64,000 nt of DNA. Origin: Brucella haematophila (GTDB taxonomy: Bacteria; Pseudomonadota; Alphaproteobacteria; Rhizobiales; Rhizobiaceae). Of this stretch, positions 1 to 64,000 are shown piece by piece. The translations under genes and the position numbers were made by a program. The stretch covers positions 124,001-188,000 of the forward strand of contig NZ_VCPE01000006.1 in assembly GCF_005938105.1 (NCBI RefSeq). Direction: 5' to 3'. Below the pieces are notes generated by a model. The model ran no database searches and was not told the origin of the DNA. It saw only the letters and a list, made by a program, of their open reading frames with translations. Each line of letters opens with the position of its first letter. Position 1 is the stretch's first letter.

Positions 1-784
1 ACTCGCGCGCTTCGGCCAGCATGGTGCCCCATTCTGGCGTCGGCGGCTGTGCGCCCATGCCGAGGAAGCCCAGAGCCGCCACGTCGAGGATGGCGTTGGA
101 AAACGACATCGTGGCCTGCACCACAAGCGGCGCGAGACAGTTGGGCAGAATGGTCTTGAACATCAGGCGCAGCCTGCTTGCACCGGCAAGCTTGGCCGCC
201 GTCACATATTCGCGTTCCTTTTCCGCCATGACGGCGGCACGGGTCAGACGCGAAAAATGCGGCAGCAAAACAAGCGTGATGGCAAGCACGGCATTGATGA
301 GGCCCGGTCCGAGAATTGCAACCAGAACCAGCGCCAGCAGCAGCGACGGGAAAGCCAGGATCACATCCATGATGCGCATGAAGACCGTATCGACACCGCC
401 ACCGAAATAGCCGGTGATCAGGCCGATGGTAATGCCAAGGCACATCGAAATGATAACGATGACGAAGCCGACGAGCAGCGAATATTGCGCGCCATAGATC
501 AGGCGGGACAGAATATCACGCCCGACCGCATCCGTTCCAAGCAGGAACTGGGTCGAACCACCGGTTTCCCAGAATGGCGGAACCTTCACGAATTCGCGGA
601 ACTGTTCCGTTGGGTCGTGGGGCGCAATGAGCGGCGCCAGAAGCGCCACCAGAATGATTGCGATAAAGACGTAGAGACCGATAACCGCGCCGCGATTGAC
701 GCTGAAATAGAACCAGAAGTCCTTCAGTGCACGCATCTTGCCGATGTCGTTTGCGGCTTCCGGCTGAATAGCTGAGTGTGTCAT
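1..784 (-). CDS. dppC: Peptide ABC transporter permease DppC, 3' truncated by window
   Basis: Inner-membrane permease of a dipeptide/oligopeptide importer. Reading the minus strand from an ATG at 784 gives 261 codons without a stop, running off the left edge. The N-terminus has a soluble stretch, a first membrane helix near residue 35 (VIGLYVFIAIILVALLAP), then the binding-protein-dependent permease core with the EAA-loop region (REYVTAAKLAGASRLRLMF) that docks on the ATPase. It starts 7 bases after the dppB stop, so it is translated from the same message. The ATPase genes are expected outside the window. The substrate (di- versus oligopeptide) cannot be fixed from sequence alone. Confidence 0.9.
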   Translation of the reverse strand, partial: MTHSAIQPEAANDIGKMRALKDFWFYFSVNRGAVIGLYVFIAIILVALLAPLIAPHDPTEQFREFVKVPPFWETGGSTQFLLGTDAVGRDILSRLIYGAQYSLLVGFVIVIISMCLGITIGLITGYFGGGVDTVFMRIMDVILAFPSLLLALVLVAILGPGLINAVLAITLVLLPHFSRLTRAAVMAEKEREYVTAAKLAGASRLRLMFKTILPNCLAPLVVQATMSFSNAILDVAALGFLGMGAQPPTPEWGTMLAEARE

Positions 785-791
785 GATACCC

Positions 792-1799
792 TCACTTATG
801 CCGGATACGCGGATTGATCAGGCCGTACAGCAGATCGACCACCAGATTGACCACCATGATGATGGCAGCAATCAACAGCAGACCGCTCTGCACGACCGGA
901 TAATCGCGGCGGAAAATGGAATCGAGCATCCATTTACCGATGCCAGGCCAGGAGAAGATGGTCTCCGTCAGGATTGCACCGGCCATCAGCACGCCGACCT
1001 GCAAGCCGATCGTCGTGATAACGGGGATCATGGCGTTACGCAGCGCGTGAATACCCACGACGCGGCGGGTCGGCAGACCCTTGGCGCGGGCGGTGCGTAC
1101 ATAGTCCTCACCCAGCACTTCCAGCATTGCCGAACGTGTCTGACGCGCAATGACCGCAAGCGGAATGGTCGCGAGCACGATGGTCGGCAGGACGAGATGC
1201 GAAGCAGCCGATGCAAAAGCCCCCTTCTGCCCAGACAACAGACTGTCGATCAGCATGAAGCCTGTGACGGGGGGGAAGAAATACAGGAGCGAAATGCGGC
1301 CCGAAACCGGCGTCCACTGCAAGATGCCGGAGAAGAAGATGATGAGCAGAAGCGCCCACCAGAAAATCGGCATCGAGTAGCCAACCAGCGAAATGCCCAT
1401 AAGGCCCTGATCGAACCATGAACCGCGCTTGACCGCGGCGATGACGCCAGCGGGAATACCAAGGCAGATCGCCAGAATGATTGCGCAGATCGACAGCTCT
1501 ACGGTTGCCGGAAACAGCGCGAAAAACTCAACGAGAACGGGCTTCTTGGTCACCAGAGACTGACCGAAATCGCCGTGCAGCAGGTTCCAGACATAATCCA
1601 GATATTGCTGCCAGATGGGGCGGTCAAAGCCGAGCTGCGCCATCAGTTCAGCATGGCGTTCCGGGCTGACGCCGCGCTCGCCTGCCATCAGCAGGACGGG
1701 ATCGCCGGGCAGGACCCGGACGAAAGCGAAAGCAACGATCGTGATGCCGATAAAGGTCGGCACCAGATAGAGGAGTTTGTTTAATATAAAACGAAACAT
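792..1799 (-). CDS. dppB: Peptide ABC transporter permease DppB
   Basis: 335-residue partner permease of DppC. Start at the ATG at 1799 (MFRFILNKLLYLVPTFIG); a longer reading frame to 1835 would run through an intercistronic hairpin and is rejected. It has the typical DppB layout: N-terminal helix, periplasmic domain with the LPGDPVLLMAGERG segment, permease core with the EAA loop around DYVRTARAKGLPTRRV, and a C-terminal LLYGLINPRIR end seen in this family. It lies second in the operon dppA-dppB-dppC, separated from dppA by about 60 bases that can form a strong stem-loop. Confidence 0.92.
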   Translation of the reverse strand: MFRFILNKLLYLVPTFIGITIVAFAFVRVLPGDPVLLMAGERGVSPERHAELMAQLGFDRPIWQQYLDYVWNLLHGDFGQSLVTKKPVLVEFFALFPATVELSICAIILAICLGIPAGVIAAVKRGSWFDQGLMGISLVGYSMPIFWWALLLIIFFSGILQWTPVSGRISLLYFFPPVTGFMLIDSLLSGQKGAFASAASHLVLPTIVLATIPLAVIARQTRSAMLEVLGEDYVRTARAKGLPTRRVVGIHALRNAMIPVITTIGLQVGVLMAGAILTETIFSWPGIGKWMLDSIFRRDYPVVQSGLLLIAAIIMVVNLVVDLLYGLINPRIRHK

Positions 1800-1812
1800 A
1801 CAAAAACTCCGA

Positions 1813-1841
1813 CCGGGTGCGGAGGAACCCTCCACACCCGG
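1813..1841 (-). promoter_or_regulatory. dppA-dppB intercistronic stem-loop
   Basis: CCGGGTG (1813-1819) pairs with CACCCGG (1835-1841), continued inward by GGAGG/CCTCC after one mismatch. There is no clear T tract on the minus strand, so it more likely protects the dppA 3' end or partly attenuates than stops all transcription. Such hairpins after a binding-protein gene are a common way to make more binding protein than permease. Confidence 0.6.
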
Positions 1842-1860
1842 CCGCTGGTGTTGTTAGACT

Positions 1861-3456
1861 TTACTCGGAAATGTCGACTTCCTCGAAGCGATAATCGCCG
1901 AGCGGGCTCTGCTTGAAGCCCGTTACCTTGGCCGACATCGGAACGAAGACCGTCGAGTGAGCGAGCGTATTCCAAGGAGCCTGCTCCTTGAACACCACCT
2001 GCGCTTCTTCATAAAGCTTGGTGCGCTCTTCCTGGCTGGTCGAGATCTTGGCCTTCTGGATCAGATCTTCGAACGGCTTGTAGCACCACTGAGCGCGGTT
2101 GTTGTTGCCAACGCCAGCGCAGCCGAGAAGCGTACCCATGAAGTTGTCCGGATCGCCATTGTCGCCGGTCCAGCCGAGGATGACGGAACCGTCGCGGTCC
2201 TTGTCGGACGACTTCTTGAGGTATTCGCCCCATTCCATCGAAACGATTTCAGCGCTGACGCCAACCTTGGCCAGATCGGACTGCATGAGTTCAGCGGTAC
2301 GACGTGCGTTCGGCATGTACGGACGGCTGACAGGCATGGCCCACAGCTTCATCTTCAGGTCCTTGACGCCAGCGGCTTCGAGAGCCTTCTTGGCAGCTTC
2401 CGGATCGTACTTGTCGTCCTCGACCTTGTCGTTATAGCCCCACATTGTCGGCGGGATCGGGTTCTTGGCAACCTGACCCTGACCCTGGAACACGGCATCG
2501 ACGATGGCCTGCTTGTTGATGGCCTGGTTCAGCGCCTTGCGGACTTCCGGCTTGTCGTAAGGTGCCTTCAGCGTGTTGTACGCAAAGTACGCCACGTTCA
2601 GACCAGCCTGCTCGTCAACCTTGAGGTTGGTGTCAGCCTGCAGGCCCTTGATATCTGCCGGAGCCGGATAGGACATCAGGTGGCATTCGCCAGCCTTGAG
2701 CTTCTGCGCGCGCACAGCCGGATCGGTCGTGATTGCGAAGACGAGATCGTCGATCTTCGGCTTGCCGCCCCAATAGTCCGGGTTGGCCTTGAAGCGAACG
2801 ACGGCGTCCTTCTGATAAGCAACGAACTGGAACGGGCCAGTGCCGACCGGAACCTGATTGAGGTCGTCCTTCTTGCCGTCGGCAGCGAGCTTATCGGTAT
2901 ATTCCTTCGAAATGATCGAAGCGAAAGGCATCGAGATATTGGCGAGGAACGGTGCTTCCGGACGGTTCAGCACAAACTTGACGGTATAATCGTCAACCTT
3001 GGTGATGTCCTTGATCAGCGAACCCATTTCCATGCTGTCGAAATACTCGTAGGTGATGCCTGCGGTATATTCGTGCCAAGGATTGTCCTTGTTGCGCATG
3101 CGATCAAACGAGAAGATCACATCGTCCGCGTTGAAGTCACGGGTCGGCGTGAAATAGTCGTTCGAATGGAACTTCACGCCCTTGCGCAGATGGAAGGTGT
3201 ATTCCAGACCGTCGCTGGAAACGTCCCAGCTTTCAGCGAGACCCGGCACAACCTTGGTCGTTCCGTTCTCGAATTCGGCAAGACGATTGTAAACCGGATG
3301 CGCAGACGCATCGAACGTGTCACCGCCCGTATATGCCGCCGGATCGAAACCTTCAGGCGATGCCGGAGAGCAATACACAAAAGTCTTTGCCGAAGCAGCA
3401 CCGCTCATAAGAGCCACCAGCGCGGTTGCAGCCAGGAGTGTTTTGTACATTTTCAT
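1861..3456 (-). CDS. dppA: Periplasmic peptide-binding protein (SBP family 5)
   Basis: 531-residue solute-binding protein that captures peptides in the periplasm for the DppBC permease. The ATG at 3456 is chosen because it follows a GGAGGC ribosome site and begins a clear signal peptide ([23 protein letters not shown], cleavage before KTFVYCSP); the frame extends further upstream without support. The mature part has the family 5 signature region ([26 protein letters not shown] split over the N-lobe) and the usual GTGPF and C-terminal RFEEVDI features. It is the first gene of the operon. Related proteins in Brucella bind dipeptides or haem; specificity here is an inference. Confidence 0.93.
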
Positions 3457-3818
3457 TTTATTGTCCGCCTCCACGGAAAAGTCTGCCGCGCGCGCCCCAT
3501 TGCCCGCAGCTTGGCCTATCGAAACGCTTGGTTCCCTACTTTGCAAGCGCAATTGTTAGAACCAGTTCACATTCTTATGCGTTTACCACCCTTATTTTTA
3601 GATTTTAATTTCTCCAGAACCCCATATTGCGGAAAATTGCGCTAAGAGCGGTCAAATCATAATATTATTTGCGTGAATTTTCACATGGCGTCATGCAATC
3701 ATCGCATAGCGCTTCTGGAATCGCCAGAATTGCGGGCAATATCAGCGACCGGCCCCTGTTTCATTCGCAAAAACTCGGCTAATAACTGGATTACTGCACT
3801 CATATTTACGGCGACCCG
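3457..3818. promoter_or_regulatory. Divergent intergenic region dppA / hugZ-like gene
   Basis: 362 non-coding bases between the minus-strand dpp operon and the plus-strand hugZ-like gene, so both promoters should be here. It contains an AT-rich core around 3585-3680. I see no convincing operator repeat. Confidence 0.4.
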
Positions 3819-4580
3819 ATGACCAAGCCTAAAGACCAGACCGAATCCCCTATCAGGCCCACAACGCCGGAAGCCATTCAGATGGCCAAGACACTGATGC
3901 GCACGGCGCGCTATGGCGCCCTTGCTGTACTGGACGCCAAAACCGGACATCCGCTGGCAAGCCGCGTGGCCACCGCCACGGATATGGACGGCACACCGCT
4001 CATTCTGGTTTCGGGACTGGCGGCCCACACGCCAGGCCTGCTCGCCAACCCCGCCTGTTCACTCTTGCTTGGCGAACCCGGCAAGGGTGATCCGCTTGCT
4101 CATCCGCGCATCACCCTTCACTGCGAAGCCGCCAAGGTCGAGCGGACAGCCGACGACTATCCGCGTATTCGCCGCCGTTATCTGAACCACAATCCGAAAG
4201 GCGCACTTTATGTCGATCTCGGCGACTTCGCGTTTTTCCGCCTGCATGTTTCGGGCGCCAGTTTGAACGGCGGCTTCGGCAAAGCCTTCAATCTCACATC
4301 GGACGACCTGATCTGTCCCGCCGACATATCCGAAAGTCTAGCTCCCAACGAACAGCCGTTTCTTGATAGCGTCATAGAAAGCGGAGAAGATGCGATTGCT
4401 GCCCTTGTCGCCGAAACGATCGGCACAGCAGCAAAGCCATTGAAGGTGGCCGGGATAGACCCCGACGGTATCGACATTGCGGCTGGCAATGAGATGGTGC
4501 GACTCTCCTTTTCGCAGCGCTGCGACACGGTCGCAAAAATACGCTCCGAACTGTCAAAAATGACCGCCGCGCCCCACTGA
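3819..4580 (+). CDS. HugZ/HutZ-type haem-binding split-barrel protein
   Basis: 253 residues with two parts: an FMN-binding-like split barrel of the pyridoxamine oxidase superfamily (about 20-160; MAKTLMRTARYGALAVLD, GHPLASRVATATDMDG) and a C-terminal DUF2470-like domain (about 175-245). This architecture is that of HugZ/HutZ proteins, which bind haem and take part in haem iron use. It is cytoplasmic with no signal peptide. It is monocistronic, followed by 164 non-coding bases. An alternative is a generic PNPOx-like protein; the paired C-terminal domain favours HugZ. Confidence 0.75.
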   Translation: MTKPKDQTESPIRPTTPEAIQMAKTLMRTARYGALAVLDAKTGHPLASRVATATDMDGTPLILVSGLAAHTPGLLANPACSLLLGEPGKGDPLAHPRITLHCEAAKVERTADDYPRIRRRYLNHNPKGALYVDLGDFAFFRLHVSGASLNGGFGKAFNLTSDDLICPADISESLAPNEQPFLDSVIESGEDAIAALVAETIGTAAKPLKVAGIDPDGIDIAAGNEMVRLSFSQRCDTVAKIRSELSKMTAAPH

Positions 4581-4594
4581 AACAAATTCACTGT

Positions 4595-4696
4595 CTTTTT
4601 GGGACAAATTTGCGCGATTTAAACACGGGCGCATTTAAGCAAGGCCTTTTCAAACGAAATGGCAGCCTTTAAATTTGATCTGCGTGTCCCAAAAAG
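4595..4696. repeat. 12-bp inverted repeat upstream of the ArsR gene
   Basis: CTTTTTGGGACA at 4595-4606 is repeated exactly inverted as TGTCCCAAAAAG at 4685-4696, 78 bases apart, in the intergenic space before the ArsR-type gene. It could be an operator pair or the arms of a transcript-level hairpin. Confidence 0.5.
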
Positions 4697-4744
4697 GGGC
4701 CGTCATTTGAAACTACCAGCGGTCTTACGGGGGTATGACAGCAA

Positions 4745-5092
4745 ATGAACCAAGAACATACTTTTTGTGATTTAACAGAAAACGCAGATCAGGCAGCAGA
4801 TTTTCTTTCAGCACTCGCAAACAACAAGCGACTATTGATTTTATGCAAGCTGCTCCACAATGAAATGTCAGTTGGCGCGCTCGCCAAGGCGATTGACCTC
4901 AGTCAGTCGGCTTTGTCGCAGCATCTGGCCAAATTGCGGGCTCTCGACCTCGTTTCGACCCGTCGCGATGCCCAGACCATCTACTATATGGTTTCGTCAC
5001 CGCATATCGAGTTGATGTTGTCGACGCTCTCAAGTCTCTATATGAGTCCGACACCGCGCCGGCAGGAACAGCCGGTACTAGCCATCGCTTAA
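4745..5092 (+). CDS. ArsR/SmtB-family winged-helix regulator
   Basis: 115-residue repressor-type protein. The winged helix spans about 20-95, with the recognition helix in LSQSALSQHLAKLRALDLV and the wing STRRDAQTIYYMV. Only two cysteines are visible (near residues 8 and 34) and there is no CxC metal motif in the alpha3 helix, so classical arsenic or cadmium sensing is not supported; a redox or sulfide-type sensor (BigR-like) is possible but lacks the second conserved cysteine. It probably binds its own upstream region, which carries an inverted repeat. The next gene starts 21 bases later and may be cotranscribed. Confidence 0.82.
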   Translation: MNQEHTFCDLTENADQAADFLSALANNKRLLILCKLLHNEMSVGALAKAIDLSQSALSQHLAKLRALDLVSTRRDAQTIYYMVSSPHIELMLSTLSSLYMSPTPRRQEQPVLAIA

Positions 5093-5113
5093 GCATGAGG
5101 TTACAGCCGTGCA

Positions 5114-5941
5114 ATGAAATCAGAAGATCATTTGCACGGCTGTCTCCAACGCATTGACGATCCGGACGACGACCGCCTTTCCCCCTATCGTGACATTCGC
5201 GAAAAAGACCTCGTCGGACGTCAGAAGCGTTTCATCGCCGAGGGCAAAGTCGTCATCAATGTCCTGTTCTCCTCCACTGCGCGTTTTGAGACAGAATCGT
5301 TGCTCGTGCTGGAAAATCGGCTCGAAGGGCTGACGGAACAGCTACAGCAGATCCCCACAGGCACCCCGGTCTATTGCGTGTCGCAAACCGTCATGGATGC
5401 TGTCGCTGGCTTTCATGTGCATCGCGGCATTCTTGCCGTCGGACGCCGCAAGCCCCAGCCGGAATTGGCTGACTTGCTGGCCGCGCTCCCGCAACAATCG
5501 CTCGTCACAGTGCTGTGCGGCATATCCAATCATGACAATGTCGGTTCCATCTTCCGCAACGCTGCCGCCTTCGAGGCCGATTGCGTGCTGATGGACGAAA
5601 CCTGCTGCGATCCGCTTTATCGCAAGGCCATTCGCGTCTCTGTCGGCGCGACGCTGAAAGTGCCCTATTTCCACGGCGGACGCATTGATGAGATTCTCGC
5701 CGCCTTGCAGGATGCAAACTTCAACGTGCTGGCGCTCAGCCCATCGTCAGAAACCAGCATCTATCAGGCAACCGGGCATGATCGTCAGGCGCTGTTGCTT
5801 GGCACCGAAGGCGAAGGACTGCCGCAGCGGCTTCTGGAGCGGCTCCAGACAGCCCGCATTCCCATGTCGAAGGAATTCGATAGCCTGAATGTTGCTACCG
5901 CCTCCGGCATCGCCCTGTCGCGCTTCAGCCGGTTTCAGTAG
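5114..5941 (+). CDS. SpoU/TrmH-family RNA 2'-O-methyltransferase
   Basis: 275 residues. An N-terminal substrate-binding part (1-115) precedes the SPOUT knot with all three SpoU motifs: NHDNVGSIFRNAAAF (motif 1), LLLGTEGEGL (motif 2) and SLNVATASGIALSRF (motif 3), which bind S-adenosylmethionine and form the trefoil knot. It acts on tRNA or rRNA ribose; the exact target cannot be told. It follows the ArsR gene by 21 bases. Confidence 0.88.
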   Translation: MKSEDHLHGCLQRIDDPDDDRLSPYRDIREKDLVGRQKRFIAEGKVVINVLFSSTARFETESLLVLENRLEGLTEQLQQIPTGTPVYCVSQTVMDAVAGFHVHRGILAVGRRKPQPELADLLAALPQQSLVTVLCGISNHDNVGSIFRNAAAFEADCVLMDETCCDPLYRKAIRVSVGATLKVPYFHGGRIDEILAALQDANFNVLALSPSSETSIYQATGHDRQALLLGTEGEGLPQRLLERLQTARIPMSKEFDSLNVATASGIALSRFSRFQ

Positions 5942-5986
5942 ACTTCGCTTTGCTATTTTTTCCGCACATCTTGTCCGAAAACCGTT

Positions 5987-6925
5987 TCACACTTTTCGGG
6001 ATGTGCTCCCAGCAAACGGTAAAAGCGCAGCGATCAGCCGCCCGTCAATGGCCGCCAGCCCGGCGGCAATCATTGCCATGCCGATAAAGTGCTTGGCTTG
6101 CAGGGTCTCGCCCAGAAACAGCACGCCGAGCAGGATCGCACTGACCGGGATGAGAAACGTCACCAGCATCAAATTCACAGCGCCCGCCGTCGAGAGGATG
6201 CGGAAGAAGAGCACATAGGCAAGCGCAGTTGAGAGCAGCGCGATTCCGGCCAGCGCACCCCAGGTGGCGGCACTTGGCGCAGCCAGCGTCCACGGGTGAT
6301 CCACGATCAGGGCGACCGGAATGAGCATGACCGTCGTTGCCGTCACCTGACCGGTGGCCGTGATCAGCGGCGCGACGCCCATTGCCTTGAACCGGCGTCC
6401 GAAAATACCGGCGAAAGCATAAGAGAGCGCAGCGCAGAGAACAGCAAGCTGCGGCCAGAGATTATGGCCAAGTCCACCAATGGCATCAGGCCCGATCATG
6501 ATCGCCACACCGCAGAAACCGATCAGCACACCAGCGATCTTGTTGCGGGTGATTTTTTCGTCCGCAGTGAGAAAATGCGCAACAATCACACCGAACAGCG
6601 GCGTCGTCGCATTGAGGATGGAAGCAAGCCCGCTGGCAATCTGCGTCTGGCCGTAGACGATGAGACAAAATGGCAGCAGATTGTTGAGAAATCCCATACC
6701 GAAAAAGGCAGCCCAGATGTGCCGGTCCTTCGGCATGGACAGGCCCATCAGACGGATTAGCACCATCAGGGCGAGCACCGCCAGGGCGACGCGCAGCGTG
6801 ACAATGCTGAATGGCGGTAGTTCCCGGACCGCAATGCCGTTGAAGAAGAATGACCCGCCCCAGAGCACGGAAAGCACGAGCAACATGCCCCATTCTTTCC
6901 AACCCATCACCTTTTGCGTCGTCAT
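5987..6925 (-). CDS. EamA-family (DMT) inner-membrane transporter
   Basis: 312-residue drug/metabolite transporter with ten predicted membrane helices in two EamA repeats (about 10-145 and 155-295). The second repeat contains a typical TALAYVLFFRILSTAGAV stretch. Likely an exporter of amino acids or related metabolites. It is transcribed divergently from a LysR-type regulator 147 bases away, which probably controls it. Substrate unknown. Confidence 0.88.
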   Translation of the reverse strand: MTTQKVMGWKEWGMLLVLSVLWGGSFFFNGIAVRELPPFSIVTLRVALAVLALMVLIRLMGLSMPKDRHIWAAFFGMGFLNNLLPFCLIVYGQTQIASGLASILNATTPLFGVIVAHFLTADEKITRNKIAGVLIGFCGVAIMIGPDAIGGLGHNLWPQLAVLCAALSYAFAGIFGRRFKAMGVAPLITATGQVTATTVMLIPVALIVDHPWTLAAPSAATWGALAGIALLSTALAYVLFFRILSTAGAVNLMLVTFLIPVSAILLGVLFLGETLQAKHFIGMAMIAAGLAAIDGRLIAALLPFAGSTSRKV

Positions 6926-7071
6926 CGCCAGCGCTCCCGAATTTCAATAATGAGGCTCTGCTCAAAGCCAGACTAGGCGAACAGGGCCGGATTGACTTCC
7001 CGTTTATCGCTTTTAAATTCAACCCTTGGCAAACGAGTGTTTCTCGCAGGATGAGTGAGTAAAACTAAACC

Positions 7072-7947
7072 ATGCATGCACCACTCCCCTCCCTCAACGG
7101 ACTGCGCGCGTTTGAAGCCACAGCCCGGCGCGGCAGCGTAACATTGGCGGCACAGGAACTGAATGTAACACCCGGCGCTGTCAGCCTTCAGGTGCGCGAA
7201 CTGGAAATGTCACTTGGCATCACGCTGTTCACGCGCAAGCCGCGCCGTCTTATCCTGACACCGGATGGCGAACAGTATTTTGCCGCTTTGCGCACGGCAT
7301 TCCGCACCATGCGCGAGGCAACGGCGCAGCTCAAAACCCGTGCGCTGCCCATACTGACGATCAGTTGCACGCCAAGCTTCGCCATCCAGTGGCTGACGCC
7401 GCGGCTCTCGCTTTTTGAAGCCCTGTACCCGCAGGTCGATCTGCGCATCAGCCCATCCAACCGCATTGTCGATCTTGAGCGCGACGGTATAGACGTTGCG
7501 ATACGCCATGGCTTCGGAATCTATCCCGGGCTGGAAAGCGAGAGACTGATCGATGACGACCTGACGCCGGTGTGCAGCCCTGCCCTTTTGACGGGCAAGG
7601 ATCGCGATCCTGCATTGCTTGCAAACTTCACCCTGCTCCATGACGAGCATCGGCATGACTGGCGTCTATGGCTGGAGGCGGCGGGTCTGAGCACCATCGA
7701 CGCATCCAACGGGCCGATCTTTCTCGACAGTAATGGCGCTATTGAAACAGCGAAAGCCGGGCATGGCTTTGCATTGGTGCGCCGGTCTCTTGTGGCGCGC
7801 GAGATGGAGGACGGCACTCTGGTCGCGCCCTTCTGTCAGGAAGTTGCCAAGGGTTTCGCTTATCATCTGGTCTATCCGGCAACGGCGCTGGAACGCCCCA
7901 TCGTGGCCGCATTCCGGGACTGGGTAATGTTGCAGGCAAAAAAATAG
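7072..7947 (+). CDS. LysR-family (GcvA-like) transcriptional regulator
   Basis: 291 residues. The N-terminal helix-turn-helix (about 5-65; LNGLRAFEATARRGSVTLAA, VTPGAVSLQVRELE) is followed by a periplasmic-binding-protein-like effector domain from residue 92. The opening LPSLNGLRAFEA is typical of the GcvA subgroup. Divergent to the EamA transporter, whose promoter lies in the shared 146-base gap, so that gene is the likely target. Confidence 0.9.
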   Translation: MHAPLPSLNGLRAFEATARRGSVTLAAQELNVTPGAVSLQVRELEMSLGITLFTRKPRRLILTPDGEQYFAALRTAFRTMREATAQLKTRALPILTISCTPSFAIQWLTPRLSLFEALYPQVDLRISPSNRIVDLERDGIDVAIRHGFGIYPGLESERLIDDDLTPVCSPALLTGKDRDPALLANFTLLHDEHRHDWRLWLEAAGLSTIDASNGPIFLDSNGAIETAKAGHGFALVRRSLVAREMEDGTLVAPFCQEVAKGFAYHLVYPATALERPIVAAFRDWVMLQAKK

Positions 7948-7980
7948 GCGGGTGCAAACACCCGCCTATGATTTGTTTTA
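7944..7980. terminator. Bidirectional terminator between lysR-type gene and mnmA
   Basis: ATAGGCGGGTG (7944-7954) pairs perfectly with CACCCGCCTAT (7959-7969), loop CAAA; T-rich on the plus side and A-rich on the left, so it serves both convergent genes. Confidence 0.85.
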
Positions 7981-7995
7981 ATCTCTGACCCCGGC

Positions 7996-9192
7996 TCAGG
8001 CCGCCGAAGCGTTCGCCGTGCTCGCCACCAGACGGCGCAGCATTTCTTCCGCCTGCGGTTCGCGTTCGGAACGGCCGATGAAACCGCCGCCAAAAACGCG
8101 CGCCGTATTGCTTTCGTCGGAATAGAGCACGCAAGCCTGTCCGGGCGCAATGCCGCTTTCGCCATCCACCAGTTCAACCCAGGTCTTGCCATCGGCATGG
8201 CGCAGCACTGCCGGACGCGGCGGGCGCGTGGAGCGAACCTTTGCGAAAACTTCCATTCCGCCTTCCGGCAGATCGCCGATTGGGCCATCGCCCAGCCAGT
8301 TGATATCGCGCAGGAACACCTTGTGCGTTTCCAGCGCCTCACGCGGGCCGACGATGACGCGTGCATTGGCGGCATCGAGATGCACCACATAAAGCGGCTC
8401 ACCGGTGGCCACGCCGATACCGCGACGCTGGCCGACCGTGTAATGCACAATACCGTCATGGCGGCCAAGCGTGCGACCGTCGATATGAACGATATCACCC
8501 GGATTGGCAGCTTCCGGCTTCAGCCGGGAGATGATGTCGGAATATTTGCCCTGCGGCACGAAGCAGATATCCTGGCTATCCTGCTTCTTGGCGACCGTCA
8601 GGCCCATTTCCTCAGCGATTTCACGCACCTGCGCCTTTGGCAGATGGCCAAGCGGGAAGCGCAGATAATCAATCTGCTCCTGCGTGGTCGCGAAAAGGAA
8701 ATAGCTCTGGTCACGGTCGGTATCGACCGGACGATAGAGCGAGCGATGCGCACCATTGGCACGGCTGCGAATATAGTGACCCGTCGCCAGAGCATCCGCG
8801 CCAAGATCGCGCGCTGTCTGGAGAAGATCGGCAAACTTGACCGTCTGGTTGCAGGAAACGCATGGGATCGGCGTCTCACCGCTGACATAGGAATTCGCGA
8901 ACGGGTCGATCACGGCTTCGCGGAAACGCGCTTCGTAATCGAGAACGTAATGGGGAATGCCGAGGCTTTCCGAAACGCGGCGGGCGTCTTCAATATCCTG
9001 TCCTGCACAACAGGAGCCGGCGCGATGAACCGCTGCGCCATGATCATAAAGCTGCAGCGTCACGCCGACGACGTCGTAACCTTCACGTTTGAGAATCCCG
9101 GCCACAACAGATGAATCGACGCCGCCCGACATGGCGACGACAACGCGCGTGTCTTCCGGCTTTCCCGGCAGATCGAGGCTGTTCAGGCTCAT
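7996..9192 (-). CDS. mnmA: tRNA-specific 2-thiouridylase MnmA
   Basis: 398 residues. Makes 2-thiouridine at the wobble base of Lys, Glu and Gln tRNAs, using ATP to adenylate the base and a persulfide sulfur. The PP-loop MSGGVDSS is at 21-28; the catalytic cysteine pair fits C114 (in [10 protein letters not shown]) and C210 (in DSQDICFVP). The ATG at 9192 is chosen because the protein then starts 20 residues before the PP-loop as usual; the frame continues to 9231. Monocistronic, ending at a shared terminator. Confidence 0.95.
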
Positions 9193-9401
9193 GATTGATT
9201 CCAGCTTCCGGGCATGCGCCCTGCTTCTCAAAATTCAGATTTCTAGGGCCTATATAGGCGAAACTGCGGCAATTTGCCAAGGTGTCGCATAATAAACATT
9301 GGTCGAATTGCGACCTGACCCGCACACTTCACCGTGAAATTCACCGAAAAACGCCCAAATGTCGTCGGGCCATTCATTTTTCTTCGAAAATTTTTCAAGT
9401 G

Positions 9402-9417
9402 TTACCAGAGTGTTACC
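9402..9417 (+). promoter_or_regulatory. Candidate CtrA box upstream of sciP
   Basis: TTAC-N7-TTACC matches the CtrA consensus TTAA-N7-TTAAC at 7 of 9 fixed positions with the right spacing, 79 bases before the sciP start. In Caulobacter sciP is itself a CtrA target, which makes the position plausible. Confidence 0.45.
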
Positions 9418-9495
9418 GGCAGTTTAGGTAATTTTTAAAGCTGTGGCGCTAGTCTCACACTCGATTAGGTCCTTGAGTGTTGTGTAGAGAGTACA

Positions 9496-9771
9496 ATGAC
9501 CGATCTGGTAAGACCGCGTATAAAATATGTAATTGGTCCCGATGGCAGCCCGCTGACCATTGCGGACCTTCCCCCCGCCAATACAAGGCGCTGGGTCATC
9601 CGCCGCAAGGCCGAAGTTGTCGCTGCTGTTCGCGGCGGACTTCTGAGCCTTGAGGAGGCATGCCAGCGTTACACATTGACGGTGGAAGAGTTCCTTGGCT
9701 GGCAGTCCTCGATCGATGAGCATGGTCTCGCCGGTCTCCGGACGACCAGAATTCAGCAATATCGGCACTGA
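9496..9771 (+). CDS. sciP: SciP, small CtrA-inhibitory protein (DUF1153)
   Basis: 91 residues, the usual length. The signature PDGSPLTIADLPPANTRRW and RRKAEVVAAVRGGLLSLEEA are those of SciP, a small helix-turn-helix protein that in Caulobacter blocks CtrA-dependent transcription in G1 cells. The recognition region is about 45-80 (LEEACQRYTLTVEEFLGWQ). No membrane segment. It lies 4 kb from ctrA and chpT, in the same chromosomal neighbourhood. A candidate CtrA box precedes it and a strong terminator follows. Confidence 0.9.
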   Translation: MTDLVRPRIKYVIGPDGSPLTIADLPPANTRRWVIRRKAEVVAAVRGGLLSLEEACQRYTLTVEEFLGWQSSIDEHGLAGLRTTRIQQYRH

Positions 9772-9840
9772 TGGATCGTGCCGGGTTGAACTGTCGTTCA
9801 ATCATTCGACCGATTCAGCCCATTGATCTGACAAATTGAA

Positions 9841-9868
9841 AACCGGCCCTCTGGGCCGGTTTTTGTTT
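9841..9868 (+). terminator. Rho-independent terminator after sciP
   Basis: AACCGGCCC/GGGCCGGTT stem (9841-9861) with a 3-base loop followed by TTTTGTTT. Confidence 0.88.
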
Positions 9869-9920
9869 GCGCAAATCATTCCTATGTTGAAGACTGTATG
9901 TGTTCAATCTGGAGGATGGC

Positions 9921-10217
9921 ATGAGCGGAAATATCGAGATTCGCAAGGAAGACAGTTCCGATGGCGGGCGCTATGTGGCGTCGCTGGATGGCAGCGAAGC
10001 CGAAATGACCTACACCAAGCTGGGGCCTTCGCTCATTTCCGTCGATCATACCCGCGTACCGGAATCCATGCGCGGCAAGGGCGCGGCACAAGCACTGGCC
10101 AAGAACGCCATTCTTGATGCGCGCCGCAATGGCTGGAAAATCATTCCGCGCTGCAGCTTCATGCATGCGCAGGCAACGCGTCACCCCGATTGGTCTGATG
10201 TGATTACCAACGGCTGA
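9921..10217 (+). CDS. Small GNAT-like N-acetyltransferase (YidJ-type)
   Basis: 98 residues, a minimal acetyltransferase fold of the CG-type subfamily. The acetyl-CoA loop is seen in VPESMRGKGAAQALAKNA (about 50-67). The ATG at 9921 follows GGAGG and is preferred over an upstream in-frame codon at 9900. Substrate unknown; members of this group are often stand-alone. Confidence 0.8.
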   Translation: MSGNIEIRKEDSSDGGRYVASLDGSEAEMTYTKLGPSLISVDHTRVPESMRGKGAAQALAKNAILDARRNGWKIIPRCSFMHAQATRHPDWSDVITNG

Positions 10218-10239
10218 TAAAGCCGGCAGGAAACTGAAG

Positions 10240-10271
10240 CGCCGACCGGATCGCCATCTGGTCGGCGGTTT
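10240..10271. terminator. Weak stem-loop between convergent genes
   Basis: CGCCGACC (10240-10247) pairs with GGTCGGCG (10260-10267), followed by GTTT. It is located between the GNAT gene and the coiled-coil gene on the other strand. Confidence 0.45.
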
Positions 10272-10303
10272 CGCGAATCATGATTGATGGGATCGGAGAA
10301 CAA

Positions 10304-11290
10304 TCAGCCTTTCGGCAATTCCTGAATACGGCTGGCGAGACTTTTGGAAACGGCCTTGCCGTTCTTCCCGCTTGTGCCACCTGCCGCCGTCTCTGCGGCT
10401 TGCAGAATGCCGTGAATAGGCGAATCGGGGCCTTCCTTTTCTGCGGTTGCAGCAACCATGCGGGCAGCAAGCTCCGCCATTTCCTCGCGAAGCGCAGCAT
10501 TCTGGTGCATGATTTCCGCCTGATCCTGATCGGACAGCGAAACAGCGACAGCACCGCCGCGCGAAAAACGTTCCAGCTTTTCCTGTGCGTCGGACAGTTC
10601 AGAAATCAGCTTTTCCAGCTTCTGCTGCAAATCGCCGTTCCGGCGTTTCTCGCTCTTCAATTCAGTCTGCGCCGAGGTGAGCTGCGTTGAAAGCTCGTTA
10701 TAGCGGGCAGTTGCTTCCTTACGGTCACGGCGCATTTCGGTTATCTCGCTCGACAAGCGGCCACGTTCAGCCTCATTAGCGCTTATCTCGATACGCAGCG
10801 TATCCGCAAGCCCTTCCAGCGCAGTGTAATGGCTTTGAATACGTTCAAGCTCGGCTTGCAGGATTTCGGACTTTTCCGACGCTGTCTCTTGCGACGACTT
10901 GGCCTCCGACAGCGTCTGATCCCGGTCGGCCAGTTTCTTCTCGATGGTGGACTGGCTTTCCTCAAGCAACGGAATGCGCTTCAGCTCTTCATATTGACGC
11001 CCCAGCACGACCGCCTGTTCGGCTGCCTTCTGGCGTTCCCGTTTCAACTGCTGTTCCAGCTTGCTGATCGCCACGGCAAATTCCGCGCGTAATCCATCCT
11101 TGTCAGCGCGGATTTCAGCAAGCGTGATCGGCAGCTCGGCCTGAACCTGCCGTCGCGCCAGAAAGAAAGCGCGCCGCCAGACCGATGGCCCGAGCAGGAT
11201 CAGGACGAAAACCGTCACAAGAACGCCAAGCAGGAAGAAGAGTGCCGACTGGATCAAGGTTTCACACGAAGTTGAGCTTTTTGCAGCCAA
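10304..11290 (-). CDS. Membrane-anchored coiled-coil protein, function unknown
   Basis: 328 residues. One N-terminal membrane helix (about 13-36, LIQSALFFLLGVLVTVFVLILL) is followed by a long, charged coiled coil (about 50-240) rich in Glu, Lys, Gln and Arg heptads, and a less ordered tail. The topology suggests a single-pass inner-membrane protein with a cytoplasmic rod. Placement next to eipA and the ctrA-chpT genes hints at an envelope or division role, but that is context only. Confidence 0.75.
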   Translation of the reverse strand: MAAKSSTSCETLIQSALFFLLGVLVTVFVLILLGPSVWRRAFFLARRQVQAELPITLAEIRADKDGLRAEFAVAISKLEQQLKRERQKAAEQAVVLGRQYEELKRIPLLEESQSTIEKKLADRDQTLSEAKSSQETASEKSEILQAELERIQSHYTALEGLADTLRIEISANEAERGRLSSEITEMRRDRKEATARYNELSTQLTSAQTELKSEKRRNGDLQQKLEKLISELSDAQEKLERFSRGGAVAVSLSDQDQAEIMHQNAALREEMAELAARMVAATAEKEGPDSPIHGILQAAETAAGGTSGKNGKAVSKSLASRIQELPKG

Positions 11291-11404
11291 ACAGAACCAT
11301 CAACTGATGGTAGCGCATAGGTCTGGAATGCGCAAAAGGCTTTCTTGCACCGAAACAATTTCCGAGTGCAGAACAGCCTTCGCGCAACCAAAATTCACAA
11401 CGAC

Positions 11405-12001
11405 CTAGAACGGGTTCCAGGTCGGGGCAGCGGAAACCTTCAGATAGCCGATATTCACGCCAAGCCTTGCGCCAACGCCGGTGCGGATCGGTACGAGCAC
11501 GATGTTTTCGCGCTTCAGCACGTTGAACCCGACGCCTGCAACGACATAAGCCGAACCGGCAACGCCCGCATAACGACCGTAGAGGTTCTGGATATCGTCC
11601 AGATTATAGACGAGCATCATGACGCGTGAGCCCTGACCGCCGAAATCCCAGCCGAGCGAGGGGCCCTGCCAGTAAGTCTTATGGTCACCGGCATTCTTCG
11701 TATAAAGCGTGCCTTCGCCATAGGTCAGACCGCCGATGAACGCGCCGGAACCTTCTTCACCAAGAACATAGCCGTTCGGCAGGCCGAAGCTCTGGAACGC
11801 TTTCTCGACGGCGCTGGCAAGCCCGCCCGACGCCGAGCCAAAGAACCGATGACCGGAATCGACGATTTCCTCGGCGGTGTATGTGTTCTGCGCCCGTGCC
11901 TGATGCGGCAGAGCGAGGATGGAGACAATCAGTGCCGCAAGAAACGCGATAAAATACGCCGTATTGCGGAAACTGGTTTGCGACAGGGATGGTATGGCCA
12001 T
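11405..12001 (-). CDS. eipA: EipA-like periplasmic envelope-integrity protein (DUF1134)
   Basis: 198 residues with a signal peptide (FIAFLAALIVSILALPHQARA, cut before QNTYT) and a DUF1134 fold rich in glycine beta strands (LYTKNAGDHKTYWQGPSLGWD, GGQGSRVMMLVYN). In Brucella abortus EipA is a small beta-barrel periplasmic protein needed for envelope stress resistance and virulence and is reported as a CtrA target. Divergent from chpT; a CtrA-box-like sequence lies about 95 bases upstream. Confidence 0.9.
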   Translation of the reverse strand: MAIPSLSQTSFRNTAYFIAFLAALIVSILALPHQARAQNTYTAEEIVDSGHRFFGSASGGLASAVEKAFQSFGLPNGYVLGEEGSGAFIGGLTYGEGTLYTKNAGDHKTYWQGPSLGWDFGGQGSRVMMLVYNLDDIQNLYGRYAGVAGSAYVVAGVGFNVLKRENIVLVPIRTGVGARLGVNIGYLKVSAAPTWNPF

Positions 12002-12392
12002 TTTTATTTCCTTCTGGCTACCGCTTCTCTGTCTGACGCCCTGTTAAAAGCATGACGCCGCCTCTTCCGGGCTTTCGCGTCGAATCGCGCATATTGTAAA
12101 CGCTAATTTATTGTCCAAACCTTTATGAGCGGAAATTGGCGTTACAAAGGCGAAAATCTCCCTTCTTCATCAACGCGCTTCCATTGATAAGCTGATCTCA
12201 AAAAAGACAGCTTTGTTGCGGCTTTCTAGTGTGGCGTGTATCCAGTTAAACCGACATTCAGGGCGATTCGCCCATCTTCATGCCGCGCGTTGAACCACAG
12301 GTTTTACGGGCGGTTTCGTTAACCGATCAGGACGCGACCGTCCGGCCGAAGCGCCGCGGAGCCGGGTCCATCCGCGTTCCGGAGAAAGCGCC
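12002..12392. promoter_or_regulatory. eipA/chpT divergent regulatory region
   Basis: 391 non-coding bases. On the eipA strand a CtrA-box-like sequence (GTAAA-N7-TTAT read on the plus strand, 12096-12111) has two mismatches. GANTC sites occur at 12082 and 12265 and a TTAACC half site near 12318. The ribosome site GGAGAAAG precedes chpT. Confidence 0.45.
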
Positions 12393-13022
12393 ATGCCACT
12401 ACCCGTTACCCTGTCCGCACTCGACCTCGGTGCGCTTCTGTGCAGCAGGATCTGTCATGACATCATCTCGCCGGTTGGCGCGATCAATAACGGTCTTGAA
12501 CTGCTGGAAGAAGGCGGCGCAGACGAAGATGCGATGGCGCTGATCAAGTCGAGCGCACGCAACGCCTCGGCCCGTCTCCAGTTCGCCCGCATTGCCTTCG
12601 GCGCTGCCGGTTCGGCAGGCGTGCAGATCGATACAGGCGACGCGCAGACCGTCGCCACCGAATATTTCAAGAACGAGAAGCCGGAACTGACCTGGGAAGG
12701 CACGCGCGTGCTTCTGCCCAAGAACAAGGTGAAGCTGCTGCTCAACATGCTGCTGATCGCCAATGGCGCAATCCCGCGCGGCGGCTCGCTTGCCGTGCGT
12801 CTGGAAGGCGGCGATACCGAGCCGCGCTTTGTCATCACGGTCAAGGGCCGCATGCTGCGCGTTCCGCCAAAGTTCCTGGAGCTGCATTCAGGGGCCACTC
12901 CGGAAGAGCCGATCGATGCGCATTCCGTGCAGCCTTATTATACGCTGCTGCTCGCCGAAGAAGCTGGCATGACGATTTCTATTCACGCGACGGCAGAAGA
13001 TATCGTATTCTCTGCCGAGTGA
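12393..13022 (+). CDS. chpT: Histidine phosphotransferase ChpT
   Basis: 209 residues. ChpT relays phosphate from the hybrid kinase CckA to the regulators CtrA and CpdR. The phosphorylated histidine is H22 in ICHDIISPVGAINNGLELL of helix 1; the dimerisation helices end near 80, and the remaining part is a degenerate ATPase-like domain without ATP-binding boxes (KVKLLLNMLLIANGAIPRG). Its neighbours are eipA and ctrA. Confidence 0.95.
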   Translation: MPLPVTLSALDLGALLCSRICHDIISPVGAINNGLELLEEGGADEDAMALIKSSARNASARLQFARIAFGAAGSAGVQIDTGDAQTVATEYFKNEKPELTWEGTRVLLPKNKVKLLLNMLLIANGAIPRGGSLAVRLEGGDTEPRFVITVKGRMLRVPPKFLELHSGATPEEPIDAHSVQPYYTLLLAEEAGMTISIHATAEDIVFSAE

Positions 13023-13032
13023 GTGAATTTGG

Positions 13033-13052
13033 AGCGCGGGTTCTCCCGCGCT
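13033..13052 (+). terminator. Stem-loop after chpT
   Basis: AGCGCGGG (13033-13040) pairs with CCCGCGCT (13045-13052) with a TTCT tetraloop; no T tract, so it may be weak or an RNA-stabilising element. Confidence 0.45.
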
Positions 13053-13137
13053 TCTGCTGAGATGATGACAGCAGGCGAAGACCGTATGATGTGAGGAGTT
13101 TCAGGCAGCAGCCCGCTGCCTTTCTGGGGGAAGTTCG

Positions 13138-13548
13138 ATGGGAGACCAAGCAATGGCCGGCTATTGCCTGCTGGTTGACGATTCATCCGTCATCCGCAAA
13201 GTCGCGCGCCGTATTCTGTCCGATTCCATCGCAGAATTTGCCGAAGTCTCAACCGGACATGACGCGCTCGACAGTTGCGCATCGCGGATGCCGGATATCA
13301 TCCTTCTCGACTTCGACCTGCCGGACATGACCGCCCTCGAAGTCATTCCCGAACTGCGCGCGCTGCCCGATGGCCAGCATCCGCGCATTATCATTTGCCT
13401 TTATGAACTCGACGTCACGCGTATCATGCGTGCCAAACGCTCCGGCGCGGATGGCTATGTATTGAAGCCCTTCGACCGCGCCTATCTCACCGAACAATTC
13501 ACCGCCTTGATGAGCAGTGAGCAGCCAAGGCGTCCGCGCCTGGCCTGA
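13138..13548 (+). CDS. Single-domain response regulator (CheY-like)
   Basis: 136 residues of receiver domain only. Acidic pair D14 D15, phosphoacceptor D58 (ILLDFDLPDM) and switch lysine K110 (VLKPF) are all present. At the position of the conserved Thr/Ser (IIICLYE, residue 87) there is a cysteine, which is unusual. The start may be five codons later (13153); the first ATG has a better GGGGGAAG ribosome site. It sits between chpT and ctrA but is not recognisably CpdR or DivK, so its partner is unknown. Confidence 0.82.
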   Translation: MGDQAMAGYCLLVDDSSVIRKVARRILSDSIAEFAEVSTGHDALDSCASRMPDIILLDFDLPDMTALEVIPELRALPDGQHPRIIICLYELDVTRIMRAKRSGADGYVLKPFDRAYLTEQFTALMSSEQPRRPRLA

Positions 13549-13604
13549 TACGGGTTTGGCGATACGTCGCGACAAAACCATCTGACCCTCTAGCCACCGA
13601 AAAG

Positions 13605-13634
13605 AAAAAAGCTCCGCCGAAGCGGAGCTTTTTT
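13605..13634. terminator. Bidirectional terminator between receiver gene and ctrA
   Basis: AAAAAAGCTCCGC pairs with GCGGAGCTTTTTT through a CGAA loop; good in both directions for the two convergent genes. Confidence 0.9.
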
Positions 13635-13661
13635 ATTCGGTGACCGTAAGGTCCGGACCGA

Positions 13662-14360
13662 TCAGGCGCTTTCGCGCAGCTCGGCATCCGGCTCGCGCAG
13701 CACGTAGCCGCGGCCCCAGACGGTTTCAATGTAGCTCTGGCTACCGGAAACTGCGTCAAGCTTCTTGCGCAGCTTGCAGATGAAGACGTCGATGATCTTC
13801 AGTTCCGGCTCGTCCATACCGCCATAAAGGTGGTTGAGGAACATTTCCTTGGTGAGCGTCGTACCCTTGCGCAAGCTCAGAAGCTCGAGCATCTGGTATT
13901 CCTTGCCCGTCAGGTGAACGCGCTGGCCGGAAACTTCCACCGTCTTTGCGTCCAGATTGACGATCAGATCACCGGTGGTGATGACCGACTGTGCATGGCC
14001 CTTCGAGCGACGAACGATCGCATGAATACGCGCGATCAGCTCATCCTTGTGGAAAGGCTTGGTCATGTAGTCGTCAGCGCCGAAGCCAAGGCCGCGAACC
14101 TTGTCCTCAATGCCAGCCATGCCGGAGAGGATCAGGATCGGCGTCTTCACCTTGGAAAGGCGCAACGTACGAAGAACTTCGTAACCAGACATATCCGGCA
14201 GATTCAAATCCAGCAGGATGATGTCGTAGTCATAAAGCTTGCCGAGATCGATGCCTTCCTCGCCCAGATCGGTCGTGTAGACATTGAAACTCTCGGACTT
14301 GAGCATCAGCTCAATGCTCTGTGCGATAGCACTGTCGTCTTCAATCAAAAGGACGCGCAT
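13662..14360 (-). CDS. ctrA: Cell-cycle master response regulator CtrA
   Basis: 232 residues. Receiver domain 1-120 with D8 D9 and phosphoacceptor D51 ([11 protein letters not shown]), K in DDYMTKPF; OmpR-type winged helix 130-225 ([31 protein letters not shown]). CtrA binds TTAA-N7-TTAAC sites and controls division, flagella and the cycle in Rhizobiales, fed by ChpT. It ends in RESA, close to the small-residue tail used for ClpXP turnover. The upstream region is full of CcrM-type sites. Confidence 0.97.
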
Positions 14361-14461
14361 CTCTTATCCCCTTTCCGCAGCCGACCAGATGTCCCTCAAG
14401 GCGGCACACGGAACCGTCGTTGCCTCTGTATGAAGGTGCCAGCAAATGGTTAACAAAATAT

Positions 14462-14934
14462 GATTCTGGTTGGCAAGCATATTTATGCCCTGTTTAGAAA
14501 ATTCTCGTAGCGATCTGAATCATAAGGAGATTCACTTTCCCATGACTCTAAAGCATCACTTTAAGAATTCTCGCTAAGCGATTCATCCGACTCTAGGTTT
14601 CACCTGTTGCTCAAAAACCACATTAGGTTTACCGAGCCTTAAGTCCTAACGCGTATGATTAACCTCGCCGGTAAAGGAATGGTTACCAAACGGGTGAAAT
14701 CTTAACTTTTTGTTTCGCTACGAGGGGTGATTTCCGACAACGGCCGCGACGCTTTCCCTCTTTGGGGCTGGATTCGCGGGGGATTCGCGGTGTGAACGGG
14801 CGCATTTTGCTTATTCACACTTGTTAATAAAACATGGTCCGACCGCGTGAAACGAGGGTCGAAGAGAGCATGTTTCGAATGAATTGGTTTAGAGCGCCGA
14901 TCCGATAAGCAGGATCGAACCGTTTTCTAGACTC
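14462..14934. promoter_or_regulatory. ctrA / fliJ-like upstream region with GANTC cluster
   Basis: 628 non-coding bases between ctrA (minus) and the fliJ-like gene. GANTC sites occur at 14462, 14517, 14529, 14544, 14580, 14589, 14771, 14782 and 14930, nine in 473 bp where about two are expected. A CtrA-box-like TTTA-N7-TTAAG is at 14628-14643, and TTAAC half sites are at 14450, 14659 and 14702, fitting autoregulation and methylation-state control. Confidence 0.6.
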
Positions 14935-14988
14935 AGGGGGGAACGCCCCAACACATGGAAGCTGGTTGGTGTTCAAGGAGTATTGCGT

Positions 14989-15381
14989 ATGAAGCCACGT
15001 GAAAGCCTAGTCAGGCTGAAACTGTTCCAGGTGAAGGAAAAGCGCCGTCAACTGGGCCAGCTTGACCTGATGATCGGCGAGTTCGAGCGAATGGCTGGAG
15101 AACTCGACGCCCAGATCCTGTCGGAAGAAAAGAAAGCCGGCATCACCGACATCAATCATTTTGCCTATCCGACCTTCGCCAAGGCTGCACGCCAGCGGCG
15201 TGACAACCTGTTCGGTTCGATCGGCGATCTGATGTCGCAGAAGGAAGCGGCCGAAGCAGAACTGGCGGTCGCCGAGATCGAGCTTTCCAAGGCCGAAGCA
15301 CTGGAAGAGCGTGACGGCGGCAAGGCGCCACGCGAAGTCGTCGAGCGCCCGGCCAATCAGCGTCGCGCAATGATCGGCTGA
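14989..15381 (+). CDS. fliJ: FliJ-like flagellar export chaperone
   Basis: 130 residues, almost all helical coiled coil, basic N-terminus (MKPRESLVRLKLFQVKEKRR). FliJ helps the type III flagellar export ATPase. The ATG at 14989 lies eight bases after AAGGAG; an in-frame TTG two codons earlier is too close to that site. In alphaproteobacteria flagellar genes are CtrA controlled, matching its place opposite ctrA. FliJ sequences vary a lot, so the name rests on size, coiled coil and context. Confidence 0.65.
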   Translation: MKPRESLVRLKLFQVKEKRRQLGQLDLMIGEFERMAGELDAQILSEEKKAGITDINHFAYPTFAKAARQRRDNLFGSIGDLMSQKEAAEAELAVAEIELSKAEALEERDGGKAPREVVERPANQRRAMIG

Positions 15382-15432
15382 TCAACGGCGAAACGATTGC
15401 GATTTTCAAGGCACTGCCCTTCTTTGTAACAC

Positions 15433-15569
15433 TACAGTTGCAAATTGGTCAGGCCGTGGCGAAACGAGTGATTTTCGAGCACCGGAGCGGAGCGTACTTT
15501 TGGGTACGTGAGCACCGGCGCGCAGGAAATTGCTCGTTGCAGCCCGGCATGGCGAAGAATGCAACTGTA
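15433..15569. repeat. 137-bp palindromic intergenic repeat (Bru-RS-like)
   Basis: Outer arms TACAGTTGCA (15433-15442) and TGCAACTGTA (15560-15569) are exact inverted copies. Further inside, AACGAGTGATTT is mirrored by AAATTGCTCGTT with two mismatches, and CGTAC/GTACG forms the tip. The direct repeat GAGCACCGG occurs twice. The size and shape are those of the short palindromic repeats scattered between genes in Brucella; I cannot confirm the family by search. Confidence 0.6.
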
Positions 15570-15700
15570 ATGATAAGGGTGGTGCCTTTGCGTGTCTAAG
15601 AAGCCGGGTTGGCAAATAACAACCAACAGGCCACATCCATAGCAGCGACATAAAAACTTGGTTTGCATCCTGCCGCACCCGCATGTAGGGAAGACGTGCA

Positions 15701-16822
15701 ATGCAGAAATCCGCCCCCTCCGGGCTTAAACCAGCCCCAAGCAAGTTCAATTTCAGCAAGACGCCCAAGCCGGTCCAGTGGGGCCTGCTTCTGATGGTGT
15801 CGGCTGTTTTGATTGTTGTCGGGGAGCTGCTGCATCTTCCGGCAGCATTGCTGCTGGGCGCGATGATCGGCGGCATTATGATGGCGGCTGGCGAGAGCAC
15901 CTTGCGCGTTCACAGCCAGCTTTCGACACTTGCACAGGCCGTGGTCGGCCTGTTGATTGCCCGTGCGATCACGCCTGAGTTCTTCTCCAATATGGGGCGG
16001 CATCTGCCGATCATCCTGATCTCGATGCTCTTCGTGCTGTTTTCCAGCACGCTGATTGGCTATCTGCTGGCGCGGTTCCGCGTCCTGCCCGGCACAACCG
16101 CCGTCTGGGGTTCTTCTCCGGGTGCTGCCACCGCAATGACCCTGATGGCGGAATCCTTCGGAGCGGATGCGCGGCTCGTCGCGTTCATGCAATATCTGCG
16201 CGTGGTGCTGGTCGCGACCACCGCATCGCTCGTCGTGCGCCTTGGCGCGGGCGTGGAAATGGCAACGCCAACCGCTATGGACTGGTTTCCACCCCTCAAC
16301 CCGTCCAGTCTTGGCGCGACGCTGCTTCTCGTCATTGCTGGTGCGCTTCTGGGACAGATCTCGCGCATTCCAACGGGCGCCATGCTGGTGCCCTTGGTGC
16401 TGGGCGCGATCCTTCAGGATACCGGCGTCATGACCATCGACCTGCCGCCATGGCTGCTGGCGATCAGCTATACGCTGATTGGCTGGCGTATCGGGCTTGG
16501 TTTCTCGCGTGCGATCATTGCCCATGCAGCGCGGGCCTTTCCCGCCGTGCTGGCCTCGACGCTGATCCTGATCGCCGTCTGCGGCCTGTTCGGCATGGCG
16601 CTTGGCCACATGCTCGATCTCGATCCCCTCACCGCCTATCTGGCGACAAGCCCGGGCGGCGCAGACACGGTTGCTATTATCGCCGCATCGACCAATGTCG
16701 ACCTGCCCTTCATCATTGCCATGCAGACGAGCCGTTTCTTCGTGGTGCTCTTTGCGGGACCAGCGATTGCCCGCTTCGTCGCCAAACGCGTCGAAAGAAG
16801 CCTGGCAAAATCAGGCAAATAA
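15701..16822 (+). CDS. AbrB-type (PF05145-like) integral membrane protein
   Basis: 373 residues with about ten membrane helices in two related halves. Signature stretches include LAQAVVGLLIARAITPEF, VWGSSPGAATAMTLMAES and, in the second half, LATSPGGADTVAIIAAS. Databases often name this family 'AbrB regulator' or 'ammonia monooxygenase', but it is a membrane protein with no DNA-binding domain and no proven role. Likely a transporter. Single gene ending on a terminator. Confidence 0.78.
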   Translation: MQKSAPSGLKPAPSKFNFSKTPKPVQWGLLLMVSAVLIVVGELLHLPAALLLGAMIGGIMMAAGESTLRVHSQLSTLAQAVVGLLIARAITPEFFSNMGRHLPIILISMLFVLFSSTLIGYLLARFRVLPGTTAVWGSSPGAATAMTLMAESFGADARLVAFMQYLRVVLVATTASLVVRLGAGVEMATPTAMDWFPPLNPSSLGATLLLVIAGALLGQISRIPTGAMLVPLVLGAILQDTGVMTIDLPPWLLAISYTLIGWRIGLGFSRAIIAHAARAFPAVLASTLILIAVCGLFGMALGHMLDLDPLTAYLATSPGGADTVAIIAASTNVDLPFIIAMQTSRFFVVLFAGPAIARFVAKRVERSLAKSGK

Positions 16823-16847
16823 AAAACCCGGCTTTCGCCGGGTTTTT
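16822..16847. terminator. Bidirectional terminator, AbrB-type gene / degT
   Basis: AAAAACCCGGC (16822-16832) pairs with GCCGGGTTTTT (16837-16847) around TTTC; overlaps the last base of the AbrB-type gene and serves both convergent genes. Confidence 0.9.
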
Positions 16848-16867
16848 CTTCAACTGAACTGACCAGA

Positions 16868-17992
16868 TCAGGCCTTCTTACCGTGGAAACCACGGATGGC
16901 GCCGATGATCTTGTCTTGATCGGCTTCCGAGAGATACGGATGCATCGGCAGGCTCAGAATACGCGATGGCAAAGCTTCCGAGACCGGCAGGCCGCCCGGT
17001 GCAACCGGATAGTGCTTATATGCTGTCTGCTGGTGCAGCGGCTTCACATAATAGATCACCGACGGCACGCCCTCGGCCTGAAGATGCGCCTTCAGCCCGT
17101 CGCGGTTCTCGCTTTCGATGGAATATTGCGCCCAGGCGGAACGGTTACCGGCAGGCAAGGCCGGAACCTTCACCACATCCTTCAGCGCTTCATTGTAACG
17201 CTTGGCGATACGGTCGCGCGCTTCCATTTCGTCTTCGAGGATTGCAAGCTTTTCCAGAAGAACAGCGGCCTGGATCGTATCGAGGCGCGAGTTGAGACCA
17301 ATGCGAACATTGTCGTACTGCGTTTCGCCCTTGCCATGGAACAGCACGGAGCGCAGCGTGTTGGCAAGCTCGGCATCATTGGTGAACATTGCACCGCCGT
17401 CGCCATAGCAGCCAAGCGGCTTGGCCGGGTAGAAGCTGGTCGCACCGACATGGCCGAAAGCACCGCACATGACGTTGTCGCGCTTGCCACCGATGGACTG
17501 TGCGGCGTCTTCGATGACGAACAGACCTTCGCGCTCGGCAATCGCGGTGATGCGATTATAGTCGGCAGCAAGGCCGAACAGATCGACCGGAATGATTGCC
17601 TTCGGCTGCAAGCGGCCTTCCTTGCGGATAGCGGCAATGGCAGCTTCAAGCTGCTCGACATTCATATTGTAGCTGGTTGCGTCGACATCGACGAAAACTG
17701 GCTCCGCGCCGACAAGTGCTACAACTTCCGCAGTCGCGGCGAAGGTGAAGGACGGAACGAAAACTGCATCGCCAGTGCCGATGCCGCGTGCCATGAGAGG
17801 CATCTGCAGGGCGTCGGTGCCGTTGGCGCAGGCGATCACATGTTCGACGCCCAGATATTCACCGAGCTTCTTTTCGAACTCTGCCACTTCAGGCCCGAGA
17901 ATATAGCGGCCTTCCGCAACAACCTTGGAAATGGCGGCATTGAGACGGTCTTCGATACGCGCGCGCTGCGCTCCAAGATCAATAAACTGCAT
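16868..17992 (-). CDS. DegT/DnrJ/EryC1/StrS nucleotide-sugar aminotransferase
   Basis: 374 residues, PLP-dependent type I fold. It moves an amino group from glutamate to a keto nucleotide sugar. The PLP lysine fits K191 in SFYPAKPLGCYGDGG; the phosphate/ring contact is DAAQ at 162-165; GTDAL near 59-63 binds phosphate. Start at the ATG at 17992 after GGAG; upstream residues in the same frame do not fit the family. It is downstream of a Gfo/Idh oxidoreductase, a pair found in 3-amino or 2,3-diamino sugar pathways (WlbA/WlbC-like) for surface polysaccharide. Confidence 0.88.
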   Translation of the reverse strand: MQFIDLGAQRARIEDRLNAAISKVVAEGRYILGPEVAEFEKKLGEYLGVEHVIACANGTDALQMPLMARGIGTGDAVFVPSFTFAATAEVVALVGAEPVFVDVDATSYNMNVEQLEAAIAAIRKEGRLQPKAIIPVDLFGLAADYNRITAIAEREGLFVIEDAAQSIGGKRDNVMCGAFGHVGATSFYPAKPLGCYGDGGAMFTNDAELANTLRSVLFHGKGETQYDNVRIGLNSRLDTIQAAVLLEKLAILEDEMEARDRIAKRYNEALKDVVKVPALPAGNRSAWAQYSIESENRDGLKAHLQAEGVPSVIYYVKPLHQQTAYKHYPVAPGGLPVSEALPSRILSLPMHPYLSEADQDKIIGAIRGFHGKKA

Positions 17993-18145
17993 GTTGGCTC
18001 CATAGAGTTGGCCTCGCACGAACCACGTGCGAATCCTTGGCACCTGTTTATTCGCTTGCGCCCCGCCCTGCCATGGCCGGGGCGTTCAAAGTTTTGCGAA
18101 TGCTGTAACACCGCTTGACGAAACGTAAGCTCCGTCCGCGACATC

Positions 18146-19102
18146 TTACTTGTTATGCTTCACGGAGCCTTCGGTCAGAATCCGCAGAACATTGATCGCT
18201 TCCTTGCCATCGGTCCGCGGCGTCTCGCGCGTTTCGATGCAATGCATGAAATGCTGCAACTCGCGGGTGAGCGGCATGCCTTCCTCGACCGGTATATAGA
18301 TCGGGTCTACGAACTTGAAAGCCCACTGATCGTTTTCCCGCCAGACTTCGTGCTTATAGAGAGCAAGCTTGCGGTCCCATGGTTCGCCGTCATCGAAAAC
18401 AGCCATGCCCTTGGTGCCGGTCACGCTGAGGCGACGTTCGCGATATGCATTGAGCCGCGAGGCAAAAAGATGTCCGCGAATGCCGCTCGGAAATTCCAAG
18501 TGAACATGTGCAAAATCGTTCAGATGATCGATGATGGCCGTGCCTTCGCCGCGAATAGCGCTTGGCTCTTCGCCGGTGATAGCGAGAATCATCGACAGGT
18601 CGTGCGGCGCGAGATCCCACAGTGCATCGAACTGCGCATGGAACTTGCCGAGACCGACGCGATGCGAATGAACATAGCGGACTTCGCCGAGTTCACCGCT
18701 CTTGACCATGTCGAGAAGCTTCTCGAAAGCCGGATGGAAACGCAGAACATGCCCGACCATGAAGATGCGGCCGTTTTCGCGCGCCGCTTTCACTTCCGCT
18801 TCCGCCGATGCGACATCGAGCGCGATGGGCTTTTCGACGAGAACGTCCTTGCCGTTCTTCACAGCTTCGGTCGCATATTGCGCGTGGAACTGTGCAGGCA
18901 GGGCCAGAACGATAGCGTCGACGTCTGGACGGGTGAACAATTCATCGACCGGAACATTGGGAACGCCGAATTCGGAAGCGAATCGTTCGGCATTTGCCGG
19001 ATTGGCGTCGGAGACTGCCTGAAGGGCGCCGAGGCTCTTCAGGGTACGAATGTGGTTGCCGCCCCAATAGCCGCAACCCAAAACCGCAATACGAGGTGCC
19101 AT
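18146..19102 (-). CDS. Gfo/Idh/MocA-family sugar oxidoreductase
   Basis: 318 residues. NAD-binding Rossmann motif VLGCGYWGGNHIRTL at the N-terminus, the family EKP motif (DVLVEKPIALD, about 95) and a catalytic region with WDLAPHDLSM, in which H and D match the family's active site. Likely oxidises the 3-hydroxyl of a UDP-sugar, making the keto substrate for the aminotransferase encoded next. Start at the ATG at 19102, just before the Rossmann strand. Confidence 0.88.
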   Translation of the reverse strand: MAPRIAVLGCGYWGGNHIRTLKSLGALQAVSDANPANAERFASEFGVPNVPVDELFTRPDVDAIVLALPAQFHAQYATEAVKNGKDVLVEKPIALDVASAEAEVKAARENGRIFMVGHVLRFHPAFEKLLDMVKSGELGEVRYVHSHRVGLGKFHAQFDALWDLAPHDLSMILAITGEEPSAIRGEGTAIIDHLNDFAHVHLEFPSGIRGHLFASRLNAYRERRLSVTGTKGMAVFDDGEPWDRKLALYKHEVWRENDQWAFKFVDPIYIPVEEGMPLTRELQHFMHCIETRETPRTDGKEAINVLRILTEGSVKHNK

Positions 19103-19286
19103 GAAACTATGCCTTTGCTTATGCACAGTTCCTTATCGGTGCAAATGATGGAAAACAAGACGAAACCTGTGCGAAGAGTGCTTGACAGGTTTTCATTCCC
19201 CACATATACCGCCGCCATTCCTTGCAGGAACAATGCTTTGTCCCACCGGAAACGGTGACGATAAAAAGTTCTGCAAAGCGACGCGT

Positions 19287-19363
19287 GGCGGAGTAGCTCA
19301 GTAGGTTAGAGCAGAGGAATCATAATCCTTGTGTCGGGGGTTCGAATCCCTCCTCCGCTACCA
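19287..19363 (+). tRNA. tRNA-Met (CAT anticodon), prophage integration target
   Basis: 77 bases including an encoded CCA end. Acceptor GGCGGAG/CTCCGCT (first pair G-T), D arm GCTC/GAGC, anticodon stem GAGGA/TCCTT with loop ATCATAA (anticodon 19321-19323), T arm GGGGG/CCCTC with loop TTCGAAT. The sequence is close to elongator tRNA-Met; tRNA-Ile with a lysidine-modified CAT anticodon is the alternative. The gene is intact although the prophage begins right after it. Confidence 0.93.
19320..19363. other. Prophage attL region (3' half of tRNA-Met)
   Basis: Host operon and tRNA lie to the left; the integrase and 44 kb of phage genes lie to the right. The integrase frame reads into this tRNA half on the opposite strand. 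The exact crossover is unknown because attR is outside the window. Confidence 0.7.
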
Positions 19364-20954
19364 ACGCACCCCCCAAACCACCGGGTGCATAATCTCCCGT
19401 AAGTGCTGACAGGTATGTGAAGACGTCGAGTTCGTAACCGTTCGCGGCGCTATCGCTCACGATGACGTGAGAAATCAGTTCCCGCATCGCCTCGATTTTC
19501 TCCGGGTCTTTCAACATTTCATAGTTTTCATATTCAGCCTTGGCGCGCGAAAGCAGCTTGATAAACCGCTCGACGGCCGCCGGGTGCAATTCGATAACCG
19601 GCACCGCTTCGCGTGCCGATGCGGCTTCATCTTCCAGCGCCTTCCGCTGATCTTCCAATTGCGTCAATCGCGGCTTAACTCGATCAAGGTCGAGCACTCC
19701 GGTTTGGAAAAGCGTAATCAGCCGCTCTTGCTCTCCTGCCACCTTGGCGAGCTTCGCCTCGATTTGTGAAGCCGAGCGCGTTGCGTTGTCGATGTTTGCG
19801 CGTCGCTCTGCGACATAATCGCGGATATAGCGTTCGGCCGCTTCTTCATCTTCCAACTTAGACAGAATGCCGGTGACGACCGCGTGTTCGATGCGCTCGG
19901 CGTTGTACTTGCGATTGTTGTCGCAAGAACCGCTTTCGCGGTTCTGCGAACACTGCACCCGCAGCCTGCCACCGTTGAAGCCGACGGAAGCCATACCCGC
20001 ACCGCAAATCGAGCAACGCAACAGCCCGGATAGAAGGCGCTTCGCCTTCTTTGTCGATGCGCCTTGCTCAACCAGCTTAGTGCGATCCGCCTTTCGAGCT
20101 TGTGCGGCGTCGTAGGTTTCCCGATCGACAATCGCCAGATGCGGCGCTTCGGCAATCTTCCATTCGCTTTCAGGATTGAACCGGCTGACGCGCTTCCCGG
20201 TGTCCGGGTCGCGGACCATATGCACGCGGTTCCAAACGATTTGACCGTTGTAGAGCGCATTCACCAATATGCCGTAAGAGCGGTTCTTGCTGCCGTTGAT
20301 CGTGCTTGCATTCCATTTCGAACCGCGCGGAGGCGGAACACCCTCCGAGTTTAGCCGACCGGCAATGTCACGCGGCGAAGCGCCTCCGACGTATTCGCGG
20401 AAAATGCGGCGAATGACCGCTGCCTGTTCCTCGTTAATTGTGCGCTCGCCCGGTTTACCGAGCACCACGTCGTAGCCGTAGGCGTTCCCACCTGCGACGC
20501 GGCCGTCGTTAACGACGCCAGCCATGCCACGGCGAACCTTGTGCTTAAGGTCAGATAGGAACATCGACCCGAGAAGGCCGCGAATACCGACCTGTACCGC
20601 GTCGGCAACACCCTCATGCACGGCGATGATTTCAACGTTGGCAAAAGACAGGCGCTTAAAAACTCCTGCCAAATCTTCTTGGTCGCGAGAAATTCGGTCC
20701 AAGGCTTCGACGATAACGACGTCGAATTTGCGGGCCTTGGCGTCGTCAATGAGGTTCATTATGCCCTCACGTCCGACAAGCGACGCGCTCGTTTGAGCGC
20801 GGTCGTTATAAGTCTGAATTATGCGAAGCCCGTTCTTGCGGGCGTACTCTCGACATAGTGCCACCTGATCGTCAATTGAACGCTCTCTCTGCATGTCTGT
20901 CGAGTAGCGGGCGTAGATCGCTGCCCGCCGGATTGTGGTGGTTTGGTCGTGCAA
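19320..20954 (-). CDS. int: Large serine integrase (resolvase family)
   Basis: 544 residues. N-terminal resolvase domain with catalytic Ser18 in YARYSTDMQRERSIDDQ, then a recombinase domain, a zinc ribbon (CSICG ... CSQNRESGSCDN, about 315-350) and a coiled coil (about 375-450), the order of large serine integrases that cut both strands at attP and attB. It starts with TTG after AAGGA; the next ATG would remove Ser18. The final 14 residues (LVAEEGFEPPTQGL) and the stop codon are read from the antisense of the tRNA; the TGA overlaps the anticodon. Confidence 0.93.
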   Translation of the reverse strand: MHDQTTTIRRAAIYARYSTDMQRERSIDDQVALCREYARKNGLRIIQTYNDRAQTSASLVGREGIMNLIDDAKARKFDVVIVEALDRISRDQEDLAGVFKRLSFANVEIIAVHEGVADAVQVGIRGLLGSMFLSDLKHKVRRGMAGVVNDGRVAGGNAYGYDVVLGKPGERTINEEQAAVIRRIFREYVGGASPRDIAGRLNSEGVPPPRGSKWNASTINGSKNRSYGILVNALYNGQIVWNRVHMVRDPDTGKRVSRFNPESEWKIAEAPHLAIVDRETYDAAQARKADRTKLVEQGASTKKAKRLLSGLLRCSICGAGMASVGFNGGRLRVQCSQNRESGSCDNNRKYNAERIEHAVVTGILSKLEDEEAAERYIRDYVAERRANIDNATRSASQIEAKLAKVAGEQERLITLFQTGVLDLDRVKPRLTQLEDQRKALEDEAASAREAVPVIELHPAAVERFIKLLSRAKAEYENYEMLKDPEKIEAMRELISHVIVSDSAANGYELDVFTYLSALTGDYAPGGLGGALVAEEGFEPPTQGL

Positions 20955-21160
20955 GGCGTTTCATCCTTGAGATTGGCATTGGTTTCAGTGTTTTTGCAGT
21001 CCTCGCGAGCATCTACTTTTGCGAAGATGGAAACGAGGGATAATAGCTTCGGGTCAATTTCCTTCCCGCTGCCTTTTTTACCTTTGCGTTTTCTTGCGGA
21101 CTTTTCCAGCCCGCCGCATGTTTCATCCTGACAGCTTTGCAAAATATTCGACTTTTTCAT
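20819..21160 (-). CDS. Possible small lysine-rich protein overlapping int
   Basis: 113 residues in a different frame from the integrase, overlapping it by 136 bases. The N-terminal half is basic (KSARKRKGKKGSGKE) and not recognised. No good ribosome site is seen. It directly follows the stop of the zinc-ribbon gene, so it could be the last gene of the leftward operon or just an open frame. A role in excision would be a guess. Confidence 0.35.
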   Translation of the reverse strand: MKKSNILQSCQDETCGGLEKSARKRKGKKGSGKEIDPKLLSLVSIFAKVDAREDCKNTETNANLKDETPCTTKPPQSGGQRSTPATRQTCRESVQLTIRWHYVESTPARTGFA

Positions 21161-21161
21161 T

Positions 21162-21395
21162 TCAAACATCGCCGGTTTTCTCACAAACAGGGCAAGGCAA
21201 TCCCCGCCGGATTTCGGTTGCTGTTAGATCGAACTGCCATCCCGCATCATGTCCGCACCGCGAGCATTTGAAATGCCCGCCCTGTGCAGTGCGCCAGCCC
21301 GGCATTAAGCCGGGCGCTTCGCCATGGTCGACGGCATGCATTCGAACGACGCGGGGCTTGCGAGGCACAGGGCCAAATAAATCCGATCGGGTCAT
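21162..21395 (-). CDS. Small zinc-ribbon protein
   Basis: 77 residues with two CxxC pairs (FKCSRCGHD and LPCPVCEKTG) spaced 24 apart, forming one zinc ribbon. Not recognised by name. It overlaps the preceding gene stop by 4 bases (ATGA), so is translationally coupled in the leftward phage operon. Confidence 0.7.
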   Translation of the reverse strand: MTRSDLFGPVPRKPRVVRMHAVDHGEAPGLMPGWRTAQGGHFKCSRCGHDAGWQFDLTATEIRRGLPCPVCEKTGDV

Positions 21396-21742
21396 TCGGG
21401 CAGCCCCGCCAACTTGCGCAGTCTACGCCCCTCCTTTTCTGAAATGCCGAAGTCAGACGGAAAGTCGTGGGCTTCTGTCCCGTCGAGGACGAGGAGGAGC
21501 GCGTCGCGAAGTTCCTTCACTGTTTCTCCGGCCATTTCGATTATCTTCGAGGCCGGTTCGTGCGGAGGGAGATTGACGCCTTTCGACTTTGCAAGCTCTG
21601 TAAGCGCCCGTCGATAATCCTCCGGCGTCACGCAGTCTTTAAGCGCTCTCATGAGATCGGAAGGAAAACCGCCGGGAAAGCTTGCGGCTCTGATCCAAAA
21701 GCGAAACAGGATGCCGTCACGGCAATCGTCGTCAAAGTTCAT
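21392..21742 (-). CDS. Phage protein of unknown function
   Basis: 116 residues from the ATG at 21742, which overlaps the preceding stop by ATGA; the frame extends to 21805 without support. Helical, acidic, no recognised motif. Contains VTPEDYRRALTELAKSKG and a C-terminal FGISEKEGRRLRKLAG stretch. Coupled on both sides with operon neighbours. Confidence 0.65.
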   Translation of the reverse strand: MNFDDDCRDGILFRFWIRAASFPGGFPSDLMRALKDCVTPEDYRRALTELAKSKGVNLPPHEPASKIIEMAGETVKELRDALLLVLDGTEAHDFPSDFGISEKEGRRLRKLAGLPE

Positions 21743-22455
21743 GCTGCCCTCGCAATCTGATCGATGTTTCCGAGGATCGGGCGAAAAATATAGGCAGCAA
21801 CCCAAGGATTAGCTTCCCACGCGCCGGGGCCATTTATGCTATCCCAAAGGCTGGCATACGAAAGTACCGGATCGTCAAAATCCAATTCTGACCCGTAGTC
21901 TTTCCAGAGCCATGGATCGACTTCCGGGCAAGACTGTTCGATGCCTTCGGCGATTGCATCCTCGCGGCTGCAATCCTGCAACCGCTCGACTTTGACGCCC
22001 GTCACTTCAAGGGTGATCCGGCTGGCCCACCGGGGCATATGCATCGCCTGCCGGAACTTCCCGGCCCAATCCGGCCGTTCTCCGATTTCCGGCCAAACAG
22101 CGGGCTTCCAGTCGCCGGGGGCATCCTGATTTGCGATAGAGCCGCCCGCTTCAAAGAAAACCGTCATCGTGCGCGGTTTCAGATCGCGGGGTGCTACTTG
22201 GTCGTGCATGCGCGAAACGCGCCACGCTTCGCGGACATAAAGCCGGTCGCCGACTGCCTTTGTATTCGGCCAACGATACTCTCTATAGCCATCGTCGTAT
22301 GCAATTATCACACCTTCGTCGACAATTGCAGGAGGCCCATCGCAATCGGCGGTGAGCACCCGCCGCGTCTGCGTCTTGCCGGTGCCCGGATTTTCGATTT
22401 CCCGGAGGATCGCGCGCACCATGGGCGCGCTGAAAAGGATAGGAAGATCAGCCAT
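21739..22455 (-). CDS. ASCH-like phage protein
   Basis: 238 residues. The start ILFSAPMVRAIL followed by KTQTRRV and, at the other end, RITLEVTGVKVERLQD is the pattern of a phage family often labelled 'morphogenetic protein' and related to the ASCH RNA-binding fold. Its role is unproven; position among recombination and nucleic-acid genes favours RNA or nucleotide binding rather than a virion role. The ATG at 22455 follows GGGAGGC. Confidence 0.7.
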   Translation of the reverse strand: MADLPILFSAPMVRAILREIENPGTGKTQTRRVLTADCDGPPAIVDEGVIIAYDDGYREYRWPNTKAVGDRLYVREAWRVSRMHDQVAPRDLKPRTMTVFFEAGGSIANQDAPGDWKPAVWPEIGERPDWAGKFRQAMHMPRWASRITLEVTGVKVERLQDCSREDAIAEGIEQSCPEVDPWLWKDYGSELDFDDPVLSYASLWDSINGPGAWEANPWVAAYIFRPILGNIDQIARAA

Positions 22456-22750
22456 TTTTGCGCCTCCCTGTAAGGAAGGCCGCCCCGGCCAGTTTCGCGA
22501 GAGCGTCAAACCTCGACCTACTTAAAGGGCGCTTCCCTGAAAGTGGTATGAGCAATCGAGTTAGCTTGGATTGCCATTCGGTAGAGCTTTCACGTCCCGG
22601 CGCGAGTACACGTTTATAAACCGCACCATCCATTTCGACTTCGAAGACGTTACAAACTGCTAGGCAGTCCGCGCACGGCGCTTGATCCGTGCATGTAGGA
22701 TTGTCATCACCGCAATAACTACAGAAAAATAGAACTTCTCTTCTAGCCAT
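22448..22750 (-). CDS. Cysteine-rich small phage protein
   Basis: 100 residues starting at the ATG at 22750. Five cysteines in CSYCGDDNPTCTDQAPCADC near the N-terminus suggest a zinc-binding knuckle; the C-terminal half is helical and basic. Overlaps both neighbours by 8 bases. Not recognised. Confidence 0.6.
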   Translation of the reverse strand: MARREVLFFCSYCGDDNPTCTDQAPCADCLAVCNVFEVEMDGAVYKRVLAPGRESSTEWQSKLTRLLIPLSGKRPLSRSRFDALAKLAGAAFLTGRRKNG

Positions 22751-22925
22751 TGTCTCGCTCCGCATCTTGAGCCGCCTTGATAAGCTGGACGCCGAAATTC
22801 GTTGCACCTTGAGCGGACACTCCGAAGCGGAGCGTTCCGTCGTCAGTCTCAAACTGAATATGCACGTCGCCTTTTTCGCCCCTCGTCGTGAGCCTTACGT
22901 CGCCCTGTTCGCGCCGGTTATCCAT
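22743..22925 (-). CDS. Very small phage protein
   Basis: 60 residues from the ATG at 22925; an in-frame TTG at 22949 is possible. Beta-rich middle (GDVHIQFETDDGTLRFGV) and a helical tail. Overlaps the genes on both sides by 8 bases, so coupled. Not recognised. Confidence 0.55.
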   Translation of the reverse strand: MDNRREQGDVRLTTRGEKGDVHIQFETDDGTLRFGVSAQGATNFGVQLIKAAQDAERDNG

Positions 22926-23148
22926 TTCGCGCGCCCTTTCTTGCGTCAAGGAACGTGTAAAAGGCTTGCTGCGCTATGATGCGCATGAGGCCGTGGAGGT
23001 CAGGCTCTTCGGCTTTTGCTTCGGCCGCACCGATTACCATTGCAAGCGCCATATACGAGGCCGCCGTATCGCGGCCTTGAAGAACGGCTTCAATATCGTT
23101 GGCCGTCCGCACCGCTTCGGCGGCAATTTTGTTTACATCTACGGTCAT
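22918..23148 (-). CDS. Small helical phage protein
   Basis: 76 residues, mainly helical and alanine rich (KIAAEAVRTANDIEAVLQGRD). ATGA overlap with the upstream gene. Not recognised. Confidence 0.6.
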   Translation of the reverse strand: MTVDVNKIAAEAVRTANDIEAVLQGRDTAASYMALAMVIGAAEAKAEEPDLHGLMRIIAQQAFYTFLDARKGARNG

Positions 23149-23447
23149 AGCCCTACGGCCCTTTCAATGGCTGCGGCCTTGCATCGATCCCATGCGATCC
23201 CGCAAAGGCGATCGAGGCGAACGGCCTGAATTCTTTTCTGGCTACCGGCTTCGAAGCACCAAAATGAGCTATTGCCGAAAAGACGCTTGTATCGGCGAAA
23301 GAGCTTGAACTTCCGGCGTTTCAGGTGTTGCGGAACAAGTCGCCAATGGGTTCCGCATATCCATTCCGACGTGTTGTCCCGATTGTGCCGCGTGCGCGTG
23401 CAGAATGGGACGCAACAATTGATGCGCCCCTGTGTTGGGTCCGACAT
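23145..23447 (-). CDS. Cys/His-containing phage protein
   Basis: 100 residues. The pattern CCVPFCTRTRHNRD ... EWICGTHWRLVP is familiar from Rhizobiales phages, with Cys/His positions suggesting a zinc site; the rest is basic and Arg/Lys rich. Possibly nucleic-acid binding. Located 3 bases after ssb. Confidence 0.65.
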   Translation of the reverse strand: MSDPTQGRINCCVPFCTRTRHNRDNTSEWICGTHWRLVPQHLKRRKFKLFRRYKRLFGNSSFWCFEAGSQKRIQAVRLDRLCGIAWDRCKAAAIERAVGL

Positions 23448-23450
23448 GCC

Positions 23451-23957
23451 CTATCTCCATTCCGGAGCGAATGGGATTTCGTCGTCCAGATCGCGCGAGA
23501 ACCCGCCGCCGTAGCCGCCGGAGGATTGCCCCCTGTCGTCGTTTGAATACCGACCGGACGATCTTGAACCGCGATCATCATCGTAATTGCGTGAACTCCG
23601 GTCGCCGCCATCTGTGCGGTCCCCTGCAAGGTCAAGATGACCGTTGAAAGGCCCGACAACCACCTCGGCCATGGTGCGCGTTTCGCCGTCTTTCTCCCAT
23701 TTTCGATATTCGAGGGAACCCGAAACGCAGACGCTCGATCCTTTGTTGACGTACTTCCGAACGATCTCGATCAAGCCTTTATTGCTGACCTTAATCTTGT
23801 GCCATTCGGTTTTTTCTTTCCGGTTTCCGTCCCGGTCCTTCCAAGTTTTTGACGTTGCGAGTGAAAATTCGGCAATCTCGTTGCCGTCGTTGAAGCGCTT
23901 CACTTCCGGGTCATTCCCCACGCGACCGCGCAAAATTACAACGTTAGTACCAGCCAT
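23451..23957 (-). CDS. ssb: Phage single-stranded DNA-binding protein
   Basis: 168 residues. OB fold 1-112 (NVVILRGRVGNDPEVKRF, EWHKIKVSNKG, VSGSLEYRKWEKDGETR), glycine/Ser/Asp-rich linker 115-150, then an acidic tip DLDDEIPF. Normal bacterial SSB ends exactly at DDDIPF; here five residues (APEWR) follow, so the partner-binding tip is not terminal. Covers single strands during phage replication and recombination; next to helicase genes. Confidence 0.93.
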   Translation of the reverse strand: MAGTNVVILRGRVGNDPEVKRFNDGNEIAEFSLATSKTWKDRDGNRKEKTEWHKIKVSNKGLIEIVRKYVNKGSSVCVSGSLEYRKWEKDGETRTMAEVVVGPFNGHLDLAGDRTDGGDRSSRNYDDDRGSRSSGRYSNDDRGQSSGGYGGGFSRDLDDEIPFAPEWR

Positions 23958-24017
23958 GATTTTTCCTCGTGCGAAGCCCGCGTCTGCGAGCGGCTTCGTC
24001 TGAATTCGGTGAAACTT

Positions 24018-24176
24018 TTATTCGGTCCAAAGGACCAAGAGCGACGCCGCCGTCATGCCCGCAATCACAAGGGCGACCGTCCAATCCCGATGAATGAACT
24101 CTGCGCTCACGATCAAAGCGCACCGACAAACCCCGAATGTGCCAACCACTCGGAGAACAATCCCGTCCGTTTTCAT
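24018..24176 (-). CDS. Tiny membrane protein
   Basis: 52 residues with two hydrophobic segments (about 6-25 and 32-50). It starts at an ATG at 24176 that overlaps the preceding stop as ATGA; the same frame continues upstream to 24380 over a different gene. Function unknown. Confidence 0.55.
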   Translation of the reverse strand: MKTDGIVLRVVGTFGVCRCALIVSAEFIHRDWTVALVIAGMTAASLLVLWTE

Positions 24177-24424
24177 GTGTCTTCGCGCCCCTGATTTGGT
24201 GCTGGCGGGTGTACGACGTCGCCGTCTGCATCCATCAAAGGCGATGTAGGCCAGCCATGAGCACGAATATTCAGGTGCCTTAGTCGCCGGTTGTAGGCGA
24301 GAAACGCATAGCGGAAGGGGGTCGCAACAATCGTTGCTATCGCCGTGCAGATGGGCCAAAGGCCCCACGCGAGAAACCACGTCAGAACGGGATGCTCGCC
24401 CATGAATTCGAGAAGGTCTTTCAT
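24173..24424 (-). CDS. Small membrane protein
   Basis: 83 residues with one or two hydrophobic helices (about 12-45, LTWFLAWGLWPICTAIATIVATP), then a soluble tail ending HGWPTSPLMDADGDVVHPP, a tail seen in other phage proteins of this kind. ATGA overlap with the helicase stop. Function unknown. Confidence 0.65.
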   Translation of the reverse strand: MKDLLEFMGEHPVLTWFLAWGLWPICTAIATIVATPFRYAFLAYNRRLRHLNIRAHGWPTSPLMDADGDVVHPPAPNQGREDT

Positions 24425-25509
24425 TGAACGACCGTCACTTTCTCGGCGGCGCGAGTGATCGCCGTGTAGAGCCAGCGCTCGGGTTCCGGGAAAATTCCGC
24501 CCTCGTCAAAGACCATGACGTTATCCCACTGGCTGCCCTGCGACTTGTGGCAGGTGAGCGCATAGGCGTAATCAAAAGGCTGGAAACGGCGAGCTTCCTT
24601 CCAATGGAGGTCACGCTCCTGCCCGCGCGTCCAAGCGTGATGCGTGATGACCTCGACCGGCTGTTTCGTCATGCCGCTATCAAGCGGCGAGACGTACATC
24701 GTTGTTGTGTCGCGAGACTGCCGTAGCACCTTGTCAACGTTCCATATGCCGCCGTTCAAGAGGCCCATTTCCCGATTGTTTTTCAGGCAAACAACACGGT
24801 CGTTGACCATGAAATCGCCCTTCATACCCTTCAACTCTCGCAGGCGCTGATTGAAGTTGCGGCGAGTGCTGTTCTTGCCAACGAGGATTTGATCGGCAGC
24901 GAGAACGCTATCGGTTTCCAGTTCTTCCCGACGAATGACGCGGCTATCGCCAAACGCGCCGAAGTCGAGGAATTCCCGTTGGCGGACCTTCATCGACATA
25001 GCGATAATTGGATTGTCGGCCGCCTGCCGATGAACTTCCGTAAGCATGAAGTCTGGATCGCCTGCGGTGAAAAACCCCTCGCCCTTGACCGGCGGAAGCT
25101 GTGCAGGATCGCCGAGAACAAGAACGCGCGTTCCGAACGACAGAAGATCGCGGCCGAGTTCTTCGCCAACCATCGAAACTTCGTCGACGATTACGAGGTC
25201 GGAGAAGCGAACAGCACTGTCATAGTTTTTGACAAAACGGGGGATCGGGCTATTCGGGTTCTCGATCTTGTAAATCAGGCTGTGAAGCGTGCTCGCATCC
25301 TCGCAGCCCTTCGAACGCAGGACGAGAGCCGCCTTTCCGGTAAAGGCACCGAAGCAAACCCGGCCGATATCCTCGGCGAGCCGACGCGCGAGCGTCGTCT
25401 TGCCTGTTCCAGCATAGCCGGCGAGATAGAACACCTGTTTAGCGCCCGGGTCTTTGAGCCAGGTAGAAACCGCCTTGATGGCTTGGTCTTGTTGGGGTGA
25501 CAACTTCAT
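24421..25509 (-). CDS. Dda/RecD2-like SF1 DNA helicase
   Basis: 362 residues. Walker A GYAGTGKTT at about 31-39, Walker B VDEVSMV near 112, motif III GDPAQLPPV, and C-terminal TCHKSQGSQWD and YTAITRA motifs of SF1B helicases. It unwinds DNA 5' to 3', likely for replication start or recombination. ATGA overlaps with neighbours on both sides. Confidence 0.92.
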   Translation of the reverse strand: MKLSPQQDQAIKAVSTWLKDPGAKQVFYLAGYAGTGKTTLARRLAEDIGRVCFGAFTGKAALVLRSKGCEDASTLHSLIYKIENPNSPIPRFVKNYDSAVRFSDLVIVDEVSMVGEELGRDLLSFGTRVLVLGDPAQLPPVKGEGFFTAGDPDFMLTEVHRQAADNPIIAMSMKVRQREFLDFGAFGDSRVIRREELETDSVLAADQILVGKNSTRRNFNQRLRELKGMKGDFMVNDRVVCLKNNREMGLLNGGIWNVDKVLRQSRDTTTMYVSPLDSGMTKQPVEVITHHAWTRGQERDLHWKEARRFQPFDYAYALTCHKSQGSQWDNVMVFDEGGIFPEPERWLYTAITRAAEKVTVVQ

Positions 25510-27263
25510 TCTGCCGCCTCCATAAAATCGGGGTCTGATAGGATTGATTTGTCAGGGGCTTCATCGGACATGAGTGCGTGAACACATGCTTTCAGCTTGC
25601 GGACGGAAACAGCATTCCCGATTTGCTTCACCTTCTGCGTTTTTGTTCCTGCGAACTCATAGTTTTCAAACCCCATCGCCAAGGCGAGTTCGTGCGGTTC
25701 AAGCATCCGAAAAAGGATATCGAATTCGAGTTCGCCCCTAAGCTCGCCGCTGTCGCAAGAAATGCTCTCGACGACGGCTAGCTCTCCGCGATTTGCTCCC
25801 GTAATCGTTGGTAAAGGCTGGCTTACGCCTTGAACGCGATTTAACCCGCCGTCATGAGTGACCGGCAAAACAACAGCAAATTCCCCGCCCTTAGCCGTGG
25901 TTACCGTTTGCAACGGTTCTTCGACAGATCGGCTACCGTTGCCGCCTTGGCTATGCGTCACCGGGACGACTATGCCGAAACGATCCTTCGTCGTAACCGT
26001 TGGCAACGGTTCGGTGGTATTGGTGCACGTTTCGCCAGAGCCAGAACCATAAAACGGCGCAATAAGAGTGTGAGCGCCGCCTCTCCCGCCAGTTGTAGAG
26101 GTGGGAAGGGGTTCATTGACGGAACGAGGCGAACCGCAGCTTGCCTGTGAGAGGACGAACGGCTCGACCAGCATCGGCCGGGCGCACCCCGGGCGCTCGC
26201 TTGTCCCTGCCCCGCCTGTCGTGACGGTAGGTAAGAGATCATGGGTCGTGCGCGGCGATCCGCTGTTATGCTGCGATAAGACAATAGCCTCGGCTGCATA
26301 TAGGTGAGGCGCATGCGCTGTTTGAGTTGGCAGTGGGTCAGCCACGCCCGATGACTTGGATTTTCCTTTCATATTTACGATGACCGGCTCGGCAATACCA
26401 ATGTGTTGCCCCGTTGCCGTGATCGTCGGGAGAGGAATATCGATGCCTTGCGCTGCCATGTGGTTGCGCAAAACGACGACGAAAGGCTGTGGCCATCGAT
26501 GTTTGATCGCGCCCGCATAAATGCGCGCGAGTGTCTTAGGAGCGAGCGGCTTCTTGCGGTTGAAAATTGAGCGTCCCTTGATCGACCAGTCAATTATCTC
26601 CCGGGCTGGACGCCAAGGCCGAGCATTTTCGAAAAGCTCTGATTTCGCTTCCTGACGCTTCTTATGAGTGGGCATCGGCCAACGAACTCGATAGCCGTCC
26701 GAGCGCGCCATAAGAATAAATCGCTGACGTGTGGTCGCGTCTCCGAAATCGGCAGCGTTTAACTTTCGCCACTCTGGATCAAAGCCAAGCCGCTTGATTG
26801 TTTCAATCCAAGCATAAAAGTATTCGCCCTTACGTTCCTTGATCGGCTTTCCAGTTTCGGGGTCGACAGGCCCCCAACCGCAGAACTCCCAAACGTTTTC
26901 AATAATCAGCCGCTTAACCCGTAGTTCGGTCAACCAAGTGATTATGTGCCAAGGGTCGGAACGCTGCTGATCGCTTGTCGGCTTCCCGCCGCGCGCCACT
27001 GAATGGTAGGTGCACGTTGGCGAGGCCATAAGGAGGTCAAGATAGCCTTCTGGAACAATCTCCGCAGGACGCGCGACGGCTATGTCTTGAATGTAATGGC
27101 GCGCATGCTCATGGTTCCGACGATGTGTTTCAATCGCCGTTTCCCAATGATTTAGGCAAACGAGTTCCATTTCTATGCCAAGTTCGTTGAATGCTTGCGC
27201 CGCGCCAGTTGACGAACCGCCAGCTCCGCAAAAGAGGTCGGCAACGAGATATTTACTGCTCAT
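25506..27263 (-). CDS. C5-cytosine DNA methyltransferase with PLPT repeats
   Basis: 585 residues. Motif I DLFCGAGGSSTG at 9-20, catalytic C84 in SPTC (usual form SPPC), ENV at 122-124, a QRF motif at 180, and motif IX-X KQIGNAVS at 546-553. Between 260 and 500, where the target recognition domain should be, are seven repeats of about 30-40 residues each with a (D/E)PLPTxTT core. It methylates phage DNA, probably against host restriction. Coupled by ATGA to the helicase and HTH genes. No restriction partner visible. Confidence 0.9.
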   Translation of the reverse strand: MSSKYLVADLFCGAGGSSTGAAQAFNELGIEMELVCLNHWETAIETHRRNHEHARHYIQDIAVARPAEIVPEGYLDLLMASPTCTYHSVARGGKPTSDQQRSDPWHIITWLTELRVKRLIIENVWEFCGWGPVDPETGKPIKERKGEYFYAWIETIKRLGFDPEWRKLNAADFGDATTRQRFILMARSDGYRVRWPMPTHKKRQEAKSELFENARPWRPAREIIDWSIKGRSIFNRKKPLAPKTLARIYAGAIKHRWPQPFVVVLRNHMAAQGIDIPLPTITATGQHIGIAEPVIVNMKGKSKSSGVADPLPTQTAHAPHLYAAEAIVLSQHNSGSPRTTHDLLPTVTTGGAGTSERPGCARPMLVEPFVLSQASCGSPRSVNEPLPTSTTGGRGGAHTLIAPFYGSGSGETCTNTTEPLPTVTTKDRFGIVVPVTHSQGGNGSRSVEEPLQTVTTAKGGEFAVVLPVTHDGGLNRVQGVSQPLPTITGANRGELAVVESISCDSGELRGELEFDILFRMLEPHELALAMGFENYEFAGTKTQKVKQIGNAVSVRKLKACVHALMSDEAPDKSILSDPDFMEAAE

Positions 27264-27502
27264 ACCTCGCCCCCTTCTGTTGCAGGCTGTTCGCCAGTCA
27301 GAACCGAAGACGTTGTCGAAAGCTTCTGTGCAACGAGCACTAATTGCGCGGCCGTAATCGCAAGACGACCTGCCTCAATCCGCGTGATCGAGTTTTTCTT
27401 GACGTCAATCACTTCGGCCAGATCGTCGGCCGACAGTCCGCGCAGAATACGGAACGCGCGAATACGGCTTCCGATCTTGCTGTTGAGTTCGCTCATATCC
27501 AT
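27260..27502 (-). CDS. XRE-family helix-turn-helix protein
   Basis: 80 residues. The HTH is about 10-65: RIRAFRILRGLSADDLAEVI, then IDVKKNSITRIEAGRLAIT. Start at the ATG at 27502 sharing TAATG with the upstream stop; the frame extends to 27682 over another gene. Could act as a control protein for the methyltransferase gene that follows, as C proteins do, or as a phage regulator. Confidence 0.75.
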   Translation of the reverse strand: MDMSELNSKIGSRIRAFRILRGLSADDLAEVIDVKKNSITRIEAGRLAITAAQLVLVAQKLSTTSSVLTGEQPATEGGEV

Positions 27503-28209
27503 TACATTTCCCCCCGATCTTTCAGGTGGACGCGGGCGGTATGAACGAGGTCCGGCTTGTCCGTAATTTTTCGGACAATCCATTGCAGATAATTGCTCGG
27601 GACCTCTTTGAATGGCTTCCCCCGGTGCTCGCCGAAAGGAATAGTCTTCAAGAGGCGCAGAGGCTTCTCGCCTTGCGTCCAATTGATCAGCGTGTCGACC
27701 TCGACGCCTTGGTCGATGATGAATTTCAGAAGATGCGCGGTTACGTGGCTGTCCGGGCCTGCGCGGTGAGACATTTCGGCAATCTTGCGATCAACCGGCA
27801 GGTTATGCAGATAGCGCAAGAACTGGTTTTGATGCTTTTCAGCATCGGGCCAAAGATGAAGCGCAGCCTTATAGGTGCAGATCATCGGCCGACCGCCGCC
27901 GGTAAAGAATTGCTGATCGAATTCTATGTTATGCGCGGCGAAGGCGTCGGCTCCGTCCGAAAGCGTTCGGCGGGCCACCTCGGGAGGTGGCGCTCCGACG
28001 AGGTCCGATTTTTCGATATGGTGAGTGGAAAGAGCGCCAATCGACATTTCAAGCTGCGGTGCAGCCTCGAAGGGATTGACGAGCATGGAGGTAGTGCCTC
28101 CAACTTCGGCCTTGCCGACATCGACAAATAGGTCCGTCCAACCCGCCTCGACAATTCCGGCCCCGGGAGGGAAGCCGGTGGTTTCAAAATCAAAAACGCG
28201 AATAAGCAT
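27502..28209 (-). CDS. DEDDh 3'-5' exonuclease with putative DUF3820-like tail
   Basis: 235 residues. Motif I FDFETTG (D8, E10), motif II HNIEFDQQF, motif III with H and D in SHVTAHLL/PDSHVT around 150. The C-terminal part (PFGEHRGKPFKEVPSNYLQWI) resembles the small domain appended to several phage nucleases. First of two exonucleases in this operon. Preceded by AACCACCAC and AAGGGA. Confidence 0.82.
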   Translation of the reverse strand: MLIRVFDFETTGFPPGAGIVEAGWTDLFVDVGKAEVGGTTSMLVNPFEAAPQLEMSIGALSTHHIEKSDLVGAPPPEVARRTLSDGADAFAAHNIEFDQQFFTGGGRPMICTYKAALHLWPDAEKHQNQFLRYLHNLPVDRKIAEMSHRAGPDSHVTAHLLKFIIDQGVEVDTLINWTQGEKPLRLLKTIPFGEHRGKPFKEVPSNYLQWIVRKITDKPDLVHTARVHLKDRGEM

Positions 28210-28223
28210 GTCAGTCCCTTAAA

Positions 28224-28232
28224 GTGGTGGTT
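28224..28232 (-). promoter_or_regulatory. AACCACCAC leader element
   Basis: On the minus strand this 9-mer lies 14 bases before the exonuclease start with AAGGGA between; the same element precedes four other phage genes (29801, 31385, 34872, 46172). Confidence 0.55.
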
Positions 28233-28295
28233 AGGGATATCGGGGCGCTTGCGACGACCATTGCAGTAGTCGCCGCACGCCGGTTCTAAGCTCGA

Positions 28296-28649
28296 CTATT
28301 TCTTCGGTGGTCGCGGCTCGCGGAGCAAATCGCCGAGCTTGCGTTCCGCCGTTGATGGCGCGAGATATCCGGCCCCCGCCTCCTGCAAAAACTCCTCTCG
28401 GGCGTCGTCGCGCTTGCGCTCAACCCTTTCGAGAGCCTTTTGCACGGTCACGCCAAAACCGTTGTTCTTCATCATATCGTTGATGACGCGCTCGGCGTTG
28501 CCCGCTACGACGGGGTCCGGGTGCTCAACTTTGACCTTGAGCCTGTGGCGGCCGCCGTCGTCGGCAAACTGTCGAATGAGTTCCGCTAGGGCTTCGGCTT
28601 CGCGCCACTTATCCATAAGCTTTGCGTAGTGGGTGCGGTCGCTGGTCAA
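28296..28649 (-). CDS. Phage protein of unknown function
   Basis: 117 residues, charged and helical, no recognised domain. Coupled by ATGA (start 28649) to the gene upstream, the likely recombination protein. Predicted cytoplasmic. Confidence 0.6.
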   Translation of the reverse strand: MTSDRTHYAKLMDKWREAEALAELIRQFADDGGRHRLKVKVEHPDPVVAGNAERVINDMMKNNGFGVTVQKALERVERKRDDAREEFLQEAGAGYLAPSTAERKLGDLLREPRPPKK

Positions 28650-29785
28650 TTGCGTGCCTCCGCTTCTTCCTCGGCTGCGGCGTCATAGCCTTCAAGCCAA
28701 GCGTTCCGCTCCTCCTCGCGGCCCTTCGCATTGAATTCGCGCGGGCATGTTTCGCGGGGCATACCGTTGTGGAATGCGTCATGCCCCTTGTCGCGTGCGA
28801 TTTCGATATCGTCAGACGTCGGAGGAAGGATTTCGGCGTCCTCGTCGCCAGATGTTTCCTGCTTGGACTTGTCGGCCGTTTTCTCGGCTGCCGGTTTCGT
28901 TTCGACTTTTTTGCCTTCGTCGGACCCGGCCTTTTCCTTCTTCTTTTCCTGCCCGTTTCCGCCCTTGGCGAAGTCGCTCATTTTCTGGCTGGTCGACTTC
29001 TTTTCGCCGTCGGTTTTCGATTGTCCGCCGAACATTTCCTCGACCGTTGCTTCACCGCTTTTAAGAGCGGAACGCATGCCGGTGAGTGTAGGGATATGTT
29101 CGAGCGTGATATCGTCCTCGCCCGCGATACCGAGTGAAGCGAAAATCTGTTCGGGCTTTACGCCGAACGCTGCAAACGCTTTGAAGATATTTTCCCGGCG
29201 CTCGGCCAGCGTTTTGACGTCACCCTTTACGACTTTTTCCGCTTCGTCATAAGCTTTGCGCCAGACGGCTTTCGGCACGCCTCCAAGGATTGCGTTGCGT
29301 TTTGCAATCGAACATGCGGCGTTCCCGGTAACGATAATCATGTCATCGGTAAGCAGGCCGCCGTTTTTATTGCTGATGCGACGACGAACGCGGGCGGTGG
29401 TTGCGGTGTTCGTTTCGAGATCGTGGAATATGCCTTCCGCCTCGACGAACTTTTCAACTCGATCAACATGCACCACACGAGCACCAACACGACAATTGCC
29501 CCACTGCCCCGCGATAATCTCCGCGAGACGGATGCTTGGGCCTACGATTGGCTTCCCGCCTCGCGGCAAAGCATAACTACATTCTTCTGCCGAGTGCTCG
29601 TCGATGGTGACGAGGGAAAGAATGTTCTGCGTTACACGACTGACAAGGCGCGGATATAGCTTGGCAGTTGCTATCTGCTGATCGATTTCAGCTTTGGTTA
29701 GACCGATGGCGAGGCTCATTTGCTCCGATGACGTCGGCGCAGTGATAATTTCCCCGTCCGCTGTGATTACTTCCTGTCCTGACAT
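28646..29785 (-). CDS. Conserved phage protein, candidate ssDNA-annealing partner
   Basis: 379 residues in three parts: a conserved N-terminal region (about 30-245; AKLYPRLVSRVTQNILSLVT, ECSYALPRGGKPIVGPSIRLA), a low-complexity Lys/Glu linker (about 255-325), and a C-terminal RMF-like module (ARDKGHDAFHNGMPRETCP ... NAWLEGYDAA). The N-part is common in phages beside YqaJ exonucleases. By position it may be a RecT-like annealing protein; I cannot prove this from sequence. AACCACCAC leader and AGAAGGAAA site precede it. Confidence 0.6.
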   Translation of the reverse strand: MSGQEVITADGEIITAPTSSEQMSLAIGLTKAEIDQQIATAKLYPRLVSRVTQNILSLVTIDEHSAEECSYALPRGGKPIVGPSIRLAEIIAGQWGNCRVGARVVHVDRVEKFVEAEGIFHDLETNTATTARVRRRISNKNGGLLTDDMIIVTGNAACSIAKRNAILGGVPKAVWRKAYDEAEKVVKGDVKTLAERRENIFKAFAAFGVKPEQIFASLGIAGEDDITLEHIPTLTGMRSALKSGEATVEEMFGGQSKTDGEKKSTSQKMSDFAKGGNGQEKKKEKAGSDEGKKVETKPAAEKTADKSKQETSGDEDAEILPPTSDDIEIARDKGHDAFHNGMPRETCPREFNAKGREEERNAWLEGYDAAAEEEAEARN

Positions 29786-29800
29786 TGGACGTTTCCTTCT

Positions 29801-29809
29801 GTGGTGGTT
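29801..29809 (-). promoter_or_regulatory. AACCACCAC leader element
   Basis: Minus-strand 9-mer 15 bases before the start at 29785, immediately upstream of AGAAGGAAA. Confidence 0.55.
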
Positions 29810-29883
29810 GAAAAGTGGCCCGGACTTCGCTGCGACAATTTGATCGGCGACTATTCGCCGGGCCTCCGGCTACCGCGCCGGAT

Positions 29884-30558
29884 TTAGAAGCTGCCGAGGA
29901 AGCCCGACGCACTGGCCTTCCGGCGAGATTTCGGGAGCTTTTCGACTGCCTTTTCCTTGGCGTAATGAACCGCAGGCGTCGGCAACTCTCCGATGCGCAA
30001 GAGTTCGCCCAAGAGGATGCGCGCGCCTTCGGCATCGTTCATTGCTTGGTGCGCGCCGTTAAGTTCGTGGCCGAAATGGGCCAGTGCCTCGCCAAGATTA
30101 GGGAATTTGAAGCCGCCGCGATTTGCATTCGGAATTCTGCAAATCTTCATCATGGGGCGCATTACGCAGACGTTTTTCGTCTGCTCGAAAAGGTCCGGAA
30201 CGCCAGCCCGGCGCATTTCGCCGCGCATAACCTTAAGGTCGTACTGTGCATTGTAGGCGACCAGTATCAAGCCCCGGAGGATTTCGTCGCGATACTGTTC
30301 GAGAACGACGCCGATATCCGCACCGTTCGCGTGCAAGAACTCGTCCGTCAAACCGTTGACGGCACCCGCAGAACCTTCCCCCTGCGGCATTGTCCAGCCG
30401 TTCGGGCGGACATAAATGTCCTGACGGTCAATCTCGTTGCCTTCGGCGTCGGCCCAAATCATTGCCAAGTGCGCAAGGCGTGGCTGTCCTTCGGCATCGG
30501 CTGGTCGTTTGAAGTCGAACAAGCCCGTCGTTTCAGTGTCGATAACAAGATACTTCAT
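29884..30558 (-). CDS. DnaQ-like 3'-5' exonuclease
   Basis: 224 residues. DEDDh motifs: VIDTETTGL (D7, E9), NAQYDLKVM (about 100), and HQAMNDAEGARILL with the conserved His and Asp (about 170). A basic tail (KSRRKASASGFLGSF) ends the protein. Distinct from the exonuclease at 27502; two such genes in one phage are uncommon. Likely trims ends in recombination or proofreads. Confidence 0.87.
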   Translation of the reverse strand: MKYLVIDTETTGLFDFKRPADAEGQPRLAHLAMIWADAEGNEIDRQDIYVRPNGWTMPQGEGSAGAVNGLTDEFLHANGADIGVVLEQYRDEILRGLILVAYNAQYDLKVMRGEMRRAGVPDLFEQTKNVCVMRPMMKICRIPNANRGGFKFPNLGEALAHFGHELNGAHQAMNDAEGARILLGELLRIGELPTPAVHYAKEKAVEKLPKSRRKASASGFLGSF

Positions 30559-30604
30559 TGGATTTCTCTTTCCGGCTGTGCCGGTTGAATGGGTTAGCCG
30601 GCGA

Positions 30605-31363
30605 TCAGCGGAATGTCGCTTTCACGTCTTCGAAGACGTCGACGCCTGGGATTTTTGTGTTGCCCTTATGAATGGCGACCTTCGACCGAATGGCCTTCTC
30701 GATATCCTCGACACGGAAGAAATCTTTCAGGCTGTTGAGGTCGACCGCTGCGAGGTCGACAATGCGGAAAGCCCATTTCGTGGTTGCCGAGGCGGTGACA
30801 CCGTTGCCGGTGCGAACCTTCGTCAACTCGGCCGCGCTCGCTGCCGTGCGATGTTCCGCACTGGTCGCTTGATGGCCGAGACTTGCCGCCTCGTCCTTTT
30901 TGCGTTCGGCCGTGCTTTCTCGCTTAACCTCTTGGGCTTCCTTGAGCTTGCGCTCCTCCTCGGCTCGCAGGCGTGCGGCTTCCTCGGCAGCCCGACGGCG
31001 TTCGGCATCCGCCTTATCGCGCTGATACGACGACGCGAGCGCTTCAAACACGTCGACGATACGGTCGAGGCGATCAGTCAGCGGATGGAAAAACTGGTCG
31101 ACTTCGCGGCCACCTTTGACAAAAGGTTCCTTCTCAACCTTGCGGGCCGTTTCGATGCGCTTCGACAGGGCCTTAGCGTCAAGAACGATTTCGCCGAGTG
31201 GCCCGAGGTCTTCGTCACTTTCGATCTTTCGCGGATGCGCATTGGCGCGTTCCGCGATTGGCTCAATCAGGTCGACCAATTCTTTGTATTGATCCGCGAG
31301 CGCTTCTTTTATAGGGGGATTGTTACCGCCGATAACGGCGCGTTCATTCGTTTCAGCTACCAT
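30605..31363 (-). CDS. Phage coiled-coil protein of unknown function
   Basis: 252 residues. N-terminal region IGGNNPPIKEAL is shared by many phage proteins in this position; a long Glu/Lys/Ala coiled coil spans about 60-170, followed by a C-terminal folded part (TKWAFRIVDLAAVDLNSLKDFF). Sits between the exonucleases, so recombination-related. AACCACCAC and AGGAGG precede it. Confidence 0.65.
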   Translation of the reverse strand: MVAETNERAVIGGNNPPIKEALADQYKELVDLIEPIAERANAHPRKIESDEDLGPLGEIVLDAKALSKRIETARKVEKEPFVKGGREVDQFFHPLTDRLDRIVDVFEALASSYQRDKADAERRRAAEEAARLRAEEERKLKEAQEVKRESTAERKKDEAASLGHQATSAEHRTAASAAELTKVRTGNGVTASATTKWAFRIVDLAAVDLNSLKDFFRVEDIEKAIRSKVAIHKGNTKIPGVDVFEDVKATFR

Positions 31364-31384
31364 AGCGAATGGTGCCTCCTGTTC

Positions 31385-31393
31385 GTGGTGGTT
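31385..31393 (-). promoter_or_regulatory. AACCACCAC leader element
   Basis: Minus-strand 9-mer 21 bases before the start at 31363, directly upstream of AGGAGG. Confidence 0.5.
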
Positions 31394-31449
31394 CAGGGGT
31401 GCATCAGGACCGGCGACGTTGGGTTGCAGCCTTTAGCCGCCGGTCCACT

Positions 31450-32382
31450 TCACGCGTCAGGCGGAGGGGTTCGCAGGACGCGGAATTCCTTGGGCGGAGC
31501 GAAATACCCGGCACGCTTTTGAGTTAGCCAAGTGACTTTCTTCCCACCCGCAAGATGCGCAATCGATGCGCCTTGCATCTTGTGCTTAATCTCGGCTTCG
31601 ACTGCCGAAATCTTTCGCTCAACCTCTGTAGCGTCCGCTTTCAGGCGGTAACGTTCTGCAATCAGTTCATAAATCTGATTGTCCCTCGTGAGGTCGATTT
31701 CCTCGCCTTCCTCTCTCGCATACATTCGCTCGAGAAGGTCAGCGTCGAGGCTGTAATCCGGCACGACTTCCGTGCCGCTTTCGACTAGTTCCCAAAATGC
31801 CCCGCACCTTTCGCGGATGCGGTCTACTGCGCCGTCGAGGATGGGAATATCGATAATCGGCATATCCACACCATGGCCGACAACAATCGGAGCAACCGCA
31901 GCCCATTTGCTGCCGGTCAAATAAGCTTCGACGACCGCTTGCATTGCGATCCAGAACGGCGGTTCGGGTAAATCACCGCCAGCGAGCCATTTCCGACGAA
32001 AGACGCCCTGCTCGACAGACTTGATTTGAACAATGCCTTGTCCGCGCTTCTTATCGACCGCGATAACGTCGGGCGTAGCTCCGAGACGAACTTCGCTATC
32101 CCGCCAGTAGTCACCGGGATTGGTGTTATGCTTGATCTTCCAACTCGGCCGTAGACGCCGCAGTAGCTTGACCGCGACAGGCTCCAATAGCTGGCCGCGA
32201 AGCATGGCCGGGGTTTCCTCCGGGTCCGCTGTAACCCTGCCGGACTTGAACGCCCAAAGAGCATAAGGCGTTACGAATTCATGTTCACCAAACAATGCCC
32301 CGACGACTGACGCCGTGACGTCTCGCGACCTGCGAGCATGCCATTCGGCACTTGTCTTCACGTTGATCCGTTCGATCGTCAT
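31450..32382 (-). CDS. YqaJ-family phage exonuclease (lambda Exo-like)
   Basis: 310 residues. Motifs RGQLLEPVAV (E), GATPDVIA (D) and GIVQIKSV (Q-K) are the active-site pattern of YqaJ nucleases, which digest 5' strands to make 3' tails for strand annealing. Early in the leftward operon; partners are probably the 28646 protein and SSB. Confidence 0.9.
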   Translation of the reverse strand: MTIERINVKTSAEWHARRSRDVTASVVGALFGEHEFVTPYALWAFKSGRVTADPEETPAMLRGQLLEPVAVKLLRRLRPSWKIKHNTNPGDYWRDSEVRLGATPDVIAVDKKRGQGIVQIKSVEQGVFRRKWLAGGDLPEPPFWIAMQAVVEAYLTGSKWAAVAPIVVGHGVDMPIIDIPILDGAVDRIRERCGAFWELVESGTEVVPDYSLDADLLERMYAREEGEEIDLTRDNQIYELIAERYRLKADATEVERKISAVEAEIKHKMQGASIAHLAGGKKVTWLTQKRAGYFAPPKEFRVLRTPPPDA

Positions 32383-32606
32383 TGTGCTTGCCCTGCCCCG
32401 ATTTCCTCTTGCGCCGCCTGCGCAACTTCCGCCGCCAATGCAGCGATAGCAGGTTCGCCAAAATTCGCCTTCCGTAGGGCGGAAAGCACGTCATCGAAAT
32501 TCGAAGGTTCGACATTGCTTTCGATAATGGTATCAATCATTTGGCGCTTGATTATGCTTACGAGGGACGTCCTCACTGCGCCTGTTGCATTCACAATCGT
32601 TGTCAT
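32379..32606 (-). CDS. Small phage protein, first gene of the left operon
   Basis: 75 residues from the ATG at 32606; a GTG at 32672 would add 22. Helical (RTSLVSIIKRQMIDTIIES). ATGA overlap with the exonuclease gene. First gene after the left promoter region. Not recognised. Confidence 0.6.
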   Translation of the reverse strand: MTTIVNATGAVRTSLVSIIKRQMIDTIIESNVEPSNFDDVLSALRKANFGEPAIAALAAEVAQAAQEEIGAGQAQ

Positions 32607-32907
32607 TTTGTTGCCTGCTTTCGTTAACCCTTCGAAAGGAAATCTTGGTTCCTTAAGGATCGGTTTTGACACGAGCGGCGCGGGGTGAGGATAACTTTCC
32701 TATTTCCCTATCGCGGTATGATTAAGCCGTTGAATTCCTTGAAATATGCCAAGGAAGATATTTCCAACGAACGCCAATCGGTCGCAGGTCAATCGAGGAA
32801 CGTCGTAAACGAACCGTGTCTGTGACCTGTTGGTTTGAAAGGGCCAATTATTTCGGTGGGGATTGGCATGATGCTTCCTGATACTGTCGTAACCATTCGT
32901 TTACGAA

Positions 32908-32924
32908 GATAGAAATAATCTAAC
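32908..32924. promoter_or_regulatory. CI-type operator copy (left 1)
   Basis: GATAGAAATAATCTAAC: arms GATAGA/TCTAAC around 5 bases; same pattern as the perfect site at 33914. Confidence 0.7.
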
Positions 32925-32948
32925 TTTTTGCGGTAGGCAATCCATAAA

Positions 32949-32965
32949 GTTGGAAAATTTCTAAC
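32949..32965. promoter_or_regulatory. CI-type operator copy (left 2)
   Basis: GTTGGAAAATTTCTAAC: one mismatch in the arms; centre 41 bp from left 1, about four helical turns, so both sites face the same side. Confidence 0.75.
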
Positions 32966-33032
32966 TTTTTGTCAGGATGATTTTTAATTAATAGAAATCA
33001 TTTGGTTAGATAATTTTTGAATTAATAAAAAT

Positions 33033-33061
33033 GGGACAGGGGGTTTAATACCCCCTGTCCC
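33033..33061 (-). terminator. Terminator of the repressor gene
   Basis: GGGACAGGGGG (33033-33043) pairs perfectly with CCCCCTGTCCC (33051-33061) round a 7-base loop; T-rich after it on the minus strand. Confidence 0.88.
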
Positions 33062-33106
33062 TAATTAATTATATAAATAATTATACGCACGTACGCGCGC
33101 GAGATT

Positions 33107-33775
33107 TTAGAAAACCACGATTGCTTGCAGAACAAGGCCGAGCACGATCCCACCATCCGAGGCGTGTAAAGGATCGATTGCGCCGTCGTCTGGATACGCG
33201 TCGAAGCGCATGCCCATCGCGTCAAAAGCTACTTTTCGGATTGTAATTTCCGCCTTGTCCTCGACAGCCGTGCGGGACACGACGACGACGTCGCCCGCGA
33301 TCAGTTCGCGCCCTGCGTCCCTTAGTGCATCGGCACTGGCCACCACGACGAACGCTTCGCTTGGAATGTTCAACCCGGCAGCATGCCCCCCGCGAACCTG
33401 AAAGATTTGTTGAGCTTCGATCGGATATCGAGGGTCCGGTTCAATCGCAACCGTCAGACCTTTGGGAATTCCTGCCCCCGGTGACCGCAACGCGCCAGCT
33501 TCGGCGATACCTGAAATCTTCGTTCCGTCAGGTGTGCCACCGCGTCGTGGCGTCCGCTGCTCAAGAGTTAGATATTCAGGATCGCAATCAAGCGCAAAAG
33601 CGGCCGCGTCAAGGTGCTTAAGGTTGAAGCGGTCTTTTTTGTATTTTCCATTTTCAAGACGGAACAGCTCATAGAAAAAATTCCTTGTCAGTCCGCCGCG
33701 TTTGGCAGCCTCAAATGCGTTGATGCCGAGGGCATCAAGACGGCCTTGGACGCGCTTCCGTAGAACATCGCTCAT
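33107..33775 (-). CDS. CI-like prophage repressor
   Basis: 222 residues. N-terminal HTH (about 8-60; AFEAAKRGGLTRNFFYELF) and a C-terminal beta-rich S24 peptidase-like domain (about 105-222; QQIFQVRGGHAAGL, ELIAGDVVVVSR, EITIRKVAF). In LexA/CI proteins the first motif carries the catalytic Ser (GxSM); here it is GGHA, and the Lys position is shifted to an Arg-Lys pair. Self-cleavage therefore looks impaired, though dimerisation may remain. It faces the operators at 33805 and 33914. Confidence 0.85.
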   Translation of the reverse strand: MSDVLRKRVQGRLDALGINAFEAAKRGGLTRNFFYELFRLENGKYKKDRFNLKHLDAAAFALDCDPEYLTLEQRTPRRGGTPDGTKISGIAEAGALRSPGAGIPKGLTVAIEPDPRYPIEAQQIFQVRGGHAAGLNIPSEAFVVVASADALRDAGRELIAGDVVVVSRTAVEDKAEITIRKVAFDAMGMRFDAYPDDGAIDPLHASDGGIVLGLVLQAIVVF

Positions 33776-33804
33776 TACGCAGAACCCATATTTACGGTTG
33801 AACC

Positions 33805-33821
33805 CTTAGAAATTTTCTATT
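33805..33821. promoter_or_regulatory. CI-type operator copy (right, repressor-proximal)
   Basis: CTTAGAAATTTTCTATT: one mismatch on each arm of GTTAGA-N5-TCTAAC; 30 bases from the repressor ATG. Confidence 0.7.
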
Positions 33822-33913
33822 TTTATTCTGTCTAAGTTCGACAAATAAAACATTTTTCGCATAAATCAATCATTTTCTATCTACTGACAGTTTTGATGAT
33901 GTCCCCTCTTGCA

Positions 33914-33930
33914 GTTAGATAATTTCTAAC
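33914..33930. promoter_or_regulatory. CI-type operator, perfect palindrome
   Basis: GTTAGATAATTTCTAAC: exact 6-bp arms and 5-base centre, 14 bases before the right early operon start. Type site of the motif. Confidence 0.82.
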
Positions 33931-33944
33931 TTAACAAATGGTGC

Positions 33945-34307
33945 ATGAATTACCTCGACCTCTTCCGAACAAACATTCGAGCTACGATGGATGCATACCG
34001 GAAAGCCACCGGGTGCACACAGACGAAGCTTGACGAGATTGTTTCCGGCTATCGCACGTTCTCCCACACGATTGACCGTGCCGATATGCGCGCCGGAACT
34101 TACGACAAGATCATGTCGCGGTTTTCCGCGATATGGCCGGATGGTGTGGCTTGGCCTGCGGGCGTTGAACGCCCGGAGCCTGCCGTCCTTGATGCTCAAA
34201 CCCTCAAACTCGTATCCGAGAACCGTAAACCTGTCAGCGGCATTCATCCCGAATGGCCCGTTGGGGAAGCGTGGCCCTCGGATATTCCGCAGCCTGTCGC
34301 CGTTTAA
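33945..34307 (+). CDS. Right-operon first gene (Cro-position regulator?)
   Basis: 120 residues. N-terminal part (MNYLDLFRTNIRATMDAYRK, GCTQTKLDEIVSGYRTFSH) is HTH-like; the tail is rich in Trp-Pro. There is no Shine-Dalgarno sequence and the operator lies right upstream, so the transcript may be leaderless. Position opposite CI suggests a Cro-like antagonist, but no clear Cro motif is present. Confidence 0.65.
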   Translation: MNYLDLFRTNIRATMDAYRKATGCTQTKLDEIVSGYRTFSHTIDRADMRAGTYDKIMSRFSAIWPDGVAWPAGVERPEPAVLDAQTLKLVSENRKPVSGIHPEWPVGEAWPSDIPQPVAV

Positions 34308-34335
34308 CGCCGACTGAAACCAAGGAGCATGCAGC

Positions 34336-34737
34336 ATGGCAAAACGCGCAAAGAAAGCCGACGTTACGTCGAGCAAGTCGTCGATTTCCTCCGAAGAACT
34401 GCGCCGCGTAGTAAACCAGTTCATGAGCGAAACCGCAGAAGCTTCCGAGCATAACGGGGCTGCCGGTTCTATCGTCAAGAACGCTCTCGATCGTCACGGT
34501 ATGGACCGAAAGGCTTTCCGTTTCATTCTCGGCCTCGCCAAGATGGAAACCACAAAGCGGCAAGCGACCCTTCGCGGCGTAATCGAGCTTGCCGACAAGA
34601 TGGGCTACTTCGACGACGTCGATATGTTCGATGACATCATTTCGACCATGGCCAATATCGTCGACGGCAAACGCCCTGCCGAGGATGAAACTCCGAAAAA
34701 GGCCAAGGCTCCGCTTACGCTCGCCACCGTGAATTAG
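34336..34737 (+). CDS. Conserved phage protein, DNA-associated
   Basis: 133 residues, basic ends, helical core with KNALDRHGMDRKAFRFILGLAK and TKRQATLRGVIELAD segments recurrent in phages of this group. AAGGAG before the start. No enzyme motif. Function unknown; early right operon. Confidence 0.6.
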   Translation: MAKRAKKADVTSSKSSISSEELRRVVNQFMSETAEASEHNGAAGSIVKNALDRHGMDRKAFRFILGLAKMETTKRQATLRGVIELADKMGYFDDVDMFDDIISTMANIVDGKRPAEDETPKKAKAPLTLATVN

Positions 34738-34871
34738 ATTGATAGTGCGCGCCCTCTGCAACCGGGCTGCGCACATCAAGGCCGGTGCCTCCGCTCCTAC
34801 ACTCCCCGCGTTGTAGGCACCGGCCGCCGATTACGGGCCGGGCATCCATTGCCCGGCCTTTGCTTTACCAA

Positions 34872-34880
34872 AACCACCAC
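34872..34880 (+). promoter_or_regulatory. AACCACCAC leader element
   Basis: Plus-strand copy, 12 bases before the start at 34893, followed by AAGGAAA. Only rightward member of the set. Confidence 0.55.
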
Positions 34881-34892
34881 AAGGAAACTGCC

Positions 34893-35183
34893 ATGCCGAT
34901 ACAGCGTCTTTCAGTGACGACGGTCGTCCCTTCGCGCCGTGATCCCTACAAGTACATTTCATTCACGTTGGAAACCGAGGCCGAGAGCTTCGACGACGTT
35001 TTCGAGAAGCTCGCCGAAGACGGTTGCTTAAAAGGCCACCGCATCCAGACGAACGAGATTGCAGACGGCACGCGAGTGGCCGTCGAACGCACCCCGCACA
35101 TTGTCGGTTTGAACGGCATTGCCGTCATCTGCCCGGTTCATTTCGACTATGTCTATTCGCAGGAGATTTCCGAAGATGCGTAA
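34893..35183 (+). CDS. Small phage protein
   Basis: 96 residues. The ATG at 34893 follows AAGGAAA; the frame begins earlier but is unsupported. Beta-rich, no known motif. Its stop overlaps the next gene by 8 bases, indicating coupling with the resolvase. Confidence 0.6.
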   Translation: MPIQRLSVTTVVPSRRDPYKYISFTLETEAESFDDVFEKLAEDGCLKGHRIQTNEIADGTRVAVERTPHIVGLNGIAVICPVHFDYVYSQEISEDA

Positions 35184-35736
35184 TCTCCCCCAACGAATGA
35201 TTTTGTTTCTCGATGTCGCAACCCGCACCGGTTGGTGTGCAGGCCGCCCCGGTGAAGAACCGGAGTACGGTTCAAAGCGCCTTGCCCCCGAGGAAGCTCC
35301 GCCGGTCGCAATAGTCGCTCACTCCCAACTCTTCATCCGCGAACTAATCGAAACCTACCGCCCGAACGTCATCATTGCTGAAACGCCGGTTTTCTCCGGT
35401 GCAATGAAAGGCAAGACGAACCACAAGACGACGCGTCTTTTGCAGTGCTTACCGTGGACGATGGCAGCGACGGCCTATCATGAGAAGGTTTTCGACTATC
35501 GCGAAATGGCACAATCCGCGATCCGCTATTTCATCCTTGGCCGGAAGCCGACCACCGGAAAAGCAAAGGAAGAAATTATGCGAGCTATGGAAGCGCTCGG
35601 CTTCGATCCGCAGGACGACAACGCTTCGGACGCAATCGCGGGCTGGCTATTCGCGTGCAATGCAATCGCGCCGCAAGTGAACCCGGCTCACACGACGCCG
35701 CTTTTCGAGCACAAGCAAGCCGATTTGAGGTTCTGA
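35176..35736 (+). CDS. RuvC-like Holliday junction resolvase
   Basis: 186 residues. RNase H-like fold with the four expected acidic residues: LFLDVATRTGW (D), IIAETPVFSG (E), and DDNASDAIAGW (D, D) near the C-terminus. The spacing is that of RuvC. Likely cuts branched phage DNA before packaging. The ATG at 35176 overlaps the previous gene and follows AGGAG. Confidence 0.85.
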   Translation: MRNLPQRMILFLDVATRTGWCAGRPGEEPEYGSKRLAPEEAPPVAIVAHSQLFIRELIETYRPNVIIAETPVFSGAMKGKTNHKTTRLLQCLPWTMAATAYHEKVFDYREMAQSAIRYFILGRKPTTGKAKEEIMRAMEALGFDPQDDNASDAIAGWLFACNAIAPQVNPAHTTPLFEHKQADLRF

Positions 35737-35738
35737 CT

Positions 35739-36038
35739 ATGAGCCGAAAGCGCGCCGGTCTTTGGACCATGTTGCAGACGGCATCAAGCGAGGCGGATCG
35801 GATATACGGGGTACAAAAGGCGCTTGTCAGAAACGGAATGCGTGACAAGCCGTGTCCCGACCAGATCGCGAAAGCTGACGTTTTTTCCGACATTGCCGAT
35901 CTCATATCGACGATTATCCCGGTCAAAGAAGACGTTGCGAAAGTCCTCGCTCCCGTCGCGAAAGCTAGAGCAAAACCCGGTCAAACCGGGTTCGCCGACC
36001 AGCAATCAGACAATCAAATCGACAATTCAGAACAATAG
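35739..36038 (+). CDS. Phage protein of unknown function
   Basis: 99 residues, begins right after the resolvase stop. Helical, basic N-terminus (MSRKRAGLWTML), then an amphipathic region (FSDIADLISTIIPVKEDV). Not recognised. Confidence 0.6.
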   Translation: MSRKRAGLWTMLQTASSEADRIYGVQKALVRNGMRDKPCPDQIAKADVFSDIADLISTIIPVKEDVAKVLAPVAKARAKPGQTGFADQQSDNQIDNSEQ

Positions 36039-36050
36039 GGGCGGCTTTCG

Positions 36051-38258
36051 ATGGCTGACAATGGCGATAAGTTTGCAGGCTTTGCCGGTGAGGTTGCCCG
36101 CGAACTCCTCGGCGAGCCAAACAAGCACCTTTCAACAACGAGCGAGCTTCGCTTCGGGAACAAGGGATCAGTTTCGATTGATCTTGAAAAGGGCACTTGG
36201 TTCGATCACGGCGAAAACACCGGAGGCGGCGTTCTCGCACTCATAGAAAGAGAAACCGGCCGCAAGGGCCGGGAGGCTGTCGACTGGCTGCGCGAGAAAG
36301 GCTTCCACGTCGACGACAGAGCGTCGTCCAGCAACCGTGACTATGCGCCGGACAATGGCAATTCTCGCCGCAATGACGAGAACATGAAGCCGGTCAAGAC
36401 GTGGGATTATGTCGACGAGAAAGGCGTTCTGCTTTTCCAAGTTGTACGGCTTGAGAACGGCGAAGTAGGGAAAGACGGCAAGCCGGAGAAAACATACCGG
36501 CAGCGCCGCCCGGACCCTTCGAAGGGCGGAGGCTGGAACTGGTCGACGAAAGACGTTCGGCAGGTCCCCTATCGCTTGCCCGAGCTATTGAAGGCGCTTG
36601 AAAAGAAGCATGTTGTTTTTGTCGTCGAAGGCGAGAAGGCGGCCGACAAGCTGCTCGACCTTGGGGTTCCTGCAACGACAAATGCGCGCGGTGCCGGGAA
36701 ATGGATCGCGGAACTTAGCGACTATCTTAAGGGTGCCCGCGTTGTCGTGCTCGCGGATGACGATCCGCAAGCACGGCACCAAAAGACAAACGAACCACTT
36801 TTTCATGATGACGGCCGCCCGAAGTTCGTCGGTATCGACCATGCAACTAGCGTGGCAGCATCCCTGCTTGGGAAGGCTTCGGAAGTCCGCGTCGTCCAAT
36901 TGACGGACAACAAGAAAAAAGAAGACGTCGTCGACTGGCTTGATGACGGTCACACTGTCGAGGAGCTTTACCAGATCGCGGCCAAGGCTCCCAAATTCAC
37001 GCCCCCGGCCTTCAAATCGAAGTTCAACGCGGTTCCGTGGGATGCTTTCGACGCTCCGGCCCAAGAGCACGAGTATCTAATCAAGGGCATTCTCACTCGC
37101 GGGGAAGTGTCGATCGTGTCTGGCGCGTCAAAGAGCGGGAAAACATTCTTGATACTTGACGCGGCTATGGCAGTCGCTCGCGGTATTAACTGGATGGGCC
37201 GCAAGTCTCGTCGTGGCGGCGTGATCTATCAGGCGGGTGAAGGTCAAAAGGGCCTCCGAAAGCGCATCAAGGCATATCGCCAATGGCACGGCCTTGTTGC
37301 TTCGGACAATCTGCCGTTCGTATTTATGCCCGCCCGGCTCAACCTGTACCAGAACGACGACCAGACAAACGAGTTCATTGAAGAAGCCAAGTATTGGGCG
37401 TCAACCTTCGATGCACCGCTTGAGCTGGTCGTCATCGACACTTGGGCGACGGCGACGGTCGGCGCGAATGAGAATGACGGCAAAGACGTCGGTTCGGTGT
37501 TGGAACGCGGACGCCGCATTTCAGAAGCCTTGAACTGCCACGTCCTGTTTGTGCACCACATGAATGCGGACGGCACGAAGGTACGCGGTCACTCCTCGCT
37601 TATTGCCAACCTCGAAAACGCTCTCATTGTCCGTTTGGCCGATGGGTTGCACGACGAAGATGGGCGGCAAATCCGCGAAGTGTTCTTGCAGAAGAACAAG
37701 GAAGGTGAAGACGGGATCACGTTCCGATTTGCCCTATCTCAGCTCAAGATCGGAAAAGACGAGGACGGCGACCCGATTACGTCTTGCGTCGTCGTCACGC
37801 CGAAGGGCGAAGGATCAGACGAGGCACCGGAGAAGCGGCCGAACATTTCCGACAAGGAAAATGTTCTCCTGTCCGCGATCCAGAACGCGCTAACCGAACA
37901 CGGCACCGATGCGCCGCCGTCAATGGGCCTGCCGGTCGACGTCCGCATTGTCCATTGGCAAAAGGTAATCGAAGCTTTCGACAAGCTCGATTTCGAATAT
38001 GCCGCCGAGAAGAACGACGACGAGAAGACACGTCAGCGGAAGCTTGACGCTCGCCGGAAGGAACTCGGCCGCCGTGGAGAGCGGCTGTTCCACAAGGGGC
38101 TTATCGCCCGCGATAGCCCACACGTCTGGCTAACTCCGAAGGCAAAGCGGCGCTTCCATAAGCAGGAAGACACACGCCAGCCGATCACACCCACAGAACC
38201 AAGCAACGTCAACATGGCGGCCGTCGAAGAAGCGGGCGTACTATGGGGGAACGATTGA
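36051..38258 (+). CDS. Phage primase-helicase (Toprim + RepA-like ATPase)
   Basis: 735 residues. N-terminal CHC2-like zinc-less region, Toprim domain (about 185-300; VVFVVEGEKAADKL at 187, VVVLADDD at 231), and a RepA/DnaB-type AAA ATPase (about 335-560) with Walker A GASKSGKT near 357 and a Walker B-like LVVIDTWA. Probably makes primers and unwinds the replication fork. It is the main replication gene of the right operon; the C-terminal ~170 residues are charged and unassigned. Confidence 0.9.
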   Translation: MADNGDKFAGFAGEVARELLGEPNKHLSTTSELRFGNKGSVSIDLEKGTWFDHGENTGGGVLALIERETGRKGREAVDWLREKGFHVDDRASSSNRDYAPDNGNSRRNDENMKPVKTWDYVDEKGVLLFQVVRLENGEVGKDGKPEKTYRQRRPDPSKGGGWNWSTKDVRQVPYRLPELLKALEKKHVVFVVEGEKAADKLLDLGVPATTNARGAGKWIAELSDYLKGARVVVLADDDPQARHQKTNEPLFHDDGRPKFVGIDHATSVAASLLGKASEVRVVQLTDNKKKEDVVDWLDDGHTVEELYQIAAKAPKFTPPAFKSKFNAVPWDAFDAPAQEHEYLIKGILTRGEVSIVSGASKSGKTFLILDAAMAVARGINWMGRKSRRGGVIYQAGEGQKGLRKRIKAYRQWHGLVASDNLPFVFMPARLNLYQNDDQTNEFIEEAKYWASTFDAPLELVVIDTWATATVGANENDGKDVGSVLERGRRISEALNCHVLFVHHMNADGTKVRGHSSLIANLENALIVRLADGLHDEDGRQIREVFLQKNKEGEDGITFRFALSQLKIGKDEDGDPITSCVVVTPKGEGSDEAPEKRPNISDKENVLLSAIQNALTEHGTDAPPSMGLPVDVRIVHWQKVIEAFDKLDFEYAAEKNDDEKTRQRKLDARRKELGRRGERLFHKGLIARDSPHVWLTPKAKRRFHKQEDTRQPITPTEPSNVNMAAVEEAGVLWGND

Positions 38259-38671
38259 CACACTATGATGATGTTTGGACCCCGAAACTTGTCGGGGAAG
38301 TCCTCGTCGATGCTGCGAAATGGTCGATTGCCAGCGCCGGGCGTACCGGCCCGGCTGACGACCGTAACGGCATTCTCGAAAAGCTCGACCCGGAGAATGT
38401 CATCCCTTCCCGCAAGCGGATGCTTTCACCTGCCCGCGTTTCGCTTCTCGAAAAGGCGATCCATTGGCCAACGATTTACCTCAAAGGCAACGACGGCGCT
38501 GCCCGCGTGCTGCAACTCTGGTTGCGGTGCAAGTGCACCCGCTACCGCTTTGGGAACGCTGTCGATGACAAGGGCTGGTCACGTGCCACCGCCTACAGGC
38601 TCCGCGACAAGGCTCTCTCCACCATTTCCCAAGGATTGGACCGCGATCGAATTGAGGTTCCGCGCCGATGA
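38243..38671 (+). CDS. DUF6362-like phage protein
   Basis: 142 residues, starts inside the primase end (16-base overlap). Core SPARVSLLEKAIHWPTIYLK and SRATAYRLRDKALSTI resemble a phage HTH-like family (DUF6362) found near replication genes. Likely DNA binding. Next gene overlaps by ATGA. Confidence 0.65.
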   Translation: MGERLTHYDDVWTPKLVGEVLVDAAKWSIASAGRTGPADDRNGILEKLDPENVIPSRKRMLSPARVSLLEKAIHWPTIYLKGNDGAARVLQLWLRCKCTRYRFGNAVDDKGWSRATAYRLRDKALSTISQGLDRDRIEVPRR

Positions 38672-38874
38672 CACAGCCAAATCTAATTTTCATTCGTCGC
38701 GCACGAAAAGCGGCCTGCCCTGTGCGCGTGTTTCAGAAGCGGCCATATGCCAAGGCGGCCGCGATAGGGATGCATCGTGCGGGCGTTAGTCAGCGGGAGA
38801 TTTGCCGGAGGCTGGAAATCAGTCAATCACTCCTGAACTCCTTCATTGCCCCCTTCTCGCTCTTTCGGATTTGA
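38668..38874 (+). CDS. Small homeodomain-like HTH protein
   Basis: 68 residues. AAAIGMHRAGVSQREICRRL then EISQSLLNSFI is a compact helix-turn-helix as in resolvase/transposase-type binding domains. ATGA overlap with the gene before; a terminator follows directly. Confidence 0.65.
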   Translation: MTQPNLIFIRRARKAACPVRVFQKRPYAKAAAIGMHRAGVSQREICRRLEISQSLLNSFIAPFSLFRI

Positions 38875-38884
38875 GCCATATTAA

Positions 38885-38915
38885 GAAAGCCCCGCTAAGT
38901 CGGGGCTTTCATTTT
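38885..38915 (+). terminator. Terminator after the replication genes
   Basis: AAAGCCCCG/CGGGGCTTT stem (38886-38909) with a CTAAGT loop and TTTT. The genes downstream thus need their own promoter. Confidence 0.85.
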
Positions 38916-38923
38916 ATTTGCTA

Positions 38924-38965
38924 TTAGCTAATTTTTATATTGCACTTCGATTAGCATATTGCTAA
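38924..38965. promoter_or_regulatory. Toxin-antitoxin operator
   Basis: Palindromes TTAGCTAA (38924-38931) and TTAGCATATTGCTAA (38951-38965), 10 bases before the toxin start; different from the CI operator. Typical autorepression site for an HTH antitoxin. Confidence 0.65.
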
Positions 38966-38974
38966 CTTCAACTC

Positions 38975-39229
38975 ATGAAACAGATCACTTACTCCCGCGA
39001 AGCAACTAAGACCTTGATCAAGATGCCAGCCAACACGGCGAAGCTGATCCGGTCGAAGATTGAACAGTATGCAGCCGATCCGGCAAGCCTTGCGAATAAC
39101 GTCAAGGCGCTCAAGGGCGGCGAAGGATTGCTTCGCCTGCGGGTTGGCGACTGGCGCGTCATCTTCACAGAAGACGGGCGCATTCTCGAAGTAATTAAGA
39201 TCGCGCCGCGTGGCGGCGCATACGAATAA
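38975..39229 (+). CDS. RelE/ParE-family toxin
   Basis: 84 residues. RelE fold markers: helix pair with TKTLIKMPANTAKLIRSKI, then LLRLRVGDWRVIFTEDGRIL with the Arg residues of the cleft. Likely an mRNA interferase acting on ribosomes, neutralised by the HTH antitoxin 11 bases downstream. Toxin-first order, as in HigBA-like systems. Terminator and operator before it make it an independent module inside the right operon. Confidence 0.88.
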   Translation: MKQITYSREATKTLIKMPANTAKLIRSKIEQYAADPASLANNVKALKGGEGLLRLRVGDWRVIFTEDGRILEVIKIAPRGGAYE

Positions 39230-39240
39230 GGAGAACGGAA

Positions 39241-39612
39241 ATGAACGTTCAAATCATCAAGACGCCGCAGGGGGAGGAAATGGCAGTTCTCCCCAAGGCC
39301 GATTACGATAAGCTGCTTGAGGCTTTCGAGGATCGCGAAGACATTGCAGCCGCCCGCACTTTCCGCGAAAAGCTCGCTGCCGGAGAAGAAGAACTGATCC
39401 CGGCCGAGTTCGTCAACCGCATGATTGACGGCGAGAACAAAATAAAGGTCTGGCGCGACTATCGCGGCTTGAGCGCTAAGGCGCTCGCCGAGGCTGCCGG
39501 TATCAGTGCCGCCTACTTGTCGCAGATTGAAAAGGGTGCCCGGGAAGGCTCTCTCGACGCGATGAAGAAAATCGCGGAAGCGCTTAAGGTTACGATCGAC
39601 GAACTCGTTTGA
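39241..39612 (+). CDS. HTH antitoxin
   Basis: 123 residues. The N-terminal part (AVLPKADYDKLLEAFEDRED) resembles the toxin-binding segment of YefM-type antitoxins; the XRE HTH is at 70-120 (KALAEAAGISAAYLSQIEKG). Binds toxin and represses the operon by the upstream palindrome. GGAG before the start. Confidence 0.88.
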   Translation: MNVQIIKTPQGEEMAVLPKADYDKLLEAFEDREDIAAARTFREKLAAGEEELIPAEFVNRMIDGENKIKVWRDYRGLSAKALAEAAGISAAYLSQIEKGAREGSLDAMKKIAEALKVTIDELV

Positions 39613-39624
39613 GGTGAGATTGCC

Positions 39625-39852
39625 ATGAAAATCCGTCAGCGCCGTAATGGTGAATGGTGCATGGAGCACAACGGCGTGGAAGCGCCGTACGACGTCGAGA
39701 AAGAGAGAGGCGAAGCGTTTTCCGTTTACGACCTCGACGACGAGGATCGCGAAAAGCCGATTGCCTTTCATGTCGATCAGGACACAGCGGAAGCGCTTAC
39801 CCGCGCTCACTTCAAGACGATCGCGGGCAAGCTTGGGCTTCGGGGAGATTGA
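39625..39852 (+). CDS. Small phage protein
   Basis: 75 residues, acidic, with alternating beta and helix, no motif. Starts 12 bases after the antitoxin, GAGG ribosome site. Not recognised. Confidence 0.55.
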   Translation: MKIRQRRNGEWCMEHNGVEAPYDVEKERGEAFSVYDLDDEDREKPIAFHVDQDTAEALTRAHFKTIAGKLGLRGD

Positions 39853-39854
39853 AC

Positions 39855-40094
39855 ATGATTATGCCCGGCAATTCGCGCGAGGTGGTTGTCAAAGCCCTTG
39901 AGGGCCTGACTTCCGCGCCGCACACGCTCGCAAGCAAGGTCATCAACGATCTTGACGACGCTGGTTTCCGCGTCGTCCAGTACGAGGAATTATTCGGCAT
40001 AGTCCGCGATTTGCTGGATATGGTCGATGCGAATGCCAGTATGCACCCGTCTGTCATTCGAGCGAAGGCGCTTATTGAAATCTTAGCACCATAG
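39855..40094 (+). CDS. Small phage protein
   Basis: 79 residues from the ATG at 39855, 2 bases after the preceding stop; GGGGAG site. Mostly helical (SREVVVKALEGLTSAPHTLA). Not recognised. Confidence 0.55.
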   Translation: MIMPGNSREVVVKALEGLTSAPHTLASKVINDLDDAGFRVVQYEELFGIVRDLLDMVDANASMHPSVIRAKALIEILAP

Positions 40095-40110
40095 ATGGGG
40101 AGACAATTCC

Positions 40111-40791
40111 ATGTGCGGTCGTTTCACGCAAACTTACACGTGGGCCGAAATCTATGCGATGTATAACCTCACGGCGACCACGCCCCAGAATATACAGCCT
40201 CGATATAACATCGCCCCGACGACGCAAGTCGGCGTTATCACGCAAGCTGGCAAGCACCTGGCCTATTCAGAAATGCGCTGGTGGCTTGTGCCGTCGTGGT
40301 GGTCGAAGGATTTGAAAAGCGTCCCAACAACGTTCAATGCGAGGTCGGAAGATATTGCAAGCAAGCCAATGTTCCGGACGGCCCTGAAAAGCACGCGCTG
40401 TTTGATACCAGCATCGGGCTTTTTCGAATGGTCGGGACCGAAAGAAGCACGCTTGCCGTGGTTTATCTCCGCCAAGGATGGGCGACCGTTGACGTTTGCC
40501 GGACTACACGACCGCTGGAAGGATCGCGAAACCGGCGAGGAAGTAACAAGCTGCACAATAATCACGTGCGATGCGAACCCGTTCATGCAGAAAATTCACA
40601 CCCGCATGCCCGTCATTTTGCAGGAAAGCGACTGGCGCGCTTGGCTCGCCGAGCCGCGCGTCGATCTATTGAAGCCTGCGAATGACGACAACTTGCAGGC
40701 TTGGCGCGTTTCCACGAACGTCAATTCGAGCCGCTATCAGGGCGAAGACACTATGCAGCCCATCGAGACGGGCGGCCTACTGGACGGCTAA
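40111..40791 (+). CDS. SRAP-family protein (HMCES/YedK)
   Basis: 226 residues. Cys2 (MCGRF) is the residue that covalently traps abasic sites in single-stranded DNA; also the conserved Asn in FNARSED (about 75), Glu in GFFEWSG (about 104) and His in IHTRMPVIL (about 162) are present. It shields replicating phage DNA and pairs with SSB and primase genes. Phage copies are known but uncommon. Confidence 0.93.
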   Translation: MCGRFTQTYTWAEIYAMYNLTATTPQNIQPRYNIAPTTQVGVITQAGKHLAYSEMRWWLVPSWWSKDLKSVPTTFNARSEDIASKPMFRTALKSTRCLIPASGFFEWSGPKEARLPWFISAKDGRPLTFAGLHDRWKDRETGEEVTSCTIITCDANPFMQKIHTRMPVILQESDWRAWLAEPRVDLLKPANDDNLQAWRVSTNVNSSRYQGEDTMQPIETGGLLDG

Positions 40792-40834
40792 TTTCGACGC
40801 CCTACCTTCCATCTTCAATGAGGGAGCCGTCGAT

Positions 40835-41050
40835 ATGCCATTTCATTTGAATTCCGTGCCCGGTCCAAAACATGAGGGTAAATATCCTGACCGCAACATC
40901 GATTGTCAGGAAGCTGTCGCGGGGGCTGTTGTCGATATCATCGAACAAGCGGAAAAGGCTGGTTGGACGGCCGTAGAGGCCGCCCGAGCGATCAACGATG
41001 TTTCGCGGGGATTGTTCGTCGGCATTCAGGGAAAAGACCCGAACGAATAG
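40835..41050 (+). CDS. Small phage protein, last of right early operon
   Basis: 71 residues from the ATG at 40835 with GAGGGAG; the frame starts earlier inside the SRAP gene but is unsupported. Helical middle (EAVAGAVVDIIEQAEKAGW). Its stop is 2 bases from the stop of the opposing operon. Not recognised. Confidence 0.6.
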   Translation: MPFHLNSVPGPKHEGKYPDRNIDCQEAVAGAVVDIIEQAEKAGWTAVEAARAINDVSRGLFVGIQGKDPNE

Positions 41051-41052
41051 CC

Positions 41053-41250
41053 TCACCTGCCACGTCTAAGCCAGTTCGGGAAATTGGCTTCCGTTAGACC
41101 GTCTGGCAATGTGCAGCCCGTCAGCTTGATTTGTTCCGCTATAAGCTGCTGTTCGGACGAGGCCCATTTGATGCCTAAAGCTCGTGCTTCTTCAAATGGG
41201 TTTTGTGCGCTCTCTCTTTCGAACGTGATTAAATCAATAAACAAATTCAT
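41053..41250 (-). CDS. Small phage protein
   Basis: 65 residues from the ATG at 41250 (ATGA overlap with the nuclease gene). Ends LPDGLTEANFPNWLRRGR. Not recognised. Confidence 0.55.
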   Translation of the reverse strand: MNLFIDLITFERESAQNPFEEARALGIKWASSEQQLIAEQIKLTGCTLPDGLTEANFPNWLRRGR

Positions 41251-41612
41251 TTTGCGCACCACGGTTCACGTTTGCCACGCCACGGGCGGGCAAGTTCTTC
41301 CTCTATTAAGATCGACCCGACGTCAACGCCTTCGACGTAGGCCGTCGCCAGTGTGCGGCCGTAGCGATCCTTGATGCGGCCGGACTTCGGGTCGCCCCGT
41401 TCCATTTCAAAACCCGGTGATGCAAGCAATTCCTGCAACCGGCGCTTGGCGACGCGCCCGAGGCGTCGCTCGGCATCGCATTTCGCGTTGCGGGTTTCCG
41501 GTGCATCGATATTCGCAATGCGGACGTGCTCACCATCAATGACGAATGTGTCGCCGTCCAATGCCTGCGGCGCGCTGGTCATGACGGCCGCCGCAAGAAG
41601 AACCTCAATCAT
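41247..41612 (-). CDS. Exported thermonuclease-like (SNase) protein
   Basis: 121 residues. A hydrophobic start (MIEVLLAAAVMTSAPQA) that looks like a short signal peptide precedes an SNase OB fold: DGDTFVIDGEHVRIANIDAPE, and DRYGRTLATAYVEG with the catalytic Arg and Asp positions. Calcium-dependent nucleases of this type degrade DNA or RNA. An exported nuclease in an early phage operon could act in the periplasm on incoming DNA. Confidence 0.85.
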   Translation of the reverse strand: MIEVLLAAAVMTSAPQALDGDTFVIDGEHVRIANIDAPETRNAKCDAERRLGRVAKRRLQELLASPGFEMERGDPKSGRIKDRYGRTLATAYVEGVDVGSILIEEELARPWRGKREPWCAK

Positions 41613-41624
41613 AATTACCCCCGT

Positions 41625-41921
41625 TTAGTATCCTCTCGCCGACTTCGACAGTGGAGCGGCAACCGCCCCGGCACCCGAATTACTCGGGAAGTCGAACATG
41701 AGCCGAACCCGCCTTGATCCGCAGGACGGGCACTTCATGCGATCCTGCAAAAAGGTTAGGGGCATGTCCCTACCGCGCGTGCAGACGAGCGTTTGCACAT
41801 CAAGTTCCGCGCTAAACAAGCATTCGCGAACCGACTTCATTGCGTCTCTTTTGCCCCACGCGCACCGCAGTCTAATGCGGACGCTGTGCGTGTAGGCGTC
41901 TCCTAATGTCTCAATCTGCAT
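41625..41921 (-). CDS. Phage zinc-ribbon protein
   Basis: 98 residues from the ATG at 41921. Core IRLRCAWGKRDAMKSVRECL and a C-terminal half ribbon MKCPSCGSRRVRLMFD. The same arrangement occurs in many Rhizobiales phages; role unknown, perhaps nucleic-acid binding. Confidence 0.65.
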   Translation of the reverse strand: MQIETLGDAYTHSVRIRLRCAWGKRDAMKSVRECLFSAELDVQTLVCTRGRDMPLTFLQDRMKCPSCGSRRVRLMFDFPSNSGAGAVAAPLSKSARGY

Positions 41922-42016
41922 GAGAACATCATGAGAACAAAATTTGGAAAACGTCAATTAGCGGCGAGTTCACGAAACGAAACAAGCGGCGGAATAACGC
42001 AGGTTTTCCCCGCTGT

Positions 42017-42208
42017 TCAATTGTCGATTAAGCGGTCGGTGACGGCGAACCCGACGAGCGCTTTGTAAGCAGAAAGCGCCGAAATGCCCCATAAGACAGC
42101 GTGCACATACCAAGGCCAGACTTCGGACCCGAGCCAATAATTCAGCCCAACGCACACGAATGCCCCGAATATACCGGCAGCGACTGCAAGCTTTTCAGAT
42201 TTCTTCAA
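42017..42208 (-). CDS. Small two-helix membrane protein
   Basis: 63 residues, TTG start after GGGAGAGGG. Two hydrophobic segments (about 8-28, 33-52). Holin-like in size but far from any lysis gene; function unknown. Confidence 0.55.
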   Translation of the reverse strand: MKKSEKLAVAAGIFGAFVCVGLNYWLGSEVWPWYVHAVLWGISALSAYKALVGFAVTDRLIDN

Positions 42209-42270
42209 TTGCCCTCTCCCGCTTCAAAGTCGGGAGAAGGCTAAATCGTAAACAAGGCGCGTTCAATCGA

Positions 42271-42549
42271 TTATTCGGACACGCGAGGAGTTGCGGCTTT
42301 GGGTTCCAAAAACGGCTTCCCATCGTCCCAACGCACATTCATGTGCGAGGCACGAAACAATTCCAAACTTGATGACCGGCTATGATCCACTTTCCACAAA
42401 TAGCGTGACCGGAATAGACTTAAGTCATTTCGCGCTTGCGTTCTGCTTAGTTCGAACTTTTGTTCGAGATGCCAAGTGCTGACCCTCCCGAATAACCGCA
42501 AACTCTCGTCGATCCATTCCATGCGCTTTTTGAAGAACCAATTGGTCAT
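42271..42549 (-). CDS. Winged-helix-like small protein
   Basis: 92 residues from the ATG at 42549 (a TTG at 42606 would add 19). LFGRVSTWHLEQKFELSRTQ followed by ARNDLSLFRSRY looks like a winged-helix DNA-binding region. Likely regulator. Start uncertain. Confidence 0.55.
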   Translation of the reverse strand: MTNWFFKKRMEWIDESLRLFGRVSTWHLEQKFELSRTQARNDLSLFRSRYLWKVDHSRSSSLELFRASHMNVRWDDGKPFLEPKAATPRVSE

Positions 42550-42610
42550 TGCGTGACGCCCCGGACGTTGAAGTTCTAATAGGCGGATAGATTTCACCGC
42601 CGTCAATTTC

Positions 42611-42739
42611 CTATAGCCCTACTTGGCCGAGCCTAGCTAAAGCCTTTTGACAAGCCTCGTGCAATGTAGCACCTGCGCCGACTATTTCGCGGGAATTCGC
42701 TCGGCGCAAAGCCTCAAAAGCGATTTCTATTTGAGACAT
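42611..42739 (-). CDS. 42-residue phage protein
   Basis: Starts at an ATG (42739) with a strong AGGAGG site; overlaps the gene before by 13 bases. One helical pair (SQIEIAFEALRRANSREI). Not recognised. Confidence 0.5.
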   Translation of the reverse strand: MSQIEIAFEALRRANSREIVGAGATLHEACQKALARLGQVGL

Positions 42740-42906
42740 TGCTCGCCTCCTGATTGTTCGGTGGGATCGTCTTCCGCCCACATTTGTCCGATTGTTGTGA
42801 TGGATAGACCGGCGATCATTTGCGGCGTTAAGCGGCACCCGGTATTTCTCTCGTGCGCCCGACGCATCCGATTGAGTGCCTTGTTGGCTTCGGCAAGGTT
42901 GCTCAA
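42727..42906 (-). CDS. 59-residue phage protein (TTG start)
   Basis: Too small for most ORF finders. TTG overlaps the preceding TGA (TTGA) and GGAGG lies 7 bases upstream. Sequence starts MSNLAEANKALNRMRRAHER and contains GCRLTPQMIAGLSITTIGQM. Not recognised, but the spacing and ribosome site support it. Confidence 0.5.
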   Translation of the reverse strand: MSNLAEANKALNRMRRAHERNTGCRLTPQMIAGLSITTIGQMWAEDDPTEQSGGEQCLK

Positions 42907-43496
42907 TCCGCGCCCTCCGAAGCTGGTGCAGCGCGGGGCGGAGCCGACAAGATGCGCTCTAACTCAAATCGAAGCCGATTGCGGACGTAAGGCTCTTCCC
43001 ATCCGTTATGATTGACCTGCGATTTGACGCCGGTGAGGAGTTGATCAAGCTGCCAATCCTCCAACGACAGCGCACGCGCAGCGGATAGCTCCTGTCCGCC
43101 GAAATCCTTGAGAGCGAAATCACGTTCCGCGCCCTTGTTGTGATCGTAGGCCCGCAAGAGCCATTGCGGTTCCGGGTGCCATTCTGTCGAACCAAACCAA
43201 GGCCGGATAGGCGTAATTGTTCGCTCCGAAGTTTCCCCGCGATAGTTCGTATAGAAAACCGTGGCAGGTGTGGCCCCTTTCATTGAACTACAGAGCGCAC
43301 TCTCCGGGCCGGAATAAACCAAGCGCATGCCGGACCCGCCTCTTATTTCTGCGACTGCATTGCTAATGCGTGTCAGCAATTCCGCGCAATTCATCTGCCC
43401 AAGGATGCTATCAATTCTTTGCTCGTGCTCGTCGGAAGGAAGTTGCGGCCCGCCATGCCCGATATCGTCACGAATGATTTGCTCGATAGTCTTCAT
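42903..43496 (-). CDS. WYL-domain-like protein (half of a split regulator)
   Basis: 197 residues from the ATG at 43496. The core TVFYTNYRGETSERTITPIR PWFG region, then PQWLLRAYDHNKGAERDFAL, is the ligand-binding WYL module of YafY-type regulators, with no HTH of its own. The HTH is on the overlapping gene upstream (ATGA), so both proteins probably work together. Confidence 0.75.
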   Translation of the reverse strand: MKTIEQIIRDDIGHGGPQLPSDEHEQRIDSILGQMNCAELLTRISNAVAEIRGGSGMRLVYSGPESALCSSMKGATPATVFYTNYRGETSERTITPIRPWFGSTEWHPEPQWLLRAYDHNKGAERDFALKDFGGQELSAARALSLEDWQLDQLLTGVKSQVNHNGWEEPYVRNRLRFELERILSAPPRAAPASEGAD

Positions 43497-43735
43497 ACTC
43501 TTGCCTCCGGCTGTCTGATTGGAGCGCGATAGCCCTTCACTTTCGCGCGGCCGTTGAACACGTAACCAAAGCCAGCACCGCCGGGGATGCTCCAACCTTG
43601 GCGGCGCAAATACGCGATATCCCGATAGATCGTCCGGGGCGTGACCTGCAAAAGCGATGCAAGGCTGTCCGAGGTGTGACGGCGGCCGTCTTCAATGGCG
43701 CGAATGAGCTTCAAAAGGCGTTCGGTTCTATTCAT
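43493..43735 (-). CDS. HTH protein (other half of split WYL regulator)
   Basis: 80 residues from the ATG at 43735, 9 bases after AAAGG. HTH_11-type winged helix: RLLKLIRAIEDGRRHTSDSL, then QVTPRTIYRDIAYLRRQGW, the N-terminal pattern of YafY/DeoR-like WYL regulators. It ends before any effector domain. Coupled to the WYL gene by ATGA. Confidence 0.78.
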   Translation of the reverse strand: MNRTERLLKLIRAIEDGRRHTSDSLASLLQVTPRTIYRDIAYLRRQGWSIPGGAGFGYVFNGRAKVKGYRAPIRQPEARV

Positions 43736-44273
43736 TGTCGGCATCCTTTTGGCTGTCTTTGATTGCCTTCAACGCGGCAACGTCTTCCAACGAAACGCGG
43801 GGAATTGCTCGGTAGGCGCGCTCCGCTTTAGCGTGAGCGGCGCGAAGCCCTTCGCATGCGATAAGGTATTCGCCCCAAGCCCTTTCGGCTGCCGGTGTGG
43901 AAGGCATCAATTCGTTGATATTGGCTTCCCGGCGAGCCACTTTCGTCGAATGCGCGCGTTGTGCAGCGACGGCGACGATATGTTTTTCAACAGGTTCGGC
44001 ATCGCGCCCGTAAAAGCTCTTTTCGAGCTTTGTCTTAACAAAATCCACGATCAGCGAAGGCGTAAGAACAGGCATGCTGTTGACGCCGCCTTTCGACATT
44101 TCAAAGACGTCGACCGCCGATTGCTTGCGCATGTCGAGATACATTTTGTCGATGCGGCTCTTCACTTTCAGCAAGCTCGCACTTGCAAAGTTGACGTCCA
44201 AACAATGCCATTCGTCGGAGTTTTCGCCATAAGCGATCGTGTGGCCCCGGTATTCCGTCTTGATATGGGACAT
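43728..44273 (-). CDS. Phage protein of unknown function
   Basis: 181 residues. Starts IKTEYRGHTIAYGENSDEW (beta), then helical; C-terminal half Ala/Glu/Arg coiled. Overlaps the HTH gene by 8 bases. Not recognised. Confidence 0.6.
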   Translation of the reverse strand: MSHIKTEYRGHTIAYGENSDEWHCLDVNFASASLLKVKSRIDKMYLDMRKQSAVDVFEMSKGGVNSMPVLTPSLIVDFVKTKLEKSFYGRDAEPVEKHIVAVAAQRAHSTKVARREANINELMPSTPAAERAWGEYLIACEGLRAAHAKAERAYRAIPRVSLEDVAALKAIKDSQKDADNE

Positions 44274-44284
44274 TCAACGTCCTC

Positions 44285-44962
44285 CTAAAAATGGAACGTT
44301 TCGCTATCGAGCAAGTCGGCGCGCGTAAGGCCGTCGGTCCCGGCTATCGGGGCGTCGATAGAGACGTTCTTGAAGTGGTCGAACTGGCGGTTGTAGGCGG
44401 TCACTGCCGCTTTGACGGCTTCATTCAGCTTATTGAACTCGACCCTGTTCTTGAGGGCCATTTCCATAACCGCCGCGATCACATCCATCTTTGCCGATGG
44501 GTCGAGATATCCGGGGACCATCGGACGGATAAGCGCTCGCAATTCGTTTGGCTTCTCCCGCGCCATCTTCAAAGACTTGTTGCGGTAGTATCGGCGCATT
44601 CTTATTGCCCGCTCGTTTTTGTTTGTGTATATTCCGGTGCGCGCTCTACTTTCGCGGCGAAGCTGCCTCGCCCTTTCGAGTAGTACGGGATCGCCCCTTA
44701 TTTTATCCTGCTTTCGCTTGTCTATTTCCTTAGCCTTTTTCGGGTTTTTCTTGCGCCATTGGCGGACATACTCGCGTTTATATTCGCGGTACTTCTCCCG
44801 GTTTTCTTCGCGCCATTTACGCTTGTATTCGCGTATTTCGTTCTTGAGCCGCTCAACCTCGTCGAGCGCTTCTTCCGTGTCCATCTGGAGGATGCGATCA
44901 AAGTCCGCTCTCTTCATCCATTTCGGGCACTTCATCTTGGCCTTCGACAGCTTAAAGGACAT
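44285..44962 (-). CDS. Highly basic coiled-coil protein
   Basis: 225 residues with very high Lys/Arg content. Region 40-85 repeats Arg/Lys-Glu-Tyr-Lys units (REYKRKWREENREKYREY), likely a long basic helix that binds nucleic acid. The C-terminal third is mixed helix. Such segments also precede HNH domains, but no HNH motif is seen. Function unknown. Coupled by 1 base to the gene upstream. Confidence 0.65.
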   Translation of the reverse strand: MSFKLSKAKMKCPKWMKRADFDRILQMDTEEALDEVERLKNEIREYKRKWREENREKYREYKREYVRQWRKKNPKKAKEIDKRKQDKIRGDPVLLERARQLRRESRARTGIYTNKNERAIRMRRYYRNKSLKMAREKPNELRALIRPMVPGYLDPSAKMDVIAAVMEMALKNRVEFNKLNEAVKAAVTAYNRQFDHFKNVSIDAPIAGTDGLTRADLLDSETFHF

Positions 44963-45315
44963 TACTTCCCCTCCGCTTTCTCGATAGCCGCGCGCAACTG
45001 CGCGACGGCTTTTTTGACCACACCCCGTGTGAACACAGGGCTTTCAAGCGCATCCTCGACAAACGGCAAAGCCAGATAGACGGCATCGAGCAATTCAGGA
45101 GCGGCCGCGCCGAGCGCCGCGTCTTCCGGCCGCTGAAATACCGCTACCAGTTCGCGGCCGCGCCCCTCGTCGGCCGCCCTAAAATTCGCGAAAACGCGAA
45201 CTCTTTCCGAAGCCTGCACTTCGTCGCGCACTTCCTTCGTCCACCGCCGCGTTGTGGCCGTGGATAGAAGTTTGCCTTGTGACCAAGGGCCAGGTGTTGC
45301 TTTGCCCGTAGTCAT
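44962..45315 (-). CDS. Phage protein with TPGPW motif
   Basis: 117 residues. TPGPWSQGKLL near the start is a motif common in small phage proteins; PEDAALGAAAPELLDAVYLA follows. No enzyme motif. Couples (ATGA) to the gene upstream. Confidence 0.62.
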   Translation of the reverse strand: MTTGKATPGPWSQGKLLSTATTRRWTKEVRDEVQASERVRVFANFRAADEGRGRELVAVFQRPEDAALGAAAPELLDAVYLALPFVEDALESPVFTRGVVKKAVAQLRAAIEKAEGK

Positions 45316-45698
45316 AGAACTGCCCTCACTGGCAGATTGTCGATACGGGCAAATCCATCGATGTATTGAAGAACTCGGCCGTTGCGCAAGAAGATCGCAA
45401 ACTCGTCCCGGTTATCGGACCAGCGAAAGCCCTCAACATGCGGATGGCCGCAAGCCGCGATTGCCGCCTCGTCCGCATGCATCAAGGCCAACCGGGAAAA
45501 AGCTTGATCGGGCGTTTCGTGGTTGTTGAGCTCGTCGGACAAAAGGCGGCGGACGGCTTCGACTTCCGTGTCGATGCCCGTTGCGGCCATGTAGTTGAGC
45601 AAGCGGGCGTGAAGGTCGAGCGGCAGGTTATAAACGCGCCGGATCGTCGGGCCTTTGGCCCTGAAATGTTCTATGGCTGTAATTGCGAGTTCGCACAT
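45312..45698 (-). CDS. Ribbon-helix-helix-like phage protein
   Basis: 128 residues. RRVYNLPLDLHARLLNYMAA then TEVEAVRRLLSDEL fits a ribbon-helix-helix DNA-binding unit (about 20-60). The remainder is unassigned. Possibly a regulator of this operon. Confidence 0.55.
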   Translation of the reverse strand: MCELAITAIEHFRAKGPTIRRVYNLPLDLHARLLNYMAATGIDTEVEAVRRLLSDELNNHETPDQAFSRLALMHADEAAIAACGHPHVEGFRWSDNRDEFAIFLRNGRVLQYIDGFARIDNLPVRAVL

Positions 45699-45795
45699 GA
45701 TGCCAAGCTCCGATTAGACATAGCTTCGCCGTGGCGCTGAAACGCGCGCTCGATCGACAGGAAGCAAAAGGGATTAGGGTGCGGGTGCCGAGCCG

Positions 45796-46158
45796 CTATT
45801 CGGCCGGCGTGTAAAGTTGGTGCTGCCAGCTTTCTTGCCAGAAGGCGACCACCTCGCCGCCCATTAGGACGCCGACGCGAATATCAAGGCGAGTACCGAA
45901 GGAATGAGCATAGCAATTCCCCGGCTCAAAGTTCCGGATCGCAACCGGAGCGACTTCAAGCACCACATGCGGAATGCCTTTGTGGTCATAGATCGACGTC
46001 GGCTTCGGGGTGACAATATCGCCGACGGTGAACGGGCACCGCGCTTGATAAGCGGTGCTCGCCTCGCGGAGCGTTTCAATTTGGGCTTCCGGCAGTGGGC
46101 GCTTAAGCGCTTCTCGGCGCTGGTTTACCCCCGGCAACTCTACTTCAAAAATCTGCAT
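45796..46158 (-). CDS. Phage protein, beta-rich
   Basis: 120 residues from the ATG at 46158. After a helix (RREALKRPLPEAQIETLREA) a beta-rich part holds FTVGDIVTPKPTSIYDHKG and HVVLEVAPVAIRNF, KOW/SH3-like in style. Preceded by AACCACCAC and GAGG. Not recognised. Confidence 0.58.
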   Translation of the reverse strand: MQIFEVELPGVNQRREALKRPLPEAQIETLREASTAYQARCPFTVGDIVTPKPTSIYDHKGIPHVVLEVAPVAIRNFEPGNCYAHSFGTRLDIRVGVLMGGEVVAFWQESWQHQLYTPAE

Positions 46159-46171
46159 GATAATGCCTCGT

Positions 46172-46180
46172 GTGGTGGTT
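46172..46180 (-). promoter_or_regulatory. AACCACCAC leader element
   Basis: Minus-strand copy 13 bases before the start at 46158, directly upstream of ACGAGG. Confidence 0.55.
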
Positions 46181-46238
46181 AAGCATTCGGGAAACCGACT
46201 TATTCCCAACGCCGGGAAAAAGTCGGAAACCGGAAGGC

Positions 46239-46526
46239 TTAGGCGTCAATCTTCATCTTGTTTTCAGGATCGATTACGGCCTTGTTCCACATATAGCGGG
46301 CGTCTTGCGGGTCATCCTGCGCCCAATCTTCCCAAGTGTCCCACTCGGCGCTAACGCGATATACGTTGAGAATTTCTTGCAAGGACATGTGATCCCAAAG
46401 GCTTTCGGTCTGGCAATCGCACCAGTTCATAAGTGCGGCGGTTTCCTCGCGCGACATATCTGCGGCGTATTCAACCTTGACGGCACAAAGGTGCAAAAGC
46501 TTAGGGTGGACTTTTATCGTTTTCAT
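46239..46526 (-). CDS. Small acidic phage protein
   Basis: 95 residues, acidic, with CAVKVEYAADMSREE and a Trp-rich acidic C-terminus (SAEWDTWEDWAQDDPQDAR). Such acidic surfaces are found on DNA mimics, but there is no clear family match. Not recognised. Confidence 0.52.
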   Translation of the reverse strand: MKTIKVHPKLLHLCAVKVEYAADMSREETAALMNWCDCQTESLWDHMSLQEILNVYRVSAEWDTWEDWAQDDPQDARYMWNKAVIDPENKMKIDA

Positions 46527-46559
46527 TTCGGGTGTCTCCCAACTCGCTCGTTTCGTCGC

Positions 46560-46793
46560 CTACTCGTCGACCAGCGCCCTTAAGCTCTCCAAGAGGTTTT
46601 CGACTTCGCTGTAAACATTCTCGCAATTGTCGATATCCTCCAAGGCGGCCTCGCCCTTCTCGCTGTCCTGCCAACGCTCCGACTTGTTTTCGTACTCGTC
46701 GCGCATTTCATCGACGGCAGCGCTAAAAGTTTCGGTGCGCTTCTCAAGCTCTGCGATGAATGACTTAATTTGCTTTTTCATTTTGGCTTGCAT
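46560..46793 (-). CDS. Small coiled-coil phage protein
   Basis: 77 residues, acidic, one long coiled coil (KSFIAELEKRTETFSAAVDE). Not recognised. Confidence 0.55.
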   Translation of the reverse strand: MQAKMKKQIKSFIAELEKRTETFSAAVDEMRDEYENKSERWQDSEKGEAALEDIDNCENVYSEVENLLESLRALVDE

Positions 46794-46868
46794 GTCGAAG
46801 ATCCTCGTTGTTGAGCATTTGAGAAACCCGCCCCTGACTGGAGGGAAAGAGACGGGAAACTGAAAGGC

Positions 46869-47123
46869 TCAAAGCCCATCGAATGCATCTAATTCGGCTA
46901 GGATTTCATCGATCGTCATTAGCGGGGTGTCTTCGATTATGATCCCGTGTTTGGCGAGGAAGGCTATTTCGCCTTCGCGTTCCCGCTCGATCATTCGGAC
47001 GTTATGTTCCCGCCAAGCCCGTTCTGTCTCGGTCCTTGCGTCACTGACCCGGGCGCGTTCGTGTGACAAGCGAAGCTCGATAGCTTCGAGGTGGTTTGTG
47101 CTCACTTCTGATACTGTCGGCAT
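46869..47123 (-). CDS. Small coiled-coil phage protein, first of second left operon
   Basis: 84 residues, charged and helical (IELRLSHERARVSDARTETE). Its ATG overlaps a half copy of the CI operator (47122-47138), and two full copies lie 54 and 85 bases upstream. Not recognised. Confidence 0.55.
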   Translation of the reverse strand: MPTVSEVSTNHLEAIELRLSHERARVSDARTETERAWREHNVRMIEREREGEIAFLAKHGIIIEDTPLMTIDEILAELDAFDGL

Positions 47124-47176
47124 GGTTTTCTATCTAACTGGCTTGGCTATAAAATCGCTGTCTGTGGTTATGGTTT

Positions 47177-47193
47177 GACAGATTTTATCTAAC
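47177..47193. promoter_or_regulatory. CI-type operator copy (far right 1)
   Basis: GACAGATTTTATCTAAC: two mismatches in the left arm, perfect right arm. Confidence 0.65.
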
Positions 47194-47207
47194 TTCGCAA
47201 CAGCAAA

Positions 47208-47224
47208 GTTAGATTTTTTCTTAC
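47208..47224. promoter_or_regulatory. CI-type operator copy (far right 2)
   Basis: GTTAGATTTTTTCTTAC: perfect left arm, one mismatch in the right arm; 31 bp from the neighbouring copy, about three helical turns. Confidence 0.65.
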
Positions 47225-47289
47225 TTTTTTATCAGGCAAATCACCTGCTGCTAATGGCGACTGGTAAGTCGTTGATAAGTAAGGGGCTG

Positions 47290-47536
47290 CCGGACACATG
47301 CGCCTTGCAGCCGGACAAAATGCGCATTCAACCGGACAGAAACGGCAGGAATGCCGGACACTCCATTGTCCGGCGCGTCAGTTACCCTTTTAAATTCATA
47401 ACGTTAACACCGTGTCCGGCAGAATGAGCCTGAAAAGCTACCGGACACGCATGCCGGACAAAATTATTTTCACATGTCCGTCTGAGTACGAAGTGGTTGA
47501 AAAGACTACAACTTAATACGAACCATTCTTGTCCGG
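47290..47536. repeat. Cluster of ten CCGGACA boxes
   Basis: Forward copies at 47290, 47311, 47332, 47354, 47441, 47454; inverted copies at 47367, 47413, 47475 (one mismatch), 47530. The first three are exactly 21 bp apart. Pairs 47354/47367 and 47413/47441 form inverted repeats. Candidate binding array for an initiator, a packaging protein or a late regulator. Confidence 0.8.
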
Positions 47537-47758
47537 TACGAAACAGTACGATCTGTTACGGATTTTTTCTATTGACGAGTGAGACAAAATCGCTCTTTCT
47601 CTCGCGTTAAGACGATGGGGTCGCACGCGGATCGTAGAGCACTGACGAGAGCGAGGCGACGGGAGACGACAAGTCTCCCGGAGAGACGAGCGATCTAGTA
47701 TTGTTATTCTGATCCATCGTTAAAATAGAAAATCTTTAATTTTAAATCCGCATGCGAG

Positions 47759-47793
47759 CGCGCGTTATGCCTTGTCGGCAACGCGCGTTTTTT
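47759..47793 (+). terminator. Terminator just before the late operon
   Basis: CGCGCGTT (47759-47766) pairs with AACGCGCG (47780-47787), then six T; it stops transcription 28 bases before the first late gene. Confidence 0.85.
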
Positions 47794-47820
47794 CATGCCG
47801 GGTTTTGATCGGGTGAAAAT

Positions 47821-48357
47821 ATGGCAGGCATCGTCATCACCACGGACGGCGTATTCAAACGATACGGCAAGGCGCTGGAAGCAATCGGCGAACGTGATGC
47901 AAAACGTGTATTCGCCCGAGCACTCAATCGCGGTGGCGACCAAGCCCGCACGCAAGTCAAGCGTTCGCTGGTCGCTCAAACCGGGATCAAGTACGGCCTG
48001 ATTAACAAGGCCGTCAAAACCATTCGAGCGCACCCGAACAAGCTCGAATACAAATTGGAAGCGGAAGGCGGGGAAACAAACCTCAACCTGTTCAATGCCC
48101 GACAAGGCAAGAAAGGTGTGAGCGCTGCCCCATGGAAAAAGCGCCGAGTTTTCAAGTCGACCTTTATCGTCCCCGCGTATGACGGCAGGGTGTTCAAGCG
48201 TGAAGGCAAAGGGCGCGGACCGCTCGAACCGCTGTTCGGTCCCAACATCGCCCGAGAGGTCGTCAAAGACCCGACTGCCGAGAAGTGGCGCATGGTCAGT
48301 GGGTTCGTCATGACCCGCGTCGAGCATGAACTCATGCGCCTTTTCAAGCTCTCCTAA
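47821..48357 (+). CDS. Minor tail protein Z-like protein
   Basis: 178 residues. N-terminal helices (RDAKRVFARALNRGGDQART), then VFKREGKGRGPLEPLFGPNI, which fits the GPZ/minor tail family. In lambda Z helps finish tails. Here the gene lies before the terminase, away from the other structural genes. No ribosome site of note. Confidence 0.78.
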   Translation: MAGIVITTDGVFKRYGKALEAIGERDAKRVFARALNRGGDQARTQVKRSLVAQTGIKYGLINKAVKTIRAHPNKLEYKLEAEGGETNLNLFNARQGKKGVSAAPWKKRRVFKSTFIVPAYDGRVFKREGKGRGPLEPLFGPNIAREVVKDPTAEKWRMVSGFVMTRVEHELMRLFKLS

Positions 48358-48380
48358 CCCCGATCAGTCGAAAGCCTCAA

Positions 48381-48530
48381 ATTTGACCGTACACGCGCGT
48401 TCTTTCGCGATGGTCAAATCGGTATCGGCAGGGCGGCCGTGCGTGTGGGTGACCGCCTCCGAGGCGAGGCACCCCCACCCCTTTAGGGACCGTACCCTAC
48501 CCCCAAGGCATGCGGTGCCGCCGCAGCCCC
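48381..48530. other. Candidate cos/packaging region upstream of terminase
   Basis: 237 bases between gene Z and terminase. It holds an 8-bp inverted repeat ATTTGACC/GGTCAAAT (48381-48388/48412-48419) and a GC-rich zone with GGCACCCCCACCCC near 48477. Placement upstream of the small terminase fits a cos or pac site, but I do not see a known overhang sequence. Confidence 0.35.
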
Positions 48531-48594
48531 GAATTTGAGCGTTTTTCAGCTATCGAAAATCGCGGTTTGCTTTGCACCCGAAGGAACATTCGCA

Positions 48595-49134
48595 ATGGCG
48601 AAAAAACCGACCGTCACCCCTCCGGCGACGCGCGTCTTTGCTTTGACTGGCGATGAAGTGATTTCCGCCAGTGGAGCGGCTTCCCTCTTGGGAGTTACGA
48701 CGCAATGGCTCCGGCAGTTGGCGGCGAATGGCTATGTCCCGACTGCGGTCAAAGGCAAGTACCCGCTCGTCGAAGTGGTGCAAGGCTACGTCCGCTCTCT
48801 CAAAGACGAGGAGCGGCGCTCAACAAAATCGGCAGCGGACAACGGCTTGAAAGCAGCGCGACAGCGCGAAGTTGAACTCCGCATCGCCAAAGAGGAAGGC
48901 CGTCTCGTCGAAATGGACGACGTCGAGGCCGTTTCATCCAGCATTTTAGCAACGCTCCGGGCCGAACTGGCAGGGCTTCCCGCGTCGGTGACGCGTGATG
49001 TGAAGCTCCGGGATGAGATTGAGAAGGGTCTAAATGGCGCGTTTGCTCGATCACAAAACAAGTTCCGGGAGGCAAGCGAGGCTCTACGATCTGGCCGCGA
49101 TCCTTTGGGAACCGACAGAGAAGACGACGCCTGA
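48595..49134 (+). CDS. Terminase small subunit (Nu1-like)
   Basis: 179 residues from the ATG at 48595 after AAGGAA; the frame opens earlier at 48535 without support. N-terminal HTH (SASGAASLLGVTTQWLRQLA) as in Nu1, then helices for binding the large subunit. It recognises the packaging site. Overlaps the large subunit by 101 bases. Confidence 0.85.
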   Translation: MAKKPTVTPPATRVFALTGDEVISASGAASLLGVTTQWLRQLAANGYVPTAVKGKYPLVEVVQGYVRSLKDEERRSTKSAADNGLKAARQREVELRIAKEEGRLVEMDDVEAVSSSILATLRAELAGLPASVTRDVKLRDEIEKGLNGAFARSQNKFREASEALRSGRDPLGTDREDDA

Positions 49135-51058
49135 CAAATGGGGCGCTGATAACCGGGTCTATCCTCCAACTTCCGGCAAGCCGGGTGAGCGCGACCCATT
49201 TCTTACGCCTTATGCCGTGCCGTTCACGCGAGGTTTCGACGACCATCGCTATACGCGCAACGTCCTCGTAACAGGTGCGCAAAGCGGAAAGACCGAAAGC
49301 ATTCTCGACGTCATCGGCTACCGCTGCGACACGCGGCCGGTACCGATCCTTTACGTCGGGCCGAGCAAAGACTTTCTGACTGACCAGTTCGAACCGCGCC
49401 TCATGGGCCTTTTCGACGAAGCTCCGAAGCTCAAGGCGAAACTGTCGCGCGGCAAACGGATGAAGAAAACCTTGAAGCGGGTCGCGGGCGTGACTGTCCG
49501 CCTCGCTCACGCCGGTTCTTCAACCGCCCTCAAGTCCGATCCTGCCGGTCTGGCTCTCGTCGACGAGTACGACGAAATGCTCGCGAACATCAAAGGCCAG
49601 GGCGATCCCCTCGGCCTCGTCGAGGCTCGCGGCATTACCTACGCCGATTTCATGACCGGCATCACGTCCACGCCCTCCCAAGGAATGGTTGAAACGGAAA
49701 TGGACGAGGAAACCGGCCTTGAATTCTGGAAGGTCGCGCCGCCGGATGACGTCGCGTCGCCAATCTGGAAACTTTGGCAAGAGGGCACGCGCCATCATTG
49801 GTCTTGGCGTTGCCCCCATTGCCGGGAATGGTTCGTTCCACGTTTCAAATGCCTGTCGTGGCCGAAGACGGCGACCCCGGCGCAAGCTCGCCGCGAAGCC
49901 TTTCTCGAATGTCCGCGCAACGGATGCGTGATCGAAGAAAGCGACAAGGCCGAAATGAACGCGACCGGCGTGTTTGTCGCGCCGGGCCAGACGGTTGACG
50001 AGGACGGCAACGTTTTCGGCGATCCGCCCGACACGACAACGCTTTCGTTTTGGGTTTCTGGTCTTGCGTCGCCGTTCGTTTCCTTCGGGGAGCGCGCCGA
50101 AGCATATTTGAAGGCGCTCGCCTCGGGCGATAGTTCCAAAGTTCAGACCGCAGTTAACGCGGGTTTCGGCGAGGTATTCACACCGGGCGGCGGCGATGTG
50201 CCGGAATGGGAAGAAGTTGCGAGGCTCAAGGCCCCGTATCTTCCCCGGACATTGCCGGATCAAACCATTTTCTTGACGGCCGGTGTCGACGTCCAGAAAA
50301 ACCGCCTGCCGTTCGTCATTCGAGCTTGGGGGCCGCGCGCGACCTCTTGGCTTGTCGATAGCGGCGACCTTTGGGGCGAAACTTCGCAGCAAGACGTTTG
50401 GGACGATCTTGCCGAACTCCTAACGCAGCCGATCGACGGCCTGCCGATAAGGCTCGCATTCGTCGACAGCGGCTTCCGGCCCGGCAAGAAATTCGCCGTG
50501 CCGGAACATCGCGTCTATGAGTTTGCAAGGCGGTTCCCACGTTTCGTCTTCCCGACAAAGGGACGGCGCACACAGTCAAAGCCGATCATTCAGTCGAAAA
50601 TCGAGGTCAAACCGGACGGCAAGTCGGCAAAGTACGGCTTGACGCTGCACCTCCTCGATACGGACCATTGGAAAAGTTGGGTGCATGAGCGGCTTCGCTA
50701 TCCTCATTTAACCGAGGAAGGCAGGCCCGCACTAGGTGCGTGGTATCTCCACTCCAAAACCACGGACGACTATTGCCAGCAAATTGTAAGTGAAGCTCGA
50801 ACAACTTCGCCCTCCGGCACGCCGGTTTGGGTGCAGCGATCGCGCGAAAACCACTTGCTTGACTGCGAGGCACTGGCCGCCGCCGCCGGTTACCAACTCA
50901 ATGCGCACCGCCTCGGCCCGAATGCTCGACGACGTGACGACGACGATCGAGCGGAACCGCAAATTGCGGTTCCCGATGCAAATGGACAGCCGCAAGAGAC
51001 GAAAGGGTCGAAGTTCGACCGTATCGCTTCAATCGCGGCTCGATTTAACGGGTTGTGA
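49034..51058 (+). CDS. Terminase large subunit (GpA family)
   Basis: 674 residues. ATPase part with Walker A VTGAQSGKTE near 79 and Walker B LALVDEYDEM near 174; zinc-like CPHCREWF near 255; nuclease domain in the C-terminal half (acidic residues in FLTAGVDVQKNRLPFVIRAW and LAFVDSGFRPGKKF). Cuts concatemers and drives DNA into the head. GpA-type terminases usually act at cos sites. Start inside the small subunit gene, preceded by GAAGGG. Confidence 0.95.
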   Translation: MARLLDHKTSSGRQARLYDLAAILWEPTEKTTPDKWGADNRVYPPTSGKPGERDPFLTPYAVPFTRGFDDHRYTRNVLVTGAQSGKTESILDVIGYRCDTRPVPILYVGPSKDFLTDQFEPRLMGLFDEAPKLKAKLSRGKRMKKTLKRVAGVTVRLAHAGSSTALKSDPAGLALVDEYDEMLANIKGQGDPLGLVEARGITYADFMTGITSTPSQGMVETEMDEETGLEFWKVAPPDDVASPIWKLWQEGTRHHWSWRCPHCREWFVPRFKCLSWPKTATPAQARREAFLECPRNGCVIEESDKAEMNATGVFVAPGQTVDEDGNVFGDPPDTTTLSFWVSGLASPFVSFGERAEAYLKALASGDSSKVQTAVNAGFGEVFTPGGGDVPEWEEVARLKAPYLPRTLPDQTIFLTAGVDVQKNRLPFVIRAWGPRATSWLVDSGDLWGETSQQDVWDDLAELLTQPIDGLPIRLAFVDSGFRPGKKFAVPEHRVYEFARRFPRFVFPTKGRRTQSKPIIQSKIEVKPDGKSAKYGLTLHLLDTDHWKSWVHERLRYPHLTEEGRPALGAWYLHSKTTDDYCQQIVSEARTTSPSGTPVWVQRSRENHLLDCEALAAAAGYQLNAHRLGPNARRRDDDDRAEPQIAVPDANGQPQETKGSKFDRIASIAARFNGL

Positions 51059-52650
51059 TGATGAACGCACAAACGAAACCGCGCATTCGCGTCGGCACGG
51101 ACGGGACCATTATGGGTGCTGTTCCGCAGACGTCACCACAGCATTCGGCCGAGTATTTTCGCTCCCCGGGAAGCGGTGGCGCTGCGGCATTGTTCGCTTG
51201 GCGTCCTGCACTTCGGGATGCTCGGGACGACGTCGCGAAATCTTATCTTGAGGCTGCGGCTCGGGCGATTGATGCCCTTCATAACTCCGGCTGGATTGCC
51301 GGAGCGATTGAGCAGGCCGTCGCAAGCACGATCGGAACGGGGCTACGACTGTCGCCTCGGCCCGATCGCATCGCGCTCGGTTGGGATGAAAATCAAGCCA
51401 ACGAGTGGACGAGTATCGTCGAACGCCGCTGGATTTTGTGGAGCGAAAACCCCGTCGAGTGCGACGCCGCAGGCAAGCACACTATGGGCGAGCTTACGGC
51501 AATGGAGCTTAAGACGTGGTACGCTTATGGCGAAGCGACGGGATTGCTCCCGTCCATTCGTCGAAGCATTTCGCAGTCCCGAACAAAGGTTCAATTGGTT
51601 CTTCCACACCGATTGGTGCAGGACACAGAACCGTTGTCCAAACTCTATCAGGGCGTAAAAACGGACGACTTCGGCTTTCCGCTCTCATATCGCTTCATGC
51701 GCGACGGGGTGTTTCGGCACACCGTCGATATTGCCGCGCGCGATGGGGCGGGGCGACCGCAGGTTTTTCATATCTACCAAGGCGCGCCGGGACAAATTCG
51801 CGGCATAACTCCCTTTGCCCCGATCCTTCGCGTCCTTCGCCAGTATGACCAGCTTGCGGACGCCACGCTCACCGCGGCGCTGATCCAGTCTATTTTTGCC
51901 GCGACTGTCGAGAGTGAGGCTCCCACGGACGCACTCTTGCAGGCATTGCAAGACCCGACGGAGCAAGCCGCCTCTGGTAGCAGCCAGGCCGAAACTTTAT
52001 TCGGTTTCAAACAAGCTTGGTACAATCAGACGAAAATCGACCTCGGGGTCGGCGGGCGTATCGCTCACCTGTTCCCGGGCGAAAGTCTCAAAATGAACCG
52101 TTCGGAGCACCCGAACGACACATACGAGGCTTTCACCAAGTTTCTACTGCGGGAAATTGCGGCTTGCCTCGGCATGACCGTGGAAACTCTCACGGGAGAT
52201 TACACCGGGGCGACATACTCGTCGGTGCGCATGTCCACGGCGGAAAAATGGCCCATCACGCTTTCGCGGCGGGCAAATATCTGCGGCCGTTTCTTACAGC
52301 ATGTCTATGAGGCATGGCTTGAGGAAGAAATTGAACGAGGAACAATCCCCTTCCCCGGTGGACCGCGCGCATTTCGCGCGCAACGGGCCGAAGCCTGTTC
52401 CGCAGACTGGCGCGGGCCACCCAAGCCACAAGCTGACGACCTCAAATCGGCCAAGGCGCACGAGATTTACAAGCGCATGGGCGTCGCCTCCGACGAAATG
52501 ATTTGCAACGACCTCGGGGTCGATTGGGAAGACGTTTACGATCAACGGGCGCGCGAAGACGCCAAGCGCAAGGTGCTTAAACTCCCTGACGGCGATACCA
52601 TGACGCCCGATCCGCTCGGCGACAAACTCGTAACTGAGGACGAAAAATAA
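51058..52650 (+). CDS. Lambda-type portal protein
   Basis: 530 residues. Family signature stretches: DALHNSGWIAGAIEQAVAST, HIYQGAPGQIRGITPFAPIL, and CLGMTVETLTGDYTGATYSS. Forms the ring for DNA passage. TGATG overlap with the terminase stop; an ATG one codon later is also possible. Confidence 0.94.
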   Translation: MMNAQTKPRIRVGTDGTIMGAVPQTSPQHSAEYFRSPGSGGAAALFAWRPALRDARDDVAKSYLEAAARAIDALHNSGWIAGAIEQAVASTIGTGLRLSPRPDRIALGWDENQANEWTSIVERRWILWSENPVECDAAGKHTMGELTAMELKTWYAYGEATGLLPSIRRSISQSRTKVQLVLPHRLVQDTEPLSKLYQGVKTDDFGFPLSYRFMRDGVFRHTVDIAARDGAGRPQVFHIYQGAPGQIRGITPFAPILRVLRQYDQLADATLTAALIQSIFAATVESEAPTDALLQALQDPTEQAASGSSQAETLFGFKQAWYNQTKIDLGVGGRIAHLFPGESLKMNRSEHPNDTYEAFTKFLLREIAACLGMTVETLTGDYTGATYSSVRMSTAEKWPITLSRRANICGRFLQHVYEAWLEEEIERGTIPFPGGPRAFRAQRAEACSADWRGPPKPQADDLKSAKAHEIYKRMGVASDEMICNDLGVDWEDVYDQRAREDAKRKVLKLPDGDTMTPDPLGDKLVTEDEK

Positions 52651-52934
52651 TGGTCGAAAAAATCGGACCTGTCGCCATTGATTGGGATGATCCTTGCGCG
52701 AGAGCAAAAGCACTTCGGCAAGCCTATTTCGACAGGCTTGCCGGAGGCACCGCCCAACGGGTGCGCTTCCGGCACGGCGATAACGAACAGGAGGTTCAAA
52801 CTTCTGTTCTGCAAGGCAACCTCGCGTTGCTGCGGCAAGAAATGCAAAGGGCGGAGGATGAATGCCGCGAGCTTAACGGCCTTCGACCTTTGAACCGTCG
52901 TTTCGCAATCGTCGGCGGCTCTCGCCGCCGTTAA
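52650..52934 (+). CDS. gpW-like head-tail joining protein
   Basis: 94 residues. AYFDRLAGGTAQRVRFRHGD then VQTSVLQGNLALLRQEMQ matches the gpW family, which plugs the portal after packaging. TAATG overlap with the portal gene; lambda W is 68 residues, so this form has a longer start. Confidence 0.82.
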   Translation: MVEKIGPVAIDWDDPCARAKALRQAYFDRLAGGTAQRVRFRHGDNEQEVQTSVLQGNLALLRQEMQRAEDECRELNGLRPLNRRFAIVGGSRRR

Positions 52935-52952
52935 ATCACAAGGAAAATCACT

Positions 52953-54203
52953 ATGCCAGCAACGCGCGCCCTTCGGGCGGCGCTTGCGGAGCCGTGGGCG
53001 ATCACAGCCGAAGGGCTGGAACTCGTCCTCTCCGTTGCCGCCCGCGAAAATGACGTCTCGATTGATGCCCTTGAGGCTTATCGTGCCGAGCACGTCCCGA
53101 CCGCCGAACGCCTTACCCGTCGCGGACCGGTTGCAATCCTTGACGTTCGTGGACCTCTTGTCAGCCGTGCAAATCTTTTTACGGCAATATCTGGCGCGAC
53201 CTCCTACGACGTCTTGCGGCGTGATCTTCAAGCGTCGCTCGATGACCCGTCGATCCGGGCGATTGTCATGTCCTACGACACGCCGGGCGGATCGGTGACC
53301 AACGTCGACGAACTCGCAAAGGCAATCCGGGCGGGAAAGGCAATAAAACCAATTGTCGCCTATGTCGGCGGTTCCGCCGCCTCGGCGGGTTATTGGCTCG
53401 CGTCAAATTCGACTGAAATCGTAATCGCCGACACTGCTTTGCTCGGCTCGATTGGTGTTCGCGCAGCCTTGCAGGACACCAGCAAAAAGGACGCCGAGGC
53501 CGGACGGATCGAGTTCATTTCTTCTCAATCCCCCGGGAAGCGAACGGACCTTTCAACAGATGAAGGGCGAGCGCGCATTCAGCGCACGATTGATGCGCTC
53601 GCCGAAGTCTTCATCGCCACGGTCGCAGATGGCCGAGGCGTCAAGCCCGACGACGTCATTGCCAAGTTTGGCGGCGGCGACGTGCTTATCGGATCGGCCG
53701 CAGTTGCGGCCGGAATGGCGGATCGCATCGGCAATTTCGAGGCGGTCATCAAAGAACTGGACGGGCGATCCCCCTCCACAACCTCCAAATTCAGGAGCAA
53801 TACCATGAATGAACCAATGATCGCTCGCGCGGATCACGATGCCGCCGTAGCAGCCGCCCGGACCGAGGGGCAGACGGCCGGAGAAAAGGCGGGAGCGACC
53901 GCCGAGCGGACCCGCATTCAGGCCATTCTCAACCTGCCGGAAGCCAAGGGTCGCGAAACCTCGGCAATGCACCTCGCATTTACGACGGACCTTTCGGCGG
54001 AAACGGCAAAAGGCGTGCTGTCCGGGTTGGAAGCCTCCAAACCAGAACCCGACAACGACGCCGATATCGAAGGGCAGCGTTCGCATGAAGCCGTCGGTGG
54101 TCTCGTAGTGTATGACCCCAAGGCCGACAAACAGCCGAACAAGGCGGAAAAGACAAAAGCCGCGTGGGGTGAAGTCACAAGCAAGCTCAACGCCCGCATG
54201 TGA
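52953..54203 (+). CDS. S49-family prohead protease with fused scaffold
   Basis: 416 residues. Signal-peptide-peptidase-like fold with Ser144 in GGSAASAGYWLAS and IVMSYDTPGGS before it; residues 1-275 are protease, the rest (285-416) a charged scaffold-like helix region (AVAAARTEGQTAGEKAGATA). Same layout as lambda gpC/Nu3. An internal start at 53805 can make the scaffold alone. Cleaves head proteins during maturation. Confidence 0.92.
   Translation: MPATRALRAALAEPWAITAEGLELVLSVAARENDVSIDALEAYRAEHVPTAERLTRRGPVAILDVRGPLVSRANLFTAISGATSYDVLRRDLQASLDDPSIRAIVMSYDTPGGSVTNVDELAKAIRAGKAIKPIVAYVGGSAASAGYWLASNSTEIVIADTALLGSIGVRAALQDTSKKDAEAGRIEFISSQSPGKRTDLSTDEGRARIQRTIDALAEVFIATVADGRGVKPDDVIAKFGGGDVLIGSAAVAAGMADRIGNFEAVIKELDGRSPSTTSKFRSNTMNEPMIARADHDAAVAAARTEGQTAGEKAGATAERTRIQAILNLPEAKGRETSAMHLAFTTDLSAETAKGVLSGLEASKPEPDNDADIEGQRSHEAVGGLVVYDPKADKQPNKAEKTKAAWGEVTSKLNARM
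53805..54203 (+). CDS. Internal scaffold protein (Nu3-like), nested start
   Basis: In-frame ATG, codon 285 of the protease gene, 7 bases after AGGAG (53793-53797); gives 132 residues of scaffold. Lambda makes Nu3 in the same way from within C. Inferred from the ribosome site; not proven. Confidence 0.6.
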   Translation: MNEPMIARADHDAAVAAARTEGQTAGEKAGATAERTRIQAILNLPEAKGRETSAMHLAFTTDLSAETAKGVLSGLEASKPEPDNDADIEGQRSHEAVGGLVVYDPKADKQPNKAEKTKAAWGEVTSKLNARM

Positions 54204-54266
54204 TCGCGGGGCGCATTCAAGCGCCCTCCCACTTCTTCCAAAATCGCTTTCATTGGAGATTGAACA

Positions 54267-54923
54267 ATGTCGAAAGTGTTCATCGAACCCCGCCACGCGG
54301 GCGAATTTATCTTGAGCGAGGCCAACGGCCACCGCTCGCGCGAAAACGTGACGGTCGCTGCGGAACAAGCCATTGAGGCGGGAACGATCTTGGCGTTTCT
54401 CGCGATGGCGACCGACGTAACCGCAACGGTTGTCGCAGGCGCCGAAAATGCCGGTAACGGCACTCTGACTATGGCGAGCACCCCAGTTTCGTCCAAGGCC
54501 AAGAATGGCACCTATGTCGTGATCGCGACTTCGGACACAGCCTTTGCAGTCGAGGACCCGAAAGGCGTCAACATCGGCAATGCCACGGTAGGCACCGCCT
54601 TCAATAAGGAGGTCAAGTTCACTATCGCGGCCGGTGGCACTGCATTTGCCGCAGGTGACCGCTTTGAGGTGATCGTCGGCGTTGAGGCCGGGGATTATCA
54701 GGCAGTTGCCTACAATCCGGACGGGGACGACGGGAGTGAAAAGCCCGCCGCCATCGCAATCTATCCGGCCCTCACTGGCGAGGGCGAAACCGTCAAGATT
54801 GCGGCGCTCCGCCGTGACGCCGAGGTGAATACTCATTGCCTCGCTTGGCCGGACGAAATTGTCGCGGAGAAAAAGGCCGCCGCAATTTCCACTCTCGCCG
54901 CCCTCGGCATCATTGTTCGCTAG
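54267..54923 (+). CDS. Head decoration protein (gpD-like)
   Basis: 218 residues, twice the size of lambda gpD (110). The outer parts (IEPRHAGEFILSEANGHRSR, LRRDAEVNTHCLAWPD) are gpD-like; between them, about 65-145, lies a beta-rich insertion (VAGAENAGNGTLTM ... FTIAAGGTAFAAGDRF), common in phages of this type. Sits on the capsid surface to stabilise it after expansion. Confidence 0.9.
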   Translation: MSKVFIEPRHAGEFILSEANGHRSRENVTVAAEQAIEAGTILAFLAMATDVTATVVAGAENAGNGTLTMASTPVSSKAKNGTYVVIATSDTAFAVEDPKGVNIGNATVGTAFNKEVKFTIAAGGTAFAAGDRFEVIVGVEAGDYQAVAYNPDGDDGSEKPAAIAIYPALTGEGETVKIAALRRDAEVNTHCLAWPDEIVAEKKAAAISTLAALGIIVR

Positions 54924-54975
54924 CGCATCCCGCCGCAGCAACGCACCACATTCCGAAAATTTGGAGACAACTTAA

Positions 54976-55995
54976 ATGTTGGAAATCTTTAACGACGCGG
55001 CGTTTTCGACGACGAGCCTGACCGACGCCATCAACGAACTGAAATTTGTACCCGGTCGCATCGGCGAAATGGGTCTGTTTGGGGTCGAAAGCGTCGATAC
55101 GACCACAATCGCCATCGAGAAGAAGGGCGATATTCTGGTTATCGTCCCGCCAACTCCTCGCGGTGGACCGGGCACGACTATTGCCAAGGAAAAGCGCGAC
55201 CTTCGCTCGCTGATTATTCCACACTTCGAAATTAACGACGCAATTTACGCCGAAGAAGTGCAAAATGTCCGCGCTTTCGGCCAAGAGCGCGCCTTGATGA
55301 CCGTCATGCAGAAGGTTGGGCAGCGACAGGTAACGCACGTCAACAGTATGGCAGCGACCGAAGAATTCGCGCGCATGGGGGCCGTACAGGGCATCGTAAC
55401 TTATGCCGACGGTTCAACATTGAACCTGTTTACCGAATTCGGTGTTCAGCAGTCGGCTGCAATCGATTTCGATCTCGATGCAGCGAACCCGGGAGAAGGC
55501 ATTCTTCGCAAGAAATGTGCGTCCGTCGTCCGTCGATCGGCCGACAGTCTTGGCGGTGTCCCATTCACTGGAATACATGCTTTTGTGGGTGACAACTTCT
55601 TCGATGACCTTCTGTCGCATCGTGAAGTTCGCGAAACTTATAAAGGCTGGTCTGAAGCGCAAATCCTGCGCGACGGTTATATCGGCCCGAACCGTTCAAG
55701 CTACGGCATTTTTGAGTTCGGCGGCATCGTTTGGGAAAACTATCGCGGCTCGGTTGGTTCTACGACCTTTATCGACGCCGATAGCTGTCACCTGTTCCCG
55801 GTTGGGGTGCCTGGCTTGTTCAAAACAGCCTACGCGCCTGCGGATTACGAGGATACGGTCAACAACATGGGCCAGCGCCTTTATAACCGACAGTGGCAAA
55901 TGCAGAATGGCAAAGGTCGCAATCTTGATACGCAGATGAACGCGCTTCAATACTGCACGCGGCCGAAGGTGCTCTTGAAGGGCAAGCGGACCTAG
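54976..55995 (+). CDS. Major capsid protein (gpE-like)
   Basis: 339 residues, similar to lambda E (341). HK97-type fold; typical stretches NELKFVPGRIGEMGLF at the start, LRSLIIPHFEINDAIYAEEV, and HLFPVGVPGLFKTAYAPADY near the end. Main shell protein. GGAG site before the start. Confidence 0.95.
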   Translation: MLEIFNDAAFSTTSLTDAINELKFVPGRIGEMGLFGVESVDTTTIAIEKKGDILVIVPPTPRGGPGTTIAKEKRDLRSLIIPHFEINDAIYAEEVQNVRAFGQERALMTVMQKVGQRQVTHVNSMAATEEFARMGAVQGIVTYADGSTLNLFTEFGVQQSAAIDFDLDAANPGEGILRKKCASVVRRSADSLGGVPFTGIHAFVGDNFFDDLLSHREVRETYKGWSEAQILRDGYIGPNRSSYGIFEFGGIVWENYRGSVGSTTFIDADSCHLFPVGVPGLFKTAYAPADYEDTVNNMGQRLYNRQWQMQNGKGRNLDTQMNALQYCTRPKVLLKGKRT

Positions 55996-56000
55996 CCGCA

Positions 56001-56414
56001 ATGCGCCTCAACAGCATCGCAGCGCGCACCGCCTTACGGGCGGTGCAGCGTGAGCTTGGGGAATTTGTTCGGGTCACACCTCGCATTCAAAGCGATTATA
56101 GCGAACCTTCTCCCGATCCCGATCGTCGAATTGTTGAAGTTTTCGTCGTCGTCTCATTGACGCCGGAAACCGCACCTTTTGACGGTTCGCGGCGCGGCAC
56201 GAAGATCAACACTTCAACGCGACTTTCACAGCGTGAGGCGGCCATATGGTTCGATCCTTCGATCTATGAAGCGTTGAAATACGAGCTTCGCGAAGGCGAT
56301 CAAATTCTCCTAATCGAGCGGCCAAATGAGCCGCCTTATGAAGTATCCCGCGCGCCGGAAAGTTCCGACCGTGGCGACGTTATCGTCTCTCTTGTACTGG
56401 ATAGAAACAAATGA
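56001..56414 (+). CDS. Head-tail completion-type protein
   Basis: 137 residues. Beta-rich (RRIVEVFVVVSLTPETAPFD, KYELREGDQILLIER), five bases after the capsid gene stop. Position after the capsid fits a head completion or joining role, not sequence-proven. ATGA overlap with the next gene. Confidence 0.55.
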   Translation: MRLNSIAARTALRAVQRELGEFVRVTPRIQSDYSEPSPDPDRRIVEVFVVVSLTPETAPFDGSRRGTKINTSTRLSQREAAIWFDPSIYEALKYELREGDQILLIERPNEPPYEVSRAPESSDRGDVIVSLVLDRNK

Positions 56415-57211
56415 GCCTCGTAGCCCTCGTTATCCGTATCGCCACGGTTCGCGCATTACGTGGGCGCACCTTTGCCGAGGAACTGGTTTTCGACAGCAAG
56501 ATAAATCCGGTCAATCTTGTCGCCAAAGACAAGGAGCGGAACGTTATTGTCGTCACGACCGACGACGACAACGTCGACATAACGGGGCGCGACCTGCGCG
56601 CGGGCGACCATAAACTTGAACTAGTGATCGAAACGGCAGTTACGCAAAAGGCTTCCGTCGATGTTGCGGACGGCGAAGCGACGGAAGTCGCAACTATCCC
56701 GGCAACCGACGCTGGTCTTGAAACTACTGTCGGAATAATCGGCTACCAGATCGCAAAAGCCTTATCGGCCGATGGTGGCGTTTGGGGCGACATTTGGCGG
56801 ACCCTCGTCACTAAGGTTCATTCAATTTCAAGCCGACGAGGCGCGGACGATGCAAACGGCGTCCGATACGCCGCCCGCCAGTTTATCTATGTGATTGACC
56901 ATATTAACGAGCCAACGCCGGGCGAAAAGCCCTCCGGCGTATGGGTGAAGGTGCTCGACGCCATGAAATCCGATCCGGATTTAGCGAAGCTCGCCAAGAT
57001 CATCGAAGCGGAGATTTCAGGCGGTGATTACTTACCTTGGGAAATCGCGCGCGGACAGCTTGGCCTTGCCAACGATGAGACGGGTATCATCGGGAGCAAG
57101 CCCGTTGGAATAGCCGAGATTGTTCCTCTCGCCGCCGTTGATATGTCAGACGGCTTTACCGTCGACGAGCAAAAGGCCGTCGAAGTCGACGGGCCGGAGG
57201 AGCCACAATGA
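56411..57211 (+). CDS. Phage structural protein of unknown role
   Basis: 266 residues. The N-terminal part TVRALRGRTFAEELVFDSK and VVTTDDDNVDITGRDL is beta-rich; middle ETTVGIIGYQIAKALSADGG; ends acidic. Common in phages between capsid and baseplate genes; could be a tail-terminator or joining protein. ATGA overlaps on both sides. Confidence 0.55.
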   Translation: MSLVALVIRIATVRALRGRTFAEELVFDSKINPVNLVAKDKERNVIVVTTDDDNVDITGRDLRAGDHKLELVIETAVTQKASVDVADGEATEVATIPATDAGLETTVGIIGYQIAKALSADGGVWGDIWRTLVTKVHSISSRRGADDANGVRYAARQFIYVIDHINEPTPGEKPSGVWVKVLDAMKSDPDLAKLAKIIEAEISGGDYLPWEIARGQLGLANDETGIIGSKPVGIAEIVPLAAVDMSDGFTVDEQKAVEVDGPEEPQ

Positions 57212-57792
57212 GATTGGATAAGCTCCTCGTCGAAGTGCTACGACGGACCGCAGAAATAGAGCGGCGCTTCGACGGCATGGTCAAGCAAGGCCCGGTCGCG
57301 GAAGTTGATCCAAAATCCGGGACGGTTCGCGTTCGCCTTGGCGGGAGCGACAAAGAGCCGATGCTCTCGCCTCCCATCCCATATGCGCAAATTGCAGGCG
57401 GCTTGAAGGTTCACGCGCCGCCCACGGTCGGCCAGCAAATGACTGTCCTAAGCGGATCGGGCGATTTCCGGCAAGGGCTTGCCGTCCCGATGACGTGGAG
57501 CAACAGCAATAAGTCGCCAAGCGAAAAGGGCAACGAAAACGTACTGACGTTCGGCGATGCGCGGATCGAACTTCGCGGCGACGAACTGTTGCTCACAATC
57601 GGCGGTTTTTCCGTTTCGTTCAAAGCATCCGGGGCAACGTTTTCCATCGGAGGCGTCACTCATAAAATTTCAGCCGACGGTTTGAACACCACGGGCGGAA
57701 AGATCGAGCACGACGAAAAGAATATCGGTTCCGACCATATTCACGGCGGGGTTGAGAAAGGCGGGGCAAGAACTAGCGGCCCGGCCAACTAG
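57208..57792 (+). CDS. Baseplate assembly protein V (spike)
   Basis: 194 residues. OB domain (about 25-100; VAEVDPKSGTVRVRLGG, PPTVGQQMTVLSGSGDF) and a C-terminal beta-helix-like spike with a short His-containing end (SDHIHGGVEKGG), as in P2 gpV. Pierces the host envelope. Marks a contractile-tail module. Confidence 0.9.
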   Translation: MRLDKLLVEVLRRTAEIERRFDGMVKQGPVAEVDPKSGTVRVRLGGSDKEPMLSPPIPYAQIAGGLKVHAPPTVGQQMTVLSGSGDFRQGLAVPMTWSNSNKSPSEKGNENVLTFGDARIELRGDELLLTIGGFSVSFKASGATFSIGGVTHKISADGLNTTGGKIEHDEKNIGSDHIHGGVEKGGARTSGPAN

Positions 57793-57803
57793 GAGAAACA
57801 CCG

Positions 57804-57992
57804 ATGAAAAGAAACTACCTCGTTACCGAACGTGCGGGCGAATGGGTTGCCGGGCAGCGACGGCCAGAAAACGGAAAGCTCGAACTTTCCGACGACCAAG
57901 CTGCCTACGAACTTGCGCTCGGCTCGATCATGCTAGCGCCGCCTGACACCGGGCCAGAACCGAAGAAGCAACGGCGAAAGGCCGGAAAGTAG
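57804..57992 (+). CDS. Small phage protein in baseplate operon
   Basis: 62 residues. Begins KRNYLVTERAGEWVAGQRRP and ends in a basic Pro/Lys tail. Seen often between V and W genes in such phages; role unknown. Confidence 0.6.
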   Translation: MKRNYLVTERAGEWVAGQRRPENGKLELSDDQAAYELALGSIMLAPPDTGPEPKKQRRKAGK

Positions 57993-58006
57993 CCGGAGGG
58001 ATTGCC

Positions 58007-58414
58007 ATGTCGCTTAACTCTGCCCTTGGCATCGATATCGATCGCCAAACCGGGGAAGTCATCGAAGGTTGGGCGCATGTCGAGCAATGCATCGGTGATT
58101 TTCTATCCACATTCTTCGGTGAGCGCGTCATGCGTGAGTGGTACGGTTCGATCGTCCCGCCATTGATGGGCGAAAATCTCACAACCGAAACGATAGTCCG
58201 GTTCTTTGCGGCGGTGACGTCAGCAATCGACCAGTGGGAGCCTCGCTTTAAGATCGCGAGGATTACGCCGCTCTCCGTAAACCGGAGCGGCGAGTTCCAA
58301 GTTCGTATTGAGGGCGACTATCGCCCCCTCGCGCTGATCGGCAATTTCTCGTCGGGCAGCCCGAAGCATTTAACCATTAGTGGGGCCGTGGGCCGGGGGC
58401 TTGTTTTGATATGA
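58007..58414 (+). CDS. Baseplate wedge protein W (gp25-like)
   Basis: 135 residues, gp25-like lysozyme fold family without lysozyme activity expected. GERVMREWYGSIVPPLMGE holds the family's Arg/Tyr-rich motif. Couples (ATGA) to gpJ, the neighbour order of P2 (V, W, J, I). Confidence 0.9.
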   Translation: MSLNSALGIDIDRQTGEVIEGWAHVEQCIGDFLSTFFGERVMREWYGSIVPPLMGENLTTETIVRFFAAVTSAIDQWEPRFKIARITPLSVNRSGEFQVRIEGDYRPLALIGNFSSGSPKHLTISGAVGRGLVLI

Positions 58415-59256
58415 CAATCAATCTCGAAAGTTACCCGTCGCCGGACGTGATCGAACCGATTGAGTTCGAGCAAATACTTGCCGACATGCAGGATGAGCTA
58501 ATTCGTTTGTTTCCTGCAATCGAACCTACGCTCGCGCTGAAAAGCGCGCTTTCAAATAAGTTGCTGCAAGTTGCGGCATTCCGGGAAATCCTTGTCCGTG
58601 CTCGCGTCAATGATGCAGCCCGGGCAAACCTCTTGGCGTTTGCAACGGGTGCGGACCTTGAACACCTTGCGGCGTTCTACGATGTCGAGAAATTGGAAGG
58701 GGAAGACGACGAAGCTTTCCGCAGCCGGACAGTTCTCGCCATCCAAGCCCGTTCACCTGCGGGGGGTGCGAACTGGTATAAAGCGGCGGCCAGACGCGCC
58801 GACGTTCGTATCCGGGACGTTGCCGTCTATCGTGAGGATTTCTGGCCGATTATTCACGTCGCCATTCTATCCCGCGAAAACGACGGCATTCCCGATGCTG
58901 CTATGCTTGACGCGGTTCGGACGATCGTCACGAGCGACGACGTGCGGCCGTTAAACGATACGGTTGTCGTCGAAGCGGCTGTCCAGAACCGGACGGACAT
59001 TGAGGCGAATGTTTGGCTACTTCCGTCGGCTCCGCTCGCGGATTTGACGCCGCTTCAAGATGCTCTGCGGAAGGCTTGGACAACGGAAACCGGGATCGGC
59101 TTCGACCTCGTGCCGTCTTGGGTTGAGGCGCGCTTGCATATGGCAGGCGTTCAGCGTGTGGAAATGCTTAGTCCGAGCGCCCCTCTCGTCGCAGCGCCCG
59201 GCACTGCAATCGCCATAGGCGAGATAAAACTCAACTACATGGGGCGCGATTACTGA
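58411..59256 (+). CDS. Baseplate protein J
   Basis: 281 residues. Starts LESYPSPDVIEPIEFEQILA; ANLLAFATGADLEHLAAFYD and SPAGGANWYKAAARRADVR are typical of the P2 gpJ family. Forms the baseplate wedge. Overlaps gpI by one base. Confidence 0.93.
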   Translation: MTINLESYPSPDVIEPIEFEQILADMQDELIRLFPAIEPTLALKSALSNKLLQVAAFREILVRARVNDAARANLLAFATGADLEHLAAFYDVEKLEGEDDEAFRSRTVLAIQARSPAGGANWYKAAARRADVRIRDVAVYREDFWPIIHVAILSRENDGIPDAAMLDAVRTIVTSDDVRPLNDTVVVEAAVQNRTDIEANVWLLPSAPLADLTPLQDALRKAWTTETGIGFDLVPSWVEARLHMAGVQRVEMLSPSAPLVAAPGTAIAIGEIKLNYMGRDY

Positions 59257-60065
59257 TGATCGAACGTATCGCATTGCTTCCGGGCAATGCGACGGCGCTG
59301 GAAACGGCATTCTCGGAGGCTCTTGACCGAACCCCGGAACTGTCGCCCGGCATCGTCGAATTGCGCGGGTTCAAGTTTCATCCAATCGACAGTGTTATTC
59401 CGTATCTCGTCGCGGAGTATGGCTTGTCAGAGGTCGCCGAGTTCATCCCCAACCTGCGGGACGTCATTCGCGAAGGTATCCAATGGCAGCGAATTATTGG
59501 AACGCCCGCAGCGATCCACAAGGCATTACGCTGGATAAATCACGACGGTGATATTGAGGAGTTTCCGGCGACGGCGCGCAAATGGTGGTGGTTTCAAGTC
59601 CACCTCCCGTTTGAACCGACCAACACTCAATTCTTGCGGCCGACAACGCAGCTTGTTCAATCTTCGAAGCCCTTACGCTCCGAGTTCGCGCGCCTGACTG
59701 CGGGATGGGACGTTCGCGCATTTCGGCTCAATGAGCACCGGCTCAACGGCGGGGCTGGACTGAACACATGGTCCGGCACCCGCAAGGAACCCGGCGGCCC
59801 GGTGATTTCGATCCGCGTCAATCACCGCAAGCAAGTCATTGTCCCGACGGGCGGGCGTGTCGACGTCAAAGACGTCCAACACATTGAGACGGTTCGCACC
59901 GTCAAATCAATCATTCCAGTGAGCCAGCTTTCAGCGCGTTTCGCATCGCTGGCGGCGGTTCGGGTCGAGTACCGCAACCGCGCAACGGTCGCATTCCAGA
60001 ATGCGCCGTTTGTTCATCAACCTTTCGGCGCTCCGGTGCCGCGTGTCCAAACAGGATCAGAATAA
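59256..60065 (+). CDS. Tail protein I
   Basis: 269 residues. LLPGNATALETAFSEALDR then IPYLVAEYGLSEVAEFIPNL and GTPAAIHKALRWIN match P2 gpI (176), with a longer C-terminal part (about 170-269) having no match in P2. Links baseplate to fibre. Confidence 0.88.
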   Translation: MIERIALLPGNATALETAFSEALDRTPELSPGIVELRGFKFHPIDSVIPYLVAEYGLSEVAEFIPNLRDVIREGIQWQRIIGTPAAIHKALRWINHDGDIEEFPATARKWWWFQVHLPFEPTNTQFLRPTTQLVQSSKPLRSEFARLTAGWDVRAFRLNEHRLNGGAGLNTWSGTRKEPGGPVISIRVNHRKQVIVPTGGRVDVKDVQHIETVRTVKSIIPVSQLSARFASLAAVRVEYRNRATVAFQNAPFVHQPFGAPVPRVQTGSE

Positions 60066-60583
60066 TGGCTGTCTTTACCCAAGATGGGCGCGTCGCATTG
60101 GCGAAAGCGCTCTACGACATGACGCTCTTTCTCGCCGTCGGCGAGGGCCTGCCGGAATGGGATGACCAGCCCCGCCCGACAACGCCGGAAGAGCAAGCGG
60201 CTCAAGACGCCGCATGGTCAATCCTGACCGGCCTCGAAAATGCAGTCGGCATGACGAGAACCCGCGACAAGTATTTCGTGGTGCCCGATCCCAACGGCGA
60301 AATCGTCATGGCAGACGGTGCGAAGTTTTCCCAAAGCTCCGAACCGACCGGGTTCATCTTCATCCGGTTTCAACTCGACCTCGACGACGCCAGCACAAAC
60401 ACGTTGCGCGAAACGGGCATGTATGTCGGCACAAAATTGGCCGAGAGCGTGCCCGCCGGTGAGATGTATATCCCCGTCGCCAACGTCGTCGATCTTGGGA
60501 AAATGATCGAGGTCGATCGCTTCTCGCCAATCATTCGCGATGGCTCGATCGGCCAGACATTCACTTTCGTTCTGACAATGTGA
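60065..60583 (+). CDS. Tail-associated protein, fibre-like
   Basis: 172 residues. YDMTLFLAVGEGLPEWDD and FVVPDPNGEIVMADGAKF, then FIFIRFQLDLDDASTNTLRE. Families like this sit between I and the fibre genes in Rhizobiales phages. Structural role inferred from location. TAATG overlap with gpI. Confidence 0.58.
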   Translation: MAVFTQDGRVALAKALYDMTLFLAVGEGLPEWDDQPRPTTPEEQAAQDAAWSILTGLENAVGMTRTRDKYFVVPDPNGEIVMADGAKFSQSSEPTGFIFIRFQLDLDDASTNTLRETGMYVGTKLAESVPAGEMYIPVANVVDLGKMIEVDRFSPIIRDGSIGQTFTFVLTM

Positions 60584-60589
60584 GGTGCC

Positions 60590-63500
60590 ATGAGCAGCAT
60601 CATTAAGCGCGCCGGTTACGGTGATCGGTTTGATCGCGCGTTACGTCGCCACGCAATCGCGTTTCAGGACGTCGGCCGCGACAAGAAGGGTATCTATCTT
60701 CAATCGACCGACTTGAACGAAATGCAGTCGATGAATATCGATCACATGCGGCGCGGGTTTGATTATATCCTTCAAGACGGCCGCGTCATGGATGGTCAAG
60801 ACCCCGTCGTCGAAATTGAGGATGACGACCATATTCGCGTGCGCCTCCCGGCCTGCCCGATTTACATCGAAGGTATCGTCCACGACGTGCCTGCCGCGAC
60901 CTTTGTTCTTCCAAACAAAGGCGACCTGACGATCGGTGTCAGAAGCTCGCAAGTCCTCGTAACCGATGTGGTCGACGTGGATTTGAAAGGTTCGATCCCC
61001 GGCACGGAAGCCTACATGGAGGAAGGTCCGAGCCGGATTGAAATTACGGTCCTTTGGGGACATTCGCAGGACGGCGACCCCGAGCCGCTTGTTTCGGTTT
61101 ATCAGGTCCGGGACGGCGTTATCCTCACGACGTCAACAAACATCGACTTTTCGGAAATCTACAAGGCGATCGAAGGCTATTCGCGCGAGAGCAACGGGTC
61201 GTATGTCTTCAACGGCTTCCTGATTACTGCGCTCGGCCCAAAGCCGGACGGAAAACAGGGGTTCTCCGTTTCAGAAGGAACGGCCTACGTGAACGGCCGC
61301 CGCATCGTGCGGCGACAATCATATCCGTTTGATGTTGAGGAAAAGCCGGACCTTCGCAACGTTGACGCCGAGCCGCACCCTTTTACCGAGGCGACCGGCG
61401 GAACGCAGACGTTCAAGGTATCCAAGGCACCGATTTCGAGTGTTCGTCGGGTAACAGTGGAAAAGGAGGTCACCGAAAGCGTCCTTCACGGGCCGTACTC
61501 CGGCGTCGTCGATCCGCTGGAACACCCGTCGGTCACTGCGATCCTTGAAATCAAACAGGGCAGTACGGTCTATACCTCGCCCGCAAGCTGGCTGCTTTCG
61601 CAAGGGCAAATTGACTGGTCGCCTTCCGGCGTGGAACCCGCGCCCGGAACGACTTATACGGTCAAATATCGGTACAACGAGAATATCCAGCCGGACGAAG
61701 TCACCCGCGACAGTGTCACGGTGACCGGGGCCGCCAAGGATACGAATGTTCTTATAGACTATGCATACAAGCTGCCTCGCATAGACGCTGTTTGCATGGA
61801 TATGACCGGGTCTATGGTTTACGTGACGGGCACTTCTGCGGTGTCTCGCCCCCGCCCTCCGATTGTGTCGGACAGCATGATCGAACTCGCCCGGATTTCG
61901 AACGATTGGGGTCAAAAGCCCCTCGTCGAGGTTACCGGCGTCCGGAATGTGCCTTACAGCGAAATTCAGGACATTAGAACGATGTTGCTCGACGTGTACG
62001 ACCTCGTTGCGCAGGAACGTCTTAAGAACGACGTCTCCGCTCGCGATGTTGGCGCAAAGCGTGGCCTGTTCGTCGATCCGCTTCGCAATGACGCCATGCG
62101 GGATCAAGGCATCGCGCAGACGGCGGCCGTTTTCGGCGGCAAGATGACCTTGCCGATTTACGCTCGCATGCACGAATTTCCGGCATTCGTTGGTATCCGT
62201 CATTTGGATTTCTCCGAAGTCGCTGTCATTCGCCAGCCACGGCGAAGCAAGGCGATGAAGATCAATCCATATCAGACGTTCACTCCGATGCCAGGGCGCG
62301 CGAGCGTCGAGCCTTCAACCGACATTTGGACCGACAAGCAGACGGTCTGGACGTCGCCGGAAACACAGGCTTTTGAAGCTGGCGAAGGTGAATTCATTAG
62401 CGGCATCTCGCTTGAGCAAAGGGTCGAGAAAGTCAGCGAGCGCGTCGTCAATGCCGAATTCATCCGGCAGCGAGACGTTAACTTCCGGCTGGAAGGCTTC
62501 ATCGAAAATGAAACTTTGGTGCTCGTCGAGTTCGATGGCGTGCCCGTTGTGCCTACCGTGTCGGGGCCTGCCGATGAGGACGGCGTAATTACGGGGCATT
62601 TCACAACGCCGCCGAACATTCCGGCCGGTTCGAAGTCCATTTACTTTGAAGGCTCGGTCGGAACGGAAGCCGGTTGCACCTATGTCGGACGCGGTTCGAT
62701 CACGGTTGAGGAGTATCGCCTTACGTCGTCGCTCGAAACGACGACGGACACGATGCCCCAACCCGTCGTCAATAACACCGTCATCAATAACGTGACGAAT
62801 GTCACCAACGTAACGAATGTTGCGGCGAATAACTCGACGCCGATCCGCAGAGAGGGCGGCAGCGATGGCGGCGGCGGGCACGACCCGCTTGCGCAGACTT
62901 TTACGCTCGCTCAATCGTGGTGCTTGTCGGGCATCCGACTGATGTGCGCAAAAGTGGGTTCGCGAAGCAACTCGATTGCGGTGCAGCTTCGAACGGTTGA
63001 GGTCGGCATGCCGACGCAAACCGTTCTTGCCGAGGCGTTCGTTCCCGGTACTGACCTTGTCGAAGGCGAAGTCTTTACGGCACGTTTCAACTTCCCGGTT
63101 TTCATCCAAGGTGGCCGGGAATTTTCATTCGTGGCGCTAACGGACGACGCGGAGCATTCGTTGTTTGTGGCTGAGATTGGCAAGATCGACCTCGACACGA
63201 ACGCGGTCATTTCAGAGCAACCGTTTACGGTTGGAGTGCTGCTTTCATCGTCGAACGCTTCGACTTGGACGGTTCACAACGAGGCCGATCTTTGGTTTGA
63301 AATGCTCGGCTGTCGCTTTGATCCTGTCGAACGGGTTGTCCCGATCGGCACATTCAAGGCGAACAAAATGTCGGACGTGATTATTCGTGCAGGCGTCGAA
63401 TACCCCGACCCTTCGGTCGATATCTCGATCCGGCTCCGCCGACCAAGCGGCGAAGTAATCACTTCGGCACCATCGCAAACGATCCGGTTCGACGAGTATA

Positions 63501-63904
63501 TCCAGAATGAGGATATCCAAGTCGAGGCCGTCTTGCGCGGAACCGAACGCATAACGCCGTTCTTGTTCCCCGATATCCAGATTATCGAGGGCGAGTTACA
63601 GACAACCGCGAACTATGCAACGCGAGCAATAGACGCCGCCGACACAAACAAAGTGTTGGTGACGCTCGACGCCCGCTTGCCTGCCGGTTCCTCCGCGACG
63701 GTCCAGATTGGAATGCCGGGCGACTACCCGAACATTCCGGTTTCAAGTGCAACCCAACTCGGCGACGGCCTCGTCGAGCAAACCTTTATCCGATCCGCCT
63801 ACGCGGCGGCCCTCCTCGATGCGCGCACGTTGATTACGATTACCGGCACGCCTGCGGCGCGGCCGGAGTTGTCGGCGGTTCGCATGTTACTTTCAAAGGT
63901 GTGA
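60590..63904 (+). CDS. DUF4815-type large tail fibre/baseplate protein
   Basis: 1104 residues. The DUF4815-like N-part is about 5-560 (IYLQSTDLNEMQSMNIDHMR, FNGFLITALGPKPDGKQGFS), followed by a beta-rich C-part with an Asn-rich short repeat NNTVINNVTNVTNVTNVAAN near 722-742, and further jelly-roll-like regions. Probably a tail fibre or host-recognition component. AGGTGCC precedes the start. Confidence 0.82.
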   Translation: MSSIIKRAGYGDRFDRALRRHAIAFQDVGRDKKGIYLQSTDLNEMQSMNIDHMRRGFDYILQDGRVMDGQDPVVEIEDDDHIRVRLPACPIYIEGIVHDVPAATFVLPNKGDLTIGVRSSQVLVTDVVDVDLKGSIPGTEAYMEEGPSRIEITVLWGHSQDGDPEPLVSVYQVRDGVILTTSTNIDFSEIYKAIEGYSRESNGSYVFNGFLITALGPKPDGKQGFSVSEGTAYVNGRRIVRRQSYPFDVEEKPDLRNVDAEPHPFTEATGGTQTFKVSKAPISSVRRVTVEKEVTESVLHGPYSGVVDPLEHPSVTAILEIKQGSTVYTSPASWLLSQGQIDWSPSGVEPAPGTTYTVKYRYNENIQPDEVTRDSVTVTGAAKDTNVLIDYAYKLPRIDAVCMDMTGSMVYVTGTSAVSRPRPPIVSDSMIELARISNDWGQKPLVEVTGVRNVPYSEIQDIRTMLLDVYDLVAQERLKNDVSARDVGAKRGLFVDPLRNDAMRDQGIAQTAAVFGGKMTLPIYARMHEFPAFVGIRHLDFSEVAVIRQPRRSKAMKINPYQTFTPMPGRASVEPSTDIWTDKQTVWTSPETQAFEAGEGEFISGISLEQRVEKVSERVVNAEFIRQRDVNFRLEGFIENETLVLVEFDGVPVVPTVSGPADEDGVITGHFTTPPNIPAGSKSIYFEGSVGTEAGCTYVGRGSITVEEYRLTSSLETTTDTMPQPVVNNTVINNVTNVTNVTNVAANNSTPIRREGGSDGGGGHDPLAQTFTLAQSWCLSGIRLMCAKVGSRSNSIAVQLRTVEVGMPTQTVLAEAFVPGTDLVEGEVFTARFNFPVFIQGGREFSFVALTDDAEHSLFVAEIGKIDLDTNAVISEQPFTVGVLLSSSNASTWTVHNEADLWFEMLGCRFDPVERVVPIGTFKANKMSDVIIRAGVEYPDPSVDISIRLRRPSGEVITSAPSQTIRFDEYIQNEDIQVEAVLRGTERITPFLFPDIQIIEGELQTTANYATRAIDAADTNKVLVTLDARLPAGSSATVQIGMPGDYPNIPVSSATQLGDGLVEQTFIRSAYAAALLDARTLITITGTPAARPELSAVRMLLSKV

Positions 63905-63907
63905 TAA

Positions 63908-64000
63908 ATGGCCAACACGGCAAACTACAATTGGCCTTTGCCGTCTCCATCCGGCATTCAGATGAATGAGGTCGCTAAAATTGCGACCTCATTCACGGCG
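63908..64000 (+). CDS. Tail fibre-like protein, 5' part only
   Basis: 31 codons to the window edge, starting MANTANYNWPLPSPSG, an opening common for small phage fibre/adaptor proteins. A 13-bp perfect inverted repeat lies in codons 19-30. No more can be said. Confidence 0.6.
   Translation, partial: MANTANYNWPLPSPSGIQMNEVAKIATSFTA
63963..63995. repeat. 13-bp perfect inverted repeat at a fibre gene start
   Basis: TGAATGAGGTCGC (63963-63975) is matched by GCGACCTCATTCA (63983-63995) with loop TAAAATT; in coding sequence. Confidence 0.75.

What the first reader, a model, noticed from the sequence alone, without database searches (positions are those of the whole stretch)
47290..47536. Ten CCGGACA boxes in 250 bp between early and late genes
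Three boxes are spaced exactly 21 bp apart (two helical turns), others pair as inverted repeats with 6- and 21-bp gaps. Phage iterons, terminase-binding sites or a late-activator array could all look like this, but the motif matches nothing I know. It lies directly beside the terminase end of the late operon, in otherwise non-coding DNA.
Basis: partly seen in the sequence, partly recalled or inferred. Interest (0 to 1): 0.75.

Follow-up and report, generated by a model that had tools for sequence, protein, structure and literature searches.

The report
Phage late-gene control box array
A prophage carries an array of ten copies of a short DNA word, kept at near-exact spacing in nine related phages, just upstream of what looks like the switch for its virion-building genes; it is most likely the docking array for the phage's own late-gene activator.

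Summary
47290-47536 has nine exact CCGGACA boxes plus one ACGGACA; 200 simulated windows never exceeded 3 per 250 bp. In nine phages (the window and eight relatives) ten boxes keep an invariant CGGACA core and fixed offsets (the last 239 or 240), while spacers average 48% identity. The box reads WRSCGGACA. The array ends 42-44 bp before a promoter-like element (TTGACG-N2-TGAGACAAAATCGC), followed by an ultra-conserved leader with a covarying GACAA-loop hairpin, a predicted terminator and the late genes. Three divergent phages (G139, G430, Microcystis phage Mae-JY30) have the promoter element before the same neck gene; two have GTGACA clusters upstream; all have a DUF6362-like gene after the primase. 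Two elements in another genus (G269) have CGGACA arrays near a DUF6362-like gene. I read it as a late-operon activation array working with Q/GafZ-like antitermination; the reader protein is inferred. Terminase binding is unlikely: relatives with 75% identical TerS lack the array. A replication origin is the main rival. My literature searches, whose listings I read only in part, showed no description of it.

The parts
47290..47536 (.). Box array, ten WRSCGGACA-type boxes: 47290+, 47311+, 47332+, 47354+, 47367-, 47413-, 47441+, 47454+, 47475- (ACGGACA), 47530-
   Evidence: core identical in 9 of 9 phages, spacers 48% mean pairwise identity
47354..47373 (.). Inverted box pair with 6-bp gap; same pair spacing seen in G269:C40
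47454..47481 (.). Boxes 8 and 9 flanking a largely conserved AT-rich stretch (AAAATTATTTTC here)
   Evidence: alignment
47572..47600 (+). Late promoter-like element: TTGACG (47572-47577), spacer element TGAGACAAAATCGC (47580-47593), poor -10 (CTTTCT, 47595-47600)
   Evidence: a strict sigma70 scan finds no promoter
47601..47724 (+). Ultra-conserved leader with predicted RNA structure
   Evidence: 47572-47710 is 93% identical on average against 48% in array spacers
47660..47680 (+). Hairpin with GACAA pentaloop (boxB-like); stem covaries
47756..47793 (+). Predicted intrinsic terminator ahead of the late genes
   Evidence: hairpin in 4 of 4 phages folded; not listed by the simple terminator scan
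47821..48357 (+). First late gene: neck1/tail completion protein (phrog_27)
48482..48497 (+). Candidate cos element TTTAGGGACCGTACCC, 88-115 bp upstream of terS in the nine array phages (first letters vary)
   Evidence: absent in G261 and G430
48595..49134 (+). Terminase small subunit (phrog_57)
38243..38671 (+). Candidate reader/antiterminator: phrog_6836, DUF6362-like protein directly after the primase
38668..38874 (+). 68-aa HTH protein overlapping the previous gene; second candidate reader
36051..38258 (+). Primase/helicase (phrog_239); candidate reader in the origin rival

Best explanation
The array is the upstream control element of the phage's late promoter. A phage early protein binds the asymmetric WRSCGGACA boxes cooperatively. 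The best candidate is the DUF6362-like protein at 38243, alone or with its overlapping small HTH partner at 38668. The complex activates a promoter (TTGACG / TGAGACAAAATCGC / poor -10) that cannot fire well alone. The promoter spacer element and the GACAA-hairpin leader then load or form a Q/GafZ/put-like antitermination state, so that polymerase passes the terminator at 47756-47793 into the late operon. Shown: the boxes, their spacing conservation, the fixed distance to the promoter-like element, the covarying leader hairpin, the predicted terminator hairpin, and the same promoter-like element in divergent phages with DUF6362-like proteins. Inferred: that the element is the late promoter, that the leader is transcribed, who binds, activation rather than repression, and antitermination.
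For: The box columns are 100% identical over all pairs of the nine phages; spacers average 48.4% and leader 93.3% identity; one gap column inside the array. Offsets agree in 9 of 9, the tenth being 239 or 240. Last common box to TTGACG is 42-44 bp in 9 of 9. In L013 and L014 the DNA left of the array is different, yet array, promoter and leader remain. The pattern TTKMC-N1-5-TGAGACAAA, drawn from these phages, occurs in 405 held loci (3.67 Mb with overlaps) only in array phages, G139, G430 and Mae-JY30; all four lineages have a phrog_6836/DUF6362-like gene. GTGACA: 4 of 8 occurrences in 30 kb of Mae-JY30 and 4 of 8 in 18 kb of G139 lie in one cluster upstream of that element. G269:C40 has six WRSCGGACA boxes in about 105 bp, 0.7 kb from a DUF6362-like gene. 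The leader hairpin has changes on both sides in 3 of 8 pairs, covariation score reached by 0 of 500 shuffles. Published model: GafY far upstream, GafZ element between -10 and -35, terminator downstream (PMC11150451, sections).
Against: No binding, transcript or start-site data. G430 has the promoter element and a DUF6362-like protein but no array. In G139 alone four copies of some 6-mer are not exceptional (null maximum 4 or more in 161 of 300 simulations). The G269 arrays are not ahead of a recognised late operon. The HTH motif RATAYR is the same in G430 and G404, for which no array was found. The window protein matches Pfam DUF6362 only at E=0.11 and G139's not at all. The strict promoter scan finds nothing and the terminator scan does not list 47756-47793. 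For the hairpin, the number of pairs with changes on both sides is reached by 32 of 500 shuffles and the number of pair types by 367. No structure was obtained.
Confidence: 0.55

Rival explanations
1. Replication origin: the boxes are iterons bound by the phage primase/helicase or another initiator, as in satellite phage P4 or DnaA-box origins (recalled), placed in the divergent intergenic region.
For: Asymmetric 9-bp boxes in mixed orientation with fixed spacing and an AT-rich stretch between boxes 8 and 9. The primase/helicase is in all nine array phages, 80-99% identical to the window's in the other eight.
Against: The fixed 42-44 bp to a promoter element is not needed for an origin. The G269 pieces with arrays gave no primase match, though C40 is only an 18-kb contig. 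G404 and G139 have primases of 59% and 45% identity and no CGGACA array in the stretches and whole-genome pair search examined. The GC-skew profile shows no sharp turn, which is weak evidence.
Confidence: 0.2
2. Silencing array: the boxes are operators of a repressor that keeps the late promoter off in the lysogen or early in infection.
For: The same position would suit a multi-site repressor; the array lies between divergent operons.
Against: The region between the CI-like gene (33107-33775) and the next ORF has no CGGACA, so the CI-like repressor is an unlikely reader. Known late controls of temperate phages are mostly positive (recalled).
Confidence: 0.12
3. Terminase recognition site (cosB or pac) bound by the small terminase.
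For: Within 1.1 kb of terS here and 1.6 kb in G269:C40; TerS is one of the few proteins shared with G269.
Against: G261 has 75% identical TerS, and Pseudochrobactrum prophages have about 75% late-module DNA identity; neither has more than two CGGACA in any 250 bp of the 35 kb fetched around each. A separate conserved element lies 88-115 bp upstream of terS in the nine array phages and 260 bp upstream in G139; it is absent in G261 and G430, so its role is open.
Confidence: 0.05

Closest known systems
GafY/GafZ-IHF control of the Caulobacter GTA cluster (PMC11150451)
   Same: Upstream activator element, an element between -10 and -35, an HTH regulator, and a terminator passed by antitermination in a phage-type late operon.
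   Different: Here there is an array of ten boxes instead of one upstream element, a structured leader with a GACAA hairpin, and the terminator lies before the first gene. No GafY homologue was recognised among the proteins scanned.
Lambda Q / pR' / tR' late control (recalled; Q and its element discussed in PMC11150451)
   Same: Late promoter, about 190-nt leader, terminator, then late genes; conserved element in the promoter spacer.
   Different: A 250-bp upstream box array; no Q family match among the proteins scanned.
HK022 put RNA (PMC9378689, passages) and lambdoid boxB hairpins (recalled)
   Same: Structured RNA near the start of a phage transcript; pentaloop hairpin (GACAA recalled from P22 boxB).
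   Different: Different size and fold, late not early operon, no activity shown.
P4 ori/crr iterons and DnaA-box origins (recalled)
   Same: Short asymmetric boxes in both orientations at fixed spacing.
   Different: Tied to a promoter element; no initiator shown.

Membership tests
GafYZ-type late control | Regulator related to GafZ (sigma-like HTH) | tested here: inconclusive
   phrog_6836 E=3e-34, Pfam DUF6362 E=0.11; link of DUF6362 to GafZ not tested
GafYZ-type late control | Regulator element between -35 and -10 | tested here: inconclusive
   TGAGACAAA(A)TC at the same distance from TTKAC in four lineages; function unknown
GafYZ-type late control | GafY homologue (DnaA domain IV-like) binding upstream | tested here: inconclusive
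   No DnaA-like Pfam match among the 21 window proteins scanned; not every early ORF was scanned
GafYZ-type late control | IHF site between upstream element and promoter | not tested
   -
Lambda Q-type late control | Promoter, leader, terminator, late genes in order | tested here: inconclusive
   Order present by pattern and folding; transcription not shown, scans list neither promoter nor this terminator
Lambda Q-type late control | Q protein family member | tested here: inconclusive
   No antiterminator family among the 20 window proteins scanned with PHROGs; not every early ORF was scanned
boxB / put antitermination RNA | RNA hairpin supported by covariation | tested here: met
   95.8% of cells paired, 3 pairs with changes on both sides, 0/500 shuffles reach the covariation score (32/500 reach the pair count)
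boxB / put antitermination RNA | Match to a known RNA family | tested here: not met
   only one sub-threshold match (naRNA4, 18.7 against 59.5 bits), in the array, minus strand
boxB / put antitermination RNA | Antitermination activity | not testable with these tools
   -
Terminase cosB/pac site | Tracks the TerS it serves | tested here: not met
   TerS 75% identical without array
Replication origin iterons | Tracks its initiator | tested here: inconclusive
   All nine array phages have the primase; G269 pieces show none
Replication origin iterons | Autonomous replication | not testable with these tools
   -

The most novel reading that the evidence does not exclude
An undescribed class of phage late switch: DUF6362-type proteins read GACA-core boxes (SCGGACA in one lineage, SGTGACA-like in another), both in a far-upstream enhancer-like array and, as TGAGACA, inside the promoter spacer. 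This couples activation to antitermination through a structured leader. The box dialect would change with the HTH (RATAYR in array phages and G269, RASAYR in G139 and Mae-JY30).
Probability: 0.3. Interest if true: 0.78.

Novelty: new variant of a known kind. Interest (0 to 1): 0.62.

Why it matters
Direct late activation in alphaproteobacterial phage-like elements is worked out for the gene transfer agents (GafYZ in PMC11150451, sections; GafA in PMC9638019, passages). This gives a compact, strongly conserved phage target: an enhancer-like array, a promoter element shared by four lineages, a candidate reader family matched in 55 of 397 sampled genomes of the order, and a leader with a covarying hairpin. 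Each piece can be tested with short DNA and purified proteins.

Tried and rejected
I ranked 408 matches (overlapping loci included) by neighbouring boxes, saw the top 45 and read five others; they looked like coding repeats or unrelated repeat arrays. phrog_24127 protein (44285) as reader: also in array-less phages and POI1126. TerS as reader: see rivals. CI-like repressor: no box in its intergenic region. Rfam: nothing above threshold. Leader model R1: in 394 family genomes only the window and G139, which were both in the model, plus 11 weak hits read and judged chance; G430 not matched; G404 three weak hits, G269 none. A stricter inverted-pair pattern hit 8 of 327 genomes, not the own one, whose flank differs; of the nine loci only G269:C40 had an array. 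The others had no further boxes and looked like hairpin terminators or coding or single sites; three genomes matched the control pattern. G404 and G139: one pair each, no array. DNA downstream of 20 of the order-level DUF6362 matches, some contigs short, gave no promoter match and one weak neck match. I first took Pseudochrobactrum phages to lack DUF6362; one search shows a divergent member (phrog_6836, E=3e-10), so only the TerS argument is used. Solved structures: two chains at E=0.5, no use.

Full report
What is there. Nine exact CCGGACA and one ACGGACA lie in 47290-47536, inside a 697-bp gap between a minus-strand ORF whose start codon is at 47123 and the neck1 gene at 47821. The window lies in a 5.5-Mb genome. 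TerS (phrog_57) and TerL (phrog_15) follow the neck gene. Relatives in Ochrobactrum phage POI1126 and Pseudochrobactrum plasmids suggest a Brucellaceae-type host, which is inference.

Chance. The window has 20 CCGGACA against a shuffle mean of 8.5. The largest cluster in 200 Markov windows was 3 per 250 bp against 9 here. In the whole own genome the direct pair pattern hits only this array, three times; the reversed control hits five times.

Conservation. Seven IMG/VR contigs and one same-genus genome carry the same neck gene at 79-99% identity and the array. Relative to box 1 the cores sit at +0, 21, 42, 64, 151, 164 and -76, 122, 184, 239/240 in 9 of 9; a further one at 251 is in 5 of 9, not in the window. 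In the alignment the box columns are identical in every pair of the nine; spacers compared with the window range from 35% to 77%. Flanks of 95 instances give W (85 of 95), R (88 of 95), S (93 of 95) before CGGACA. This is the footprint expected of a sequence-specific protein that also cares about spacing.

What travels with it. In L013 and L014 the DNA left of the array is different, but array, promoter and leader remain. The Pseudochrobactrum prophages share the late module at about 75% DNA identity, with a differently annotated early module, and G261 has TerS 75% and neck 73% identical; none has more than two CGGACA in 250 bp of the 35 kb fetched around each. So the array goes with the early/regulatory side, not with packaging.

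Downstream anatomy. TTGACG at 47572 is 42-44 bp from the last common box in 9 of 9. TGAGACAAAATCGC follows, then a poor -10; the strict consensus scan finds no sigma70 promoter, and lists the element itself as a hairpin. The stretch 47572-47710 is 93% identical on average. The RNA fold of 47602-47800, terminator included, has z=-4.25. The hairpin at 47660-47680 keeps a pentaloop while its stem changes: 3 of 8 pairs have changes on both sides and 95.8% of cells are paired; 0 of 500 shuffles reach the covariation score, 32 reach the pair count (six sequences, G139 included, MAFFT alignment). A predicted intrinsic terminator sits at 47756-47793; 4 of 4 phages folded keep it with changed stems, though the simple scan does not list it. 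By eye, 9 of 29 more distant neck1 loci have a promoter-like TTGAC, short leader and terminator before neck1.

Divergent relatives. G139, G430 and Mae-JY30 have neck1 relatives (28-36% identity) and DUF6362-like proteins (38-40%) directly after a primase. All three have TTKACN-N2-TGAGACAAATC at the same spacing before neck1. The pattern was drawn from these phages; in the held loci it hits nothing else, and it misses L017-L019, whose A-run is changed. GTGACA clusters lie upstream in Mae-JY30 and G139 (4 of 8 occurrences each; chance figures for the given 6-mer 9e-7 and 1e-5). For G139 alone a free choice of 6-mer would not be significant. G430 has no array. None of these three has a CGGACA cluster.

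Same box elsewhere. G269 holds two elements with the array: six WRSCGGACA boxes in C40 and four CGGACA in C21. Window ORFs of 45 aa or more from 27.5 kb on, compared with these pieces, share DUF6362 (46% and 42%), TerS (31% and 33%), a decoration protein (C21) and marginal hits, among them a weak one to the CI-like protein. An inverted-pair search found no other array in 327 family genomes; that pattern would miss arrays without such a pair, the window's own included.

Reader. phrog_6836/DUF6362 is, with TerS, the protein shared by the box-bearing relatives that I could compare. The family is matched in 55 of 397 genomes of the order. Its HTH reads RATAYR in the array phages shown, G269, G404 and G430, and RASAYR in G139 and Mae-JY30. 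The small overlapping HTH protein (38668) is in all nine array phages and G404 but was not found in G269. Which one binds is not decided.

Literature. PMC11150451: abstract, passages, introduction, three result sections and the first part of the discussion. PMC9638019, PMC9632790, PMC5492332 and PMC9378689: passages. Seven searches gave no description of this array in the rows listed; the motif-letter search alone matched 4,026 papers, of which 12 were listed. P4 iterons, P22 boxB and lambda details are recalled.

Verdict. A real, strongly constrained array in a probable late-control region. I put activator array at 0.55, origin 0.2, silencing array 0.12, terminase 0.05.

Noticed in passing
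window 48482-48497: TTTAGGGACCGTACCC upstream of terS, core conserved in the nine array phages and G139, and by eye (ACGGTCCCTA form) in 7 of 28 neck1 loci; candidate cos element. Absent in G261 and G430.
   Followed up: partly
window 47187-47225: Strong inverted repeat ATCTAACTTCGC/GCAAAGTTAGAT followed by a T run; kept in 7 of 9 phages, absent in L013 and L014 where the left flank differs.
   Followed up: partly
window 47485-47560: TACGA words: 4 copies between array start and promoter in the window and 5 in L016, against 0-2 in the other seven phages; possibly a second set of sites.
   Followed up: partly
window 44285-44962: Charged protein (phrog_24127) shared with array-less prophages and Ochrobactrum phage POI1126 gp58.
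   Followed up: partly
L314 9829-11522; L374 4403-6307: TcmP and DUF5131-type pair near phage regulatory genes in two separate elements (annotated so in L374; L314 by recall of the sequence type, not searched).
   Followed up: no
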